From NCBI GenBank assembly GCA_025057155.1, contig JANWYD010000001.1, forward strand, positions 62,001 through 126,000: a DNA stretch of 64,000 bases. The letters are read 5' to 3'. This stretch comes from Chloroflexaceae bacterium (GTDB taxonomy: Bacteria > Chloroflexota > Chloroflexia > Chloroflexales > Chloroflexaceae). This document shows, in pieces, positions 1 to 64,000 of this stretch (positions are counted from its first letter, which is position 1; each line of letters opens with the position of its first letter). A program made the position numbers and the translations under genes. Under the pieces are notes generated by a model. The model ran no database searches, was not told where the DNA came from, and worked only from the letters and a program-made list of their open reading frames with translations.

Positions 1-724
1 CCCAGCGTCCTGGCGCCTCAATCGCCTCCAGATGCACCCCGTTACCGGCCGTGCAGCGCACCACCGCCGGGCTAAAGGCGCCGTGCATCAGCACCGGCCG
101 GGGCAACTCCAGGCGCTCATCATCGAGCAGCAAGCCAATGGCCGCCCGTTCCGCCTCGCTGAACAGCAGCGCGTCAGCGGGGGGCGGGGCCAGATGCTCG
201 CCAATGCGCCGCAGCACCATGCGCCAGTGCATCTGCGGCCAGCGCCCCGTAATGCGCGGACGCCCCGCCCCGGGGGTGTTGACGTGGTGCATGCGTCGCA
301 GCACGCGCCCGGCCTGGCGCCCCGCGCCGCGCAGCAGGTGTGGTTCATCCAGCGCCGTCGCGGGTACGCCGGGCGCGAATGTTTCCAGGGTGTAGGCAAA
401 GGGCGCCAGGGTGCACGACAGGTCGCGCTGAATGAGCCGCGCCGCGGGCAGGTTCTGGGCGCTCATCATGCGCAGAAAGAAGACGTGCGCCGCCAGGTCG
501 TCCTCGGGGGCGATGCGCAGGATCAGATGCTCGTTGAGCGTTGAGATGCGCACCAGGATGTGCTGCTCGGTTTGCCCGTAGAGGGTCACAGCGGTGGGGC
601 GCAGGTTCAGCGCGCGCACGATCAGCGCGGTATGCTCGCCCAGGTGAGCCAGCAGGCGGCGCCAGGCATCGCTCATGCCTTCGCTGACCGGTGGGATGGC
701 GTGGTTGAGGTGGGTGTAATCCAT
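1..724 (-). CDS. Phosphotransferase-fold protein (APH/choline kinase-like), 3' end outside the window
   Basis: An open frame runs on the minus strand from ATG at 724 (MDYTHLNHAIPPV) off the left edge, about 241 codons. Its layout resembles the aminoglycoside phosphotransferase/fructosamine kinase superfamily: an N-lobe with VTLYGQTEQHILVRIS, a hinge near YTLETFAPGVPATAL, an RRMHHV helix of the kind that follows in APH proteins, and LMHGAFSPAVVR at the place of the Brenner motif. That motif normally reads HGDxxxxN; here Asp is Ala and Asn is Val, so catalytic competence is doubtful on sequence grounds. The DFG-equivalent Asp would lie just beyond the visible region. The gene sits downstream of the Agl23-like genes and may share their transcript. 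The fold is inferred from motif order and the substrate is unknown. Confidence 0.6.
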   Translation of the reverse strand, partial: MDYTHLNHAIPPVSEGMSDAWRRLLAHLGEHTALIVRALNLRPTAVTLYGQTEQHILVRISTLNEHLILRIAPEDDLAAHVFFLRMMSAQNLPAARLIQRDLSCTLAPFAYTLETFAPGVPATALDEPHLLRGAGRQAGRVLRRMHHVNTPGAGRPRITGRWPQMHWRMVLRRIGEHLAPPPADALLFSEAERAAIGLLLDDERLELPRPVLMHGAFSPAVVRCTAGNGVHLEAIEAPGRW

Positions 725-759
725 TGGTTCTGGTATGAAACTGGTCGGTTGAAGAGAGG

Positions 760-778
760 TGGAGAAACCGGGTCTCCC
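760..778. repeat. Short interspersed palindrome, GGGGAAACC/GGTTTCCCC family (degenerate copy)
   Basis: GGAGAAACCGGGTCTCC between two minus-strand genes is a diverged member of a near-palindrome found at least five more times in intergenic spacers of this window. Confidence 0.55.
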
Positions 779-829
779 AACGCTCCTGCCTGCTGATCCC
801 TGCGAAAACCCTCGTTCCTCCGTCCCCCC

Positions 830-3800
830 TCACTGAGGCGCCACGTCGGGCAAAACGAAGCGCAGCACCCGATTGGTGGCGCGGTCGGTCACCCACACCG
901 CCCCCCCGGCGTCCACTGCCAGGCCGCTCGGGCTGGTCAGGGCGACGAGATCGTTACTCTGCCCACTCCAGCGCAGCAGCGGATCGCCGCGCAGGTTGAA
1001 GGAGATGACCTGGCTCCGGCTGGGCACGCTGACAAAGACCGTGCCATCGGGGCTGGCGGTAAGCGCGGGATCATCGTAGGTGTTCGGGCGCCAGCCGGCC
1101 ACCTGCCAGGTGACGATGGGGATGGGGCCGACCCGTCCGGCGCCATCGGGCGCGAACACCTGGACGCGGCTGTTCCAGGTGTCGGCCACGTAGAGATTGC
1201 CCTGCGCGTCCACAGCCAGGCTGGTCGGCTCGTTGAACTGACCTGGCTCGGCCCCGGCGGCGCCGAACTGGTAGAGGAACGTCCCGTCGCTATCGGTCAC
1301 GATGATGCGGCGGTTGCCAGTATCAGCGATGTAGACGTTGCCCCGGGCGTCCACCGCCACGCCGCGCGGCCCGAACAACCCCAGGGGGGCGGCGGCATTT
1401 CGCTCCGGGTCGCCTCCAGTAATCGTCGCTAGCCGGCCATCGCCCAGATCCTGTTCGCCGCTGCCCCAGGCGGCGACCGCCCGGCCCTGGGGATTGTACT
1501 TCACAATGCGGGCGTTCCAGGTATCGGCGACATACAGGTTCCCCTCGGCGTCAACGGCCAGACCACGGGGCTCGTACAGCTCGCCCAGGGCCGCGCCCTG
1601 CCCGCCAAGGCTGCGGATCAAGCGCCCGTCGGGGCCGTAGACGTGAATGCGATGGCCGCCGGTGTCGGCGATGTAGAGATTGCCCTGCGCGTCAATGGCC
1701 ACGCCTGTCGGCTGGCCACCCCCGGCGGGCAAGGTTAGCACCTGTCGGGCCACCAGCCGCAGATCGGGCGACGCCGGCGCCGCTGGCGGCGCCCCCCCGC
1801 CGCCGGCCACCAGGTCGCTGCGCACCCAGACCTCCATCTCCCGTGCGCCAGGCACGAGGGGATAGGGCAACTCGCGGTACAAGACGTAGCGGCCCAGCCA
1901 GTTCCAGTTCTCAACGCGGAACGGCCACAGAAGCGGAGCATACGGGCCGTGCACCTCCGCCGAAATATCGCGCCCGCACCCGCCCGAGCCGCCGGACCCG
2001 GGGGGCTTTAACAATTGCTCCACCGGCGTCCACGTGCTGTAGTAGAAGCGTTTGTACCCGGGACTGTTGGGGGAGCACTTGTCGCCTTCGGGAAACCACC
2101 AGTTAAACACTCCCGCCGGGCCATAGGGTTGCACATACGACCCGCGCAGCGCCTCGCGCACCGCTTCAGTCACGTGGGGGCGGTAGAGCAGCACCACGGG
2201 CGCCAGAGCAGTGGAACCGTCGGGCATGGACACGATGAACGTTTCTGGGCCGGGATCAGTCTGAAAGCGGTCGCGTTTGGTCCAGACCAGGTGCTTGAAA
2301 TCGCGGAAGTACCATTGCAGTGGCCAGGCCAGGGACCCCTCGCCATTTTCGTCGCCGCTGTCAATGAACACCGGCATGCTCAGGCCGCCGGTCTCGTCCT
2401 GCGGAGTGCGATTGCTGCGGGTCAGGTTAATCGCCATTTCGCGAATATCGGCGACGTAGCGCGGCACCTCCGGGGCGGTCTGAGTATAGATCAGCGGCTC
2501 AATCGGCGTATCGGGATGGTGATAGACCACCATCCAGGTGGCCCGAACGGTGTACGCGCCGATGCCGAGGGCAAGGGTCAGCGCCATCAAGGCCAGCACC
2601 AGCCGCGCGCCGAGGAGGTTCGCCAGGGTCAACAGGGCGTATACCAGGCCCCCGGCGATAAACAGCGGCACCAGGCCCTGCAAGAGATTGCGCTGCCACT
2701 CCTGGCCCTGAGCGCTGGCCCCGATGCGCCAGAAGGCCACGCCGATGGCGACGGCGGCAAGGACGGTGACCAGGGGCACGAGGGCGAGGAGCGGGTACGG
2801 ATTGGCGTTGCCCGCTGGCGGGTCGCTGGCGTCTGCCGCGGGCGCCGGGCCTGCCGCGCGCCCCTCGCGCTCTACCACATCGAGCAGGCGGGCGATCACC
2901 CAGGCGGCCAGCAGGGCGCCCGGCAGGGCCATATGCACCACCAGCCAGGGCATCTTCTCGCCGGCCCAGGAAAAAATGATCAGCGCCGTCCAGAACCAGA
3001 ACACGGTGAGCAAGGGATAGAGGCCCCAGGGCTGCAACGCGCCGGGCATCACCGGAACGCCGGTCGGGTAGGAGGCCTCCGGCGCCCGGGTCTCCTCGTC
3101 TGTCTCCGGCGCGTCGCCGCCAGTTGCGGCCGCAAAGGGGCGCTGGCGAGGCGGGAAGCGTCGCGTTATGCCGGCCAGGGATGCCCTGGATGGTGAGGAT
3201 TCCTCCCGTGGCTGATCTTCGGTGCTCTCCGGTGGCGCAGCGTTGCCGGTGGAGCAAGAAGCGGCGCGCTGACGGGCCAGGAAGCGCCGCGCCACGGCGG
3301 CCACGAGCGCCGCCACGACTCCGATGGCGGCCAGAACCGCCAGCGGCTCGTAGAGCGGCAGCAGCATCAGGTAATAGTACCAGGGCTGATCGCCGCGAGC
3401 ATACTCCTGCTGGCTCCCCAGCCAGTAGGCCAGCCCGGCGTAGAGGCCGTCAAAGGCCCCGCGCATATGGGCGAAAAACGAAGAGTAAAGCACCAGGTAG
3501 ATGCCGCCCAGAATAGCCAGAGCGATCCACAGCGTCGGGCGCTGCTCGCTCCACAGCGCCCGCAGGCGCGGCGCGAGGATCGGGGCGGGGTCCCACAACT
3601 GCTGGCAGAGCCAGGCTAGCAGGAAGGCCGAGGCCACCAGAAAGGCTTTTTCGCCGAAGTACAGCCCCTGGCCCACCGGGATGCGCGGATTGACCAGCAT
3701 CAGCAGCACAGCGATGCCGATGACGGCGATCAGGAACCAGTTAAGGTGGCGGGCGAAACGACTCTCGGCGAGCAGGCGCATCAGCACGAAGACGCCGAAG

Positions 3801-4432
3801 ATGAACAGCAGAATGTAGTACAGCTCGTGGGTGGCGATGGCCAGGGCCACTGCCGCCGCGGTCAGGTACAGCCAGCCAGGACGCCCGCTGTCGAGCCAGC
3901 GCAGCGCGCCGACGAACATCCATACCTCCCAGAGCACCATCAGGCCGTCGTGGCGCGCGAAGCGGGTATAGTAGAGCAGCGAGGGCGAGAAGGCCAGCAG
4001 CGCCGCCGCCGCCAGCACCCCGCGGCGCCCCAGGTAGGGTCGCAGCCACCAGGCCGAGGCGACCATCAGAATGCCGGCTATGGCCATTGGCAAACGCGCC
4101 TGAGCGTCGCCATCGCCAAAAAGAAAGTAGACCAGGGCGGTGAAATAGTATAACGATGGCCCGTGATAGACCGGGTCATAACAGTACGTTGGCGCGACCA
4201 CCCCGCCCCAGCAGTTGAAACCGCCTGCACCGGCATAGAGGCGCCAGCTCGACCAGGCGTGGATGCTCTCGTCGTGATGCAGCGCCATATCGCCCAGGCC
4301 CCAGAGATGAGTGATAATGCTGGCGAGGACGATCAGCGCGAACGCCGCTGTTTCCCAGGTGAGCCAGGCCAGGCTGATCGGGCGGCTAAGCAGCCGGGGT
4401 TCAGTTGGCTGGTTAAGCGTTTCAAGTGCCAT
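830..4432 (-). CDS. Agl23-type membrane glycosyltransferase-like protein fused to an NHL beta-propeller
   Basis: About 1200 residues. The N-terminal two thirds are polytopic membrane sequence of the GT-C type: hydrophobic segments run from about residue 25 to 640. The first loop holds HHDESIHAWSSW, an acidic motif expected of GT39/Agl23 proteins (family TIGR03663, 'flippase activity-associated protein Agl23'), and GEKMPWLVVHMALP follows near the middle. The last ~300 residues hold repeated units with GVAIDAQGNLYIADTGGHRI and close variants, which are NHL propeller blades likely outside the membrane. A low-complexity Pro/Glu-rich insert separates membrane blocks around residue 400-460. Start: ATG 4432 (MALETL) is preferred by comparison with the downstream paralogue; ATG 4456 and GTG 4483 are in frame. 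Activity is inferred, probably lipid-linked sugar transfer or cell-surface glycan synthesis. Confidence 0.8.
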   Translation of the reverse strand: MALETLNQPTEPRLLSRPISLAWLTWETAAFALIVLASIITHLWGLGDMALHHDESIHAWSSWRLYAGAGGFNCWGGVVAPTYCYDPVYHGPSLYYFTALVYFLFGDGDAQARLPMAIAGILMVASAWWLRPYLGRRGVLAAAALLAFSPSLLYYTRFARHDGLMVLWEVWMFVGALRWLDSGRPGWLYLTAAAVALAIATHELYYILLFIFGVFVLMRLLAESRFARHLNWFLIAVIGIAVLLMLVNPRIPVGQGLYFGEKAFLVASAFLLAWLCQQLWDPAPILAPRLRALWSEQRPTLWIALAILGGIYLVLYSSFFAHMRGAFDGLYAGLAYWLGSQQEYARGDQPWYYYLMLLPLYEPLAVLAAIGVVAALVAAVARRFLARQRAASCSTGNAAPPESTEDQPREESSPSRASLAGITRRFPPRQRPFAAATGGDAPETDEETRAPEASYPTGVPVMPGALQPWGLYPLLTVFWFWTALIIFSWAGEKMPWLVVHMALPGALLAAWVIARLLDVVEREGRAAGPAPAADASDPPAGNANPYPLLALVPLVTVLAAVAIGVAFWRIGASAQGQEWQRNLLQGLVPLFIAGGLVYALLTLANLLGARLVLALMALTLALGIGAYTVRATWMVVYHHPDTPIEPLIYTQTAPEVPRYVADIREMAINLTRSNRTPQDETGGLSMPVFIDSGDENGEGSLAWPLQWYFRDFKHLVWTKRDRFQTDPGPETFIVSMPDGSTALAPVVLLYRPHVTEAVREALRGSYVQPYGPAGVFNWWFPEGDKCSPNSPGYKRFYYSTWTPVEQLLKPPGSGGSGGCGRDISAEVHGPYAPLLWPFRVENWNWLGRYVLYRELPYPLVPGAREMEVWVRSDLVAGGGGAPPAAPASPDLRLVARQVLTLPAGGGQPTGVAIDAQGNLYIADTGGHRIHVYGPDGRLIRSLGGQGAALGELYEPRGLAVDAEGNLYVADTWNARIVKYNPQGRAVAAWGSGEQDLGDGRLATITGGDPERNAAAPLGLFGPRGVAVDARGNVYIADTGNRRIIVTDSDGTFLYQFGAAGAEPGQFNEPTSLAVDAQGNLYVADTWNSRVQVFAPDGAGRVGPIPIVTWQVAGWRPNTYDDPALTASPDGTVFVSVPSRSQVISFNLRGDPLLRWSGQSNDLVALTSPSGLAVDAGGAVWVTDRATNRVLRFVLPDVAPQ

Positions 4433-4528
4433 GCTGCGCGTGTCTAATACATACATTCTAACGAGAACATCACGGCGCTTCACACTCCAAAGGCATAAGG
4501 CACATTTTTTTCTGCCGGGCAGGGAGGC

Positions 4529-4545
4529 GGGAAACCAGGTTTCCC
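4529..4545. repeat. Short interspersed palindrome, GGGAAACC-A-GGTTTCCC
   Basis: A perfect 8-bp inverted repeat around one base, in the spacer between the two Agl23-like genes. It belongs to the GGGGAAACC family. Confidence 0.7.
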
Positions 4546-4569
4546 TATACCTCTCCTCCCGGAGCCTGC

Positions 4570-4590
4570 GCGCAACCCTCGGGGTTGCGC
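4570..4590. repeat. Short interspersed palindrome, GCGCAACCC/GGGTTGCGC family
   Basis: GCGCAACCC and its complement GGGTTGCGC flank a 3-base centre. Related copies lie at 27400, 37756 and 46717. It falls upstream of one minus-strand gene and downstream of another, where it could act as an RNA hairpin. Confidence 0.7.
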
Positions 4591-4596
4591 CAGCGT

Positions 4597-7065
4597 TCAG
4601 AGCCGCCTGCCACTCAACTGGCCGCCGAAGCCGGGGCTGATCTGGTCGGCCAGTTCGGGGCGCACGGCGATGATCACATCAGTCGAACCCAGGCGCTCGC
4701 CAAGATCGCGAAACATCAGAAAGCGCCACCAGCGTTCGCCCACCCCGCGGTCGAAGGGCGCGCGCAGGGCCTGGCCGAGAAGCGACACCTGCTCCAGGGG
4801 CGCCTGGCGCCAGCCCGGGCCCAACCGGTAGACGTGATCCTCGGGAAACCACCAGCGCAGGGGGTAACGCTGGATCACGAAGCCCTCCAGATAGCGCCGG
4901 TTCTCCGGGTAGCGATCATAGTTCTCCTGGAGCAGTAGCACGGCCATAATCCGCGCGTCGGGCGGCTCCAGCAATTGCCCGCCGATGCGCTCGGCGGCGC
5001 TGAAATCGCGCAGGTACCAGCTCCAGATGGTCTCGTTGTCATAGATAATCGGCAGGGCCAGCCCCCGGCCCCGGCGGATGGAGGCCTCTTCCAGGCGGCG
5101 CACGATGCGCATCATATCCGGCGAGGTCTGCGTGTAGACCATAGCCTCAACCGGGACATCACCATTGACGTAGGCCAGGCGCACTGCTGAGCGGAAGGTG
5201 TAGAGGCCCACGGCGATCCCAAGACAGGCGGCGAGCAGGGTCACGGCGTGTCCCGGCCCCCAGCGCAGGGCGGCGCCGGTGGTCAGCAGCGCAATCAGCC
5301 CCAGCGCCGCTGCCGGCACCACCCAGGGCGCCAGCGCTGACTGTTCACCAAAGGCCACAATGGCCGTCAGCAGCACAAAGCTCAGCCCGACAATAATCGC
5401 GAAGAGGGTTGCGTAGATTGTCCAGGCGGCGCGAACAGAGGCGCGGGCCAGGGCCGCGTCCTCGGCGGCCAGTTCGGCCTCCTCTCTGGCGCGCCAGCGG
5501 TTCCAGATCAGGCGTTGCGCGCCCCAGGCCGCCAGCAAGGTCAGCGGCACGCTGATGTGGATGGTCAGCCAGGGCATCTTCTCGCCGGCCCAGGTGTAGA
5601 TGCCCAGGGCGGCCAGCGTCCACCAGGCCAGCAGGTAGACGCCAGGGCCAGCCTGCTGACCGGGACATGCCGGCCCGTCCTCCGCAGCGTCCGGCCCTTG
5701 CCCCGAACGGCGCGCGGCACGCAGGGCGTCCAGAGCCGCCAGCACGAGGGCCGCGCCGCCGAAGATCAGCAGCAGCGGCTCGTAGACGCCAAGCAGAAAG
5801 AAGTAATAGTGCCCGGGCTGTCCGCCACGCTCGACGTTGTGTTGCGCGAGCCAGTAGAGCAGCGACCCGGTTACGCCGCTGATCACGCCGATAATGTTGG
5901 TGAAGAAGGCAGTGAAGAACACCGTGTAGATACCCAGCACGATCAGCAGGGCCACCAGCCAGCGCCGACCGGCGCCAAGGCTGGCAAAGACCTCCGCCGC
6001 CGGATCGCCGCGCTCGCGAGCGACCTGCCAGGGGGTGCGCCCGTCTGCTCCAGGGCGCCGCCAGATCAGGTAGCTCAGCGTCGCCAGGACGCCGAGGGTC
6101 AACCCGATCGCCAGCAGCACCGCCGGATGGCGGAAGAACTGCCACAGGTCGCGCAGGTACAGGCCCAGATTGGCAAAGAGACTGCGCCCGCCGTCATTAT
6201 CAGGGCGATTACGCACGCGCAGGGCATAGCTATTATCCTCGGTCTCCAGGGGCGGCCAGCCAAACCACCCCGGCCGCTCGACGATCAACTCGCCTGTCTG
6301 TGGATCGCGCATGGCGTGGTGCGCGCCATCCACCTGGGCGTGGCCGGGCAGCACAAAGATCAGCGCGGCAACCCCTGCCCCCAGCAGGCCCGCCAGCATG
6401 ATCCCCGGACGGTACACGCGCCACAGGAAAGCTGCCGTCAGGGGCGCGGCCATGATCAGGGAGAAGAGATAGGTCGTCTCATGGTTCACCAGCATCAACG
6501 CGAAGGCGCTCGCGCCCACGAAGAGCCAGGCGGGGCGGCGCGTGGCGCCGTAGCGCACAATCGCAGCGAAAACCAGGACTTCACATAACACTGAATAGAT
6601 GTCGTGGCGGAAGAAGCGCCCGACATACAGGGCCACCGGCGAAATCAGGAAATAGACGGCAGCGATGAGCGCCGCAGCGCGCCCCAGCGTCTGGCGCAGG
6701 AGGTAGGGCGAGAGGGTGAGAGCGGTGCCGGCCAGGGCCGGCCCCAGACGGGCGACGAAGTCGTTATCGCCAAAGAGGAAAAAGAGCGCCGCTCCCAGAT
6801 AGTAGAGCAGCGGGCCGTGGAGCAGGGGATCGTGGATGTATCCGCGGCCCATCAGCAGGTACCACGAATACGCTGCGTGGAGCGTCTCATCGTGGTGCAG
6901 GGCCCGGTCGCCGAGCGCCCAGAGGTGGGCAAGCAGGGCTGCCACTCCCAGCGTCAGGTAGGCCGCCTGCTCGACTGTAAGCAACCAGAGCCGGGAAGTA
7001 GTTGCGCCCGTGCCGGAGGCAGGCTCGGAAGCGGTCCGTGGCCGCGACAGTTCAAGCGTTGACAT
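4597..7065 (-). CDS. Agl23-type membrane glycosyltransferase-like protein
   Basis: 822 residues and polytopic. It is a paralogue of the neighbouring 830-4432 gene but lacks the NHL propeller. After an N-terminal segment rich in Ser and Thr, the first membrane helix (AAYLTLGVAALLAHLWAL) leads into HHDETLHAAYSW, matching the HHDESIHA motif of the paralogue. Later landmarks in common are HGPLLYYLGAALFFLFGD, a GEKMPWLTIHISVP segment and VYTQTSPDMMRIVRRLEE. The C-terminal ~150 residues are soluble (IIYDNETIWSWYLRDF) and presumably extracytoplasmic. These are features of TIGR03663/GT39-like GT-C proteins. A sigma-70-like promoter lies at 7110-7138, so this gene probably leads a transcript that includes the paralogue. 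The sugar donor and acceptor cannot be read from the sequence. Confidence 0.8.
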   Translation of the reverse strand: MSTLELSRPRTASEPASGTGATTSRLWLLTVEQAAYLTLGVAALLAHLWALGDRALHHDETLHAAYSWYLLMGRGYIHDPLLHGPLLYYLGAALFFLFGDNDFVARLGPALAGTALTLSPYLLRQTLGRAAALIAAVYFLISPVALYVGRFFRHDIYSVLCEVLVFAAIVRYGATRRPAWLFVGASAFALMLVNHETTYLFSLIMAAPLTAAFLWRVYRPGIMLAGLLGAGVAALIFVLPGHAQVDGAHHAMRDPQTGELIVERPGWFGWPPLETEDNSYALRVRNRPDNDGGRSLFANLGLYLRDLWQFFRHPAVLLAIGLTLGVLATLSYLIWRRPGADGRTPWQVARERGDPAAEVFASLGAGRRWLVALLIVLGIYTVFFTAFFTNIIGVISGVTGSLLYWLAQHNVERGGQPGHYYFFLLGVYEPLLLIFGGAALVLAALDALRAARRSGQGPDAAEDGPACPGQQAGPGVYLLAWWTLAALGIYTWAGEKMPWLTIHISVPLTLLAAWGAQRLIWNRWRAREEAELAAEDAALARASVRAAWTIYATLFAIIVGLSFVLLTAIVAFGEQSALAPWVVPAAALGLIALLTTGAALRWGPGHAVTLLAACLGIAVGLYTFRSAVRLAYVNGDVPVEAMVYTQTSPDMMRIVRRLEEASIRRGRGLALPIIYDNETIWSWYLRDFSAAERIGGQLLEPPDARIMAVLLLQENYDRYPENRRYLEGFVIQRYPLRWWFPEDHVYRLGPGWRQAPLEQVSLLGQALRAPFDRGVGERWWRFLMFRDLGERLGSTDVIIAVRPELADQISPGFGGQLSGRRL

Positions 7066-7109
7066 GCACTACCCGTAGGCCCAACAGCGCCGGTTCCACA
7101 TTCCGTGGC

Positions 7110-7138
7110 ATTGTACACGATGGGGATGCGCCGGGCAA
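7110..7138 (-). promoter_or_regulatory. Sigma-70-type promoter upstream of the Agl23-like gene
   Basis: On the minus strand TTGCCC (7138-7133) is separated by 17 bases from TACAAT (7115-7110). The downstream start codon is at 7065. Confidence 0.6.
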
Positions 7139-7151
7139 GGCGAGGGTGGAA

Positions 7152-7343
7152 GTGCGGAGGTGCGGAGGTGTGGAGGTGTGGAGGTGTGGAGGTGTGGAGG
7201 TGTGGAGGTGTGGAGGTGTGGAGGTGTGGAGGTGTAGATGGATCGCTTATAAGTTCCATAAATGCATCTAAACAATTTAGCTCCAAATCTCTGCATCTCC
7301 ACACCTCTACATCTCCACACCTCTACATCTCCACACCTCCACA
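7152..7343. repeat. GTGGAGGT octamer array with a facing complementary arm
   Basis: Ten tandem 8-bp units of the GTGTGGAG/GTGCGGAG type occupy 7152-7231, with a partial unit to 7237. After a 60-bp spacer, 7296-7343 carries the complementary sequence (CTCCACACCTC with CTACATCTC variants). The two arms could fold into a long imperfect hairpin between the acylase stop and the Agl23-like promoter. A similar arrangement occurs at 21393-21480. Confidence 0.85.
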
Positions 7344-7347
7344 TATC

Positions 7348-9810
7348 TTACCGCGGTTCCAGGAACAGTACATCGGCCGTATGGCGCTCGACCGCTTCGC
7401 GGCTCCACAGGAGCGGGCAGTAACCGCCCGCGCGCCACGTGCCGGCCAGATCGGCATAGTGGCTGCTCATCGGATGACCGCTCTGCCCGGCGGGGATGAT
7501 CACCCGTGCCGCGTCCCAGTCGCCAGGATCGAAGATCTGCCGGTAGGAGGGGGCGTTGTAGATCGGCCCGGCGGCCGTCTGGCGCGGCACATACTGCTGG
7601 TTCACAGTGTCCACATCGCCGCCGGTCGGCCAGGGGCCGCGATTGAAGATCGGCGCCAATGCCGGCACGCTTCCCAGCGGATGGCGCAGCGTTAGCGTAT
7701 GGACCTTGCCGTAGCTCCATTTACTCGGATCGGGGCCGAGTTTTTCGCGCAGCTCGGCCACGGCCAGCCGCAGCGCCTCGCCGAGCACCGCGCCCCAACT
7801 GCGCTCGCCGCCGAGCCAGGCATCCGGCCGAGCCAGGTCGGTGGCGCCCTCGGCGCGCGCCAGCACCTCAGGCAGGGCGCGTTCCAGATAGGTGTTGGAG
7901 GGCAGCGCGCCGAAGGCCCCCAGCCCCCCCTGGGCGCCGATCAACTCGCCAAGCTCGGCATAGACTACCCGCAGCAGGTGGTGGCGCAGGGCATCGTAGA
8001 CTGCGCCAGCGGGCGCGTCAGCCGTCAACTCGCCGTCCCAAGCTGCCAGGAGGTCGCGTGCGGCCCGTTCCAGGCGCTCCTCAGGTTCGAGGCGCGCCGC
8101 CAGACGGGCCAGTTGCAACCCCGGCAGGCTGCGCACGTCGGCCTGAATATGGGCGAAGCTGCGCACGTCGTGCCGCTCCACGCGCTGTAATAGCTCGGTA
8201 ATCCGTTCGGCGCGGTAGGGATTGGCCCAGTCGCCGTGGATGGCATCGTGATAGGGGTGGTTGGCGCCGACGATGCGGTTGTTCGCCGAAACCACCAGGC
8301 CGCCTGGCGGGTCGAGCGCGGCAGGCAGGGACAGGTTGGGGATGAAGCCCTGCCATTCGTGCTCGCCGTCCCAGCCGGGCACGGGCGTTTGCCCGTCTCC
8401 CTTTGCCCGCACGGGTAAGCGGCCGCCCACCGCGTAGCCAATGTGCCCGTCCACGTCGGCGTAGACGAAGTTCTGCGGCGGCACGTCCCAGTCTTCAAGC
8501 GCGGCGCGGAACTCGTCCCAATCACGGGCGCGGTTGAGGCGCAGCACCGCCCGCGTCACCGCTGGCGACGGATCGAGCGCCGTCCAGCGCAGCGCCAGGG
8601 CCTGATGGGGTGCGGCCGGCTCGGTGCGGCGGAACGGTGAGCCTTCAGGGCCGGCGATCTCGTCAATAATCGGACCGTGGCGGGTCAGACGCACGTCAAC
8701 CAGCACGACTTCTTTCTGGCCCTTGACCACGATCTCCTCGCGCAGGCTCTCCACCTCGCGCCACTCGCCCCGCCACTCGTAGAGGTCGGGGTTTTCGGGA
8801 TGGAACCGTTCGATGTAGAGGTCCTGATTATCGGTCATCGTATTGGTCTGGCCCCAGGCGATGCGATCGTTATGCCCGATAATCACGCCGCAGGTGCCCG
8901 GAATGGTCGCGCCGGCCACCTTGAAGTCGCCGCCCTCCAGATGGGCCAGGTACCACAGACCAGGCAGCCCCAGGCTCAGATGGGGATCCTCGGCCAGCAG
9001 GGGACGGCCGGTAGTGGTCCGCGCGCCAGAGACGGCCCAGGCGTTGGAGCCCTGGGGCGTGCCGCTCTCGCCGGTAAAGGGGGCTGCCTCGGCGGCGAGC
9101 CGCAGGGCGCCCTCGCCGAGGCGCGGCGGCAACTCCGCTTCCGGGGGCACGGTGACCACCGCGGCGCCCGGATAGCGCGGCGCAATGGCCGCGGCCCGTT
9201 CATAGCCCACGGCGGCAATGATCTTGCTATTGAGCAACTCGCCCGTCCAGTTCCCTGAAAGCGTCAGGGCCATAACCTTGGGCCAGACCAGAATGTCCAC
9301 CAGTTCCCAGGGGCGCGGCTGGAACCCGAGAAGGGTGAACTCCAGCGGCAGCCGCCCGCGACTGGCTTCCAGACAGGCGTTGACGCCACGGACGTAGGCT
9401 TCCAGGATCAGGCGCGTCTCCTTATCGAGCAACTCGACCTCGCGCCGGGCGATGCGCTCGAAGCCCAGGGTGCGCACGAACTGGTCAGAACTCAGGGCCA
9501 CCGGGCCGAAGATCTCGGCCAGTTGACCCCGCCCGGTGCGGCGGTTCAACTCCATCTGCCACAGTCGGTCCTGGGCATGCACATACCCCAGCGCAGCGAA
9601 AAGATCGGCGTTGCTCGCGGCATAGAGATGCGGAATGCCCCAGCGATCGCGGCGCACCTCGACCTGAGCGGCAAGGCCCGGCAGCGGCTGCCGCCCGGTG
9701 ACGCGCGGCAGCGAACGGCGCAAAGCTGTAACGACGCCGATACCCACGGCGCCAGCAGCGAGACCGACGGTGAGGCCGAGCATCCGGGCAAGGCGAGGTA
9801 ACTCTGTCAT
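7348..9810 (-). CDS. Penicillin acylase family (peptidase S45) Ntn hydrolase
   Basis: 820 residues from ATG 9810. This start has AAAGGTG upstream and lies about 35 bases after a promoter -10 at 9853-9848; the in-frame ATG at 9876 lies inside that promoter and is rejected. Residues 10-30 form a single hydrophobic anchor or signal. The sequence RDRWGIPHLYAAS, then GYVHAQDRLWQMELNRR, is diagnostic of S45 amidohydrolases. The precursor should cleave before Ser255 in GSNAWAVSG, creating the N-terminal nucleophile of the beta chain; the beta-chain Asn and Arg positions appear conserved in NRIVGANHPYH. Family members hydrolyse acyl-amide bonds, including beta-lactams and acyl-homoserine lactones. 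The natural substrate here is unknown. Length agrees with the family. Confidence 0.92.
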   Translation of the reverse strand: MTELPRLARMLGLTVGLAAGAVGIGVVTALRRSLPRVTGRQPLPGLAAQVEVRRDRWGIPHLYAASNADLFAALGYVHAQDRLWQMELNRRTGRGQLAEIFGPVALSSDQFVRTLGFERIARREVELLDKETRLILEAYVRGVNACLEASRGRLPLEFTLLGFQPRPWELVDILVWPKVMALTLSGNWTGELLNSKIIAAVGYERAAAIAPRYPGAAVVTVPPEAELPPRLGEGALRLAAEAAPFTGESGTPQGSNAWAVSGARTTTGRPLLAEDPHLSLGLPGLWYLAHLEGGDFKVAGATIPGTCGVIIGHNDRIAWGQTNTMTDNQDLYIERFHPENPDLYEWRGEWREVESLREEIVVKGQKEVVLVDVRLTRHGPIIDEIAGPEGSPFRRTEPAAPHQALALRWTALDPSPAVTRAVLRLNRARDWDEFRAALEDWDVPPQNFVYADVDGHIGYAVGGRLPVRAKGDGQTPVPGWDGEHEWQGFIPNLSLPAALDPPGGLVVSANNRIVGANHPYHDAIHGDWANPYRAERITELLQRVERHDVRSFAHIQADVRSLPGLQLARLAARLEPEERLERAARDLLAAWDGELTADAPAGAVYDALRHHLLRVVYAELGELIGAQGGLGAFGALPSNTYLERALPEVLARAEGATDLARPDAWLGGERSWGAVLGEALRLAVAELREKLGPDPSKWSYGKVHTLTLRHPLGSVPALAPIFNRGPWPTGGDVDTVNQQYVPRQTAAGPIYNAPSYRQIFDPGDWDAARVIIPAGQSGHPMSSHYADLAGTWRAGGYCPLLWSREAVERHTADVLFLEPR

Positions 9811-9847
9811 AGAGTGGCACCTTTCTGCTGTGAGAGGACCTTCTGGT

Positions 9848-9876
9848 ATTGTGTGCCGCACGCGCCGGGCTGTCAA
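9848..9876 (-). promoter_or_regulatory. Sigma-70-type promoter of the penicillin acylase gene
   Basis: TTGACA (9876-9871), 17 bases, CACAAT (9853-9848) on the minus strand. It supports the start codon at 9810 and a short leader. Confidence 0.7.
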
Positions 9877-9914
9877 ACTCCTGCTGCGGGGTGGGGTTCA
9901 CAACTGCCGAATGG

Positions 9915-10004
9915 TATTGCCGCAAAGGCGCAGAAGGGCGCACACGGCTTCAACCAGTTCGTCCTCTGAGTTCCGCTGCGTGCACTGCGGTACATCTGAA
10001 CACG
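9915..10004. repeat. Diverged ACCGCAGAG-type inverted repeat in a ~320-bp gene-free spacer
   Basis: The spacer 9811-10128 has no convincing gene. It carries TTGCCGCAAAGGCGCAGAAGG and, about 60 bases on, CTGCGTGCACTGCGGTACAT, a degenerate version of the 28659-28735 element. A separate hairpin (GGGAAGGCGGAGCCTTCCC) lies at about 10038-10056. Confidence 0.4.
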
Positions 10005-10128
10005 CACCGTGGGTAAAGGAGCGCACAGATGAACTGTGGGAAGGCGGAGCCTTCCCGTGGGTCTCTAATGATAATCCGGTCCGTGTGGGAACGTCTAAGA
10101 ATATGCCCTGCCAAAAAAAACGCCAGGC

Positions 10129-10800
10129 CTAGAGGCTCAACAACCTGCCGATGCGCTCGCCGGTCCTGCGAATATGCTGTTCCATGGCATAGCGGGCGCG
10201 CACGGCGTCGCGGTCGGCGATTGCGGCCACAATCTCCAGATGCTCCTGGTAAGAGGAGAGCAAATACGTGCCTTCGATGCGCTGCATGTAGCGGTGGATC
10301 AGGTTCACGTGGGGTTGGAGCGATCGCAGGGCCGCGAGCAGAATGTTGTTGGTGGTGGCGCGCACGATCAGGGCATGCAACTGCATATCGGATCGCAGAT
10401 AGGGGCGGGCGTCGCTGCGAGCCAGGGCGTCACCGGTCTCGTTTAGTAGCGCCCGCAGTTCGATCAGGTCCTCCAGGCGAATATACGGCGTGGCCAGTTC
10501 CGTACATAACCCTTCAAGCGCCCCGCGAACCAGGTAAACATTCTGGACGTAACTCGCGCTGAGGCCGACGATGCGCAGGCGGCCATCAGCCGCTTCGGTC
10601 GCCAACCCTTCCTGCACCAGGCGCATCACTGCTTCGCATACGGCCGTCTGGCTGGCGCCCAGATGTTCGGTGAGGCGCTCGATCAGGATCGGTTCGCCGG
10701 CCTGCAGGCGTCCTTCGGCGATGAGGTCGAGCATGCCCGCATAGGCGTGGAGCGCCAGTCCCGAGCCGCGCCGTATGTCGTCTGGGTCTAGCTGTTCCAT
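10129..10800 (-). CDS. GntR family transcriptional regulator with FCD ligand-binding domain
   Basis: 223 residues from ATG 10800, with GGGGAG 8 bases upstream. Residues 1-80 form the GntR winged helix: LIAEGRLQAGEPILIERLTEHLGASQTAVCEAVMRLVQEGLA, with an LRIVGLS tail. Residues 90-220 form an all-helical FCD domain: VRGALEGLCTELATP, then DMQLHALIVRATTNN, then HLEIVAAIADRDAVRARYAMEQHI, which includes the Asp/His positions that often bind metal and ligand. Such proteins usually repress operons for organic acid or sugar-acid use. The gene stands alone between the acylase and a J-domain gene, with its own promoter at 10836-10864, so its target cannot be named. Confidence 0.9.
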   Translation of the reverse strand: MEQLDPDDIRRGSGLALHAYAGMLDLIAEGRLQAGEPILIERLTEHLGASQTAVCEAVMRLVQEGLATEAADGRLRIVGLSASYVQNVYLVRGALEGLCTELATPYIRLEDLIELRALLNETGDALARSDARPYLRSDMQLHALIVRATTNNILLAALRSLQPHVNLIHRYMQRIEGTYLLSSYQEHLEIVAAIADRDAVRARYAMEQHIRRTGERIGRLLSL

Positions 10801-10835
10801 CGCGCATCTCCCCGCTTGCCCTCTGTCTTTCTGCC

Positions 10836-10864
10836 ACTGTACCCCTTCTTAGAGGGCGCGTCAA
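10836..10864 (-). promoter_or_regulatory. Sigma-70-type promoter of the GntR/FCD gene
   Basis: TTGACG (10864-10859), 17 bases, TACAGT (10841-10836) on the minus strand, about 35 bases before the start codon. Confidence 0.7.
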
Positions 10865-10994
10865 GGGTTGCGAAGCAACAACCTCTGGTCAATGAATAAC
10901 CACTTCGGATGGGGGAGGCTGCTTTCTGGTCTGGTGTTGCCGGAGGCGCGCCAGGCAAGCGCGGGTTCAACGGATATGATAAGGAGACCCCGGC

Positions 10995-11070
10995 TTTACC
11001 GCCGAGCACGCAGGGAGGCGTAGAGGATGAGGCGTTTGGGGCCGTTTGCGCTCGCTGCGGTATGAACGTG
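10995..11070. repeat. Diverged ACCGCAGAG-type element in a ~410-bp gene-free spacer
   Basis: Spacer 10801-11210 lacks a supportable gene; the 68-codon plus frame within it has no family features. TTTACCGCCGAGCACGCAGG at one end and GCGCTCGCTGCGGTATGAAC at the other match the two ends of the 28659-28735 element. Confidence 0.45.
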
Positions 11071-11210
11071 TTCGGTTGCGGCCGCGACCGAATCGCTATC
11101 GGCTGCGCGCTGTAGCGTTTCTCGAAAAGATTGACCTGCAACGCTGGCGACGCGAGTGCAGGAGCCACATGGCTCAGGGTCCTCGGGGGTCAAGCATTGC
11201 GGTCAGTGCT

Positions 11211-12470
11211 CTAATCGAGCGACCGGATCACGAGGTTGCGAAACAGCGCCACCACCTGGGCGTCAGTTGCCACAGCCACCATGCCGTAGCGGGCCGTCGG
11301 CGGCGGGTCGGCCAGGCTGAGATCGGCGACCTCCGCGCCATTCATCCCCAGGCTGATCCGCTCATTCTCCAGGCGCGCCGCCAGCCGATTCCGCGCTCCT
11401 TCGCCCGCGATCACCGCCGGATGCTGCTCCTCAAGCAGCACCGTGGAACGCCCGCCGCCGGAACGGAGCAAGCGGTAGCCGCCCGCGCGCGGGTCAACCA
11501 TGTAGGCCAGGTAGTTCCGCTCGTTGAAGCGCAACAGCAATCCCGCCCATCCGCCGTTGACCTCGACATCAACGCCAACCAGAAAGTTCACGCCCGCAGG
11601 TGACGTGTTAAACGCCCAGATGTTGCCGACCTCCTGGGCGGCGGTGATCTGATAGGCGCCCGGCGCAAACCCGACGCTCCAACCGGCGCCACGGATCGAG
11701 GGCCAGCGGGCCGCCTGGGTGAAATCCTCCTGGTACAGCACCGTCCCGCTTTCGGCGATCGCTGCTGCCGTGGGGGCGAGGGTCGGGACGCTGGTGGGGG
11801 CGAGGGTCGGGGCGCCAGTGGGGGCGAGGGTCGGGACGCCGGTGGGGGCGAGCGTTGGACCGGCGCCGGTTGCGCCCTGCAAGGTGGCTTCACCCTGGCG
11901 TCGCAGGGCCCACCCGGCCGCCCCTATCCCGGCCAGGAACAGGGCCGCGACGGCGCCGACAAGCAGCGCCCGGCGCCCGCTGTCCGGCTTCTGGCCGGAC
12001 GGCCCCGATGGGGGCGCGACTGCGCGCCCCGCGGCTTCCGCTCGCGCCAGCAGCGCCCCGCTGTCACGGTAAAACGGGTTGATCCGCTGGATCTCGCGCA
12101 AAGTGGCGATGGCCTGCAGGTGGCGTCCTGCATCGATGTGAGCGCGCGCCTGCGCGTACAGCTCCGCCAGATGATCGCGGGGTTGGGCCGGTGCAGCCGG
12201 AGTTGGATGCGCACGCGGGCTCGCAGCTGCAAGCCCCAGCTTCCGGTTGTAGGCCGTTCGCGCGGCTGCATCGCTCAGCGTGGCATAGGCTTCGTTGATC
12301 CGCCGGGCGCGCCGGCTGGCTTCGGCCTGCTCCTCAGGGCTGGCCGTCGCAAAGCGATCCGGATGGTACCGCGCGATTTGCTGCCGGTACGCGCGTTTGA
12401 TCTCCTCCGCCGTTGCGTTCCGTTGGACGCCGAGCACTGCGTAGTGGTCAAGTTCCTCGAACTCGTCCAT
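11211..12470 (-). CDS. J-domain membrane protein with C-terminal LamG/concanavalin-like domain
   Basis: 419 residues. Residues 1-70 are a J domain with an intact HPD in ARYHPDRFATASPEEQ, so this one could stimulate DnaK. Residues 95-135 look like a short helical-repeat segment (LYAQARAHIDAGRHLQAIATLREIQRINP). A membrane helix follows (LLVGAVAALFLAGIGAAGWAL, about residues 168-190). Next come tandem TLAPTGVP/TLAPTGAP/TLAPTSVP units as an extended linker. The C-terminal ~190 residues (YQEDFTQAARWPS onward) resemble the beta-sandwich of DUF1080/LamG proteins and should lie outside the membrane. The likely topology is cytoplasmic J domain, extracytoplasmic sandwich. Function is unknown. It is one of three J-type membrane fusions in this window. 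Confidence 0.82.
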   Translation of the reverse strand: MDEFEELDHYAVLGVQRNATAEEIKRAYRQQIARYHPDRFATASPEEQAEASRRARRINEAYATLSDAAARTAYNRKLGLAAASPRAHPTPAAPAQPRDHLAELYAQARAHIDAGRHLQAIATLREIQRINPFYRDSGALLARAEAAGRAVAPPSGPSGQKPDSGRRALLVGAVAALFLAGIGAAGWALRRQGEATLQGATGAGPTLAPTGVPTLAPTGAPTLAPTSVPTLAPTAAAIAESGTVLYQEDFTQAARWPSIRGAGWSVGFAPGAYQITAAQEVGNIWAFNTSPAGVNFLVGVDVEVNGGWAGLLLRFNERNYLAYMVDPRAGGYRLLRSGGGRSTVLLEEQHPAVIAGEGARNRLAARLENERISLGMNGAEVADLSLADPPPTARYGMVAVATDAQVVALFRNLVIRSLD

Positions 12471-12517
12471 GCCATCCTCAGGCCGGTTACAGTTACGCGG
12501 TCTCCCACAACCGGCGC

Positions 12518-12523
12518 ATTATA
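12518..12523 (-). promoter_or_regulatory. Extended -10 element upstream of the J-domain/LamG gene
   Basis: The minus strand reads TGTTATAATG, a consensus TATAAT with a TG one base before it. No good -35 is seen. The start codon is 48 bases downstream. Confidence 0.45.
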
Positions 12524-12688
12524 ACACGCCCGTGGGGAGCGCGCCCAGGCGGCGACGAGATGCGCGAATCCCTGTTTCCCTTGCCTCCGGATAGATTGGC
12601 GGCGCAGCACGACAATTATCAGTATAATCTCACTCGATACCGGATGGCAATTTCAGCGCAAAGACTCATAGTGGCAATGGCTCTCAGT

Positions 12689-12717
12689 TTGAGAATTGAA
12701 TGTTGTTAAAATTATAA
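12689..12717 (+). promoter_or_regulatory. Sigma-70-type promoter of the PAS histidine kinase
   Basis: TTGAGA (12689-12694), 17 bases, TTATAA (12712-12717), in an AT-rich island that contrasts with the surrounding GC-rich DNA. The kinase starts about 55 bases downstream. Confidence 0.55.
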
Positions 12718-12774
12718 ACAGGGGTTATGATGTGATCTGGAACCTTTTCCTGGCACTTTGTTCCGGAGCGTATT

Positions 12775-14505
12775 GTGACCATGTCACCATTGCCTGCCTC
12801 TGGCCATAGGAATGCCAATGGCTTCTGCCTGCCCGCCCAAAGCGTAGAATTACAAGCGTCAACCGGAAATCGAAATCCAGGCGATAGCCGTTCCGAAGCC
12901 TGCGTCGCATTGCGCGCCAGGGCGTTCGAGGTGATCCCGCAGTATGCCCAGGCTGCGATTATCATTACTGAAACGGCGCCCTTTGAGCCTCCTGGCCCGC
13001 AGGTGATCTACATCAACCCGACCTGTGAGCGAATGACCGGCGTGTCTGCCGAGCATGCGGTGGGGCAGACTCTGGAGCGCCTTCTCGGCTCCACGATCAC
13101 CTCGGAGGTTCTCCTCCACCTGCGCCGGGTGTGCGCCGATGGCGTCCCGCTGCGTACAGAGTTCATTACGGAAAAACTTGATGGTTCTTTCCTGACCTTT
13201 GATCTGGAACTTGTTCCGGTGCACGAGCACGAATCCAGCGCGGCTTTTGTGATTGTGTATTTGCGCGATGTCACCCAGTATCGCCGTACCGAGCTTGAGC
13301 GCGACACCCTCATCAGGCGCTTGCGAGTGACCAACGAGTATCTCCGCAGCGAACTGAACGCGCGCCAGCGCATCGCGGCTGAACTGCAGCGCAGTCAGGC
13401 CCTTTTGCAGAGCTTTTTCGACCACGTGCCAATCGCCCTCGGTGTGCAGGATCTGCAGGGGCGTTATATCCTAGCCAATCAAAACCTGCTACAGATCTTT
13501 GATCTGTCTTCGCCATCGCAACTTCTGGGCCGTTCGCTGGAGGGGATTGCTCCTCCGATTGTCGCGCACTTGAATCGCGAGACCCTGGAGTACATTCTCC
13601 GCACCGCGATGCCGGTGGGCGGAGTCTACGACGATCTTACCGGCGAAGGAACCAGATGGTTCACCCGCAGTTTTCCTATTCGCACCGATAATGGGGACAT
13701 CATCGCCGTGGGGCACGTTGCCATGGACCTTACGGAGCAACGCCGTCACGAGGAGGAGCGTCTGGCCTTTGAACGCGGCCTTCAGGAAGCCCAGCGGCGC
13801 GAAAGTATCGGCATCCTTGCCGCCGGGTTGGCCCATGACTTCAACAACCTGCTTACTACTATTAAAGGGTACACCGAATTGTTGTCAATTGATCTTCCTG
13901 ACGATTCGCCACTCCAGGAGAATATTGAAGCGATATTGCATGGCGTTCGGCAGGCGGCTGATCTTACGGCTCAGATGCTCGCCTACGCCGGCAAAGGGCG
14001 CCTCGTCATGAAGGTCCTCAATCTCCATGATCTAGTCCGTGACGTGGTGGTGCTGCTTGAGCCTTCCTTGACTCGTCGCGCTACCCTCCAGTACCGCTTT
14101 GCCGATGCGCTCCCCTGTATTCAGGCCGATGCCTCCCAGATGCGTCAGGTCATTCTCAATTTGCTTGTCAACGCCGGTGATGCGCTCGGAGACACGTCAG
14201 GCCAGATAACCCTGGAAACCGCGATCGAGGACCTGGACTGCGCCCGCCTCGATGCGCTGATCCTTGGTCCTGACCTCTTGCCAGGGCGGTTTGTGCGTTT
14301 AACCGTGAGCGATACCGGTTGTGGGATGGACGAAGCCACCCGCGCCCGGATCTTCGAACCGTTCTTCACCACCAAAGCTCACGGTCGCGGTCTTGGCATG
14401 GCCGCTACCCACGGCATCATTCGCAGCCATCGAGGGGCAATTGACGTGGTGAGTGCGCCAGGACGCGGGACGACCATCCATATCTACCTCCCTGCCCTGA
14501 GCTAA
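12775..14505 (+). CDS. Cytoplasmic PAS-PAS sensor histidine kinase (orphan)
   Basis: 576 residues if GTG 12775 is used, or 574 from ATG 12781. There is no membrane segment. Residues 45-165 form a first PAS domain (INPTCERMTGVSAEHAVGQT), with PAC-like RDVTQYRRTELERD. Residues 205-325 form a second PAS (FDHVPIALGVQDLQGRYILAN). The dimerisation/H-box is IGILAAGLAHDFNNLLTTIK, with the phosphoacceptor at His354. The ATPase domain shows ILNLLVNAGDAL (N box), DTGCGMDEATRARIFEPFFTTK (G1/F) and GRGLGMAATHGIIRSHRG (G2). This is the HATPase type that often acts on CheY-like partners. No response regulator lies next to it. The signal is unknown and is presumably sensed in the cytoplasm through the PAS domains. 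Confidence 0.93.
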   Translation: MTMSPLPASGHRNANGFCLPAQSVELQASTGNRNPGDSRSEACVALRARAFEVIPQYAQAAIIITETAPFEPPGPQVIYINPTCERMTGVSAEHAVGQTLERLLGSTITSEVLLHLRRVCADGVPLRTEFITEKLDGSFLTFDLELVPVHEHESSAAFVIVYLRDVTQYRRTELERDTLIRRLRVTNEYLRSELNARQRIAAELQRSQALLQSFFDHVPIALGVQDLQGRYILANQNLLQIFDLSSPSQLLGRSLEGIAPPIVAHLNRETLEYILRTAMPVGGVYDDLTGEGTRWFTRSFPIRTDNGDIIAVGHVAMDLTEQRRHEEERLAFERGLQEAQRRESIGILAAGLAHDFNNLLTTIKGYTELLSIDLPDDSPLQENIEAILHGVRQAADLTAQMLAYAGKGRLVMKVLNLHDLVRDVVVLLEPSLTRRATLQYRFADALPCIQADASQMRQVILNLLVNAGDALGDTSGQITLETAIEDLDCARLDALILGPDLLPGRFVRLTVSDTGCGMDEATRARIFEPFFTTKAHGRGLGMAATHGIIRSHRGAIDVVSAPGRGTTIHIYLPALS

Positions 14506-14734
14506 AGCGCGGGGAATTGGCGTCCTTTGCCGTCGGCGACAGCGCCGTCGTTTTGCAGGACGCGCGCACCAGGAGGCGGGCCAGAAAAAGGTTGGGAGGG
14601 CAATGCCCTCCCAGACGCTGTACGTAAGCCAGAGCGTTGCGCTGTAGCCGTCACGCGCCTGTACCCTGTATCAGTTCCGGTAACAGGAGTGTGTGCGCAT
14701 GTTCCCCGGACATCACCGGGACGCCATACACAGC

Positions 14735-14755
14735 AATCCAAAATCCAAAATCCAA
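14735..14755. repeat. AATCCAAAATCC tract directly after the korC stop codon
   Basis: AATCC repeats with a 7-base period abut the stop codon of the minus-strand gene. The preceding GACGCCATACACAGC also resembles sequence next to other copies (17602, 44212). Confidence 0.7.
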
Positions 14756-15283
14756 TTACGTCTTCGCCGCCTGCATTCCCGCCTCCAGGGCGCGGCGGTT
14801 CAACTCTCGGAAACGCGCCGGGACACTGTCCAGGGTGGCTGCCAGCAGCGCCTCCGGCGAGACCACGCCGGTCAGCGCGGTCAGCGCGCCGAGCATGACG
14901 ATATTCGCCACCACGGTGTTGCCCAGGTCCTCAGCGATCTTGGTGGCGCGCACCGGGATCAGCGGCTGGGCCTCATCGCGCTGGAAAACCAGGTCGGGAT
15001 CGATGATCACTGCTGCTCCCGGCTTGATCGCCCGCCCATAGCGGTTGTAGGCTTCCTGCGACATCGCCACCAGCACGTCGGCCAGGTGGATGCCGGGGTA
15101 GCCAATCGGGTGATCGGCGATAATCACCTCGGCCCGCGCCGCGCCACCGCGGGCCTCCGGGCCGTAGGACTGCACCTGGCAGGCCGTCAACCCGTCGTAG
15201 ACCGCCGCCGCTTTGCCCAGAATGACCGCTGCGGTGACCACCCCCTGCCCGCCGAAGCCACAGATGCGAATCTCGCGTTTCAT
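14756..15283 (-). CDS. korC: 2-oxoacid:ferredoxin oxidoreductase, gamma subunit
   Basis: 175 residues from ATG 15283, which overlaps the upstream korB stop as ATGA; the longer in-frame extension lies inside korB. The protein begins REIRICGFGGQGVVTAAVIL, the hallmark glycine-rich start of POR/KOR gamma domains, and continues SYGPEARGGAARAEVIIADHPIGYP. The length is usual for a free gamma subunit. It should complete the alpha-beta-gamma-delta complex with korA, korB and korD, which converts a 2-oxoacid and CoA to acyl-CoA and CO2 with ferredoxin, or runs in reverse. 2-Oxoglutarate is the likeliest substrate because the operon also encodes fumarate reductase subunits; this is an inference. Confidence 0.9.
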   Translation of the reverse strand: MKREIRICGFGGQGVVTAAVILGKAAAVYDGLTACQVQSYGPEARGGAARAEVIIADHPIGYPGIHLADVLVAMSQEAYNRYGRAIKPGAAVIIDPDLVFQRDEAQPLIPVRATKIAEDLGNTVVANIVMLGALTALTGVVSPEALLAATLDSVPARFRELNRRALEAGMQAAKT

Positions 15284-16140
15284 AGCCTCTCCCTTGCCAC
15301 CAGCGCAGCCCAGCGATCCTCGAACGTCTCGCGCTCGGTATCCTGAAAGACGCCGATCTTCAATTTGCCCCGCAGCGCCTCGCGCTCCTCGGGCGAGCCG
15401 AATTGCTCCACCCATTCCCACTCGTCGAGCAGCACGGTATGCTCACGGTACCAGCGCCAGATCTGCTCGATTTCCTTCAGCCCGTTGCGCCGGCCATAGG
15501 CCGTCGGGCAGGGGGTGAGCATTTCGATCAGCGCGAAGCCGCGCTTGCGAATGCCTTCGGCAATGGATTTGACCGGCTGCGCTGGCGACACCACCGGCCA
15601 GCGGGCCACGTAGGGCGCTCCCAGGGCCTTCGCCAGTTCGCAGATGTCCAGTGGATGCTCGATGTTACCGTAGGGCGTCGTCGAACTGAAGCCGCCATCG
15701 GGCGTAGTGGGGGCCGACTGGCCGCCAGTCATGCCGTAGGTGAAGTTGTTGACCAGGATCACGGTCATGTCCATGTTGCGGCGAATCGTATGCAGCAGGT
15801 GATTGCCGCCAATGCCCGCCCCGTCGCCATCGCCGGTAAAGACGATCACTGTCAGGTCGGGGTTGGCGGCCCTGATGCCCGCGGCGAAGGCCAGCGCTCG
15901 CCCGTGGGTGGCGTGCAGACCGTCGGCATTGATGTAGCCGGGGAGCCGCGACGAGCAGCCGATCCCCGACACGAACACCGTCCGGTCGAGGTCAAGGCCC
16001 ACCTCGTCAATCGCCCAGAGGGTGTAGTTCAGCACGTTGCCAATGCCGCACCCATCACAGAAGATCGTCGGGAACATCTCCCGCCGCAGGTAGTTCGTCC
16101 GCAACTCGGCGGCGGTTTTGATCCTCAGGCCGGTTGCCAT
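15280..16140 (-). CDS. korB: 2-oxoacid:ferredoxin oxidoreductase, beta subunit (TPP-binding)
   Basis: 286 residues. The N-terminal FCDGCGIGNVLNYTLWAI carries cysteines expected at the cluster-binding or interface site. SGIGCSSRLPGYINADGLHATHGRALAFAAG is typical of KOR/POR beta. The TPP/Mg motif is GDGDGAGIGGNHLLHTIRRN, followed by NNFTYGMTGGQSAPTT, which closely matches 2-oxoglutarate and 2-ketoisovalerate ferredoxin oxidoreductases. The start overlaps the end of korA by 16 bases and its stop overlaps korC as ATGA, indicating translational coupling. The TPP-dependent decarboxylation would occur here, with electrons leaving through the ferredoxin subunit korD. Confidence 0.94.
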   Translation of the reverse strand: MATGLRIKTAAELRTNYLRREMFPTIFCDGCGIGNVLNYTLWAIDEVGLDLDRTVFVSGIGCSSRLPGYINADGLHATHGRALAFAAGIRAANPDLTVIVFTGDGDGAGIGGNHLLHTIRRNMDMTVILVNNFTYGMTGGQSAPTTPDGGFSSTTPYGNIEHPLDICELAKALGAPYVARWPVVSPAQPVKSIAEGIRKRGFALIEMLTPCPTAYGRRNGLKEIEQIWRWYREHTVLLDEWEWVEQFGSPEEREALRGKLKIGVFQDTERETFEDRWAALVARERL

Positions 16141-17303
16141 TGCAATGCCTCCAGCGCTTCCAGCAGTTCAGCGGGGGTATGCAACTCGCCGCCAATCCGG
16201 GCGTATGGCGTCACCACGCACCGTCCGGCGACGGCCTCGCGGATGGGATGCACGATCTGCCCCAGGTTCATCTCCGGGACGAGCATCGCCCGCACCCGTT
16301 CGGCCCAGCGGGCGACGACGTGCTCGGGGAAGGGCCAGATGCTGATCAGCCGCAGCAACCCGGCCTTGATGCCCCGGCGCCGGGCCTCCTCCACCACGTC
16401 GCGGCAGGTGCGGGCGGTAATGCCGTAGGCCACGATGGCAATCTCGCAGTCGTCGGCGTAGAACTCTTCGTAGCGCGTGATCAGGTCGAGATGGCTGGTG
16501 ATCTTGGCCGCCAGCCGACGCACCAGTTGATCGTGGACGGCGGCGCTTGAGGCCCGCGGCAGGCCATCCTCGTTGTGGGTTAGCCCGGTCACGAAGGTGC
16601 GGAAGCCCGACCCGAAGGGGGCGAAGGGCGGCACCAGATCCGGTCCGGGGGCGAAGGGGCGGTAGCTGGCCCGATCAGTGGCGCGCGGGCGCTCCACCAG
16701 TTCAAACTCGTCATCGTCGGGGATGACCAGGCGCTCGCGCATATGCCCCAGTTCGCCATCAATGAACACCAGCACGGGCGTCCGCAACTGCTCGGAGAGG
16801 TTAAAGGCCACGATGGTGATCTCCAGGGCCTCCTGCACCGAGGCCGGGCAGAGCATGATGATCTCGTGGTCGCCGTGGGTGCCCCAGCGGGCCTGCATCA
16901 TGTCGCCGTAGGCCCCCATCGTCGGCTGCCCGGTGGACGGCCCGGACCGCTGCACATTGACCACCACGCATGGCGTCTCGGTCATAATGGCGTAGCCCAG
17001 GTTCTCCTGCATCAGCGAAAAGCCGGGGCCGGAGGTCGAGGTCATCACCTTGGCCCCCGTCCAGCTTGCGCCGATGAGCGCGCCCATACTGGCGATCTCG
17101 TCTTCCATCTGGATGTAGCAGCCGCCGATGCGCGGCAGGATCTCGGCCATGCGCTCGGCGACCTCGGTGGCGGGGGTGATCGGGTAGCCGGCGAAGAAGG
17201 TGCAGCCCGCCAGCACCGCCCCATAGGCGCAGGCGTCGTCTCCCTGCACGAATTGCACCCTGGGGCCGAGCGCCCGCCGGATCAGCTCTCTATGCGTGGA
17301 CAC
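16125..17303 (-). CDS. korA: 2-oxoacid:ferredoxin oxidoreductase, alpha subunit
   Basis: 392 residues. The pyrimidine-binding/alpha domain shows GCTFFAGYPITPATEVAERM, then MEDEIASMGALIGASWTGAKVMTSTSGPGFSLM, then RSGPSTGQPTMGAYGDMMQARWG, a pattern of KorA-type alpha subunits that lack a fused gamma domain. The C-terminal part (EIAIVAYGITARTCRDVVEEAR, then LLRLISIWPFPE) is the transketolase C-like domain. It overlaps korD by 14 bases and korB by 16 bases. The closest functional guess is 2-oxoglutarate synthase; branched-chain 2-oxoacid oxidoreductase is possible. Confidence 0.94.
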   Translation of the reverse strand: MSTHRELIRRALGPRVQFVQGDDACAYGAVLAGCTFFAGYPITPATEVAERMAEILPRIGGCYIQMEDEIASMGALIGASWTGAKVMTSTSGPGFSLMQENLGYAIMTETPCVVVNVQRSGPSTGQPTMGAYGDMMQARWGTHGDHEIIMLCPASVQEALEITIVAFNLSEQLRTPVLVFIDGELGHMRERLVIPDDDEFELVERPRATDRASYRPFAPGPDLVPPFAPFGSGFRTFVTGLTHNEDGLPRASSAAVHDQLVRRLAAKITSHLDLITRYEEFYADDCEIAIVAYGITARTCRDVVEEARRRGIKAGLLRLISIWPFPEHVVARWAERVRAMLVPEMNLGQIVHPIREAVAGRCVVTPYARIGGELHTPAELLEALEALQWQPA

Positions 17304-17511
17304 GGCGTTCCTCCGTCACCGTGATGGCGAAGTCCGGGCACAGCAGTTCGCACAGCCGGCAACCGTTGCAGCGTTCGGGGCGAACCAGCTCCGGGGGATG
17401 CACGCCCCGGGGCGAGAAGCGCGCGGCTACTTGCAGCGCCCGGGGGGGACAGTAGATGACACACAGGGCGCATCCTTTGCACCAGCCTTCGTCAATCTGA
17501 ATGGTGTGCAT
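17290..17511 (-). CDS. korD: Ferredoxin-type delta subunit of the 2-oxoacid oxidoreductase
   Basis: 73 residues with two [4Fe-4S] motifs, CKGCALCVIYCPP and CNGCRLCELLCPD. The arrangement and size match POR/KOR delta subunits, which pass electrons from the TPP site to soluble ferredoxin. It is the first gene of the korDABC group and overlaps korA by 14 bases. Confidence 0.93.
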   Translation of the reverse strand: MHTIQIDEGWCKGCALCVIYCPPRALQVAARFSPRGVHPPELVRPERCNGCRLCELLCPDFAITVTEERRVHA

Positions 17512-17601
17512 ATGGCTTTACGGTGGGCGCCGCGGAGGTGCTGGCCCTCCACGCCTCCCCATTACAGAATCCCCAGGTCTCATCGCGCCGCCGCATACGG
17601 C

Positions 17602-17632
17602 AATCCCAAATCCAAAATCCGAAATCCAAAAC
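17602..17632. repeat. AATCCAAAATCC tract directly after the frdA-like stop codon
   Basis: Four to five 7-base AATCC(C/A)AA units lie 4 bases from the minus-strand stop, preceded by CCGCATACGGC as in the 44212 copy. Confidence 0.7.
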
Positions 17633-17636
17633 CCCA

Positions 17637-19286
17637 CTACACCGGCACGTCCAGATAGCGTTCCAGGGCCTCTTTCCCGCGATAATCGGGCAGAATGCGC
17701 GGAGCGGTGCGGGTGGTTTCGATGCCGGCCTCGCGCAGCATGCGCTCGTACTCGGCCACGTGGGCCAGGCTCAACCGCCCGGGACGATGGGTGCGCGCAT
17801 AGTGCGCGGCGGCGATGCCCGCGCGCCGGCCAAACACGTTGAAGTCGAGCAGCGAGTTGCCCATGAGCCGGTTCTTGCCATGGATGCCGCCCATCACCTC
17901 CCCGGCCACGAACAGGCCCGGCACACGGGTCGCGCCGTGCTCGTCGGCGGCCACGCCCCCGTTCTGGTAGTGCAGCGTAGGGAAGACCAGGATCGGATCG
18001 CGGGTCATATCAATCCCAAAACGCATGTACATCCGATACATCGCCGGCAGCGCAGCGCGGATGGTCCCCGGCCCGTGGAGCAGGTCCACCATCGGGGCGT
18101 CGAGCCAGACCCCGCAGATGCCGTGGGGCGTGGGAATGCCCAGGCCTCGTTCGCCGCACTCGCGGATGAAGGCTGCCGCCTCCACGTCGCGCGGCTCCAG
18201 GGGAAAAACGAACTGCTCGCCCAGGCGGTTGAGCGGCTGGGCCCCCAGGCCGCGCACCTTCTCGGTGATCAGCAGTCCGGCCATCTGGGCGGGGAAGGCC
18301 GCCCCGGTGGGGTGGTACTGCACCGCGTCGAGGTCTACGAGCTCGGCGCCAACGCGGTAGGCCAGCACCAGCCCGTCACCGGTAGCCCCGTAGTGGTTAG
18401 TGGTGGGAAAACGCTGGATGTGCACCCGGCCCAGGCCGCCGGTGGTCAGCACCGTCGCCGCGGCCCGCACGATGTGGTAGCGCCGGGTCTCCAGGTTGAG
18501 CAGCACTGCCCCGGCCACGTGGCCCCAGTCGTCGCAGAGCAGTTCAATCGCTGGCGAAAACTCGATCACCCGGATGCCAAGGTTGCGCGCCTCATCGCGC
18601 AGCACGCGCATGATCTCCAGGCCCGTGTAGTCGCGGGCCGAGTGCATGCGGTTGCGCGAGGTGCCCCCGCCGGGGTTTTCGACAAAGCGCCCCTGGCTGT
18701 CTTTGTCGTACATTACCCCCAGGCGTTCGTGCCACTGGATGATCAGCGGCGCATCACTTACCAGCGCCCGCACCAGATCGGGGCGGTTGGTAAAGTGCCC
18801 CCCGCCCATCACATCCAGAAAGTGCTGCACGGGCGAGTCTTCGGGCCGGTCGGCGGCCTGGATGCCGCCCTGGGCCATGGTCGAGTTCGAGTCGCCGTGG
18901 CGCAGCTTGGTGGCAATCAGCACCCGCGCCGGGTCCAGCCCGCTCTGCACCGCCCAGATCGCCGCCACCGTCCCCGCGCCGCCGCCGCCGATCACCAGCA
19001 GGTCCACATCGGCGTCAATCGTGCTCACGTCCAGATCCGGGCGAACCAGTGGCCGCGCCTCGAACAGATCGGCGAGTTCGTGGTTGAGCAGCATGCCCTT
19101 GCTCGGCCCAAAGCGCAGGGGACGCTTGGCGTGGGCCTGATAGTCGGGGTGGTGCGCGAGGAGCAACGCCTTGCGCTCATCCAGGCTCATAGCCGGGAAG
19201 GTCCGGCCCAGACGCGCAGGGCGGGTGCGCTCAACCAGGGCGATGCTCTCGCGCATGGATGCCGGGTAGCCATTGATAAGCTCCAT
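17637..19286 (-). CDS. Fumarate reductase/succinate dehydrogenase-type flavoprotein (TfrA-like)
   Basis: 549 residues from ATG 19286, with GAGGAG 9 bases upstream; a longer open frame exists but has no ribosome site. FAD-binding: VDLLVIGGGGAGTVAAIWAV. The segment HGDSNSTMAQGGIQAA carries the Ser-rich loop and Gly run of the family, where covalent-FAD enzymes place a His. Substrate-site features are YHPTGAAFPAQMAGLLITEKVRGLGA and the C-terminal GGIHGKNRLMGNSLLDFNVFGRRAG. No membrane-anchor genes accompany it. Instead it is followed by korDABC and preceded by frdB- and hdrB-like genes, like soluble thiol:fumarate reductases (TfrAB) and cytosolic Frd of Hydrogenobacter. The direction (fumarate reduction or succinate oxidation) is not resolved by sequence. 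Confidence 0.88.
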   Translation of the reverse strand: MELINGYPASMRESIALVERTRPARLGRTFPAMSLDERKALLLAHHPDYQAHAKRPLRFGPSKGMLLNHELADLFEARPLVRPDLDVSTIDADVDLLVIGGGGAGTVAAIWAVQSGLDPARVLIATKLRHGDSNSTMAQGGIQAADRPEDSPVQHFLDVMGGGHFTNRPDLVRALVSDAPLIIQWHERLGVMYDKDSQGRFVENPGGGTSRNRMHSARDYTGLEIMRVLRDEARNLGIRVIEFSPAIELLCDDWGHVAGAVLLNLETRRYHIVRAAATVLTTGGLGRVHIQRFPTTNHYGATGDGLVLAYRVGAELVDLDAVQYHPTGAAFPAQMAGLLITEKVRGLGAQPLNRLGEQFVFPLEPRDVEAAAFIRECGERGLGIPTPHGICGVWLDAPMVDLLHGPGTIRAALPAMYRMYMRFGIDMTRDPILVFPTLHYQNGGVAADEHGATRVPGLFVAGEVMGGIHGKNRLMGNSLLDFNVFGRRAGIAAAHYARTHRPGRLSLAHVAEYERMLREAGIETTRTAPRILPDYRGKEALERYLDVPV

Positions 19287-19317
19287 ACCGTTGCTCCTCG
19301 CTCGATGGAAGAGAGGC

Positions 19318-19335
19318 GGGGAAACCGGGTTTCCC
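19318..19335. repeat. Short interspersed palindrome, GGGGAAACC/GGTTTCCC
   Basis: A member of the GGGGAAACC family, in the spacer between frdB and frdA. Confidence 0.7.
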
Positions 19336-19392
19336 TGCGCCCCTGCTGGAAGAGGCCGGGGGCCAGGCCCTGCACTGGTTTGGAGGAGGGAG

Positions 19393-19411
19393 GCGAAACC
19401 GGGGTTTCCCC
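19393..19411. repeat. Second GGGGAAACC-family palindrome in the same spacer
   Basis: GCGAAACCGGGGTTTCCCC, about 60 bases from the 19318 copy. The pair could form tandem RNA hairpins inside the operon transcript. Confidence 0.65.
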
Positions 19412-19451
19412 ATGCCTCGCCCTTCTCCTCCCCAACTCGCAACTGCGCTGT

Positions 19452-20225
19452 CTATACGCCCTCCAGTTCATCCTGATAATCCACAGGGTCCATCGGCGAG
19501 TTGTAGCGCCGGGTGGCGCTGTACTCGCCGTTCTGGTCGGCTGCCGGCTCAAAGGTGCGCTGCTCGTAACGCGCGCGCAGGTCAGCGAGGGGCAGTTCCA
19601 TCAGTTCGCGCAACTCCGCGTCGTAACGCCCGGCCTCGATCTCGCCGACCCGCAGCGCCAGGTCCGCCGACGGCGGTACCAGGTACTTGCCGTAGAGCCG
19701 CCGCGCCAGCAGGCCCACCGCGTAGTGCTTGATGTCGGCGGGGCAGCGACTCGAACAGATCCCGCAGGCGATGCAGTCGAACGACAGCATCGCCACCCGC
19801 TCGATGTCTCCTCGCAGCGCCGCCTGGATGTAGTCCATCACCGGCAGGCCCTGCGGACAGGAGCGGGTGCAGGTGTTGCAGGCCACGCAGCCGGCGATTT
19901 CAGGGAAGAAGCGTAGCAGCGTAGTTGACTGTGGCGTAATGCTGTGCAGATCGTAGGGTTTGGTGGGCGCGGGCACGAAAGGTATTTGCACCAGGCACAT
20001 GCCGTCTTCGACCAGCGTCTGGCAGGCCAGCGCGGTAAAGATGCGATGGCTGCCCTCGCGACGGTAAAGGGTGGGACAGGCTCCGCAAAAGCCGCCGCGG
20101 CAGCCGACGCCGCGCACCAGCTTATAGCCGGCATACTCCATTGCCGCCAGGATGGTCAGACCACTCGGCACGCGGTATTCTTTGCCCATCAGTTCCATTG
20201 TGACCAGCGTGGCAGGTTCGCTCAT
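19452..20225 (-). CDS. Fumarate reductase/succinate dehydrogenase-type iron-sulfur protein
   Basis: 257 residues, ATG 20225 with AGGAGG 8 bases upstream. Residues 1-110 form a plant-type [2Fe-2S] domain with CRGGFCGACPTLY plus a distal Cys (ALACQTL). The C-terminal half has CVACNTCTRSCPQG and CIACGICSSRCPADIKHYA. The second motif provides four Cys like a plain [4Fe-4S] site, whereas canonical SdhB also has a [3Fe-4S] site, so the cluster set may differ. It lies between hdrB and the flavoprotein gene, suggesting electrons run between HdrB-type noncubane clusters and FAD. In methanogen TfrB the FrdB-like and HdrB-like parts are fused; here they are separate neighbouring genes. Confidence 0.87.
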   Translation of the reverse strand: MSEPATLVTMELMGKEYRVPSGLTILAAMEYAGYKLVRGVGCRGGFCGACPTLYRREGSHRIFTALACQTLVEDGMCLVQIPFVPAPTKPYDLHSITPQSTTLLRFFPEIAGCVACNTCTRSCPQGLPVMDYIQAALRGDIERVAMLSFDCIACGICSSRCPADIKHYAVGLLARRLYGKYLVPPSADLALRVGEIEAGRYDAELRELMELPLADLRARYEQRTFEPAADQNGEYSATRRYNSPMDPVDYQDELEGV

Positions 20226-20394
20226 GCCGATCCTCCTCTCGCGTGCGCGAGGTGTGTTGCCAATGCGCTTCGCGCCTGTTTCTTCCCCGGCAGCGGAAGT
20301 TGTTTCCGCTGAGGACGTAGCCCTGTCATGCCCATTCCTGTCGCATAGATTGCATGCGGATTATCGCCAGGTTTCATTGGGAATCCATCTGCGG

Positions 20395-20419
20395 AAATCC
20401 AAAATCTACAATCCAAAAC
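20395..20419. repeat. AATCCAAAATCT tract downstream of the hdrB-like gene
   Basis: AATCCAAAATCTACAATCC, 35 bases from the stop codon, the same family as 14735, 17602 and 44212. Confidence 0.6.
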
Positions 20420-20453
20420 GGCGTCAAACCTTCCCGATCGGTGTTTGCGCCCA

Positions 20454-21314
20454 TCAGGCGAGGGCCTGGGAGGTCACGACCCCGGCCAGCGCCTCCACAT
20501 GTCGATCATCCAGGCCCAGTTCCGCCGGGTCGAGGCCGAATGCCAGGCCAATCGCCTGGGTGTAATACAGCACCGGCAGCGGCGCGCCGGTATCGGGTTG
20601 AAACTTCGCAAAGTTGAAGTGACACAGCGGGCACGAGAGCACAATCACCCCGGCGCCGGCATCGCGGGCCTGCTCCACCGTCGCGTGTACTCGCTCGGTG
20701 ACCAGCGCCGGTCGGTCCACTGCCAGGTACGCCCCGCAACACTGCGTTTGCAGCGACCCCTCGACCACGGTCGCGCCCAGGGCCTCCATCAGGTCGCGCA
20801 GCAGGGTTGGCGTCTCGGGGTCGTCGAGGCCGATCCCCGCCGGGCGCAGCAATTTGCATCCGTAGTAGGGGTACACCGCCAGGTCGCGCAGGGGACGCCG
20901 CACCCGCTTGCGGATCGCTGCCAGCCCCACCCGGTCGCGCAGGAGGTGCAGCAGGTGCAGCACCTCGCCAGCGCCGTCATAGTCCAGACCGCCGCCGCTG
21001 GTCGCATTGAGGGCGGCCACCTGCTCCGGTTGCGTCCGCGCCAGGTGATTGGCCCGCGCCAGCGTGTTGAAGCACATATCGCACAGCGTTACCGCCTCGC
21101 GCTCACCCTGCTGCCGCAGGCGCGCCAGCGTTCGCAGCGGCGCCATGTGCCGGATCAGGTTCTCTCCCGTAAGGGTATGAACCACGCCGCAGCAGTTCCA
21201 CTCGGGCATCTCGCGCAGAGAGACGCCCAGTTCCCTGAGTATCGCCAGCGCCGCCCGCTCGTGCTCGCGCGCCGAGACCTTGATGGTGCAGCCAGGGTAA
21301 TAGGCCAGTTGCAT
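20454..21314 (-). CDS. hdrB: Heterodisulfide reductase subunit B-like protein (two CCG domains)
   Basis: 286 residues from ATG 21314, with GAGGAA upstream; GTG 21338 is an alternative. Two CCG motifs are complete: Cys in YYPGC, then WNCCG, then LCDMC; and YYGCKLL, then TQCCGAY, then SCPLC. In HdrB of methanogens these bind two noncubane [4Fe-4S] clusters at the disulfide-reducing site. Both sets of cysteines are present, so an intact centre is expected. With the next upstream gene (hdrC-like) it forms the usual HdrCB pair, but it also sits beside frdB/frdA, so it could serve as the SdhE/TfrB-type subunit. The natural acceptor is not known. No methanogen-style CoM-S-S-CoB chemistry is expected in a bacterium of this type. 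Confidence 0.9.
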   Translation of the reverse strand: MQLAYYPGCTIKVSAREHERAALAILRELGVSLREMPEWNCCGVVHTLTGENLIRHMAPLRTLARLRQQGEREAVTLCDMCFNTLARANHLARTQPEQVAALNATSGGGLDYDGAGEVLHLLHLLRDRVGLAAIRKRVRRPLRDLAVYPYYGCKLLRPAGIGLDDPETPTLLRDLMEALGATVVEGSLQTQCCGAYLAVDRPALVTERVHATVEQARDAGAGVIVLSCPLCHFNFAKFQPDTGAPLPVLYYTQAIGLAFGLDPAELGLDDRHVEALAGVVTSQALA

Positions 21315-21392
21315 GGCAGGGCTTCTTTCCTCAGGCACGTTTCAGATCTGGACGGTCCATGTTGAGCGTTGCTCCACGGCCCACTGACTGGT

Positions 21393-21480
21393 CTGTGGAG
21401 GTGTGGAGATGTAGTGGTGTGGAGCTGTGAATCAAATGGCCTTACACCTCCACACCTCCACACTTCCACACCTCCACACC
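21393..21480. repeat. GTGGAGGT array with complementary arm, inside the hdr operon
   Basis: The left arm (21393-21430) reads GTGGAGGTGTGGAGATG with variants. The right arm (21443-21480) reads CACCTCCACACCTCCAC with variants. It occupies the hdrC-hdrB spacer and repeats the design at 7152-7343. Confidence 0.8.
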
Positions 21481-21481
21481 C

Positions 21482-21886
21482 TCACCCCGTCTGCCGGCGC
21501 AGGCTGGCGACCAGGGCGATTGGCGGCAGATCCTGGAGCGCTGCGGCGGGGATCTGCGCCACCGGCAATTGATCGCCGCGAGTACGCAGGGCGATCAGCC
21601 GCAGCGCCTCCATCACCCGCGGTACGTCAATCCCCCGCGGGCAACGCTGCGCGCACAACTCACAGCCCACGCAGACCCACAGCGTCTCGCGCTCCAGCAC
21701 TCCCGGCACATCGAACAACAGGTGGCGGATCAGCCGGTCCGGCAGCACATCCATGGCTTCGGCGAAGGGACACCCCGCCGCGCATGTGCCGCACTGGTAG
21801 CACTGCGTCAGCCGTTGCCCGCTGAGCGCCTCTACTCGCTGCAGCAAGGTCCCGGACTGGCCGTTCGCGCTGATGGTTATAGTCAT
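21482..21886 (-). CDS. hdrC: Heterodisulfide reductase subunit C-like protein
   Basis: 134 residues from ATG 21886, with AGGAGAT upstream. It has two [4Fe-4S] motifs, CYQCGTCAAGCPFAEAMD and CVGCELCAQRCPRGIDVPRVMEALR. The flanking pattern (VEALSGQRLTQCYQCGTCAAGCP, LLFDVPGVLERETLWVC) is that of HdrC. In HdrABC complexes this subunit carries electrons between the HdrA flavin site and HdrB. It precedes hdrB with a spacer holding the inverted repeat at 21393-21480, and follows the FrhB-like gene by 100 bases. Confidence 0.9.
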   Translation of the reverse strand: MTITISANGQSGTLLQRVEALSGQRLTQCYQCGTCAAGCPFAEAMDVLPDRLIRHLLFDVPGVLERETLWVCVGCELCAQRCPRGIDVPRVMEALRLIALRTRGDQLPVAQIPAAALQDLPPIALVASLRRQTG

Positions 21887-21986
21887 GGCGCATCTCCTGA
21901 TACGGCAGGCGCGGCGGGGTAAGAAGTCGCCGCTACGTTGCCTCGCGCCTGCCTGGTAGTCTGCAAAGGGCATGTTTCAGTATCCA

Positions 21987-22952
21987 TCAGCCGCTGCCAT
22001 CCAGACGCCCTCGGCGGTAGAGGCGCGGCTCCAGACGCACTCCGCCGCCCTCCGCTTCCTCTGTGGTAAAATCACCGTTCGCACACCATTCAAGGCGGTC
22101 CAGTTCCAGTTTCCGGCAGATCAGGCTCAACGGAATATCCTCCGGGCAGATCCGCTCGCACTCATCGCAGCCGGTGCAGCGTTCGGCCAGGTGGTAGGCG
22201 CGCATCAGATGGAAGGCGAACACGCTGGCCGGCTCGCGGGCCAGCCGGCGAGGATCGTCGCGTTGCAGCGCCAGCGCGCATTCCTTGCAGAAGCACAGCG
22301 GGCAGACCGTCTGGCATGCGTAGCAGAGGGTGCAGCGGCTGAAGTGCTGCTGCCAGAAGGCCAGCCGTTCCGCTGGCGCCAGCGCCTCCAGCGCCCGCAC
22401 CGCCGCGAAGCGGTCGCCGGGAGGCGGCATCGGGGCATCCTCGGCCAGCATTTCGTCGAACAGCTCGGTGGGGGCGGCCTGGCAACCGGCGCATCTTGCC
22501 AGCAGCAGCGCAGCGCGCTCCTGGCGCAGCGTTTCGCCGCTGACGCCGATCACCACCTCCGCCCCTTCCTCGGCCAGGCTGGTGACCCGGCCCGTGGCCG
22601 CCGCAGCGACCTTCTCAGGGTCGAGCATGCCCCGGCACGGAACGCCGATCAGGTAGAGCCGCTCGCGGTCCAACTGATGCAGGCGCAGCAACTCCGCCAC
22701 GCTGCGCGCGTCGCAGGCCTTTAGCGCCACGCCTGCCCGCTGGCCGGCGTGCTTACGCAGCGCGCCGGCCAGTGTCGGTGCGCATACCGGGTTCCAGACC
22801 AGCTTCTCCGCCTCGGCTGGCGCGCGGGCCACGAACGGCGCTACCCGCAGCGGCCCCGAACCTTGCCGGTAGCCGACAAAGCCATCAATCCGCCCCTCTG
22901 CCAGCAGCGCGCTGGCCCGCGTCCGGATCTGCTGTTCGATCAAGCCTGCCAT
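21987..22952 (-). CDS. FrhB-like domain plus dicluster ferredoxin protein of the Hdr operon
   Basis: 321 residues. The N-terminal half (LVWNPVCAPTLAGAL, KACDARSVAELLRLHQL, LYLIGVPCRGMLD) resembles the electron-transfer domain of F420-hydrogenase beta (FrhB/FdhB-like) proteins. Residues 190-285 carry a Cys-rich segment (CTLCYACQTVCPLCFCKEC) and a ferredoxin motif (CTGCDECERICPEDIP). Single genes of this type occur next to HdrA-MvhD in bacterial clusters, where they are thought to connect Hdr to an NAD(P)H-, formate- or F420-type donor. It overlaps mvhD by 13 bases. Its electron partner is not evident here, since no hydrogenase or formate dehydrogenase gene is in the window. Confidence 0.65.
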   Translation of the reverse strand: MAGLIEQQIRTRASALLAEGRIDGFVGYRQGSGPLRVAPFVARAPAEAEKLVWNPVCAPTLAGALRKHAGQRAGVALKACDARSVAELLRLHQLDRERLYLIGVPCRGMLDPEKVAAAATGRVTSLAEEGAEVVIGVSGETLRQERAALLLARCAGCQAAPTELFDEMLAEDAPMPPPGDRFAAVRALEALAPAERLAFWQQHFSRCTLCYACQTVCPLCFCKECALALQRDDPRRLAREPASVFAFHLMRAYHLAERCTGCDECERICPEDIPLSLICRKLELDRLEWCANGDFTTEEAEGGGVRLEPRLYRRGRLDGSG

Positions 22953-23368
22953 GCGGGCGCCTTCATCTTCAGGGGACCGAGGGCGCGGATCTCCTCGGTC
23001 ATTTCGGTGACCACGGCGGCGAAGCGCGCCCCCTCCGAAGCCGAAACCCAGGCCAGTTTGAAGCGACGACGGTCAATGCCGAAAAAGTCGAGCAGGCGTG
23101 CAAAGCGCTCGAAGCGTTGCTCGGCGAAGACGTTGCCGGTGGCGTAGTGGCAATCGCCGGGGTGGCAGCCGGCCACCAGCACCCCATCGGCGCCCTGCTC
23201 AAAGGCCCGCGCGACGAAGAGCGGGTCCACCCGCCCGCTGCACATCACCCGCACAACACGGATGTTGGGCGGGTACTGGAGGCGGCTCACGCCAGCGGTA
23301 TCGGCCCCGCCATAGGCGCACCAGCTACACAGCAGACCCAGCAGGCGTGGCTCGAATGGCTCACTCAT
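22940..23368 (-). CDS. mvhD: MvhD-type [2Fe-2S] hydrogenase delta subunit-like protein
   Basis: 142 residues. Its cysteines fall as in MvhD: LLCSWCAYGGADTAG, VMCSGRVDP and GCHPGDCHYATGN. In HdrABC-MvhADG and in bacterial HdrA-MvhD pairs this small [2Fe-2S] protein docks on HdrA and brings in electrons. It overlaps the end of hdrA by 8 bases and the FrhB-like gene by 13, suggesting fixed stoichiometry. No MvhA/MvhG hydrogenase genes accompany it, so the donor is probably not H2 directly. Confidence 0.9.
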   Translation of the reverse strand: MSEPFEPRLLGLLCSWCAYGGADTAGVSRLQYPPNIRVVRVMCSGRVDPLFVARAFEQGADGVLVAGCHPGDCHYATGNVFAEQRFERFARLLDFFGIDRRRFKLAWVSASEGARFAAVVTEMTEEIRALGPLKMKAPAWQA

Positions 23369-26300
23369 AGGCAGGCTCCTCCCAGGCTGCTTCGATCATC
23401 GCCAGCAACTGCTCGTCGCTAAAGCCCCGTTGTTGCAACGCCCCCGACGGGCAGGCCGCCACGCACGTGCCGCAGCCCTTGCACTGCACCTCCTCGACGC
23501 GCGCGATCCTGCGCTCAGGGTCGAGTTGGAGCGCGCCGTAGGGACAGTGGGGCACACAGAGGCCGCAGCCCGCGCAGGCTTCCGCCGCCACCTCGGCGAC
23601 ATTTGGTTCGACGCTCACCTGGCCGCGCAGCAGCGGGATCGCTGCCCGCGAGGCCGCCCCGGCAGCCTGGGCGATCGTGTCCGGCACGCTGCGCGGGTAG
23701 TGGTCGGCCCCGCAGAGGTAGATTCCATCGGTATTGAAGTCCAGCGGCCGGATCTTGGCGTGCGCCTCGCGGTAGAAGCCCTGGGCGTCGGTGGCCACTT
23801 TGAGCAGTTGCTTCAACCGTGACGTGTCGGCGTCGCCTCGCAGCGCCGCCGTCAGCACCACCAGGTCGGCCTCGAACGCCAGTTCCTCGTCTAGCAAGCT
23901 GTCATGGACCAGCACCACTACTCGCCCGTCGCGCAGCGTCACCTGCGGGGGCCGGTCGGGCGCATAGCGCACCCGCTGCGGAGCGACCTCATCGAGCATC
24001 CGGGTGAAGGCTTCTTCCTGGCCGCTGCCGTACACCCGCATGTCCTGGTAAAGCATGACAATTCTGGCCCCCGGAGCGGCGCGATGGAGCATGCGCGCGT
24101 TCTTGACCGCGATGCCGCAGCCGATCCGGCAACAAGCGGGATTCTCAGCGTCCATCGAACCGGCGCAGTTGATCATCACCACTGTGCGCGGCGCGCCGAG
24201 GGTTCCCTCGCGCAGGCTGGCCTCCAGTTCCAGTTGCGTGATCACCCGCGGATCGGTCCCGTAGCCGAAGCGCCCGCGCAGATCGGCCTCGCGGAAGCCG
24301 GTGGCGACAATGATCGCGCCCACCCGCAACTCGGTGAGCATCCCGCCCGGACCTTCGTCGAGGGTCACGCGGAAGTCGCCGATGTGGCCGCTCACCTCAC
24401 GCACCTCTGTGCCGAGGAACAGCCTGATCTGCGGGCGTCGTTGCACCTCGCGCATCAACTGATCGCGCACAACACTGGCCGGCACATCGCCAGGGTCCAG
24501 GGTGGCCAGCGTATTGAGCTTGCCCCCCAGGGTTGTCCCCCGCTCAACCAGAAAGGTGTCGATACCCAGATCGGCCAGAGTTATCGCGGCGGTTATCCCG
24601 GCCACGCCGCCGCCGATCACCAGGCAACTGGGAATGACCTTGACCTTCCGCAGCGGCAGTTCCCGCGACTTCCCGGCTCGCGCCACCGCCATGCGCACCA
24701 GGTCCACCGCCTTCGCTGTCGCGGGACCTGGATTGAAGGAATGCACCCACGAACACTGGTTGCGAATGTTGGCCATCTCGAACAGGCCAGGGTTGAGGCC
24801 CGCCTCGGCGCATGTCTGCTGGAACAACGGCCCGTGGGTGATCGGCGAGCAGGCAGCCACTACCAGCCGGTTCAGCCCGTGGCCCGCGATGGCGGCGCGG
24901 ATGCGGCGCTGCACGTCTTCGGAGCAGGCGAAGGTGCAGGCCTCGGCGAAGGCCACGCCGGGCATTTGTCGCGCCGCCTCGGTGATCGCAGGCACTTCAA
25001 CGAACCCGCTGATGTTTTTGCCGCAGCCGCATACCAGCACGCCCACTCGCGGCGTCTCCACGCCTGCCGCGGAGCTTTCCTCTTCAACACCGGCGGCGCC
25101 GGCTTGCGCCTGTGGCGTTCCGGCGCCGTCCGCGTGCAGGCCGGCGCCATCGGGGACGCTGCACGCTCCGCGCTCGGCCGCCGGAAGCGTAACAGGCGGG
25201 GCCCCCGCAGGCTGGTCCTGGCGCCAACCGTTGGCCCTCATTCTTGCTAACGGCGCGACCGCGGCCAGAGCGGCGGCGCCGCTGGCCTGGGCCACACAAT
25301 CGGGGATGTCGTTCGGTCCCTGCGCGCCGCCGGCCAGGAAGATGCCCTCGCGGGTCGAGCGCAGCGGATCGAGCAGCGGGTCGCGGGGCACGAAGAAGCC
25401 GTATGCGTCAACCGCGATCCCCAGCGCACGGGCCAGGCGCCGGTTCTCCGGCGCGGGCACAATCGCCGTTGAAAGCACCAGCAGATCGAAACGCTCGCGC
25501 CGAACTGCGCCGCCCAGGGTGTCGGCGTAGGTCACCACCAGGTTCCGGTCGCGGTCCTCCTCGACCGCGGCAGGCCGGCCCCGCACATAGCGCACCCCCT
25601 GGCCGGCGGCCCGATGGTAAAACTGCTGAAAGTCCTTGCCATAGGCCCGCAGATCCATGTAGAAGATGGTCGCCTCGGTATCGGGCGCGTGCTCGAGGGT
25701 GATCAACGCCTCCTTGGTGGCGTACATGCAGCAGATCTTCGAGCAGTACGGATACCCGCCCTGAACGCTGCGCGAGCCGACGCACTGGATCCACGCCACC
25801 CGCCGGGGATGGCGCCCGTCCGAGGGCCGTGCCACCACGCCCCCCGTCGGCCCCGAGGCCGAGAGCAGCCGCTCATACTGGATGGCGGTCAGCACATTGG
25901 GGTAACGACCGTAGCCGTATTCCTTGCGGATCTGCGTTGGCTCCAGCGTCTCAAAGCCGGTCGCCACAATAATGCTGCTCACCGTCGCCGTTACAGGCCG
26001 CGACCGGCGCAGAAAGGCGATCGCCCCGGCGGCGCAGGCCCGGTCGCAGGCCCCACAGCCCACACAGTTGCCATAATCAATGGTGTAGACGGCGGGAACC
26101 GCCTGGGGGAACTGCAGATAGATCGCCTTGCGGCGCGAAAGCCGCCCGTTGAACATGTCGTCCACTTCGACCGGGCAGGCCTGGGCGCAATCTCCGCAGC
26201 CGGTGCACTTCTCCGGGTCCACATAGGTCGCCTGGCGCCAGATCAGCGCCTCGAAGTTGCCTGCCGAGCCGCTCACCCGCTCAACCTGGGCCGAGGTCAG

Positions 26301-26528
26301 CAGGGTGATATTCGGGTGCCGCGCCAGTTCGACCATCTTCGGGGCGGCGATGCAGATCGCGCAGTCATTGGTGGGGAAGGTCTTGTCGAGTTTCACCATC
26401 GTGCCGCCGATGCTGGCCTGCCGCTCGACCACGAGCACTTTGAAGCCCTGATCGGCGAGATCCAGCGCGGCGTGCATGCCACTGATCCCGGCGCCAATTA
26501 CCAGCACATCGTAGGCGTGAGTTTCCAT
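23361..26528 (-). CDS. hdrA: Double-length HdrA (two HdrA flavoprotein modules in one chain)
   Basis: 1055 residues from ATG 26528; an ATG at 26546 is also in frame. Module 1 opens YDVLVIGAGISGMHAALDLA and shows the HdrA signature FPTNDCAICIAAPKMVELAR. It has ferredoxin motifs CTGCGDCAQACPVEV and CVGCGACDRACAAGAIAF, and SRSVQGGYPYCSKICCMYATKEAL. After a ~60-residue linker rich in Ala and Gly, module 2 starts with VLVCGCGKNISGFV and FACSEDVQ (the HdrA N-terminal domain that binds a cluster), then VIGGGVAGITAAITLADLG for FAD. The C-terminus carries CAGCGLCVPHCPYGAL and CKGCGTCVAACPSGAL. Single HdrA is about 650 residues. HdrA holds the bifurcating FAD in methanogens; whether either module bifurcates here is inference. 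Confidence 0.92.
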   Translation of the reverse strand: METHAYDVLVIGAGISGMHAALDLADQGFKVLVVERQASIGGTMVKLDKTFPTNDCAICIAAPKMVELARHPNITLLTSAQVERVSGSAGNFEALIWRQATYVDPEKCTGCGDCAQACPVEVDDMFNGRLSRRKAIYLQFPQAVPAVYTIDYGNCVGCGACDRACAAGAIAFLRRSRPVTATVSSIIVATGFETLEPTQIRKEYGYGRYPNVLTAIQYERLLSASGPTGGVVARPSDGRHPRRVAWIQCVGSRSVQGGYPYCSKICCMYATKEALITLEHAPDTEATIFYMDLRAYGKDFQQFYHRAAGQGVRYVRGRPAAVEEDRDRNLVVTYADTLGGAVRRERFDLLVLSTAIVPAPENRRLARALGIAVDAYGFFVPRDPLLDPLRSTREGIFLAGGAQGPNDIPDCVAQASGAAALAAVAPLARMRANGWRQDQPAGAPPVTLPAAERGACSVPDGAGLHADGAGTPQAQAGAAGVEEESSAAGVETPRVGVLVCGCGKNISGFVEVPAITEAARQMPGVAFAEACTFACSEDVQRRIRAAIAGHGLNRLVVAACSPITHGPLFQQTCAEAGLNPGLFEMANIRNQCSWVHSFNPGPATAKAVDLVRMAVARAGKSRELPLRKVKVIPSCLVIGGGVAGITAAITLADLGIDTFLVERGTTLGGKLNTLATLDPGDVPASVVRDQLMREVQRRPQIRLFLGTEVREVSGHIGDFRVTLDEGPGGMLTELRVGAIIVATGFREADLRGRFGYGTDPRVITQLELEASLREGTLGAPRTVVMINCAGSMDAENPACCRIGCGIAVKNARMLHRAAPGARIVMLYQDMRVYGSGQEEAFTRMLDEVAPQRVRYAPDRPPQVTLRDGRVVVLVHDSLLDEELAFEADLVVLTAALRGDADTSRLKQLLKVATDAQGFYREAHAKIRPLDFNTDGIYLCGADHYPRSVPDTIAQAAGAASRAAIPLLRGQVSVEPNVAEVAAEACAGCGLCVPHCPYGALQLDPERRIARVEEVQCKGCGTCVAACPSGALQQRGFSDEQLLAMIEAAWEEPAYE

Positions 26529-26711
26529 AGTCTGCCGTCCCGCCATCCATGCTCTGCGGCGCTGCCGCCGGGTTCATCAACAGCCGGTCGTATCCGGTAG
26601 GGGCGGTTGGCAAACCGCCCCTGCGGGCGGGCGTGAACAGCGGAACGCCCGCCTCACCATCGAACAATACAAAAAGCAGCGGCACAGGCTCATGCCATGC
26701 GCCCCTGCAGT

Positions 26712-26728
26712 GTTGCAAACTGTGCAAC
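26712..26728. promoter_or_regulatory. Candidate operator: inverted repeat GTTGCA-N5-TGCAAC
   Basis: A perfect 6+6 dyad about 185 bases upstream of hdrA in an otherwise unexplained spacer. Its size and symmetry suit a dimeric regulator, but no known consensus is matched with confidence. Confidence 0.3.
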
Positions 26729-26886
26729 TACGATCCAATTTTCGGTCTTGATAGCCGCTAATGTACCATGTTCCGGCTCGGTCGCGCGTAAAGAGAACGC
26801 CACTCTGGTATAAAAAATGTTGCCCTTCCCCAACCAGCTTGATAACCTGATTAGTCTGTGAACGAAGTTTCCTTGCCTTTCCGCCC

Positions 26887-27028
26887 CCCTCCCAACCTCC
26901 CCCCGTTGGGGGGAGGCGCCGGACTCGTCCACCTTGGCGCGCTGGCGATTGATTTCGTCGCCACTCCCAACCTCCCCCGGTTGGGGGAGGCGCCGGACTC
27001 CCTCCCCCAGCGGGGGAGGGTTGGGGAG
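26887..27028. repeat. G/C-run hairpin repeats in the hdrA-trpD spacer
   Basis: The unit CTCCCAACCTCCCC(C)-TTGGGGGAGGCGCCGGACTC appears twice, at about 26887 and 26963. It is followed by CCTCCCCCAGCGGGGGAGG (27001-27019). Each unit folds on itself. The long spacer 26529-27513 has no convincing gene; short frames inside it follow the repeats. Confidence 0.6.
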
Positions 27029-27203
27029 TTCTCAGGTGTAGGATTTTCCGGCGCATCCTCGCGTCACATTCGCCATCAGGGGCATTGGAACGCCCAACTC
27101 CCCCCTCTCCGCCGTAGGTGGAGAGGGGGGCAGGGGGTGAGGATCGGAAGCGCGTTGGAATGCCGAAAACCCCTTCTCGCTCGAAAAACCCTGCACCTGA
27201 GAG
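27028..27203 (-). repeat. MITE-like ~175-bp element, copy 1 (inverted relative to copies 2 and 3)
   Basis: It is bounded by TTCTCAGGTGTAGGATTTTC and its near complement AAAAACCCTGCACCTGAGA. The interior shares with copies 2 and 3 the segments GAAAACCCCTTCTCGCTCG and ATTGGAACGCCCAACTCCC, and a central G/C hairpin. No coding capacity is seen. Confidence 0.75.
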
Positions 27204-27350
27204 GGATTGGGGAGGGGGCGAAGTTGCCAAAAACTTCGTTCGCAGACCACTGATTATGACGCGGCGTTTTTTGCGGGGAGGGCTTTGCTCTCCCACGCCC
27301 CCTCCCGTTCGCGCCTGTCGCTTTCACGGTGCCGGACCACTGACGTGCGA

Positions 27351-27379
27351 TTGACCAGTCTCCCCGCGGTGCATACAAT
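27351..27379 (+). promoter_or_regulatory. Sigma-70-type promoter upstream of trpD
   Basis: TTGACC (27351-27356), 17 bases, TACAAT (27374-27379). The start codon is about 130 bases downstream. The leader carries two hairpin-forming palindromes, and no Trp-rich leader peptide was found. Confidence 0.75.
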
Positions 27380-27399
27380 ACCCCTGTCAGGGCCTGGCA

Positions 27400-27420
27400 G
27401 CGCAACCCGGAGAGTTGCGC
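27400..27420. repeat. GCGCAACCC-family palindrome in the trpD leader
   Basis: GCGCAACCC, a 3-base centre, then AGTTGCGC (one mismatch to the family form). It would be transcribed as a hairpin between promoter and trpD. Confidence 0.6.
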
Positions 27421-27513
27421 GCAGGGTCCGGGAAGGCTGCGCCCTCCCGGAAAGAAATCGGATAACCATTAAGGGGTCGGTGTCACCGCCATAGTTCGTA
27501 AACAGAGGGGCCA

Positions 27514-28533
27514 GTGAACATTCGAGACGCAATCATTGCCGTGGTCGCGGGACGCGATCTGAGCCAGGCCGAGGCCGCCTCGGTGATGGAACAGATTATG
27601 AGCGGCGAAGCGACGCCGGCCCAGATAGGCGCCTTTCTCACGGCCTTGCACCTGAAGGGCGAGACCGATGCCGAGATCGCCGGCATGGCCGAGGTGATGC
27701 GCCTGAAGGCCACGCCGGTCTACTTCGACCAACCCGTGGCCGACACCTGCGGCACCGGCGGCGACGGCGCACATACTTTCAACATCAGCACCACCGCCGC
27801 TTTCGTGGCTGCCGGAGCCGGTCTCATCGTCGCCAAGCACGGGAATCGAGCCATGTCCAGCCTCTGCGGCAGCGCTGATGTGCTGGAAGGTCTGGGGGTG
27901 AAGATCGAACTGGACGCTGACGGCGTGGCCCGTTGCCTGCGTGAGGCGGGCATCGCCTTCATGTTCGCGCCGAAGTTCCACCCGGCAATGCGCTTTGCCG
28001 GGCCGGTGCGCCGCGAGATCGGCATTCGCACCGCTTTCAACATCCTCGGGCCGCTTACGAACCCGGCCCGCGCCCGTTACCAGGTCCTCGGCGTTGCCTC
28101 GGAACCGCTGGCTGAGAAGCTCGCCCGCGCCCTCAGCCGCCTGGAGATTACCCATGCCCTGGTGGTGCATGGCGCCGGAGGGATGGATGAGTTGAGCCTG
28201 AGCGGTCCGAATCTGATCTACGAAGTCCGAGGCGGCCAGCAACCCCGGCATTTTACTGTCAGCGCGGAAGAACTGGGTCTCGAACCTGCCGGCCCCGAAG
28301 CGCTGCGTGGCGGCGACGTGGCGACAAACGTCGCCATTGTGCGCGCCGTGCTCAGCGGAGCCGACAGCGGCCCCCGCCGCGACGCGGTGCTGCTCAACGC
28401 CGCGGCGGCGCTGGTTGCCGGCGAGCGCGCCGCCGACCTCCGCGAGGGCCTGGCCCTGGCGCAGGCCAGCATCGCCGAGGGCCGCGCTCTGGAGCGCCTG
28501 GAGCGCCTGATCGCCGTCTCGAACGCCGTTTGA
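27514..28533 (+). CDS. trpD: Anthranilate phosphoribosyltransferase
   Basis: 339 residues, GTG start preceded by AGAGGGG. The glycine-rich PRPP loop is DTCGTGGDGAHTFNISTTAAFV, followed by VAKHGNRAMSSLCGSADVLEGLGV for anthranilate and phosphate contacts. RTAFNILGPLTNPARA and VVHGAGGMDELSLSG are further family blocks. The length is normal. The enzyme transfers the phosphoribosyl group from PRPP to anthranilate in tryptophan synthesis. It is followed by trpC after a 238-base gap holding an inverted repeat; trpE, trpG, trpB and trpA are not in the window. Confidence 0.97.
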   Translation: MNIRDAIIAVVAGRDLSQAEAASVMEQIMSGEATPAQIGAFLTALHLKGETDAEIAGMAEVMRLKATPVYFDQPVADTCGTGGDGAHTFNISTTAAFVAAGAGLIVAKHGNRAMSSLCGSADVLEGLGVKIELDADGVARCLREAGIAFMFAPKFHPAMRFAGPVRREIGIRTAFNILGPLTNPARARYQVLGVASEPLAEKLARALSRLEITHALVVHGAGGMDELSLSGPNLIYEVRGGQQPRHFTVSAEELGLEPAGPEALRGGDVATNVAIVRAVLSGADSGPRRDAVLLNAAAALVAGERAADLREGLALAQASIAEGRALERLERLIAVSNAV

Positions 28534-28658
28534 ACCACCCTGCCCCACAGGAGGGCGCAGCTCTTCCGGGAAGGATCCTTACTTTATCCCCGTGCAGGGG
28601 ATGGAGTAACCTGGTAGACTCATCCCCCTGACCAGGCAGCGGAGGTAGTTGTTCAGGT

Positions 28659-28735
28659 TTACCGCAGAGCACGCAGAGGCGCCCGGAGGATTGGCTTTTT
28701 ACGACCCTCTGCGCCCTCTGCGGTGAACATATATG
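28659..28735. repeat. ACCGCAGAG-type inverted repeat between trpD and trpC
   Basis: TTTACCGCAGAGCACGCAGAGG at one end pairs with CCTCTGCGCCCTCTGCGGTGA at the other across about 30 bases. Diverged copies lie at 9915 and 10995. Similar sequences occur widely in bacterial genomes as small mobile repeats. Confidence 0.7.
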
Positions 28736-28771
28736 CAGTAAATGTGAACTCTCTTGAAGCGGAGTAGCACA

Positions 28772-29575
28772 GTGCCCGAAGAAACCATCCTTACCCGGAT
28801 CCTCGCCCACAAAACCGAAGAGGTCGCCCGGCAGAAGCTCAAAGCGCCGCTCCGCGAACTTGAGCGCCGCGCCGCTCGCGCCCCCGAACCGCGCGACTTC
28901 GCCGCCGCCCTGCGGCGCCCTCCGGCCACCGCGCTGATCGCCGAGGTGAAAAAAGCCTCACCCAGCCGCGGCGTGCTGCGTGATCCCTTCGATCACCTGG
29001 CCCTGGCTCGCGCCTATATCGCCGCTGGCGCAGCCGCCATCTCGGTGCTCACCGATGTGCGCTTCTTTCAGGGCAGCCTGAAGTACCTGGAGGCCATTCG
29101 CCAGTTGCCCGACGCGCCCCCCCTGCTCCGCAAAGACTTCATCATTGACCCCTATCAGATCGTCGAGGCCCGCGCCTACGGGGCCGACGCTGTGCTGCTG
29201 ATCGTCGCCGCCGTTCTCGATGCTGAGCGCCTTGAAAATATGCTGCTCCTGGCGCAGCACATGGGTATGGAGGCCCTGGTCGAGGTCCACACTGAAGCCG
29301 AGATGCAGCTTGCCCTGGGGATCGGGGCCGCAGTTGTCGGGGTCAACAATCGCGACCTGCACCGCTTCGAGACCAGTCTGGAAACCACTGCGCGGCTGGC
29401 CAGACTGTTACTCACGGATGGCCGCCGCCCGGTGCTGGTGAGCGAGAGCGGCATCTTCACCCCCGAGCACGTGGCCCTGGTGCGCAGCTACGGCGCCGAC
29501 GCCGTGCTCGTCGGCGAGGCCCTGGTGACCGCGCCAGATGTGGAGGGGCTGGCCCGCGCCCTGGTTCGGGCCTGA
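28772..29575 (+). CDS. trpC: Indole-3-glycerol-phosphate synthase
   Basis: 267 residues from GTG 28772, which has AGCGGAG upstream; a TTG at 28754 is in frame but lacks a site. A TIM barrel with ALIAEVKKASPSRGVL (catalytic Lys), LTDVRFFQGSLKYLEAIR, LLRKDFIIDPYQI (second Lys), VEVHTEAEMQLAL, GVNNRDLHRFET and VLVSESGIFTPEHV. It catalyses ring closure of carboxyphenylamino-deoxyribulose phosphate to indole-glycerol phosphate. Together with trpD it forms a partial trp operon. Confidence 0.97.
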   Translation: MPEETILTRILAHKTEEVARQKLKAPLRELERRAARAPEPRDFAAALRRPPATALIAEVKKASPSRGVLRDPFDHLALARAYIAAGAAAISVLTDVRFFQGSLKYLEAIRQLPDAPPLLRKDFIIDPYQIVEARAYGADAVLLIVAAVLDAERLENMLLLAQHMGMEALVEVHTEAEMQLALGIGAAVVGVNNRDLHRFETSLETTARLARLLLTDGRRPVLVSESGIFTPEHVALVRSYGADAVLVGEALVTAPDVEGLARALVRA

Positions 29576-29672
29576 CGCTGCTCCCTCCGCAACTCTGGTA
29601 TGCCTCAGAGCGTACAATAAGTCGGATTAGGCGACTATCGCGAGATGCCCCACAACCAACGGTAGGAGCATC

Positions 29673-29690
29673 GGGAAACGCGGTTTCCCC
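29673..29690. repeat. GGGGAAACC-family palindrome downstream of trpC
   Basis: GGGAAACGCGGTTTCCC is an almost perfect 17-base palindrome. Confidence 0.7.
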
Positions 29691-29839
29691 GCCTTTCTCC
29701 CACTCGATATGGTCTGACGAAATCTGCGCATCTTGCCAGGTCTCAGTGCAGAAATCTAAATTCCGAAATCGTGCCAGAGAGGTGCATCTGGCCCGTCACT
29801 CGTCTCAGCACTCATCACCAGTAGCAGGGGAGGAGGAGC

Positions 29840-30298
29840 ATGCACTGTCCGAATTGTGGCGCCGCAGCGACCCAGGGGCAGCGGTTCTGCGACAACTGCG
29901 GCATCCGGCTGGGCGCCGAGGTAGCCTCGCCCGAGGTGCAGCCGTTGACCCCGCCAATCGGCCAGCCATCCGCCGCGCCGCCCGTTCCGGTAGACTCTGG
30001 CGCCTATCAGAGCCAGCCAGGTATGTACGCCCCTACCGTTGTGCCTAATAGCAATATGGCTGTCATCAGTCTGGTGGCGGGCATTTTATCCTGGGTCGCG
30101 TTGCCGCTGATCTGCGCGCTGGTGGCCGTTATCTGCGGTCACATCGCCCGCAAGGAGATCCGCGAGTCGGGCGGGCGCCTTTCCGGGCAGGGTCTGGCGC
30201 TCGCAGGGCTGATCCTGGGCTACGCCAATCTTGCGTTCGGGGCCCTGCTGGTCTGCTTGCTGATAATGTTTGTCATCGCCCTGATCGGGACAGTATAG
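29840..30298 (+). CDS. Zinc-ribbon protein with DUF4190-type membrane domain
   Basis: 152 residues, ATG preceded by GGGAGGAGGAG. It starts with a zinc ribbon (CPNCGAAATQGQRFCDNCG). A Pro-rich linker of about 50 residues follows. The C-terminal half has two hydrophobic segments (MAVISLVAGILSWVALPLICALVAVICGHIA and LALAGLILGYANLAFGALLVCLL) with the linker pattern GHIARKEIRESGGRLSGQG of DUF4190. Such proteins are small membrane proteins of unknown role. It is transcribed towards the CAP-domain gene, with a shared hairpin between them. Confidence 0.85.
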   Translation: MHCPNCGAAATQGQRFCDNCGIRLGAEVASPEVQPLTPPIGQPSAAPPVPVDSGAYQSQPGMYAPTVVPNSNMAVISLVAGILSWVALPLICALVAVICGHIARKEIRESGGRLSGQGLALAGLILGYANLAFGALLVCLLIMFVIALIGTV

Positions 30299-30325
30299 GC
30301 GATGAGGGGGAGAGATCTGTTAGCT

Positions 30326-30358
30326 CCGTAGGGGCAGCCTTCTGGCTTGCCCCTACGG
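30326..30358. terminator. Hairpin between convergent genes, possible bidirectional terminator
   Basis: CCGTAGGGGCA and TGCCCCTACGG form a perfect 11-bp stem with an 11-base loop between the stop codons of two convergent genes. No U-run follows, so the mechanism may not be classical. Confidence 0.55.
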
Positions 30359-30373
30359 CATCCCGGCCTTTGT

Positions 30374-31030
30374 TTACCGTGGCGTGCCAAAAACTTCCGT
30401 CCAGTAGTGGTAGTAGGGAAGCTGGGCGCCGGGCAGGGGTGTGTCATCGGCCTGGTAGACATAACCAACGCCGATATGGACATAGCGGCAGTTCAGGATA
30501 TTGCGGCGGTGGCCTTCGCTGCTCATCCAGCCCGCCATGACCGCTTCTGCCGTAGGGTAGCCGGCGGCAACGTTTTCGGCAAGCGCCGACCAGGGGTAGC
30601 CCACGGCGTTGACTCGCTGGACCAGGGTCGAGCCATTGCTGCCGACGTGGCCGAAGAAGTTGTTCACTGCCATGTCTTCGCTGTGTCGTTGCGCCGCCTG
30701 CATAAGTCGCGGTTCGAGACTCAGCGGCTGGCAGCCGGCGCGAGCGCGCTCGGCATTCACCAGCGCCAGCACCTGGTTGGCGATGCTTTGATTATCTGAC
30801 GCCTGCGAACCGCCGACCGCTTTAATGAACGGGACGAAGATCCGCGATGCAGCGACCAGATCGGCCTGTATGGCCAGGGTTGTTTGCGTGTCTGGTTCAA
30901 CGTATGTGGATGATGCGGTATGGACGAAGGTTTCCGTCTGAGCGGAGGCGCCGGGGATCAGCAGAAGGCTTCCCAGGAGGGTGAGGATGACCGCGGCAGC
31001 GATGAGGGTGCGGGCGGTTGGGTACTGCAT
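30374..31030 (-). CDS. Secreted CAP (SCP/PR-1) domain protein
   Basis: 218 residues. A signal peptide (LIAAAVILTLLGSLLLIPGASAQ) occupies residues 9-31. The CAP domain covers about residues 85-210: VLALVNAERARAGCQPLSLEPRLMQAAQRHSEDMA, then FGHVGSNGSTLVQRVNAVGYPWSALAENVAAGY, then MSSEGHRRNILN. The His-Glu-Glu-His cavity residues typical of bacterial CAP proteins are in place. Roles of bacterial members are poorly known; they are secreted or wall-associated. Transcribed away from a hairpin shared with the convergent gene. Confidence 0.9.
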   Translation of the reverse strand: MQYPTARTLIAAAVILTLLGSLLLIPGASAQTETFVHTASSTYVEPDTQTTLAIQADLVAASRIFVPFIKAVGGSQASDNQSIANQVLALVNAERARAGCQPLSLEPRLMQAAQRHSEDMAVNNFFGHVGSNGSTLVQRVNAVGYPWSALAENVAAGYPTAEAVMAGWMSSEGHRRNILNCRYVHIGVGYVYQADDTPLPGAQLPYYHYWTEVFGTPR

Positions 31031-31176
31031 AGGTTTGGGTGAAGATCGAGTTAATAATGTACCGCTGGTATAATATTCCTCGATCAGCCCGACGCCTATG
31101 CCCCGATGGTCCTGTTCTATCCTACCCCCTCCTGATACGATTTCGGATTGTAGCTGTTGGATTTTCGCTTACCTCT

Positions 31177-31240
31177 CCGGTAGGGCGGGGCGAAGCCGCG
31201 CCCTACCGGAAAGGGGCTTTTGGAGGGGCAAATCCCCTCC
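31177..31240 (-). terminator. Two consecutive hairpins after the hpf gene
   Basis: In transcription order: first GGAGGGG-CAAAT-CCCCTCC (31240-31222), then an 11-bp stem CCGGTAGGGCG (31209-31177). Both lie just downstream of the hpf stop codon at 31250. Confidence 0.55.
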
Positions 31241-31249
31241 GAGCCTCCC

Positions 31250-31840
31250 CTACGCGGTTTCGGGAATAATCAACCCATACGCTCCATCGCGGCGACGGTA
31301 GAGCACGCAGATACGCATGGTCTCAGCGTCCTGGAAGACGAAGAAGTTATGGCCGAGCAGTTCCATCTGCTCAATCGCATCCTCGGTGAACATCGGACGC
31401 AGCTTAAACTGCTTGGTGCGGATCACCGCCGGGGCCGGCGGTTCCTCGGTTGGAGCCGCCTCCGGTTCGGCTACGGCCACCAGGGGTTCGGCCTCGACCT
31501 GTGGCTCGACTGGCTCAACAGGCCGGCGTGATCGGCCACGGCGCCAGTATTTCTCTTTGTAGCGCGTGATCTGCCGCTGGAGCACTTCCTGCACCGCATC
31601 AACCGCGCTGTACAGGTCGGGCGCCTCCTCTTCGGCGCGGAGATAGACGCCATGCTCGCCGACCAGCGTGACCTGTACCCGGTGCACCTCGCCGGCGTTT
31701 CGATGCATTTCTGTGTGGACCTCGACGGTAGCGCTGGTGATCCCGTCCATGTAGCGCGCGAGCTTGCTCAGTTTCTCGTCAATGTGCTGGCGTTGGCGCT
31801 CGGTGATCTTACCATTGCGGCTCTTGACGGTCAGTTCCAT
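31250..31840 (-). CDS. hpf: Long-form ribosome hibernation promoting factor
   Basis: 196 residues, ATG preceded by GGAGG. The N-terminal S30AE domain covers residues 1-100 (ELTVKSRNGKITERQRQHIDEKLSKLARY, VQVTLVGEHGVYLRAEEEAPDLYSAVDAVQEVLQRQI). A ~40-residue acidic and Pro-rich linker follows. The C-terminal S30AE_C domain (RTKQFKLRPMFTEDAIEQMELLGHNFFVFQDAETMRI) is the part that dimerises 70S ribosomes in long HPFs. It has its own promoter (32117-32145) and an approximately 270-base leader with strong hairpins, which suggests post-transcriptional control. Confidence 0.95.
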   Translation of the reverse strand: MELTVKSRNGKITERQRQHIDEKLSKLARYMDGITSATVEVHTEMHRNAGEVHRVQVTLVGEHGVYLRAEEEAPDLYSAVDAVQEVLQRQITRYKEKYWRRGRSRRPVEPVEPQVEAEPLVAVAEPEAAPTEEPPAPAVIRTKQFKLRPMFTEDAIEQMELLGHNFFVFQDAETMRICVLYRRRDGAYGLIIPETA

Positions 31841-31868
31841 CGTGGTCCTCCATCAATTCCGTGTTCAG

Positions 31869-31938
31869 GGGCGCGACCGCGCCCGTGCCGTTCGATCAAA
31901 CGCCAAAGCCCTCAGGCGCATGAAGGCCGAGGGCTTTG
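31869..31938 (-). promoter_or_regulatory. Structured leader of hpf
   Basis: Two stems lie in the 5' leader: CAAAGCCCTC paired with GAGGGCTTTG (31904-31913 with 31929-31938), and GGGCGC-GACC-GCGCCC (31869-31884) about 20 bases before the ribosome site. No known riboswitch class is recognised. Confidence 0.5.
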
Positions 31939-32116
31939 ATTACAGTTAGTAGTTCGCGCGGATTTCAGGGATAGCGCGGTTTAGCTCCATCGCTTGCCAC
32001 TTCCTGTCGCAGCGCAATACCACGTCGTGTTACGCTGTGCCGCATCTGGCGCCCAGGCCGGCGCCGGCGATGGCCACCGGGTGGCGGGCTCGAAGATCAG
32101 GTGCTTCTTCCCGCAG

Positions 32117-32145
32117 ATTGTACTACGCCAGACGTGACGATTCAA
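32117..32145 (-). promoter_or_regulatory. Sigma-70-type promoter of hpf
   Basis: TTGAAT (32145-32140), 17 bases, TACAAT (32122-32117) on the minus strand. It implies a leader of about 270 bases. Confidence 0.75.
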
Positions 32146-32175
32146 GAGTGAAACGGTAATGCTCTCTTAACACAG

Positions 32176-32330
32176 CGGGGCGGGCCGCTCGCCCGCCCCG
32201 GAGGATGCGTAGAGGATCTGTGGCAGCGCGCACCTCCGACACGCGGCAAGGGGGAATGCTACGATGTCTGGTGCAATGTCGTTGCGTGCCGGCCCCGACG
32301 CGGTGCTCGCTGCCACAGATCTTCCCCCTT
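32176..32330 (-). ncRNA. Candidate small structured RNA gene
   Basis: The segment lies in a 560-bp spacer (31841-32400). A 14-bp perfect stem joins 32215-32228 with 32308-32321, and after one mismatch a further 5 bp pair (32230-32234 with 32302-32306). A shorter inner CGGCA/TGCCG pairing is possible. AAGGGGGAA inside (32248-32256) is also complementary to TTCCCCCTT at 32322-32330, so an alternative fold exists. A -10-like TACAGT sits at 32346-32341, and a 10-bp GC hairpin (32176-32185 with 32191-32200) lies on the other side like a terminator. No match to SRP RNA, tmRNA or RNase P RNA was recognised; strand is inferred from the -10 and hairpin order. Confidence 0.4.
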
Positions 32331-32400
32331 GGCGTAAGCAACTGTATCACGCGCCGATGAAAAGGCTCTGAAAAGGGGGTTGCTTTAGATGAGGGAAGCG

Positions 32401-33681
32401 TTAAACTTTATGCAACCTCTGGCCCGCGAGATCGAAGTAGAATGCCCGCGCGCGCGCGTAGGCGGCGTCCCAGGTGTACATGCGCAGCACTTTGGCGCGG
32501 CCCGCGGCGCCCAGCGCTCGCGCCGCGTCCCGGTCGCGGATCAGGCGGGCGATGGCGGCGGCGAGCGCGGTGACGTCGCCAAAGGGCACCAGCAGTCCAT
32601 TGACGCCGTCGTCAATGACCGCGGGCACGCCGCCGGCGCGCGCGCCGATCACCGGCGCCTCATAGCACCACGCTTCCAGATAGGCGATCCCGAAGCTGTC
32701 GGTGCGCGAGGGTTGCGCGTATACGTCGGCGGCGGCCAGGGCGTCGCGCCGCACCGCGTCGCTCACATACCCCAGGACGCGCGTGCGAGCGCGCTCGGCG
32801 GCGGGCAGCCTGCGGTAATAGTCCTCGAAGTGGCTCAAGAGCGGCCCGCACTGCACCCAGGTGATGTCATGACCGGCGGCCCACAGCCGCCGCAGGGCCT
32901 CCAGCACGTGGAGCGTGCCCTTGTCAAAGGCTGCCGCGCCAAGGCTCAGCACCATCGGCCCGGTAATCGCGTGGGTCGCTCGGAACCGCGCTCCATCGCC
33001 GCCGGCCACCTCCGCCGGATCGACTCCCGCCCCTACCACCCGCACTCGCTCCGCCGCGACGCCCTGGCGCACGAGGAAGTCGCGCTCCAGGTCGGTCATC
33101 GTCGCCACGCCGTCGCTCGCGCGCAGCAGGGCCATCTGGTGCGGCATGCTGTAGTAGCGCACGATCTGTCGGTTTTCCGGCTCGCCGAGGTGCACAAAGG
33201 GCGTGCAGAGATGGGGAATGCCCCGCTGGCGCGCCCAGCGCGCCACCGGCACAATTGCGAAATCCAGGGTAATGTTGGTGGTATGCACCAGGGCCACATC
33301 CATCAGGTCGGGGGCGCTGGCCAGGTAGCGTTCCATATCCGGCAGCCGGGGGGTCAGCGTGGCCATGCGTTGCAACAGCGGGACCGCAGGGCGGCCGAGC
33401 CGCCCGATCTCCACCATCAGCCGGCGCAGCGCCGGGTAGACCAGCGGCGGTCCCGGCAGGCGCTGCACCGGGAAGCGCAGCACGCGCACCCCGTTATGCT
33501 CGGCTTCGCGTTCGGCAAGCGAGGCTTTCCCGGCGGCCCAGAAGTGCTCCAGATCCAGCGCGTCGGTGCTGAGCACCGTCACGCGGTGCCCCTCGCGCGC
33601 CAGCCGCTCGCCGATCTCGATGAAGTAGCGCGAAGCCCCCGAGGCCCGGTTGTAGAGTTGATTGATGTGCAGGAAGTGCAT
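32401..33681 (-). CDS. GT4-family glycosyltransferase
   Basis: 426 residues from ATG 33681. The N-terminal Rossmann half begins MHFLHINQLYNRASGASRYFIEIGERLAREGHRVTVLST, a retaining GT-B start with an Asn/Gly-rich donor loop. The C-terminal half has VVGAGVDPAEV, MVLSLGAAAFDKGTLHVLEALRRL, VYAQPSRTDSFGIAYLEAWCYEAPVIGARAGGVPAVIDDGVNGLLVPFGD, which includes the E-X7-E pattern of GT4. It probably builds a cell-surface glycan or glycolipid. The sugar is not predictable. The gene stands alone, following the YyaL-like gene by about 60 bases on the same strand, so they may share a transcript. Confidence 0.88.
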   Translation of the reverse strand: MHFLHINQLYNRASGASRYFIEIGERLAREGHRVTVLSTDALDLEHFWAAGKASLAEREAEHNGVRVLRFPVQRLPGPPLVYPALRRLMVEIGRLGRPAVPLLQRMATLTPRLPDMERYLASAPDLMDVALVHTTNITLDFAIVPVARWARQRGIPHLCTPFVHLGEPENRQIVRYYSMPHQMALLRASDGVATMTDLERDFLVRQGVAAERVRVVGAGVDPAEVAGGDGARFRATHAITGPMVLSLGAAAFDKGTLHVLEALRRLWAAGHDITWVQCGPLLSHFEDYYRRLPAAERARTRVLGYVSDAVRRDALAAADVYAQPSRTDSFGIAYLEAWCYEAPVIGARAGGVPAVIDDGVNGLLVPFGDVTALAAAIARLIRDRDAARALGAAGRAKVLRMYTWDAAYARARAFYFDLAGQRLHKV

Positions 33682-33741
33682 TGATGCGCCGCCAGCAGGT
33701 GGCATGTGGCGTGCAGGGCGGGAGAGCAGCGTAGTCGGCCA

Positions 33742-35862
33742 TCAGCGCAGTTGTTCGGCGAGCGCCTCTGGCGTTTGAACCGGAAGCTGGCACACGAAGC
33801 CTGCGCAGACGTAGGCGGTCGCCGCGCCGCCAATAGCCTCGCGCCCGGCCAGCAGCGGCGTCAGGGTCGCGGCATCGCTGTCGCCCGGGCGGATGCGCGC
33901 CACCACGATGTGAGGGCGATAGGCCCCTAGCGCCACGTTCAGCAGCGCCCGTGTATCCTCGGCTTCGGGCGCGCCGGCAATGACAACTTCTTTGACTGGC
34001 GCGGCGGCCAGGTCAGCCGCACAGAGCCAGCGTCCGAAGCCAGCGGGGAAGCGGGCCAGCATCCCCGCCTGCCCGGCGATCAGCGCCTCGGCTCGCTGGC
34101 GGTAGTCGTCGCGTCCGCGCAGGGCCGCCAGGCGCAGCAGCACCTCCGCGGCCACCGAGTTGCCGGATGGCGTAGCGTTGTCGCCGACGTCGCGCGGCCG
34201 CACCACCAGGGTCTCGTGGTCGCGCGCCGTATCGTAGAAGCCAGCGATGGTCTCATCCCAGAACAGATCGATCATGGCATCGGCGAGGGCGAAACTCTCG
34301 GCGAGCCAGCGGGCGTCGCCGTCGGCGGCATGGAGGGCCAGCAGGCCATCAATCAGCAGCGCATAATCCTCAAGGAAGGCCGGGGGACCGCCGCGGCCAT
34401 CCTTCCACGAACGCAGCAGGCGTCCGTCGTCGCGGCGCAGATACGTGAGCAGAAAGTCGGCGCAGGCTCGGGCGATCTCCAGATACTCGTCGGAAGCGAG
34501 GGGGATAGCGGCTTCGGCAAAGGCCCGCAGCGCCATGCCGTTCCAACTGGTGATAATCTTTTCATCGCGGAAGGGGCGCGGGCGCCGCGCGCGGGCCGCG
34601 AGGAGCCGTTTCCGGCCTTCCTGCGCCACCTGCTCCAGTCGCTCAGGGGTCGCCCCCGTTACCCGGGCCACTTCGGCTGGCTCGCGGGGCAGATTGAGAA
34701 TGTTCCGGCCCTCGAAGTTCCCCGCGCGGCTGATGTCGTACAGGTGGCAGAACAGGGCCGCGTCTTCGCCCAGATGCTCGCGTACCTCATCGGGCGTCCA
34801 GACATAGAACGCGCCCTCCTCGGCGTGGGGCGCGCCGGGATAGGGCAGGCTGTCGGCGTCCTCGCTGCTAAAGAAGCCGCCCTGGGGATGGCGCAGATCG
34901 CGCGTCATATATGCCAGCGTTTCGATGGCGATCTGGCGATACAGGGGCGTCCCGGTCACCTGAAAGGCTCCCAGGTAAATGCGGGCGAGCAGGGCGTTGT
35001 CGTAGAGCATCTTCTCGAAGTGTGGCACGAGCCAGCGGGCATCAACACTGTAGCGATGGAAGCCGCCGCCGAGCTGGTCGTAGATTCCGCCCCGCGCCAT
35101 CTTGTGCAAGGTCAGTTCGAGCATCGGCAGAGCGCCGGGCGCTCCGCGCAGGTGCGCGCGCAGCAGAGCTTCGAGCGCGTTCGCCTGAGGAAACTTGGGC
35201 GCTCCGCCAAACCCGCCCGCCTGATGATCAAACTGGCGGCTGAGCACGGCCACGGCCTCGTGCAGCAGCGCGCCGCCATCGGGCAGACTGGCCCCGTCGG
35301 AGACGCCGGCGCTGGCGAGGCGCTGGATATGGTTCACTAGATCCGCGCCTGAGGCTGCCAGTTCGTCGCGGCGGGTGCGGTAGACTTCGGCCACGCGCTG
35401 GAGCACCTGTTTCCAGCTCGACGCGCGGTAGCGAGCGGCCTTCTCGTCGGGCGGAAAGTAGGTGCCGCCGAAGAAGGGCGTGCCATCCGGCAAACAGAAG
35501 ACGTTCAGCGGCCAGCCGCCCTGGCCCGTCATCGCCTGCACCGCGGTCATGTACAGGCTGTCGAGATCGGGCCGCTCTTCGCGGTCAACCTTGATATTAA
35601 CGAACAGCGCGTTCTGAATGGCGGCAGTCGCCTCGTCGTCGAAGCTCTCATCGGCCATAACGTGGCACCAGTGGCATGCAGCGTAGCCAATGCTCACCAG
35701 GATGGGCTTATCCTCGCGCCGGGCGCGCTCCAGGGCCTCCTCGCCCCATTCGTGCCAGTCTACCGGATTATGGGCATGTTGCAGCAGGTACGGACTGGCG
35801 GCATGGATCAGGCGATTGGTGTACTTCGGATTGCCATGCGCGTCGCGATGTCTGGTATGCAT
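33742..35862 (-). CDS. YyaL/SSP411-type thioredoxin-domain protein (DUF255)
   Basis: 706 residues from ATG 35862 with GAGGGC upstream; the longer frame would run into the region around the tRNA gene. The N-terminal thioredoxin-like domain opens [29 protein letters not shown] and contains [19 protein letters not shown] with a CxxC motif, then [18 protein letters not shown] and [25 protein letters not shown]. The rest resembles an alpha/alpha toroid (six-hairpin glycosidase-like): [36 protein letters not shown]. Human relatives are SPATA20. Activity is unsettled; a redox or sugar-modifying role is proposed for the family. Confidence 0.93.
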
Positions 35863-35937
35863 TGGCTTGCCCTCAACAACAGAGCCGTCGCGCTGCAACG
35901 GCTGCGGCGCAACGGCCCTGTGAAATGCGGTGCACAC

Positions 35938-36013
35938 TGGAGCGGGCGACGAGACTCGAACTCGCGACCTCAACCTTGGGAGGGTAGCGCTCTACCAACT
36001 GAGCTACGCCCGC
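35938..36013 (-). tRNA. tRNA-Gly (anticodon CCC)
   Basis: A 76-nt cloverleaf reads GCGGGCG (acceptor) at 36013-36007, D arm TAGCTCAGTTGGTAGAGC, anticodon loop CTCCCAA with anticodon CCC, T arm GCGAGTTCGAGTCTCG, and acceptor CGCCCGC with discriminator T. CCA is encoded (35940-35938). A gap of about 75 bases separates it from the YyaL-like start. Confidence 0.97.
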
Positions 36014-36054
36014 GCTGCGGCCATGAGTATAGCATGCAGCATCATGCCTGTCAA

Positions 36055-36738
36055 CTACGGTACGAGCCGGTAGCCAACGCCCCACTCAGTGGTCAGTATC
36101 TTGGGGTTGCGCGGATCCTCTTCGATCTTGCGCCGCAGGTGCCAGATATAGACCTTGAGGTAATCGTTGTTATCTTTGGTATACTCCTGGCCCCAGACGG
36201 CCCGCAGCAACATCTCGTGCCCGACGACCTCGCCCACCTTCTCGGCAAGCACAATCAGCAGCTTGTACTCAATCGGCGTCAGATCCACCAGGTGGCCACG
36301 CACCCACACCTCGCGCTTCTGCTGATCGATGCTGATCTGGCCGCCGCCAGCGCTGAGAGGCCGGTTGGCGGGCGGCACGCGACGCAGCAAGGCACGGATC
36401 CGCGCCGCGAGTTCTTCCATATTAAAGGGTTTGGTCAGGTAATCATCGGCGCCCCGATCCAGACCGGTGATCACATCTTCGCTCTGCGTCTTGGCCGTAA
36501 GCATAAGGATGGGCACCTGTGAGAATTCGCGCACCTTGACGCAGGCTTCCAGGCCATCCATCTCAGGCATCATCACGTCGAGGATGACCATATCAGGCCG
36601 ATGTTCACGGACCATCTGTACGCACTCTACACCATTCGAGGCCTGTATGACAGCGTATCCCTCGTGCTCCAGATTAATGCGAATCAGCTCGCGGAGGCCG
36701 TCATCATCATCAACTACAAGAATGGTGCGCTGCTCCAT
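36055..36738 (-). CDS. OmpR/PhoB-type response regulator
   Basis: 227 residues from ATG 36738, which has GAGGCG upstream; ATG 36753 is also possible and directly follows the stop of the upstream gene (TAAATG). The receiver domain has acidic pocket DDDD at residues 10-13, phosphoacceptor Asp54 in MVILDVMMPEMDG, Thr in ILMLTAKTQ and Lys in YLTKPFNMEEL. The C-terminal winged helix shows VDLTPIEYKLLIVLAEKVGEVVGHEMLLRAVWG, ending DYLKVYIWHLRRKIEEDPRNPKILTTEWGVGYRL. No kinase gene is adjacent. It is immediately downstream of the J-like/TlpA gene and may be co-transcribed with it. Confidence 0.94.
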   Translation of the reverse strand: MEQRTILVVDDDDGLRELIRINLEHEGYAVIQASNGVECVQMVREHRPDMVILDVMMPEMDGLEACVKVREFSQVPILMLTAKTQSEDVITGLDRGADDYLTKPFNMEELAARIRALLRRVPPANRPLSAGGGQISIDQQKREVWVRGHLVDLTPIEYKLLIVLAEKVGEVVGHEMLLRAVWGQEYTKDNNDYLKVYIWHLRRKIEEDPRNPKILTTEWGVGYRLVP

Positions 36739-36753
36739 CTGTGCGCCTCGCAT

Positions 36754-37590
36754 TTATGTCGGCGAACGCCCTGCCATTTCGCCGCGCATTCGGGTAAACG
36801 TGGCCTGCACGTCGGCAAGGGTCAACTCGCCGATGTGCATGTAGCGAATGGCGCCGTCCGGGTCGATGAAGAAACTGGTCGGCAGCGGAAAGACCCGATA
36901 AGCATTGGTAATCGAACCGTCCTCATCCAGGGCGACGGGATAGGTCACGCCGAATTGATTCAAAAACGACTGGATCTGCGCTGTATCGCGGCCTTGCAGT
37001 TTCTCGTCATCCGTCAGATTGACGCCAATGATAACCAGTCCTTCGCTGCCGAGCTGTTCGTGGGCAGCCTGGAGGGCGGGCAGTTCGCGTTTACACGGCT
37101 CGCACCAGGTGCCCCAGAAGTTTAACAGCACTACCTGGCCGCGATAATCCTCCAGGCGCACCGTTCCGCCAGCAAGCGCCGGGGCCGTGAACGGCGGGGC
37201 GGGCCGGTTCATCTCGCCCATCGCCTGGCCCTGGGGCGAGCCGTTCTGGCCGGTCAGCACCCAGAACAGGGCGATCAGCCCCACGCCCAGCAATGCGCCT
37301 GCAACGGCGAAGAGGCGTTCACGCGGCGTCAACCCGCGCTGCGGCGCCTTTCCGGGCGCCGTGCCGTTCGCCAGACTGCTGTCGTACTGACGACGCCGTT
37401 CCGGGTCGGCCAGAATACGATAAGCCCGCTCGATCTCGGCGCTGCGCTCAGTTGCCACCCGTTGCAGGTGCGGGTCGAGGTCGGCTACCTGTTCCGGGGC
37501 GTAGCGCGCCCGTTGCTCGGCGTAAGCCTGTTCAATAGCCTCCTGGCTCGCGTCGGGTTCAACGCCGAGGAGGGCATAGAGTGTAGCCAT
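36754..37590 (-). CDS. J-like domain/TM/TlpA (CcmG-like) thioredoxin fusion
   Basis: 278 residues. Residues 1-75 resemble a J domain (TLYALLGVEPDASQEAIEQAYAEQRARYAPEQ, then AEIERAYRILADPERRRQYDSSL), but the HPD tripeptide is replaced by APE, so DnaK stimulation is unlikely. One membrane helix covers about residues 92-115 (LFAVAGALLGVGLIALFWVLTG). Residues 135-275 form a TlpA/CcmG thioredoxin fold: GGTVRLEDYRGQVVLLNFWGTWCEPCKRELPALQ with the CEPC active site, then YPVALDEDGSITNAYRVFPLPTSFFIDPDGAIRY including the cis-Pro. The thioredoxin domain should face outside. It lies downstream of the ccm genes, about 230 bases after the J-like/TPR gene, and could supply reductant for apocytochrome c. The ccm link is inferred from location and fold. 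Confidence 0.88.
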   Translation of the reverse strand: MATLYALLGVEPDASQEAIEQAYAEQRARYAPEQVADLDPHLQRVATERSAEIERAYRILADPERRRQYDSSLANGTAPGKAPQRGLTPRERLFAVAGALLGVGLIALFWVLTGQNGSPQGQAMGEMNRPAPPFTAPALAGGTVRLEDYRGQVVLLNFWGTWCEPCKRELPALQAAHEQLGSEGLVIIGVNLTDDEKLQGRDTAQIQSFLNQFGVTYPVALDEDGSITNAYRVFPLPTSFFIDPDGAIRYMHIGELTLADVQATFTRMRGEMAGRSPT

Positions 37591-37614
37591 AGGTGCGTTC
37601 TCTCGGTCGTCCCT

Positions 37615-37620
37615 ATTGTA
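37615..37620 (-). promoter_or_regulatory. Extended -10 element before the J-like/TlpA gene
   Basis: The minus strand reads TGTTACAAT 25 bases upstream of the start codon. The -35 is weak. The gene may therefore have its own promoter besides any read-through from the ccm genes. Confidence 0.4.
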
Positions 37621-37755
37621 ACACAGCTTTTAACTTCTGGAATTAAGAATGGTTAAAACTGAAAGCCGAGGCCTCGCTATGCCTCACCGTCTCGGTGAAC
37701 ACCAGCTATGACGGGCGCGCCTCGGCGAGACAATCGTTTTGCATCCGCCTGTGTC

Positions 37756-37776
37756 GCGCAACCCGGAGGGTTGCGC
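37756..37776. repeat. GCGCAACCC/GGGTTGCGC palindrome
   Basis: A perfect 9-bp inverted repeat around GGA, between the two J-like fusion genes. It could attenuate read-through. Confidence 0.75.
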
Positions 37777-37818
37777 TATACATAACAGGCTACATCTTCC
37801 TACGCCCGTGGCCAGGGA

Positions 37819-38913
37819 CTAGCGCGAATACTCGGCCACTAGCTGGCGAGCCTGCATCACCAGCCCCGGTTCCGCGCCAGGCAGCACAATGAGCTGTTGC
37901 CACTGCTCCAGCGCCTGGGCTACCTGCGGCGGGTCGCTGAAAGCCAGGCAGAGGCCCTTGCTCAGCAGGGCGCGCCCGGCCTGGGGATCGTCGCGCAGGG
38001 CGCGTTCAGCTTCGGCCAGCCCTTCACGCACGTAGCTCTGGTCGTTGGTGTCCTTGCCGTAGAAGCACAGACTCGCCGCCAGGTCCGCCCGCGCCACCGG
38101 GTCGGTCGGCGCCAGTTCGGTCGCTCTGCGGTAGGCGTCGGCGGCCTCCAGCCAGCGCGGCAGCCGTTCGATATAGACGTTCTGCAGGCTCTGGTCGCCG
38201 CTGGCTAGCCGTTCGCGCACGATCACTACGCTGTCGTAGAGCGCATTGCCCAGTTCGATCCAGGCGTTCGGGTTCTCAGGAACTCGTTGGGCTACCTGCC
38301 GTGCGGCGATGATCTGCCCTTCGAACTGGTTGATGATCGCCGTCACGTCAGGTGTGGGCGCCGGAGCGTTTACCGGCCCGCTCGCCCCCCCGGCCTGCAG
38401 CGCGCCGAAGGGGACGGCGGCCGGCGGCAGGCTGTAGACGGTCGTCACCAGGGTGACCAGCACGATGGCGAATACCGACACGGCGACGATCAGCGTCGGG
38501 GCGAGCCAGACGGGGGACGTCCCGCGGTGCGGGGCGCGCCCGCTCCTGCGGGGAGCGCTGGCAGGTCGCAGCGTTGGCTGGGCGTTGAAGCCCGGCGGAC
38601 GTTCCTGCCCGCGGGCCGGGGGCAGAGGGCGATAGTCAAGCTCTTCCTCGCCCGTCGCGGCGCGTTCGTCCGTCCGCGCTGCCTGGCGGGCGGCCAGTTC
38701 CTCGTCGTAGCGCCGCCGTCGCTCCGGATCGCTCAGGACGAGATACGCGCGCTCGATCTCGTCGCGGCGGCGGCGCGCCAGTTCCTGAAGTTCCTCGGCG
38801 CTGCCTTCAAGGCGCGCCGGGTCGTAACGCTCGCGCAGGCGCGCGTAGGCGGCCTGGATCGTTTCATCATCGGCGCGGGGATGCACCTGCAGGGTCTCGT
38901 AGTGGTCTTGCAT
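37819..38913 (-). CDS. J-like domain/TM/TPR-like protein downstream of ccmF
   Basis: 364 residues. Residues 1-72 are J-like (HYETLQVHPRADDETIQAAYARLRERYDPARL, then DEIERAYLVLSDPERRRRYDEEL), but the HPD is replaced by DPA. A Pro/Arg-rich linker follows, then a membrane helix about residues 148-170 (LAPTLIVAVSVFAIVLVTLVTTVY). The outer ~170 residues look like TPR repeats: NPNAWIELGNALYDSVVIV, WLEAADAYRRATELAPTDPVARADLAASLCFYGKD, LAEAERALRDDPQAGRALLSKGLCLAF. In System I cytochrome c maturation, CcmI/CycH uses an extracytoplasmic TPR domain to present apocytochrome. Starting 14 bases after ccmF, this protein is a candidate for that role. Homology to CcmI itself is not claimed. Confidence 0.8.
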   Translation of the reverse strand: MQDHYETLQVHPRADDETIQAAYARLRERYDPARLEGSAEELQELARRRRDEIERAYLVLSDPERRRRYDEELAARQAARTDERAATGEEELDYRPLPPARGQERPPGFNAQPTLRPASAPRRSGRAPHRGTSPVWLAPTLIVAVSVFAIVLVTLVTTVYSLPPAAVPFGALQAGGASGPVNAPAPTPDVTAIINQFEGQIIAARQVAQRVPENPNAWIELGNALYDSVVIVRERLASGDQSLQNVYIERLPRWLEAADAYRRATELAPTDPVARADLAASLCFYGKDTNDQSYVREGLAEAERALRDDPQAGRALLSKGLCLAFSDPPQVAQALEQWQQLIVLPGAEPGLVMQARQLVAEYSR

Positions 38914-38927
38914 AGCTCAAGCACCAT

Positions 38928-41333
38928 CTAACGGCCCGCCCCTCGCGAACCCATCCGCAGACCGAATGCCGGCAGGCCCTTCGGCAGGCGCACCCGCAGG
39001 CCCGCCAGCCTGGCCTGGCCTTCCAGGTAGCGGCGCACCAGGGCGATGAGGCCTCCCAGAATGCCTACGCTGACACCGACCCAGACCAGCACCACCAGCG
39101 GCTTGACGCTCACGGCGATCACACCCTTGGCCGGCACAACCGGCAAATCATCGAGACCGGGGCCGCTGCCCTGCAGCATCACCCGCCGGGTGTTGGGGTC
39201 GAGCGACACGAGGGTAAGTTGCCGTCCCTCCGCCCCGGGCAGGGCGACCGGCACGTATTCAAGGCGTTGCGCCCCGCTGTCTGCATCGGTCACTACCTGC
39301 ACATATGGCTCAAGCTCGCTCTCCACGCCCTCGTACAGCACCCTCACCCGCGCCCCCACGCGCAGGTCGCCGCTTCCCGACATCATTGCCTCGCGATCAA
39401 TATTGAAGCCGAGGAAGGTGAGCGTGTACGGTCCCATCGTCGCCGAGTCATTCTGACTCAGGACCGGGCGGGCCTCGTCCCGCTCAGGATCATAGCCCGC
39501 AGGAGAGATGTACAGGTCGTGCCAGAAGAAGCTATGGATGGACGGCGTGGTCATCGTCGCGCCCATGCGCTGGTTCTCGTAGAGGTAGGGCCGGGCGCTG
39601 AAGGTTGTCCGGCCATTGCTCACCGTGAAGTCGAGCACGCCGTGCTGCTGCTCGTCGAGTTTATAGCCGTTAAAGATGAACTCGTAACCGAAGAGCTTCG
39701 CGCTCTCGCCGGGAGCCAGGGTCAGGCGCGTCTCGGGCGTGGCATAGGCGCTGGAGGCGACAACGCCGATGAGCATGATAGCGAAACCGACATGGGCCAG
39801 ATAACCGCCGATGCGCAGCCAGCCGCTTCTGAGCGTGCGGGCGAGCATGACCAGATTTGTGCCCACGGCAAAGACGCCGCCGGCGACGTAGAAGAGCGCC
39901 AGCGGCTCGCGCACACTGATGAGCATAGCGGCGATGGCGGCCGCCACCGCCGCAACCGCGGGCCAGCGCAGCGCCCGAAGCAGATGGCGCATATTGGTGT
40001 CGCGCCAGCCCAGCAGCGGCCCGATCGTCATCAGCACCACAATCACGACCCCCAGAGGCGGTGTGGTCTGCTGGTAGAAGCTGGGCGCCAGGCTGAAGCG
40101 CCCGTCTTCAAAGGGCCGGGCCTGCGGGTTCATCAGCGTCCCGTCGTCAAGCTCAAAGACCGACCCCATCCAGCCCTGGAGGGTATGACCGACGCCCGGA
40201 ATGGCCGAGATCACCGGCATCGAGGTGCCGACGCCCACCACCAGCGCGACCACTGCCAGCGACAGTATCGCCAGCACGAAGAAGCTATCGCGCGAGAAGA
40301 ACCTGTCGCTCAACGGGCGTGAGGGGATGTCGCGCCAGCGCCAGACCAGGACCCCGATTGCGCCAACCGTGAGCAGAACCAGGAAGGCTACCAGCCCCTC
40401 GAAGATCCCCTCGGCAACGAACGAGTGCACCGAGAAGTTCGCATAGACCCCGCTGCGGGTGAGGAACGTGGCATAGAAGACCAGGGGGTAGACCGCCAGC
40501 GCCAGGAACAGGTTCGTTTTCCGCAAAGCGCCCTGGGAACGCTGCAACACCATGCCATGCATCAGCGCCGTCAGGATGAGCCAGGGCACCAGCGACGAGT
40601 TCTCCACCGGGTCCCAGCCCCAGTAGCCGCCCCAGCCGAGGGTCTCGTAGGCCCAGTAGCCGCCGAGCAACAGGGCTAGCCCCAGAAAGGCCCAGGCAGC
40701 GATGGTCCAAGGCAGGGCGCGGGTCACCCAGGTGTCATAATCGCGGCGGATCAGCCCGCCAATGGCAAAGGCGAAGGGTACGGTGCTCAGCGCATACCCG
40801 ACGAAGAGCACCGGCGGATGGATGATCATCCAGAAGTTGTGCAACAGGGGGTTCAACCCGCGCCCGTCATTAGGGGTCAGGGGGAGGTTGGTAGAAGGGT
40901 CGAGGAGGGGTTTGAACGGATTAAGAACCAGAACGAAGATCAGCAGTACCGCCTGCACGAACATGAGCACGGCGAGCACATACGGCTCGAAGTGCCGGCT
41001 GCGGCGCACCAGCAGAGTTGACGCGATGCTGCCCCACACCACCCAGATAAGGAAACTGCCAGGTTGCCCGGCCCAGCTTGCCGCGATGCTGAAGAAGAAA
41101 TCCAGGTCGCGTGAACTGTAGTTGTTGACGTACTCAATATCAAAGCGGCGGGCGAGGAACAGGCTGATCAGCAGCGTCCAGGTCATCAGCACGGCGCCGA
41201 GGGTGGCATAGACGCCAAAGCGCCCGTAGTACAGCGCAGCCTGATTGCCGCGGGGCGTCACGGCGTAACTGCCAACGGCCAGCAGAGCCATCGCTATCGC
41301 GGTGACGATCAGAAACGTGCCAAGAAGGTACAT
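38928..41333 (-). CDS. ccmF: Cytochrome c maturation haem lyase subunit CcmF
   Basis: 801 residues from ATG 41333; an upstream in-frame start is less likely because it precedes the first membrane helix by 31 charged residues. It is a multi-pass protein with about 14 hydrophobic segments. The WWD/tryptophan-rich haem-handling signature is WGGYWGWDPVENSSLVPWLILTA. Nearby family blocks are FWMIIHPPVLFVGYALSTVPFAFAIGG, QPGSFLIWVVWGS and FYATFLTRSGVYANFSVHSF. A large outer loop precedes the last helix. It should ligate haem delivered by CcmE to apocytochrome. The gene follows ccmE by 127 bases and precedes the J-like/TPR gene by 14. Confidence 0.95.
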   Translation of the reverse strand: MYLLGTFLIVTAIAMALLAVGSYAVTPRGNQAALYYGRFGVYATLGAVLMTWTLLISLFLARRFDIEYVNNYSSRDLDFFFSIAASWAGQPGSFLIWVVWGSIASTLLVRRSRHFEPYVLAVLMFVQAVLLIFVLVLNPFKPLLDPSTNLPLTPNDGRGLNPLLHNFWMIIHPPVLFVGYALSTVPFAFAIGGLIRRDYDTWVTRALPWTIAAWAFLGLALLLGGYWAYETLGWGGYWGWDPVENSSLVPWLILTALMHGMVLQRSQGALRKTNLFLALAVYPLVFYATFLTRSGVYANFSVHSFVAEGIFEGLVAFLVLLTVGAIGVLVWRWRDIPSRPLSDRFFSRDSFFVLAILSLAVVALVVGVGTSMPVISAIPGVGHTLQGWMGSVFELDDGTLMNPQARPFEDGRFSLAPSFYQQTTPPLGVVIVVLMTIGPLLGWRDTNMRHLLRALRWPAVAAVAAAIAAMLISVREPLALFYVAGGVFAVGTNLVMLARTLRSGWLRIGGYLAHVGFAIMLIGVVASSAYATPETRLTLAPGESAKLFGYEFIFNGYKLDEQQHGVLDFTVSNGRTTFSARPYLYENQRMGATMTTPSIHSFFWHDLYISPAGYDPERDEARPVLSQNDSATMGPYTLTFLGFNIDREAMMSGSGDLRVGARVRVLYEGVESELEPYVQVVTDADSGAQRLEYVPVALPGAEGRQLTLVSLDPNTRRVMLQGSGPGLDDLPVVPAKGVIAVSVKPLVVLVWVGVSVGILGGLIALVRRYLEGQARLAGLRVRLPKGLPAFGLRMGSRGAGR

Positions 41334-41460
41334 GGGGCGCTTTCTAGTGCGACTACGGATTCCAGGAAGGCTTAACCGTCCCCTGGGAAGAGGGCGGGGA
41401 AACCAGGGTTGCTCGCTCCCTTTCACCCACGGGGATGGATCAGGCGATCCGAACCGGCTC

Positions 41461-41874
41461 CTAACGGCTCATCTGCTCCTGGTACTTCGACGGACACTTG
41501 ACCAGCAGGTCGTCGGCCATGAAGGCCTGCTCGGCGGGATCGTAGCGGCCAACAGCCACGATGCTGATGGCGTGTTCAAAGTTGGCCGGGCGCGGATCAT
41601 CGGAGATGACCTTGATCATCTTGCCCTGCTGATCCTGGAGCATAAACGTAAAGCGGCCTGCCGCGTCATACTCGCCGGTGCTGCCGAGGAACCCGGCCAG
41701 TTGCACGCTGCGCGTAGCGGCCATGGCTTCATCCACGCTCTGGGTGTAGGAGCGGAAGCCGCTCTGGAAGCCAAAGAAACCATACACGACGGCAATCAGG
41801 ATAATGCCGAGGCCCGCGATGTACAGGGGCTTGATCGGCATGCCGCGCCGCGAGAGCGAAGTTGTGGTTGCCAT
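41461..41874 (-). CDS. ccmE: CcmE haem chaperone of the Cys (CxxxY) type
   Basis: 137 residues. One N-terminal membrane anchor (PLYIAGLGIILIAVVYGFFGF, residues 16-36) and an OB-fold domain: VQLAGFLGSTGEYDAAGRFTFMLQDQQGKMIKVIS and VAVGRYDPAEQAFMADDLLVKCPSKYQE. In classical CcmE the haem is bound covalently to His in LAKHDExY. Here the aligned site is Cys127 in KCPSKY, giving C-x3-Y. This Cys variant is known from archaea and some other bacteria, where it goes with a reduced ccm gene set. It lies between ccmD and ccmF. Confidence 0.92.
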   Translation of the reverse strand: MATTTSLSRRGMPIKPLYIAGLGIILIAVVYGFFGFQSGFRSYTQSVDEAMAATRSVQLAGFLGSTGEYDAAGRFTFMLQDQQGKMIKVISDDPRPANFEHAISIVAVGRYDPAEQAFMADDLLVKCPSKYQEQMSR

Positions 41875-41916
41875 AGGCGCACTTTCCGTGCCAGGGGAGC
41901 GCGAGGCGCCCCCGCC

Positions 41917-42156
41917 TTACCCTCGACTCGACTGTTCAACCGGCTCGCCTTCGGCCTGGCCGACGCGGGTGACGCTGGCCCGCGGCGCGCCGGTCTCGGC
42001 ATGGCGCAGCCGCTCGTGCTCGCGCTGCAATTCGCGCTTCAGGGCCCGCGCCTGGGCGTCGATCCGCCACAGGTACACGAAGATGCCGATCCACACGGAC
42101 AGGGCCACGGCCATAGCCACATAGATCGCCGTACCCGCTTCATACAGCCCGTTCAT
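41917..42156 (-). CDS. ccmD: CcmD-like small membrane protein
   Basis: 79 residues from ATG 42156, overlapping the ccmC stop as ATGA and preceded by GGGGGA. A single membrane helix (AGTAIYVAMAVALSVWIGIFVYLWRID) is followed by a basic, helical tail (ARALKRELQREHERLRH), which is the CcmD pattern. CcmD joins CcmC-haem-CcmE to the CcmAB transporter in System I. The sequence is short, so assignment rests on size, topology and position between ccmC and ccmE. Confidence 0.78.
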   Translation of the reverse strand: MNGLYEAGTAIYVAMAVALSVWIGIFVYLWRIDAQARALKRELQREHERLRHAETGAPRASVTRVGQAEGEPVEQSSRG

Positions 42157-43127
42157 AACTGAGATCCCCCGCGCTGAGCCAGGGCCCACTGCACGTCGAG
42201 CAGCGTCGCGCGCAGCCTGAGCAGCCAGAAGAATAACGCCGTAAAACCGCCGATTGAGGCCAGGAAGGTGAACAACGTCCGCCGGTTCTCCAGCAGGCCG
42301 GTACCCGGCGCCTCGATGTTCAACAGTGCGGCATTGGCCTGCAGATCTACCGCCTCCAGGCCAAGCTGGTAGCGCAGACCGGGAAATTCGGGGCGCGCGA
42401 TCATTTCGCCAGCGGCCAGATCGTAGCTGGGGCGCAGGATGGTCTCGCTGGTCAGGCCAGGTTCGCTCACCTTCACCTGGGCGGTCACCACGTCACCCTC
42501 GCGCTCCAGGGCCAGCAGTTGGATCTTGCGATCCCCCAGCAGCCCGACGCTGCCGACCTCAAGGGTGATCCCATCGCATTTGCTGCCCTGGATGAAGGCG
42601 CAGTTAGGATGCAACGTGCTATCGGCAAGACGGGGGGCCACGAAGACCAGAAACGGCACCGTCACAAAGGCGAAGAGCGAGTATACGGCGCTGAGCTGGC
42701 GGCGCCGCCCCGGGTCGTCAATCGCCGAGCGCAGGGCGAAGAGGGCGGCATAGATCAGCAACAGCACAAAGATCGAGGTCTGCCGCGGGTCCCAGTTCCA
42801 GTAGATTCCCCACACCACCTGCGAGAAGATCATGCCCGTGACCGTGGCCAGGGCCGTGAAGAGAAAACCGCTCTCCGCCGCCGCCAGGGCATAGTGGTCA
42901 TGCGCGGGACGGCGCTTCCACAGATACAACCCGCTGAACAGCGCCGATACCGCGAAGGCCAGCACGCTCACCCAGGCCGTAGGCACGTGCATGATCACGA
43001 TCCGGCCGGCGTTGCCGAGGCCCTCGTACTGCGGGATCACCAGGAACATCGCCACAGCGACGCCGGCGATCCAGACGCCGATCAGCAATTTGCCGATCTG
43101 GCCCAGCCGCTCTGCCACTGCCATCAC
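42153..43127 (-). CDS. ccmC: Haem exporter/CcmC-type cytochrome c biogenesis protein
   Basis: 324 residues with six main hydrophobic segments. The tryptophan-rich signature is FSQVVWGIYWNWDPRQTSIFVLLLIYAALFALR. The first family block is RIVIMHVPTAWVSVLAFAVSALFSGLYLWKRRPAHD, with a His for haem. The C-terminal part is longer than in proteobacterial CcmC (about 245 residues): an extra soluble loop between residues 175 and 275 (ADSTLHPNCAFIQGSKCDGITLEVGSVGLLG onward) precedes the last helix. It loads haem onto CcmE. Upstream, 223 bases without a gene separate it from ccmB. Confidence 0.92.
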   Translation of the reverse strand: MMAVAERLGQIGKLLIGVWIAGVAVAMFLVIPQYEGLGNAGRIVIMHVPTAWVSVLAFAVSALFSGLYLWKRRPAHDHYALAAAESGFLFTALATVTGMIFSQVVWGIYWNWDPRQTSIFVLLLIYAALFALRSAIDDPGRRRQLSAVYSLFAFVTVPFLVFVAPRLADSTLHPNCAFIQGSKCDGITLEVGSVGLLGDRKIQLLALEREGDVVTAQVKVSEPGLTSETILRPSYDLAAGEMIARPEFPGLRYQLGLEAVDLQANAALLNIEAPGTGLLENRRTLFTFLASIGGFTALFFWLLRLRATLLDVQWALAQRGGSQL

Positions 43128-43350
43128 CTTTCCAGGCCTCCGAGAGAGGCGCGCCGTGATATGCGTATCATACTACAGCATGTGCTTTTAGGGAATGAGA
43201 GGATGGTAAGCATCAGGGCGCTCCGCCGGTATGAGGTATAATTGCCTGCTCATTGTATCACAATGTCTTTCGCTCCGATGGGAGATTCATCACATGCTCC
43301 GAGATTGCCTCGCTATAGAGGGTGGGGGCAACCCTGAGAATTCCCCTGCT

Positions 43351-44100
43351 CTAGGCTTCCCACACGAAGCGAAAGAGCATCAATGATGCCACGAATGTGG
43401 CAACACTGTACGCCATAAGGAACTGCAAGGCGCCGAGGGCGGGGTCAAGGCCGCCGTTTTCCAGTGTCAGCGCCGTGCCCTGGATGGCGATGATCAGCGG
43501 CGGCACCAGCAAGGGAAAGGCCAGGACGGCAAAGAGGGCGCTCTTGAAACTCGCCCTGGCGATCATCGCGGCAAGAATGGTGGTCGCGGCGGCAAGACAG
43601 AGGCTGCCCGCGCCGATCAGCGCCGCGAAGGCCAGCGGGCTGCCGACCTGCACGCGCACCAGCAAGATGAACAGAAGGCTGGTAATCGTTCCCAGTACCG
43701 CCAGCAGGGCCAGATTGAGCAGGAACTTGCCCAGATAGACGGCCGCGGGCTGGGCCGCCAGGCGCAGGGCGGCCGTGGTGCGGGCCTCTTCTTCGTGTAC
43801 AAAGCCGCGCGACAGCCCCGTGATCGCGGCGAACAGCAAGGCGATCCAGAGCAGCGAAGATTGAATGAGCAAGGCCTCTTCAGTGCGCCGCAGCCCGATA
43901 AAGGTAGTGCCGATGCTGACCATCACCGCGGTACAGGCGGCGAACAGCACCATCGCGTTGAGGGCGTAGCGCGTGCGCAGCTCGATCCGCAGGTCCTTGA
44001 CGAACACTGCCCATGCCGCGGCGAGCAGCGCCGGAACGCCGGTCTGTGAGCGTGTCTCAAGCGCGGGCGCTTCCTGGCCACTCTCCTCGGCCCTGTCCAT
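43351..44100 (-). CDS. ccmB: Haem ABC exporter membrane subunit CcmB
   Basis: 249 residues with six hydrophobic segments. The start VFVKDLRIELRTRYALNAMVLFAACTAVMVSIG matches the CcmB N-terminal helix. FAAITGLSRGFVHEEEARTTAALRLAAQPAAVYLGKFLLNLALLAVLG is the cytoplasmic coupling region with the EE motif. With CcmA it forms the ATPase that releases holo-CcmE. It follows ccmA by about 146 bases on the same strand; the spacer carries an AATCCAAAATCC tract. Confidence 0.92.
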   Translation of the reverse strand: MDRAEESGQEAPALETRSQTGVPALLAAAWAVFVKDLRIELRTRYALNAMVLFAACTAVMVSIGTTFIGLRRTEEALLIQSSLLWIALLFAAITGLSRGFVHEEEARTTAALRLAAQPAAVYLGKFLLNLALLAVLGTITSLLFILLVRVQVGSPLAFAALIGAGSLCLAAATTILAAMIARASFKSALFAVLAFPLLVPPLIIAIQGTALTLENGGLDPALGALQFLMAYSVATFVASLMLFRFVWEA

Positions 44101-44211
44101 GCCTGTTTCCGTCTGCCATGTCAGGCTTTGAGCCTGCCCAGACCATTCGTTTCAGAAGGGTTCAACGGTGTGCCCATCACCGCCAGGCCTCATTGAGACG
44201 CCATGTACGGC

Positions 44212-44241
44212 AATCCAAAATCCAAAATCTACAATCCGCAA
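44212..44241. repeat. AATCCAAAATCC tract just after the ccmA stop codon
   Basis: Four AATCC units with 7-base spacing, five bases from the stop, preceded by GAGACGCCATGTACGGC, which also resembles the 14735 copy. Confidence 0.7.
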
Positions 44242-44246
44242 TACCA

Positions 44247-44867
44247 TCAGCCTCCCAGACGCAGCACCAGGTCAGCGTAGCGCAATTCGCGCGGGTCATT
44301 GGTGGCAATTACCACGATCCCCTCGCGGCGTTGCGAGGCGATGAGCGTATCAACCAGGCTGGCGCCGCGCTCATCGAGGGTGACTGTCGGCTCGTCGAGC
44401 AAGAGAACGGGGGGGCGGTGGAGCAGGGCATAGGCGTAGCGCAGGCGCTGGACCATGCCCGAGGAGTAGGTGGCCAGCCGGTCGTCGCCGCGCGCGCCAA
44501 GCCCGACCTGTTCAAGCAACTGATCAAGCGCCCGGTCGTCGCGAGGCAACCCGCGCACCGCGGCGAAGAAGCGCAGGTTTTCGCGCGCGGTGAGATCGCG
44601 GTAGAGCATCAGATCGGGGGCGACCCAGCCGATGAGCGGCGCGGCGTCGCGCGGCGCCCAGGCGCCTCCCGCCGCTTCATAGACGATCACGCCCGCGTCG
44701 GGCCGTTGCAAACCCGCCAGCAGCCGCAAGAAGGTGCTCTTGCCGCTGCCATTGGGTCCGCTGACGACCAGCGTCTCGCCTGCGCGCACCTCCAACGAAA
44801 CGTCGTGAAAGACGAGCCGTGCGCCGTAGCGCGCAGCAAGACCTTCGACTGTCAGCCGCAGACTCAC
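44247..44867 (-). CDS. ccmA: Haem ABC exporter ATP-binding subunit CcmA
   Basis: 206 residues, GTG start at 44867. Walker A is VVSGPNGSGKSTFLRLLAG, the Q loop lies near PLIGWVAPDLMLYRDLTARENLRFFAAVRG, the signature is YSSGMVQRLRYAYALLHRPP, Walker B is VLLLDEPTVTLDE, and a switch-type segment (VIATNDPRELRYADLVLRL) has Asn-Asp where His is usual. The short length is that of CcmA. A TACAAT lies six bases upstream of the GTG, so the transcript may begin at the start codon. It is the first gene of the ccmABCDEF series. Confidence 0.93.
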   Translation of the reverse strand: MSLRLTVEGLAARYGARLVFHDVSLEVRAGETLVVSGPNGSGKSTFLRLLAGLQRPDAGVIVYEAAGGAWAPRDAAPLIGWVAPDLMLYRDLTARENLRFFAAVRGLPRDDRALDQLLEQVGLGARGDDRLATYSSGMVQRLRYAYALLHRPPVLLLDEPTVTLDERGASLVDTLIASQRREGIVVIATNDPRELRYADLVLRLGG

Positions 44868-44873
44868 GCCGGT

Positions 44874-44879
44874 ATTGTA
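44874..44879 (-). promoter_or_regulatory. Candidate -10 of ccmA giving a leaderless transcript
   Basis: TACAAT on the minus strand followed by exactly six bases and GTG. The same spacing (TACAAT-N6-ATG) is seen at 56894-56906. The -35 is poor. Confidence 0.45.
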
Positions 44880-44938
44880 GCACAGACGGCGCCGGCGATA
44901 GGTAAAGCGGGTCTTCCAGATCCCTGCCCGGCAGGCCG

Positions 44939-45778
44939 TTAATCGCCCGGCGACATCCGCACCTCACGGACAATCCGGGGCATGGTCTGCAGCACAGGTG
45001 GGTCGTCCTCCTGTAGGAAGCTCAGGAGCGCCTCGTTGAAGGTGGCGGCTTCATCGAGAAAGGGGAAGTGCCGGCTACGAGGCATGGGGAAGATTCTGGC
45101 CGTGGGCACGTTGGCGAAGAGGTCAAGCTGATCAGGGTTGACAATATCGTCCCGCCCGCCGTGGACAACGAGCGCGGGCACGCGCAGGCGCGGAAGTTCG
45201 GGGCGCAGATCGGTGCGCCACATGGAGCTGACGGCGTAGCGCAGCGTATCGGCGCTGGATTTGACGCTGTCGTCAATCACTTCTTTTACCGCCGGATCGT
45301 TCGTCTGGCCAAGAAAGAAGCGGAACAGGCACCGCCGCAGCAACGGCGTGCGTGCGAACACATCGGCCAGGAAGGGCCGGTCGGTTAACTTAAGCAGCCA
45401 CGACAACGAGTCGCCATCAATTGGCGCACCCACGGTCACCACCCGCTGGATGCGTTCGGGGTAGTTGATCGCCGTCTTCAGAGCCACCATGCCGCCCATC
45501 GAGTGCCCGACCAGCATCAACCGGTCAATGCCAAGAGCATCGAGGAAACGAATAACCTGTTCGGAGTAGGCCTGGATGCTCTCCCGGGTGCGCTTGCGGC
45601 GCGAGTCGCCAAAGCCCCAGAAGTCGAATGAGTAGGTGCGAAACTGCCTGGCAACTACCTCCATGGTCGGGAACCAGTAGCGCCAGCTTCCGAGCCACCC
45701 GTGCAGAAATAGCACCGGCTTGCCGCGTCCGAAGACCTCGTAGTGAACCACCTGATTGTCAATAACAACGATGCTCAT
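44939..45778 (-). CDS. Alpha/beta hydrolase
   Basis: 279 residues. Oxyanion region VLFLHGWLGSWRYWFPTM, nucleophile elbow LVGHSMGGMVALK with Ser near residue 94, acid Asp in VVHGGRDDIVNPDQ and the catalytic His in MPRSRHFPFLDEAATFNEALLSFL. The length and pattern match the general hydrolase/haloperoxidase-like group. It is about 70 bases upstream of ccmA on the same strand. Substrate is unknown; a link with cytochrome maturation is not implied. Confidence 0.9.
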   Translation of the reverse strand: MSIVVIDNQVVHYEVFGRGKPVLFLHGWLGSWRYWFPTMEVVARQFRTYSFDFWGFGDSRRKRTRESIQAYSEQVIRFLDALGIDRLMLVGHSMGGMVALKTAINYPERIQRVVTVGAPIDGDSLSWLLKLTDRPFLADVFARTPLLRRCLFRFFLGQTNDPAVKEVIDDSVKSSADTLRYAVSSMWRTDLRPELPRLRVPALVVHGGRDDIVNPDQLDLFANVPTARIFPMPRSRHFPFLDEAATFNEALLSFLQEDDPPVLQTMPRIVREVRMSPGD

Positions 45779-45982
45779 TGGTGCAGCACTGGCAATACAG
45801 ACGTGTCGAGGGCGTATTGGACTGTATTTCTCCAGCAGGCTAACTCTTCCCGCCGTACAATCATAACGTACCGGCGCGACCGAATTTGCATAGCCGCTGG
45901 CAAAGCAGGCGTCACGACGCTAAGGCTTCGTCGCGCCGGGTTTGAGAATTTTTTAAGACTCCGCAATCTTTCCCCACCCGCG

Positions 45983-46001
45983 CCCTGAGCCTGTCGAAGG
46001 G
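45983..46001. repeat. CCCTGAGCCTGTCGAAGGG interspersed repeat
   Basis: It reads CCCTTCGACAGGCTCAGGG on the minus strand, a short hairpin-forming sequence that is widespread in many bacterial genomes. It lies just downstream of the coiled-coil gene. Confidence 0.55.
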
Positions 46002-46016
46002 TCTATTCCACCAACT

Positions 46017-46697
46017 TCAATCGGCGCTCCCGCCTGCCTGAATGCGAAAGCCAGCGGCGCTTCCTTCACGCCCTCCCAGGGAACGCTGAAGTCGCCAGCG
46101 CAGTTTCGCGACGTCACTTACAATGGTGCGCAAGTGCTCCAGTTCTTGCTCAAGTTCATCCACCAATATCCGGACTTGCGGTCCGCTGGAGGAGACTGCG
46201 CGATCAGCCGAGAGCTGGCCTAGCCGTTCCTGGATAGCCGACAGCAAGCTCATCAGGTGCGCCCAGGCTTCGTTGTCCTGTGCCTGCACGTACCGCTGCA
46301 CGCGCGCGCGCGTGTCGAGCCAGTGCTGGATCTGCAGTTGCATCGCGCTGATGCGTTCCTCGAGCTGGCGCAGAGTGTCTGGATTGGCCACGGCAACCTG
46401 CTCCTGATGGCCTTCCTGCTGGGTGGCGTTCAGCACAGACTCCAGTTGCTCCTGAAAGTAGGCGAGCGAGGCGCTTAATTCAGATTGGCGCGTGGCAACG
46501 GCTTCCTGCTCGCTGAGTATGTCGAGGAGCATGTCGCGGAGCCTGGCTGATTCGGTGGCGTTGCTGATCGCCTGCTGATGCAACAGGTGCGGAACAAACC
46601 AGAGTAAGATGGCAAGGAGCGTAATAATGGCAATGCCGAGCGTGACAAAGAGTGCAGCCATTCTGCTTGTCTCCCGTTCATCGCTACCGTTGTACAT
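46017..46697 (-). CDS. Membrane-anchored coiled-coil protein, function unknown
   Basis: 226 residues. A single membrane helix near the N-terminus (AALFVTLGIAIITLLAILLWFVPHLL, residues 14-39) is followed by about 170 residues rich in Glu, Gln, Leu and Arg with heptad-like spacing: ARLRDMLLDILSEQEAVATRQSELSASLAYFQEQLESVLNATQQEGHQEQ and LEERISAMQLQIQHWLDTRARVQRYVQAQD. The C-terminus is Gly/Ser-rich. ATG 46697 or the internal Met at residue 13 could be the start. No family is recognised. It is isolated between the alpha/beta hydrolase and prmC, without an operon partner. Confidence 0.72.
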   Translation of the reverse strand: MYNGSDERETSRMAALFVTLGIAIITLLAILLWFVPHLLHQQAISNATESARLRDMLLDILSEQEAVATRQSELSASLAYFQEQLESVLNATQQEGHQEQVAVANPDTLRQLEERISAMQLQIQHWLDTRARVQRYVQAQDNEAWAHLMSLLSAIQERLGQLSADRAVSSSGPQVRILVDELEQELEHLRTIVSDVAKLRWRLQRSLGGREGSAAGFRIQAGGSAD

Positions 46698-46716
46698 CCT
46701 CAGGGGAAATACTGTG

Positions 46717-46737
46717 GCGCAACCTGGACGGTTGCGC
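46717..46737. repeat. GCGCAACC-family palindrome
   Basis: GCGCAACC and GGTTGCGC flank TGGAC, upstream of the coiled-coil gene on its non-coding side. Confidence 0.65.
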
Positions 46738-46877
46738 GCACAGGGGACGCCTGCTGTTTCCGTGCCACCTGCTGAGGGGAACGGATCGGGACAGCGAAGC
46801 CCTCCCAGATGATTACTTTCACATCTCAGTATACGTAAGGCGTCTGGATATTCTACCCGCGAGTGATGACATCTGGA

Positions 46878-47780
46878 TTACACCCTGACAGATTGTTCAG
46901 CAACCGGATTCCCGGAAGGTCGTGCGACCACCACGCGATCGCGCCCGGCCAGATCCTGATGCACCCGCACCTCGGCTCCGGGCAGGGCGGTCCGCACCAG
47001 ATCGGCTACAGCCTGACCCTGCCATGCCCCAATCTCCAGCAGCAGGGCGCCGTGGGGGCGCAGGGCGGCGGGCGCCATGGCCAGCAGACGCCGGTAGACG
47101 GCGACGCCGTTCGGCCCGCCGTCGAGAGCCAGGCGCGGCTCGTAGGCGCGCACCTCCGGGGCGATCTCGGCATACACGGTATAGGGCGGGTTGCTGACGA
47201 TCAGATCCACCGGTTCAGGAAGAGGGGCGAGCAGATCACCCTGGAGCAGACGCACGCGCTCCCGCAGCCTGTGCCGGGCGACGTTGCGCTCGGCCACCGC
47301 CAGAGCCTCCGGCGAGATATCCACAGCATAGACCAGGGCCTGGGGCAGATGCGTGGCCAGAGCAATGGCAATGGCCCCGCTGCCCGTGCCGATGTCGGCG
47401 ATGGTAAGACCCGGCCAGCCTGCCGCATCGCTCTGCGTTTGCAACAGGCGACGGGCCTCAATCAGGGCCAGTTCGACCAGCACCTCGGTTTCGGGGCGGG
47501 GTATCAGGGTCGCAGGGGTCACCTCCAGGTCAAGGCCGTAGAACTCTTTGTGGCCGACCAGGTAGGCCACCGGTTCGCCGCGTTCGCGGCGAGCCACCAG
47601 CGCGGCGAAGGCGGCCGCCTGCTCAGGCGAGGGCAGATGCCGCCGCTCGGCAAGCACCCGCGCCCGTGGCCAGCCCAGAGTGTGCGCGAGGAGCAACTCG
47701 GCGTCGAGCCTGGGGGTGGCGCTCGTTGCCTGGAGGCGGGTGGCGGCGTCCTGGAGCAGTTCAGCTATTGATGCCGGCAT
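46878..47780 (-). CDS. prmC: Peptide chain release factor N5-glutamine methyltransferase
   Basis: 300 residues from ATG 47780, preceded by GGGAGG. The N-terminal helical domain ([33 protein letters not shown]) is followed by the linker [27 protein letters not shown]. The SAM motif is [16 protein letters not shown] and the catalytic NPPY is in [23 protein letters not shown]. It methylates the Gln of the GGQ loop in RF1 and RF2. It starts about 60 bases after the spoVR-like stop and may be co-transcribed with it; prfA is not in the window. Confidence 0.96.
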
Positions 47781-47838
47781 TCCCTCCCGAAATATCTTGA
47801 GCCGACGCTGCAGGCCAATCCTCTGGATTGCGCCACGG

Positions 47839-49335
47839 CTAATCAATGCGCCGCTCGGTAAAATCGCTGCCGTCGAAGGAGAGCAGGCGCTTCTTCTCGT
47901 CAATCACCGTTTCGAGGTGGACGGGACGGGTCCAGATTTTATACAGGTTGCGCATAGTATCGCGCGCGTAGTCTATCTTCAGATCCACCCCTTCGTGGCG
48001 GTGGCGCAGATACAGCTCGCCGCGATTGTTATAGTTGCCGTCCTCGACATAAATGAACGGCTGGCCAAAGTTGGTGAGCCGGAAGAGCAACTTCTCCTTG
48101 ATCTCCTTGAACTCGCGGGAGGCGATCTCATACATGTCCGTATCGCGATTGTAGCGATAGGTGAAGAGCTTATTCTCCAGCACGAACTCGGGTGTCAGAA
48201 ACTCATCAATAAAGGTGACATCGTTGTAAAGCCGGCGGACCTCGAAGATCTTCTGGCGTCCCAGGCCAAGCTGCCGGTCCCAGGTGCGTTTGGCGGCGAT
48301 ATCGTCGCACTCCTCATACTCTTTGCCGAACTTGCCCTTGTTCCAGCGGTCCTCGATGTCGCGCAGCAGCTCGAGGCCGAGTTTGTAGGGATTGAGCCGC
48401 CCGCCGCCGGTAGCGACGACGCCGGAGTGCAGGTCGGCGAAGGAAACGATCTCGGCGGCCGAGGCGACCTTCTGGGTCATGATCGTCGAGTGCCAGTAGG
48501 AGGCCCAGCCCTCGTTGAGGATCTTGGTCATCCCCTGCGGGGCGAAGTAGTAGGCCTCATCGCGAATGATCTCAAGCACCGTATGCTGCCAGCGCTCCAG
48601 GGGGGCGTAATTCATCAAGAACAGCAGCACGTCCTTCTGCGGATTTTCGGGGAAGCGGCGTTGTTTGGCGCGCTCGGCTTCCAGCTTCTGGCGCTGGGCT
48701 TCGAGATACTCCGGCGGATTGATGAATTCACGCATGTACTCCCGTTCCACCTTCAGTCCTTCAACCACTTCCGGTTCTTCTTCTCCGACGAGCGGCTTGG
48801 GACTCTGGGCCTCGGGGCGGCGAATGTAGGGCGAGTGGTAGTCAATCAGGTTTTCCAGCGAGAGGCAGGTGTCAATAAAATCCTCAACCGTGTCATACCC
48901 GATCCGGTCAATGATCCGCTGGATGCGCGTGGCATGGTTCGCCATCGTATCCAGCATCTTACGGTTGGTATGGGCGAACCACATATTGTGCTTGAAGAAG
49001 TCCACATGCCCGGTCACGTGGGCCATGACCATCTTCTGGGTCACGTCTTCGTTGCCTTCGAGCAGGTAGGCGTAGGAGGGATTGTTGTTAATGACCATCT
49101 CGTAGATGGTGCTGCCGGCCCAGACGTGCCCTTTGAGCAGCTGGTCGAACTCCATCCCGAAGCGCCAGTGGGGATAGCGCGTCGGGAAGCCGCCGAAGGC
49201 GGCGGTTTCGTAGAGGGTGCGGTAATCCAGCACCTCATAGATGATCGGGAAGAAGTCCAGGCCGTAGTCGCGGGCGATCTGTTCGATCTCCTCGCGAGCG
49301 GCTTCGAGATGCGGCGGAAGGCGTGTGCTTTTCAT
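47839..49335 (-). CDS. spoVR: SpoVR family protein
   Basis: 498 residues. It shows family blocks throughout: [110 protein letters not shown] and [19 protein letters not shown]. The His-rich stretch ([12 protein letters not shown], and HS in SYWHST) suggests metal binding, though the biochemical role is unknown. In Bacillus SpoVR affects spore cortex. In other bacteria (E. coli YcgB) it accompanies PrkA/YeaG and YeaH in stress response. Here it closes the prkA-yhbH group, with a GT-C gene between. Confidence 0.95.
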
Positions 49336-49343
49336 ACTCTCTC

Positions 49344-51581
49344 CTACCAGGAAACGCGGAGGGCGGAGCGAAAGATGACGCTGTGCGCGAAGAGGCTCAG
49401 CAAGATCAGGGCCGCCAGGTTGCCGCGCCGGTCGTATTGTTCCATGATACCATCAGCAAGCGTCGCCGCAATAAGAATGTGGCTGAAGAGCCATACCCGC
49501 TCGATCTCGCGGTAAAACAGCCCGGAGAAGAGCATCCCCAGCAGCAGAGCCATGAGGCCGAGCCCGAGGGCGTCGGCGGGCCGGCCTATGCCCGCGCAGA
49601 TTCGCGCCATCTGCGCCAGGCCGTCACGTCCAAGCCGGTAGATGAGCCACGGTCCGAGGAACCAGGCATAGGCCACTGTGTTAACTGCCAGAAAGAAGAG
49701 GTAGCTCGACAGGCCAAGGGGTGATACGCGGGCCTCGACATCCAGGCGATTGTTGGCCACCCCGCTGAAAAATGCCGCCAGGCTATTGTAGCCGGTGGCG
49801 AGCCAGAGCGCGCCGAGCGGCAGCAGCACGGCGCCGGCGAGCGCCGCGCCAATCGCCGCCCAGCGCAGCGCATCGGCGAGCCGGCGCGGGCCGAGGGCCA
49901 GGCGGCGCGCCACCAGGGCCGCCACCACCAGCGCGAGCATCAGTGTGGTGAAGCTGAAGAGCAGACCGAGGGCGATCCAGGCCCCTGCGGCCAGGGCAGC
50001 GAGGAGTTGCGGCGCCGGCGGCCCGTCGGGTTGATCGAGGATCACCAGGGCGCGGTAGAGGCTGTAGATGGCCCAGGCCAGCACGGTGGCGTAGAGCGCG
50101 TCCATAGAGGTGGCGGCGTAGATCATAAAGGCTGGTAATACGGCGTAGATCGCCGCAGCCAGGATCGCCGCCCGCTGGCCGGCCAGCGCCGCCGTCAGCC
50201 GGTAGGTCGGCCAGACGCCCAGGGCCGCAATGATGATCACCGCCCAGGTCGCCGGCTCGGGTCCCGGCCCGAAGAGGCGTTCGATGCCCCAGAGGAACAG
50301 GGTGCTGCCCGGCGGGTGAGTCTTGTTGTGCAGCACCAGGTCGGGCATACTGGCCACGTAGCCCCGTAGGAAGCCGAGCGGATCGTTGCCGACGCGGGGC
50401 ACGTCGTGGATGTAGTTGCCCGACTGCTCGGCGAAGTGCTGGAACAACGACGGGTAGCCGCGCAGGCCGACTTTGAGAGTGGCCGGCAGCAGGGCAGCGG
50501 CGAGGGCCGTTGCGGCGATGACCAGCCCCGGCGCGGGCGGGTCAGGCGCGCGCAGCCAGGTGAGGATAGCGGCAGCGAAGGCGCCGAAGAGGGCCGCCGC
50601 GGGGAGTATGCCCCAGCCGAAGGCGCCTCCAGCGCGAGCCATCAGCGGGAAGGGCCAGGCGTAGCCCTCGCGGTGGGCCAGTACGTACCAGCCCAGGCTC
50701 ATCAGGCCCAGGATAAGCAGGACGCCCAGGGTCTCGCGCTGCCAGGGGCCGAGGCGTGGCGTGACCCGCTGGTAGGCGACGAGGGCGCTAAAGATAAGGC
50801 CCAGGGCCACGGCGGTGAAGGCGCTCCAGTAGGGCAGGTCGGGGGCCAGGCGGATCGCGCCGCCGATCAGCCCCGCGCCAAGGGCCACGCTCAGGCTGGC
50901 AACCAGTCCCAGGCTGGCGATTTGAGGAATGCCGAGCCGACGCAGCACCCCGTAACTGCCCAGGGCCAGCCCCAGGTTCGCCAGCAACGCCCCCGGCGGC
51001 GGCAGCGCTCCCCGTTCCAGCGGGCGCGCGGCGACCGAACGCACTCCCACGCCCACGACGCGCCCGTTGCCGGAGGGATCCACCGTGGCGCTGAGGAGCG
51101 TCACGCACAGCGGCCCGCCTTCAGGGGCAGGGGGGAGCAGCAGATGGTAGGCGCGGTGCTCGGGCGCGATCGCCAGTGGGATGCTCAGCGCACCCACGCG
51201 CACATCGGCGTAATCAACGGCTCGCCCGGCGCTCCCGGCGGTAACGGCGCTGCCCAGGAGGCGCAGGTCGAGGGCCGCCAGGGGCCGTGTAAGCCCCATT
51301 GCGGGCAGGCATACTGTCCCCGATCCCATCGTCCAGCGATAGGGCAGGCCGTGAGCCTCGCCCTCCAGAGACTGGAAGCCGGCGAAGAGGTCGCGGATGC
51401 GGTCATCAGCGCGGATGTGGGCCTGGTAGGCGCTGGCGTAGTAGATGACGGTAAGGGCGAGGGCCAGCAGGCCGAGGAGCGTGACGGGGACCAGTTCGCG
51501 CCAGGAGGCGGCGCGGCGCGCGCGGCGAACCTGCGCGAGAAACGGCGCAGAGAGCGGAGGCACAGCGTCTTTCAGCACCAT
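49344..51581 (-). CDS. GT-C type integral membrane glycosyltransferase-like protein
   Basis: 745 residues with about 14-16 hydrophobic segments. The first helix ([25 protein letters not shown]) is followed by a ~150-residue soluble loop containing an Asp-Asp pair ([10 protein letters not shown]) and a beta-rich region. The second membrane block has [21 protein letters not shown], where HPPG with a preceding His/Asn suggests the outer catalytic loop of GT39/ArnT-like enzymes. [23 protein letters not shown] follows. The C-terminal part ([24 protein letters not shown]) is again hydrophobic. Substrate is unknown. It lies 9 bases upstream of spoVR, which it precedes in transcription, and follows yhbH after about 180 bases. 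Confidence 0.75.
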
Positions 51582-51760
51582 AGTGCGGTTCCAGGCGACC
51601 GGTTACGGCGTCGCCGCGGGGTCAAGCGCGTCTGGATAGGCCGCGCCCGGGCTACAGGCGCCGATCTGGCACTGCGATGGCAATAGGATTACGCGCGACC
51701 CCCGGTATGAGGGCCGCGCGCCGTGAGCTCCCGATCCACCGGCCAGCCGTGGCGGCGGAC

Positions 51761-52876
51761 TCACTTGCCTTTACCCAGGAAATCCTTGATCGTATCGTAA
51801 ATATCGTCACGCTCGGCGATCTCGGAGATCACGATCCGATCATCGCTGCCCAGGTACTCTTCGAGATCATGGGCGAAGCGGCCGGAACCGTAGAGCGAAC
51901 GCACCTGCCCGTAGCAGAAGAGATTGACCTTGGGCAGCAGTTCTTTCTTGAGCAACTCGATACACTCGCGCGTATCGCCGCCGCCCCAGTTGTCGCCATC
52001 GGAGAAGTGGAAGGGGTAAATGTTCCACTCATCGGCGGGGTAGCGTTCGTCGATCAGCCGGTTGCAGAGCTTATAAGCCGAGGAGATCTTCGTACCGCCG
52101 CCCTCGCGGATGTGATAGAACGTCTCCTGGTCCACCTCCTTGGCCGCGGCATCGTGGACGATATAGCGAATATCGATCTCTTTGTACTGCGAGCGGAGCC
52201 AGGTTTCGATCCAGAAGGCGGTAATGCGCACCAGTTCCTTTTGCTCGGTGCCCATGGAGCCGGAGACGTCCATCATATAGATGATGACGGCGTTGCTCTC
52301 GGGGAGCATGGTCTCCTTCCAGGAGCGATAGCGCATATCGTCGCGAATAGGCACCACGACGGGGTTGCCTTCGTCGTAGTCGCCCGTGGCGAGCTGGCGG
52401 CGCAGCGCCTCGCGGTAGGTGCGCTTGAAATGGCGCAGCGAGTTGGGCCCGGTGCGGCGGATGCCGCTGTACCTGTCCTTCTCGCTGACGATATTCTTTT
52501 TGCCCTTGGGCTGAATATTGGGCAGTTGCAGTTCTTCGCCGAGGATGGCGGCCAGTTCCTCCAGGGAGACATCCACTTCGAGGACGTGCTGGCCCGGCTC
52601 GGCGCCGGCCTGCCCCTGCCCGGACTGACCATCGCCCTGGGCGATCGGATCGCCGATGTCGCCATCGCCCTGACCGACCCCGCCGCTCTGCCTGGCGCCA
52701 TAGCGAAAATTGGGAATATCAATCTGCGGCACGGGGATGCTGACGTAGCGTTTTCCCTGCCGCCCGATCATCTCCCCCTGCGACATGTACTTGCGCAGGT
52801 CTTTTTTGATCTTCCCGCGAACGATCTGGCGAAAGCGCCCCAGGTCGCGGTCAACACGTTTCATGGACATAGACAT
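51761..52876 (-). CDS. yhbH: YhbH/YeaH-type protein (DUF444)
   Basis: 371 residues. The start is ambiguous between three close ATGs ([11 protein letters not shown]). Blocks are [47 protein letters not shown], a Gly/Gln-rich linker ([12 protein letters not shown]), then the von Willebrand-like [32 protein letters not shown] with a DxSxS MIDAS motif, and [11 protein letters not shown]-like [21 protein letters not shown]. The C-terminal segment recalls [20 protein letters not shown]. It is normally encoded beside PrkA (YeaG) and SpoVR, as here. Molecular role unknown. Confidence 0.95.
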
Positions 52877-52990
52877 ACGGCGACGGTAGGAACGGCGAGG
52901 CGCGCGGCGTAAGGCATCTGGCAGATGAGCGCCTTCGCGCTGACCGGAATGCGCTCATGCTGTGCGCCTTACGCCAGCCCCTCACCCCTC

Positions 52991-55078
<2,088 letters not shown>

Positions 55079-55370
55079 GGACACTTTCCTCCTGCTGCGG
55101 GACGTTGCCTGGCCGGGAGCGATGCTAACGGAACAGGCAGATAAGCCGCCACGCGGCGCGCGCCATTAGCCTGGCGTACCATCGGGCGCTGGCCAGCGGA
55201 CGGTGTTGCTAATGTGCAGGTTTGCGATCTCAAGCTGTGGTGGTATCGTGTGGGCCGCGTATAGCGGTTGCTCAAGGCGACGCCAGGACTGCCTCTCCCC
55301 TTGCGACCACTATACAGCTTTGGATCTCTGGGAATCTTCGCGAGGAGTGCCTGATAGATCAGGTGCCTGC

Positions 55371-55399
55371 ATTATAACAACGCAACGGATGCGCGTCAA
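55371..55399 (-). promoter_or_regulatory. Consensus sigma-70 promoter upstream of prkA
   Basis: TTGACG (55399-55394), 17 bases, TATAAT (55376-55371) on the minus strand. Start codon at 55078, so the leader is about 290 bases long. No other gene is seen in 55079-55482. Confidence 0.8.
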
Positions 55400-55482
55400 G
55401 GATTTTATGTCGCGTCGGACGTGCATACGGCTGCTCCCACCGCTCATGAACGCCAAGGCTTTGCTCCCGCCGTTGCACCCGG

Positions 55483-56562
55483 TCACCGCAGCCGGTCGGC
55501 CACTGCGGCGCAAAAGCGTTCGGCGACGCGCGCCCAGTCGTAGCGCTGCACGTACTCCTGCCCATAGGCCCCGAAGGCGGCGCGCAGGGCGGGCCGTTCC
55601 AGCATCTCGGTCAGGGCCGCAGCCAGAGCATTCACGTCGCCGGGGGGCACGAGCAGCCCGGCTTGCCCCGCCGGGACCACTTCGGGCACGGCGGCGGCGG
55701 TAGTGGCGACGATCGGCAGACCGGCGGCCATAGCTTCTAGAAAGACGATGCCGAAACCCTCCTGAACGCTGGGCAGGCAGAAGACGCTGGCGCGGCGGTA
55801 CCAGGCGGCCACGGCAGCATTGTCGGGAAGGGCGCCGGTGAAGGTGACCGCGTCGCCGAGCCGGAGTTCTGCCGCCAGGGCGCGCAGGCGGGCGTGTTCG
55901 GGGCCATCGCCGACGATCGCTAGCCGGGCGTCGGGGAACGGGCGGCGCAGTCGGGCGAAGGCTCGCAGCAGATCGGCGATATGCTTACGGGGGTACTGCC
56001 GGGCCACGCAGAGGATCACGCGCCCGTCGGGGACAGGATCGCCAGCGGCGTCGAGCAGGCGGCGCCAGCAGAGCAGGTCAATGCCCTCCGGCGCCAGGCG
56101 CACCTTGCTGGCGGGCACGCCGTAGTGGTAGCCGATACGGCTGCGGCAGTACTCGCTGGTTGTCAGCACCAGCGGCGCGCGGCGGGCATTGCTGCGCTCC
56201 AGGCGCGAGAGCGCCCAGAGCTGCCTCCGCACGGCGCCCCGTTCGTGGAGCAGTTCTTCGGCGATGACGCCCTTGATGCTGCACACGTAAGGCGCGGGGG
56301 CGCGATCGGCCACCAGGAAGCCGTCTATGTCAAAGCCGACGATCAGGTCGTAGCGCAGGGCGCGGAGCAGGGCCGGAGCCTGCAGGTTAAAGAGCAGACG
56401 CCGGGCGGTGAGCGCGGCTGGCCAGGGCTTCAGCGGGGCGATGCGCGTGACGCGATGGCCTCGTGCCTGCAAGGCCCGCCCCAGGCCGCCGATCGCCGCC
56501 GCCGTGCCGCTCCCTTCCGCCACCTGCTGGAGCCATGAGTCGAGAAAGGCGATGCGAGCCAC
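55483..56562 (-). CDS. GT4-family glycosyltransferase
   Basis: 359 residues. N-terminal GT-B domain: ARIAFLDSWLQQVAEGSGTAAAIGGLGRALQARGHRVTRIAP. Central and C-terminal landmarks are LTTSEYCRSRIGYHYGVPASKVRLAPEGIDLL, VILCVARQYPRKHIADLLRAFARL, LAIVGDGPEHARLRALAAEL, VTFTGALPDNAAVAAWYRRASVFCLPSVQEGFGIVFLEAMAAGLPIVATTAAAVPEVVPAGQAGLLVPPGD. The E-X7-E pair of GT4 is in QEGFGIVFLE. Probably a retaining enzyme of surface glycan synthesis. It stands alone upstream of the prkA group and is not obviously part of it. Confidence 0.9.
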   Translation of the reverse strand: MARIAFLDSWLQQVAEGSGTAAAIGGLGRALQARGHRVTRIAPLKPWPAALTARRLLFNLQAPALLRALRYDLIVGFDIDGFLVADRAPAPYVCSIKGVIAEELLHERGAVRRQLWALSRLERSNARRAPLVLTTSEYCRSRIGYHYGVPASKVRLAPEGIDLLCWRRLLDAAGDPVPDGRVILCVARQYPRKHIADLLRAFARLRRPFPDARLAIVGDGPEHARLRALAAELRLGDAVTFTGALPDNAAVAAWYRRASVFCLPSVQEGFGIVFLEAMAAGLPIVATTAAAVPEVVPAGQAGLLVPPGDVNALAAALTEMLERPALRAAFGAYGQEYVQRYDWARVAERFCAAVADRLR

Positions 56563-56626
56563 GAATGTCTATACTCCCGTTGTGCAGGTAATCCGGATCG
56601 CAGGCGCCGGATGGGCTTCCACACTC

Positions 56627-56802
56627 CTCTCAGGTCTAGGGTTTTTCGAGCGAGAAGGGGTTTTCGGCATTCCAATGCGCTTCCGATCCTCACCCCCCCG
56701 CCCCTCTCTCCACCTACGGCGGAGAGGGGGGAGTTGGGCGTCCCAATGCCCCGGATGGCGCATGTGACGCGAGCATGCGCCGGAAAACCCTACACCTGAG
56801 AA
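56627..56802 (+). repeat. MITE-like ~175-bp element, copy 2
   Basis: Ends TCTCAGGTCTAGGGTTTTTC and CGGAAAACCCTACACCTGAG form a terminal inverted repeat. The interior shares GAGCGAGAAGGGGTTTTC, a G/C hairpin and GATGGCGCATGTGACGCGAG with copy 3. It lies in spacer 56563-56905. Confidence 0.8.
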
Positions 56803-56869
56803 CCTCTCCCCCCTCCTGTGCCGGGCATAGTCTCACTAACGATTATAAGTGTAATCCGGCGCACTCGCC

Positions 56870-56899
56870 TTGCGCCCGCTGATCGCGCGGCGGTACAAT
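56870..56899 (+). promoter_or_regulatory. Promoter of the metalloprotease-like lipoprotein gene, probably leaderless
   Basis: TTGCGC (56870-56875), 18 bases, TACAAT (56894-56899), then six bases and ATG at 56906. A transcript starting about seven bases after the -10 would begin at the start codon. Confidence 0.6.
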
Positions 56900-56905
56900 G
56901 GCGGT

Positions 56906-58951
56906 ATGAAGAAACAGGTGCTCATCCTCGGCTTGCTGGCGCTGATCCTGGCTGCCTGCGCTCCGTTCAATATGGCTGACCCGCCCCCATCGCCCTCGCC
57001 GACGCCCCCCGCTACGGTCGCGGCGCGCCCGATGCCGGCCATTCCTACGCCAGCGTCCCCCGATCCCAGCCCCATACCGGTTGGCGGGAACGCGCCGCGT
57101 TCGACTCCCGCCCCCACCGCTCCTGTGTCACCTGACGATGCGTTCGCCGCTCTCGATGCAGCCAGGCGCGCGCCGCGTGACCCGGTCGAGCTTGCCCGCG
57201 CCCTGGGCGCCTGCCGTCCCGCGCCGCAAGATTGTCCCACGGTGAGCCGTAACACACCTCTGGACGTGCAGGTCGGCGAGGTGCGCTCCTTCTACGTCAC
57301 CGATCTTTCCACCAACGAGCAGTTCGAGGTCCAGGCGGAACTACGTTACGCCGGTCCTATCGTGCTGATGTATGTCGAGCAGGGTCTGCCCTACAACCAG
57401 GCCGATCTGGAGGCGGCCGCGCGGACCTTTGAGCAGGAGATCTACCCGCGCACCCGCGAGATTTTCGGCTCGGAGGTGCAACCGGGCGTGGATGGCGACC
57501 GGCGCATCACCATTCTCAACGCCAGCGATCCAAGCGGCCAGGTGCTTGGCTACTTCTCGGCCCAGGATCTGCTGCCGCGCCAGGTGAACCGCTTCAGCAA
57601 CGAGCGCGAAATGTTCTTCATGAACCTGCAGATCCTCTCGTTTGCTGATGAGGAGTATCTGGAGGTGCTGGCGCACGAATTCCAGCACATGATTCATCAG
57701 AACGAACAGCCGGGCAGCCCCACCTGGTTCAATGAGGGGGCCTCGCAACTGGCCGAGGATCTGAACGGTTACTTTGGCGATGGCTTCACGCCCTTTTACC
57801 TCTTCGAGCCTGATGTGCAGCTTACGGCCTGGTCGTCGGGGCTGGGCCAGTCGGGGGCGCATTACGGCGCCGCGCACCTCTTTATGCGCTACGTGTACGC
57901 GCAGTATGCCAGTAAGGATCAACTGCTGCCGCTCATCCGCGCCGACGCGGGCAATGATCCGCGGGCCTTCGTGGCCCTCGCGGCGCGCCGTCGCCCTGAC
58001 ATTACCACGTTCAGCGCCCTCGTCGCCGACTGGGCGGTGGCGAACCTGATTGATGACCCGGCGGTAGGCGATGGCCGCTACACCTATGATACTGGCCACG
58101 AGTTGCCGCAACTGCTGCCCTTCACCGTGCAGCCTGTCGCTGCCCGCGGATCGCTGCGGAACGAGACGGTAGCCCAGTTTGGCGCGGATTACTACGCCCT
58201 GCCCGCGGGCGCGCGCGAGGTGCGCTTTCGGGGCGCCACCAGCGTGGGCATCGCCAGCGAGCCAGCCCGCGGCGTGAGCTGGTGGAGCGGACGCAGCGAT
58301 GACAGCTATGCCACGCTGACCCGCGCCTTCGACCTGAGCGGTCTCAATCGGGCCACCTTGCAGTTCGCCACCTGGTACGAGATTGAGAATGACTACGACT
58401 ACGCCTTCGTCAGCGTATCCAACGACGGCGGCCAGACCTGGGAGACCCTCCCGGGTTCACTGACCACCGAGGATGATCCACAGGGGATGAACTATGGCCA
58501 CGGCATTACGGGGGTGAGCGGCGCGCCCGGCGCGAAGCTCGAAGATGGCGCGCGCGGCGTCTGGGTCGAAGAGAAGATCGATCTGACCCCATACGCGGGC
58601 CAGCGCATTCTCCTGCGCTTCTGGCAGATCAACGACCAGGGCTTCAACGCGCCGGGGATGTTAATTGACGACATTCGCATTCCCGAGCTGGGCTATGCCG
58701 ATGATGCAGAGAGTGGCGATGGGGGCTGGGAGGCGGCGGGCTTCGTGCGCACTGCCGGGGTGCTGCCGCAACGCTGGGAGTTGCGGCTGGTACGCACTGC
58801 CAATGGCCGCACAACTGTCGAGGCGTTGCCCGTGGACGCAGGTGGCTCGGCCCGGGCCAGTCTGGTTCCTGGCGAGCAGGCTGTGCTGGTGATCCTCGGG
58901 GCCACCCCGCACACGACCGAGCGAGCGGCCTATCAACTGGACGTAGAATAG
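56906..58951 (+). CDS. Secreted metalloprotease-like lipoprotein (HEXXH), immune inhibitor A-like
   Basis: 681 residues from ATG 56906, chosen over the upstream in-frame start because a lipoprotein signal begins there: KKQVLILGLLALILAACAP with lipobox LAAC. A Pro/Ser/Thr-rich stretch to about residue 100 follows. The protease-like domain holds a zinc-binding HEXXH in VLAHEFQHMIHQNEQ, then TWFNEGASQLAEDL with the downstream Glu of gluzincin-like enzymes. The C-terminal ~200 residues contain VSNDGGQTWETLPGS, LRFWQINDQGFNAPGMLIDDIRIPELGYADDAE, a MAM/immune-inhibitor-A type beta-sandwich. Likely an extracellular, lipid-anchored peptidase. The substrate is unknown. The gene has its own promoter. 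Confidence 0.85.
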   Translation: MKKQVLILGLLALILAACAPFNMADPPPSPSPTPPATVAARPMPAIPTPASPDPSPIPVGGNAPRSTPAPTAPVSPDDAFAALDAARRAPRDPVELARALGACRPAPQDCPTVSRNTPLDVQVGEVRSFYVTDLSTNEQFEVQAELRYAGPIVLMYVEQGLPYNQADLEAAARTFEQEIYPRTREIFGSEVQPGVDGDRRITILNASDPSGQVLGYFSAQDLLPRQVNRFSNEREMFFMNLQILSFADEEYLEVLAHEFQHMIHQNEQPGSPTWFNEGASQLAEDLNGYFGDGFTPFYLFEPDVQLTAWSSGLGQSGAHYGAAHLFMRYVYAQYASKDQLLPLIRADAGNDPRAFVALAARRRPDITTFSALVADWAVANLIDDPAVGDGRYTYDTGHELPQLLPFTVQPVAARGSLRNETVAQFGADYYALPAGAREVRFRGATSVGIASEPARGVSWWSGRSDDSYATLTRAFDLSGLNRATLQFATWYEIENDYDYAFVSVSNDGGQTWETLPGSLTTEDDPQGMNYGHGITGVSGAPGAKLEDGARGVWVEEKIDLTPYAGQRILLRFWQINDQGFNAPGMLIDDIRIPELGYADDAESGDGGWEAAGFVRTAGVLPQRWELRLVRTANGRTTVEALPVDAGGSARASLVPGEQAVLVILGATPHTTERAAYQLDVE

Positions 58952-58964
58952 TCCCACGGGGGGC

Positions 58965-59137
58965 TTCTCAGGTGCAGGGTTTTTGAGCGAGAAGCGGTTT
59001 TCGGCATTCCAATGCGCTTACGATCCTCATCCCCCCACCCCCCTCTCCCGCGGGCGGGAGGGGGGGATTTGGGCGTCCCGATGCCCCGGATGGCGCATGC
59101 GACGCGAGCATGCGCCGGAAAACCCTACACCTGAGAA
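58965..59137 (+). repeat. MITE-like ~175-bp element, copy 3
   Basis: TTCTCAGGTGCAGGGTTTTT at one end and GGAAAACCCTACACCTGAGAA at the other form ~20-bp terminal inverted repeats. Interior as in copy 2. It fills most of the spacer 58952-59271. Confidence 0.82.
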
Positions 59138-59271
59138 CACGGGAGGCAGGCTTCCCTGGAGGGTTAACCCTCCTTAACGACACGTCGCCGGCCTGATACT
59201 TCCATTCTTCGTGCCGTCGCGTACTATTTTCGCATCTACAGGCACAGGTTGGGCGTAGTCAGGGGCAGGCG

Positions 59272-60546
59272 ATGAAGCAACCCGCCACACGGGTTTCGTG
59301 GCGTCTTTCGGGCCGCTTGCGCGTATTGATGCTCACGCTCGCGTTGCTGGGCATCCTGGCCGCCTGCGGTCAGGCCGCAGGCGATCCCGCCGTCCTCGAT
59401 ACTTCGGTCACGTTTAACACAACGGCGCTCGAGGAGCTTTCCCCCCGCCCAAGTTACCGCATCGGCATCAATGCTGAGATTACCGGCACCGGCGCGTCCA
59501 TCGGCGATCTGGGGGTGCGGGCGGCGCGCCTGGCAGTGGAGGAGATCAACGCCGCTGGCGGGGTCAACGGCGTGCCCCTCGAACTGGTAGTGCGCGACTG
59601 CCGCTCCGACCCTGAGGAGGCGCTGGTCCAGTACCGCCTGGCCCTGGCCGAAGATCGGCTCACTGCGCTGATCGGGCCGTTCAAATCGGCCTACGCGGTG
59701 CGGATCGTGCCCGAGCACCGGCAGGCGCGCCTGCCAATGCTGATCGGCGCGACCAACGCCACACTTACCGACCACGGCGGGCCGTTCTTGTTTCGGATGC
59801 GGCCGAGCGACCGCCTGACCTCGGCGGCGATGACGGCGCTGGCGGTGGAGGAACTGGGCAGCCGGCGGATCGTGATTGTTCACGACGCGGACGCCTTCGG
59901 CACCGGCGGTGCGAACGGGGTCGAGGCCGGTCTGCGCCAGCGCGGATTGCGCCCTCTTGCGCGCGAGGCGTACCGCACGGGCACGCGCGACTTCGACGCG
60001 CTGGCGCGGCGCGTGGCCGAGGCCGGTCCCGACGCGGTGTTGATCTATGGCACCAACACTACCGATGTGGGGCTGTTGCTTCGCGCCCTGCGCTACTGGC
60101 AGGTGCGCGGGGCGATCATCACCTCGCCGGGCGGGGCCAGCGCCGTTACCTATGGCATTGCCGCCGAGGCGCAGGAGGGCATCTATGTGGCGCTGGACGC
60201 GCTGCTGGCCGCCACGCCGGAGGGGGCGCGCTTTGAACGGCGCTTCTACGAACGCTTCGGGTTGAAGCCCGACACCTATGTCGCCTGGTACTACGACGCC
60301 GTCCATCTGCTGGCAATGGCCCTGGAGCGCCGTCCGCGCACCGCCGAGGAGTTGCGCGCCGCCGTCCGCGAGCAGACCTTCACGGGCGTGCAGGGGCGCT
60401 ACCGCTTCGATGAGCGCGGCGAGGGCCTGCACGAGGTTGTGCTGGCGACGATGCGGGCCGGGCAACCGCGGCTGGTGGGCGTGTATGGCGAGGGTGGTCT
60501 GCGCCGGGGGCCGGTTGGGAGCGCCGGACAAGGAGGCGCGCCGTGA
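59272..60546 (+). CDS. ABC-type substrate-binding lipoprotein (type 1 periplasmic-binding fold)
   Basis: 424 residues. Signal with lipobox LGILAACGQAA near residue 32. The body is a Leu/Ile/Val-binding (PBP type 1) fold: YRIGINAEITGTGASIGDLGVRAARLAVEEINAAGGVNGVPLELVVRDCRSDPEEALVQYRLALAEDRLTALIGPF, then FRMRPSDRLTSAAMTALAVEELGSRRIVIVHDADAFGTGGANGVEAGL, then AWYYDAVHLLAMALERRP. No permease or ATPase gene is adjacent. Instead its stop overlaps the start of a histidine kinase (GTGA), so it likely presents a ligand to the kinase. Confidence 0.92.
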   Translation: MKQPATRVSWRLSGRLRVLMLTLALLGILAACGQAAGDPAVLDTSVTFNTTALEELSPRPSYRIGINAEITGTGASIGDLGVRAARLAVEEINAAGGVNGVPLELVVRDCRSDPEEALVQYRLALAEDRLTALIGPFKSAYAVRIVPEHRQARLPMLIGATNATLTDHGGPFLFRMRPSDRLTSAAMTALAVEELGSRRIVIVHDADAFGTGGANGVEAGLRQRGLRPLAREAYRTGTRDFDALARRVAEAGPDAVLIYGTNTTDVGLLLRALRYWQVRGAIITSPGGASAVTYGIAAEAQEGIYVALDALLAATPEGARFERRFYERFGLKPDTYVAWYYDAVHLLAMALERRPRTAEELRAAVREQTFTGVQGRYRFDERGEGLHEVVLATMRAGQPRLVGVYGEGGLRRGPVGSAGQGGAP

Positions 60547-63059
60547 GAGCTCCGGGGGCCATCTGGCGAGAACTGGTCGGCCGCCTGAGCCTGGCGAGCC
60601 GCCTCACCATCGCCATGCTGCTGGTGGCCATTCTGGCGATGGCCGGGCTGTTCTTCGAGTTGAGCCGGGCCAATCGCCAGGAGATCGAGCGCCTCCAGAC
60701 AACGGCGCTGCAACACAGCGCCGTTGACCTGGCGCGGCGCCTCGATGACCTGGTGCGCTCCGAGCGTAGCCGGGTGGCCAATCTGGCCCTCTCGCGCTCG
60801 GCGCAGGAGTTTATCGCCGTTCCTCCGGAGCGGCGCGCGCCGCTCTTCACTCCCACCCTGGCGGATTTCGGCAACTTCCTGGACTCGAATCAACCGTTCT
60901 ACCGCGCCGTCCTGTTGCTTGACCAGCGCGGCGAGGTGTTGCTGGCGACCGACGGGAGCTACATCGGCCTGCACTTCTCTGATAGCGCCTTCCTGCGCGC
61001 GGCGGGGCGCGGTGAGGTCTACATGTCCGACCCGGGTATCTCGCCTCTGGATCGCCAGCCAGTGATCTGGCTCGCGGCGCCGGTGCGTCGGCCCGACGCG
61101 CCTCCGGCAGCGCCGCCCGATGGCGTGATTGCCGTGGCGCTCGCGCCCGAAGAACTGTGGGAGGCCGTAGAGCGGGTGCGGATTGGCGAGAATGGCTACG
61201 CGATGCTGGTGGATGGCTATGGCATCCGTCTGGCCCACGGACGGGACCGCCGATATGTGTTTCGCGCTCTCGCTCCCCTCGCGCCCGATGACTGGGCCCG
61301 GCTCCGGCGTGAAGGGCGCTTCGCCGATCTGTCCCATCTGGCCGACACTGCCAATCAGGAACTCCTCGCCCTGGTGCGCGCGGCGCCGCCGCGTCCGGTG
61401 TTGATCCCGCTCCCTGGACCGGGGGCCGCGCGGGTCTTCTACAGCGTCGCGCCGCTGACCACCCGCGACTGGACGGTGGTGGCGATGCTCAGCGAGCGGG
61501 AGGTGCTGGCCCCGGCGGTAGGGGTGACCCTGCGCGGCATGGGGGTGACCCTGGTGGTGGTGGTGCTGCTGGGTCTGACGGTCGCCTGGGCGGCGCAGCG
61601 GCTGGTGCGTCCGGTGCCCCGGCTGGCTGCGGCGGCGCAACGCATCGCGAGCGGCGATCTGGCCGTGCCCGTACAGGTGGAGGGCAGCAGCGAGGTGCGG
61701 GCGCTGGCGCGAAACTTCGAGACGATGCGCCAGCATCTGGCGCAGGCGCGCGACGAACTGGCAGCCTGGGCGGCGAGTCTGGAGGCGCGCGTGGCCCGTC
61801 GCTCGCAGGAGCTGGCGGCCCTGGCTGAAGTGGTGGCGATGAGCAGTCACCGGCGCTCGCAGGAGGCCCTGCTGCGCACCGCCCTTGACCAGACCCTGCC
61901 GGTGATCGGGGCCGAGATGGGCGGGATCTGGCTGGGCGAACCTGACGGCGGCCTGCGTCTGGCGGTCTGGGCTGGCTTCGACCATGAGTTGCGGCAGGCC
62001 CTCAGTCGCTTTGCTCCCGGTGAAGGTCTCCTGGGGCAGGTTCATCAACAGGGCGAGCCTATGGCCCTGGCGGACATCAGCCAGTCGCCGCGCCTGTCGC
62101 GGGCGATCGTGCGGGAGCAGCGGTTGCACGCCTTCGCCGCCGTGCCGCTGCTGGTCAGCGGGCGCAGCCTGGGGGTGCTGGGCGTCTTCAGTCGTCTCCA
62201 CGGCGGGTTCTCCCCCGAGGCGCTGACGGTGGTCACTGCCATCGGGCAGCAGATCGCCCTGGCGCTGGAGAACCTCTCCCTGCTCGCCCGGGTCGAGGAG
62301 CAGGCCCGCAGTATGGCTGCGCTGCAGGAGCGCGAGCGGCTGGCCGGCGAGATCCACGATGGGGTGGCCCAGAACCTGAGCTACCTGTACATGCAACTTG
62401 ACCGGCTGGCCGATCAGGGGGGCCTGCCTGGCCCGCTGCGTGATGACCTGGCTCGTCTCCAGGGCGTGCTGGAGGCGACCACCGAGGAGGTGCGCCGGCT
62501 GATCGCCCGGTTGCAGGATCCGCAGCCGGCGCTGGTGTCGCTGGAGGAGCGCCTGCGGGAGGTGATCCGTTCCCTGAGCGATGAGGCAGGTTGCAGTATC
62601 AGCCTGACGGTAGCGCCGGGCAACGCTATGCGCGTGCCGGCGCCGGTCGAGGCCGAGGTCGGACGCATCCTGGGCGAGGCCATCCGCAATGCCGCGCGCC
62701 ACGGGCGGGCGACCCGCGTCTGGGTGGAACTGGAGCGGCGGGGTGATCTAGGCCGGGTGCGAGTGCGCGATAACGGCAGCGGGTTTGACCCGCACAGCGT
62801 CGGCGATAACGGACGCCGGCACTTTGGCCTGAAGGTGATGCGGGCGCGGGCGCAACGCATCGGCGGCGCGCTAACAATCGACAGCCATCCCGGCGCCGGC
62901 GCCTGCGTTGAGCTGGTCTGGCCCCTTGAGGCGGCCGCCCTGGCGGGCGAAGCATGGGCTGGCCCAGCTGACCTGGCAGCGGAACGCAACGGGCTGTCGG
63001 ATCTGCTGGTGGAGGTGGACCATGACGGAGCACACGCCGATCCGGGTCATGGTGGTTGA
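60543..63059 (+). CDS. Membrane sensor histidine kinase (extracellular domain, HAMP, GAF, HisKA_3)
   Basis: 838 residues, GTG start overlapping the SBP stop. First membrane helix about residues 18-40 (ASRLTIAMLLVAILAMAGLFFELSRAN). A ~270-residue extracellular Cache-like region follows (PSYIGLHFSDSAFLRAAGRGEVYMSDPGISPLDRQPVIWLAAPVR). Second helix and HAMP: VVVLLGLTVAWAAQRLVRPVPRLAAAAQRIASGDLAVPV. A GAF-type domain spans about residues 430-580. HisKA_3 dimerisation has ERERLAGEIHDGVAQNLSYLYMQLDRL with His605, and the HATPase domain shows NAARHGRATRVWVELE and RDNGSGFDPHSVGDNGRRHFGLKVMRARAQRIGGAL. It should phosphorylate the NarL-type regulator that overlaps its 3' end. The extracellular part may contact the SBP. 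Confidence 0.94.
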   Translation: MRAPGAIWRELVGRLSLASRLTIAMLLVAILAMAGLFFELSRANRQEIERLQTTALQHSAVDLARRLDDLVRSERSRVANLALSRSAQEFIAVPPERRAPLFTPTLADFGNFLDSNQPFYRAVLLLDQRGEVLLATDGSYIGLHFSDSAFLRAAGRGEVYMSDPGISPLDRQPVIWLAAPVRRPDAPPAAPPDGVIAVALAPEELWEAVERVRIGENGYAMLVDGYGIRLAHGRDRRYVFRALAPLAPDDWARLRREGRFADLSHLADTANQELLALVRAAPPRPVLIPLPGPGAARVFYSVAPLTTRDWTVVAMLSEREVLAPAVGVTLRGMGVTLVVVVLLGLTVAWAAQRLVRPVPRLAAAAQRIASGDLAVPVQVEGSSEVRALARNFETMRQHLAQARDELAAWAASLEARVARRSQELAALAEVVAMSSHRRSQEALLRTALDQTLPVIGAEMGGIWLGEPDGGLRLAVWAGFDHELRQALSRFAPGEGLLGQVHQQGEPMALADISQSPRLSRAIVREQRLHAFAAVPLLVSGRSLGVLGVFSRLHGGFSPEALTVVTAIGQQIALALENLSLLARVEEQARSMAALQERERLAGEIHDGVAQNLSYLYMQLDRLADQGGLPGPLRDDLARLQGVLEATTEEVRRLIARLQDPQPALVSLEERLREVIRSLSDEAGCSISLTVAPGNAMRVPAPVEAEVGRILGEAIRNAARHGRATRVWVELERRGDLGRVRVRDNGSGFDPHSVGDNGRRHFGLKVMRARAQRIGGALTIDSHPGAGACVELVWPLEAAALAGEAWAGPADLAAERNGLSDLLVEVDHDGAHADPGHGG

Positions 63060-63717
63060 CGACCACGGCCTGTTCCGCGACGGCATCGTGGAGGTGCTAC
63101 GTTCGCAGCCCGACATCGAGGTGGTGGGCGAGGCGGGCGATGGTCTCGAAGCCTGCGTGCTGGCCCAGAGCCTGCGCCCTGACGTGGTGTTGCTCGACAT
63201 CAACATGCCGGGGATGGACGGGATCGAAGCGGCGCGGGTGATCGCTCGCGAGGTTCCCTCATGCCAGATCGTGATGCTCACAGTGCGTGACGAGGATGAT
63301 CGCATCTTCGAAGCCCTGCGCGGGGGCGCGTCGGGGTATTTGTTGAAGACCATCCGCGGCCAGCAGTTGATCGAGATGGTGCGCGCGGCTGCTCGGGGCG
63401 AGGCTGCGGTCACTCCGGCGATCGCCACGCGCCTGCTGGCAGCGTTTCGCGCCACGGGGTCGCTAGCAGGCCCCTCGCCGGTCCCGGCGCCGCACCCCAT
63501 CCGTTCGGATGCCGGTGATGATCCCGATGCGCTGACTGCCCGCGAACAGGAGATCCTGGCGCTGATCGCTGCGGGACGTTCGGACAAGGAGATCGCCGCC
63601 GAACTGATGATCAGCCTGTACACGGTGAAGGCGCACGTGCGTGCCATCCTGGCCAAACTGCACGTGACCAGCCGCCGCGAGGCCGCCCGCCGGATGGGAG
63701 GATCAGGGAAAGCGTAG
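63022..63717 (+). CDS. NarL/FixJ-family response regulator
   Basis: 231 residues from ATG 63022, with GGAGGTGG upstream; the longer frame reads into the kinase. It overlaps the kinase by 38 bases. Receiver: DDH at residues 13-15, phosphoacceptor Asp59 in VVLLDINMPGMDGIEA, Thr in IVMLTVRDEDD and Lys in SGYLLKTIRG. LuxR-type HTH: LTAREQEILALIAAGRSDKEIAAELMISLYTVKAHVRAILAKLHVTSRREAARRM. It probably controls the following permease gene. Confidence 0.96.
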   Translation: MTEHTPIRVMVVDDHGLFRDGIVEVLRSQPDIEVVGEAGDGLEACVLAQSLRPDVVLLDINMPGMDGIEAARVIAREVPSCQIVMLTVRDEDDRIFEALRGGASGYLLKTIRGQQLIEMVRAAARGEAAVTPAIATRLLAAFRATGSLAGPSPVPAPHPIRSDAGDDPDALTAREQEILALIAAGRSDKEIAAELMISLYTVKAHVRAILAKLHVTSRREAARRMGGSGKA

Positions 63718-63749
63718 CCCTCCCAGTCCCTCCCCTCAGGAAGGGGCGT

Positions 63750-63768
63750 GGGGAAACCCGGTTTCCCC
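63750..63768. repeat. GGGGAAACC/GGTTTCCCC palindrome downstream of the regulator
   Basis: GGGGAAACCCGGTTTCCCC is a perfect 19-base palindrome about the central C, the best member of the family. It may also act as a hairpin terminator. Confidence 0.75.
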
Positions 63769-63848
63769 ACCTTCCTACAGGGGTTATTCGGATAGTTTCT
63801 TAGTCTCTGTGGTATGCAGCAAAGCCAAGCGGACAAGCGGATCAGATC

Positions 63849-63862
63849 AAGAACTAGTTCTT
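63849..63862. promoter_or_regulatory. Candidate operator: perfect 14-bp palindrome before the permease
   Basis: AAGAACTAGTTCTT lies about 110 bases before the ATG at 63972, downstream of the NarL-type gene. It is a plausible binding site for that regulator, though no NarL consensus is matched. Confidence 0.4.
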
Positions 63863-63971
63863 AACTCCCTCCCAACTCTTTCTTCACGAACGATGCGCTG
63901 CGCCAGGGCGCAGCCTACACTGGGTCCAACCAATCCAAGGCGCGAAGATTGATGAGACAAAGGAGCCTGCC

Positions 63972-64000
63972 ATGACCTGGACCCAGGTGTACACGCCGCT
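63972..64000 (+). CDS. Probable L-lactate permease, 5' end only
   Basis: ATG preceded by AAAGGAG at 63959. The nine visible codons read MTWTQVYTP, which matches the usual N-terminus of LctP/LldP-family lactate permeases (MTWxQVYTPL). Only the first nine full codons fall in the window, so the assignment is provisional. Its position after the SBP-kinase-regulator genes suggests signal-controlled expression. Confidence 0.55.

Follow-up and report, generated by a model that had tools for sequence, protein, structure and literature searches.

In the 64,000-nucleotide stretch of Chloroflexaceae DNA analyzed here (the window), a 560-bp spacer that separates hpf from a glycosyltransferase gene very likely encodes a real structured RNA on the minus strand, at 32165-32346. 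The best reading of the sequence comparisons, with a probability of roughly 0.6, is a stand-alone, trans-acting structured RNA of approximately 159 nt belonging to a narrow clade of Chloroflexales. It is most likely a previously undescribed small structured RNA and a candidate new family in Chloroflexota, a phylum with few known structured RNAs. The upstream gene, a group 1 glycosyltransferase (32401..33705, minus strand; Pfam PF00534), and the downstream gene, the long form of the ribosome hibernation factor hpf (31250..31840, minus strand; Pfam PF02482 and PF16321), lie on the same strand as the RNA. The order glycosyltransferase, RNA, hpf on one strand is found at 6/6 loci (the window and five relatives), and a CAP-domain gene follows hpf in each of them.

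Fold, covariation and a possible pseudoknot

The element contains a perfect 14-bp stem that pairs 32215-32228 to 32308-32321 across an outer span of 107 nt and beyond which one A.G mismatch is followed by five further pairs, GCACC/GGTGC. On the plus strand, AAGGGGGAA lies at 32248-32256 and TTCCCCCTT at 32322-32330, directly outside the 14-bp stem; TACAGT occupies 32341-32346 of the minus strand and a 10-bp GC hairpin spans 32176-32200. The preliminary description, made from the letters of the window, had placed the stem (14 bp plus five pairs, about 107 nt), the nested element and its pairing partner outside the stem, TACAGT, and the hairpin correctly to the base. It had also called such symmetry unexpected for a random 560-bp spacer. 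Dinucleotide shuffling of the spacer gave an inverted repeat of at least 14 bp within 150 nt once in 1000 trials. When the window was divided into 227 half-overlapping 560-bp tiles, five contained a repeat of this kind; two of the five are the element itself, leaving three separate places. At approximately 7000-7560 and 21000-21840 of the window, the tile scan recovered further inverted repeats, perfect over 15 bp and also within 150 nt. For 32165-32346 of the minus strand the folding energy is -95.5 kcal/mol, compared with -73.7 +/- 4.6 kcal/mol for shuffled sequences (z -4.73; 1/200 as good), and the plus strand folds with a z of -3.65.

The core alignment consists of six sequences (the window genome, G000, together with G001-G004 and G016), in which two stems contribute 27 pairs and 162 cells. 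P1 (5' strand 32308..32321, 3' strand 32215..32228, minus strand) and P2 (5' strand 32284..32292, 3' strand 32236..32244, minus strand) are kept paired in 98.1% of these cells. Both sides have changed in 10 of the 27 pairs, including three of the nine in P2, and in 500 shuffles neither the share of paired cells nor the number of both-side changes nor the covariation score was ever reached. The same structure slid along the alignment as a control is 26-48% paired, and a measure of further pair types shows no excess for P1 and P2, as shuffles reach the observed value in 166 of 500 cases. Covariation in related genomes had been proposed as a check at the outset, and compensatory changes are present. 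In a tally of the pair types at these 27 positions, G-U occupies 15 cells and A-C 2, which favors the minus strand. The internal loop GCGUCGGGG (32293..32301, minus strand) is invariant in 9/9 columns of 6/6 sequences while the surrounding stems vary. No conserved reading frame was found in the RNA core of the six homologues, whose net lengths differ by 1-2 nt, single-base indels included, and indels of this size argue against a protein-coding gene.

Immediately 5' of P1, the strand AAGGGGGAA (32322..32330, minus strand; GGGGGA invariant in 6/6) faces a complementary strand, UUCCCCCUU, in the C-rich apical loop (32248..32256, minus strand), and the helix between them crosses both P1 and P2. 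The preliminary description read these features as a small RNA with two mutually exclusive folds, AAGGGGGAA/UUCCCCCUU replacing P1 in one state. In the window the two strands form 10 contiguous Watson-Crick pairs, a length reached by 0/2000 loop shuffles, and in G3 the observed length is matched by 28/2000; however, by length alone with G-U pairs included, shuffles are often as long in G2 (1978/2000), G4 (1112/2000), and G1 (763/2000), this single-sequence test having taken in the window and G1-G4 and left out G16. In the alignment the nine-pair helix is kept in 85.2% of cells, and shuffles equal that paired level in 164/500 cases and the both-side pairs in 48/500; the covariation is weak because the GGGG/CCCC core barely varies. 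Since it crosses P1 and P2, this putative helix is topologically a pseudoknot and not necessarily a second exclusive fold. The minus-strand structured RNA of the preliminary description is borne out by the covariation, but exclusivity of the two folds is not required, and P1, with 14 perfect pairs, is present in the minimum-free-energy fold and would be expected to be far stabler than the competing helix. A two-state RNA is consequently unlikely.

The pseudoknot, P1, and P2 can coexist if the rod bends. P1 amounts to about 20 layers and P2 plus the pseudoknot to about 18. Since the linkers measure 0 and 3 nt, all helices would close together only when the rod is folded back at the invariant loop, and the two arms would then be matched in length. 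The proposed stand-alone RNA would be a long rod composed of P1 (14 + 4 pairs), the invariant asymmetric internal loop, and P2 (9 pairs), which ends in a large loop. The C-rich part of that loop would pair with the G-run immediately 5' of P1. The invariant loop would bend the rod by approximately 180 degrees to give two side-by-side helices. Action in trans would most likely consist of presenting the invariant loop to a protein; alternatively, the C-rich loop (CCCCCUU) may be released and pair with G-rich, Shine-Dalgarno-like sites.

Putative promoter elements, probable RNA ends and a possible hpf leader

Alignment of the six homologous spacers reveals conserved blocks alternating with variable stretches, in the order two upstream blocks, extended -10, RNA core, GC hairpin, TGYGTTA, and hpf promoter. 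The putative extended -10 element, TGATACAGT (32341..32349, minus strand), has the form TGnTAnnnT in 6/6 homologues and is followed after about 10 nt by the G-run in all six; no good -35 hexamer was found for this promoter. Transcription would start a few bases past the extended -10, at about 32334. The nearer upstream block, TCAG-N7-TCAT(C) (32356..32371, minus strand), has TCAG and TCAT invariant in 6/6 with fixed spacing to the -10, and may be a promoter or regulator site. The farther block, ACGCTTCnnTCATC (32388..32401, minus strand), has 12/14 columns invariant in 6/6 sequences and could be a regulator site. Between 32356 and 32401 of the minus strand, the homologues carry two similar blocks about 30 nt apart that end in TCATC, with a single TCATA in G4; the two may form a direct repeat for a regulator.

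The RNA probably ends at the GC hairpin, at about 32176 on the minus strand. The hairpin is present, and shows paired changes, in the five sequences other than G4, where it is disrupted beside an insertion. Measured from the start to the end of the hairpin, the RNA would be 155-171 nt long in five sequences and 341 nt in G4, in which the insertion precedes the hairpin. No U-run follows the hairpin, and termination there is for this reason a guess. The insertion at this locus (L004, G004:C38) is approximately 180 nt long, lies between P1 and the hairpin, and contains repeated GAGGGCTGCGCCCTCCC palindromes, with the core intact.

Since the RNA lies directly upstream of hpf on the same strand in 6/6 loci, with a conserved hairpin between them, it might be a cis-acting leader or switch in which the fold and the GC hairpin control read-through into hpf. 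However, a separate hpf promoter lies between the RNA and the gene (TTGAAT-N17-TACAAT; 32117..32145, minus strand), represented by TAGTACAAT in 20/30 hpf loci examined, including relatives without the RNA, and this conservation casts doubt on a leader role. The element is also about 320 nt from the hpf start, and inspection by eye revealed no competing base-pairing of the RNA with the hairpin that the homologues share. The RNA is probably not an hpf leader, and such a role is doubtful. A search for a consistent pairing site between the RNA loop and the hpf 5' UTR found none. No credible copy of the RNA was found in six glycosyltransferase-hpf spacers from relatives lacking it, and because these relatives keep both the gene pair and the hpf promoter, the RNA appears to be an added, clade-specific unit.

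The hpf 5' UTR itself (31841-32116, minus strand) has both-side changes in 13/26 predicted pairs among 17 aligned leaders. It contains the blocks GAAGTG..GCGATG, and at 31905-31937 it has the hairpin AAAGCCCTCGG..GAGGGCTTT. In the hpf leader of G006 (L146), TTTTTGTTTTG comes after a related hairpin in an attenuator-like arrangement. The region looks like a second structured leader that is family-wide, and no Rfam match above cut-off was obtained for it in the window.

Distribution among relatives

A DNA search of 61 genomes (E <=0.001) gave matches in seven, of which six (G000-G004 and G016) hold the homologous spacer; the seventh, G025, has a short chance match. Short matches at L007, L012, and L013, presumably part of hisF read antisense, were dropped as chance, as were those at L010, L011, and L014. 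The RNA model matches 6/158 genomes of the class, with one copy in each. In a phylum sample of 400 genomes, it matched four of the known six and G459; G003 and G016 were either undrawn or lost at a stricter first look, and the G459 match (26.2 bits) lacks the model centre and was set aside as chance. A search with filters off through hpf loci from Oscillochloris and further relatives yielded no credible copy. The RNA thus occurs in one genus and one relative among the genomes searched, with weak evidence for its absence from the wider phylum, and this narrow spread limits the weight of the finding.

The distribution also bears on whether the RNA could be a product of the glycosyltransferase 3' UTR, set free from that mRNA, and have no promoter of its own. 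In the window the two lie on one strand and the RNA would start about 55-80 nt past the stop codon of the glycosyltransferase, which fits such an origin. However, the extended -10 and the upstream blocks at fixed spacing are conserved in 6/6, and the glycosyltransferase is present in 38/41 genomes of the family compared with the few class genomes that match the RNA model, so that a 3' UTR origin is improbable. A DNA-level palindrome or mobile-element remnant, suggested by the strong inverted repeat and the good fold of the plus strand, is highly improbable given the single copy in each of the six matching genomes, the G-U asymmetry, and the invariant single-stranded loop.

Comparison with known structured RNAs

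Rfam scans at gathering score and with E up to 10 returned chance matches only, and no family fits the element. The preliminary description had suggested covariance searches against 6S and other housekeeping RNA models; these produced no match at the element for 6S RNA (RF00013), SRP RNA, tmRNA, or RNase P RNA. The genome has its own 6S RNA elsewhere (G000:C20:41995-42166, 65.6 bits), and 6S RNA is present in 5/5 genomes of the genus. Also elsewhere in the window's genome are SRP RNA (G000:C8, 58.2 bits), tmRNA (G000:C8, 175.9 bits), and a partial RNase P match under its cut-off (G000:C20, 47.4 bits). The element was accordingly rejected as a missing housekeeping RNA, there being no model match and 6S, SRP, and tmRNA genes elsewhere. 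It does resemble 6S RNA in size and in being a long rod with an internal loop, but its internal loop is strongly asymmetric, unlike that of 6S RNA. Chloroflexi-1 RNA (RF01698), another candidate structured RNA from the same phylum, is listed for Chloroflexus aggregans in PMC2864571, and gave no match in the Rfam scans of the element. The literature searched, including the accessible portions of PMC11706538, PMC11751092, and PMC2864571, does not describe the RNA; subscription papers fell mostly outside this search.

Another close likeness is to raiA/ModT RNA, which is also structured and located upstream of hpf (raiA), and is pseudoknotted, as the element may be. This RNA occurs in Bacillota and Actinomycetota, in phyla other than that of the element. 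A scan of the six spacers with the raiA model (RF03072; gathering score 101.3 bits) found no match at E up to 10, while with the same tool two of three Clostridium hpf loci scored 197.6 and 193.6 bits. The element was rejected as a raiA homologue, with 0/41 relatives above the cut-off and a best score of 16.4 bits (L015). In PMC11751092, raiA RNA is described as having eight helices (P1-P8), two pseudoknots, and a bend of nearly 180 degrees; the element has just two supported main stems and a single tentative pseudoknot. Adjacency to the raiA/hpf gene, given as 66% of cases in PMC11706538, is found for the element at 6/6 loci. It is quite unlikely, though conceivable, that the element represents a new class of folded-back, two-layer pseudoknot RNA serving a stationary-phase or ribosome-hibernation programme of Chloroflexales, similar to raiA RNA and of separate origin. 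Beside hpf, an RNA whose stems covary around an invariant loop is a second structured RNA adjoining a hibernation gene, and whether RNAs of this kind are linked to hibernation becomes testable in another phylum.
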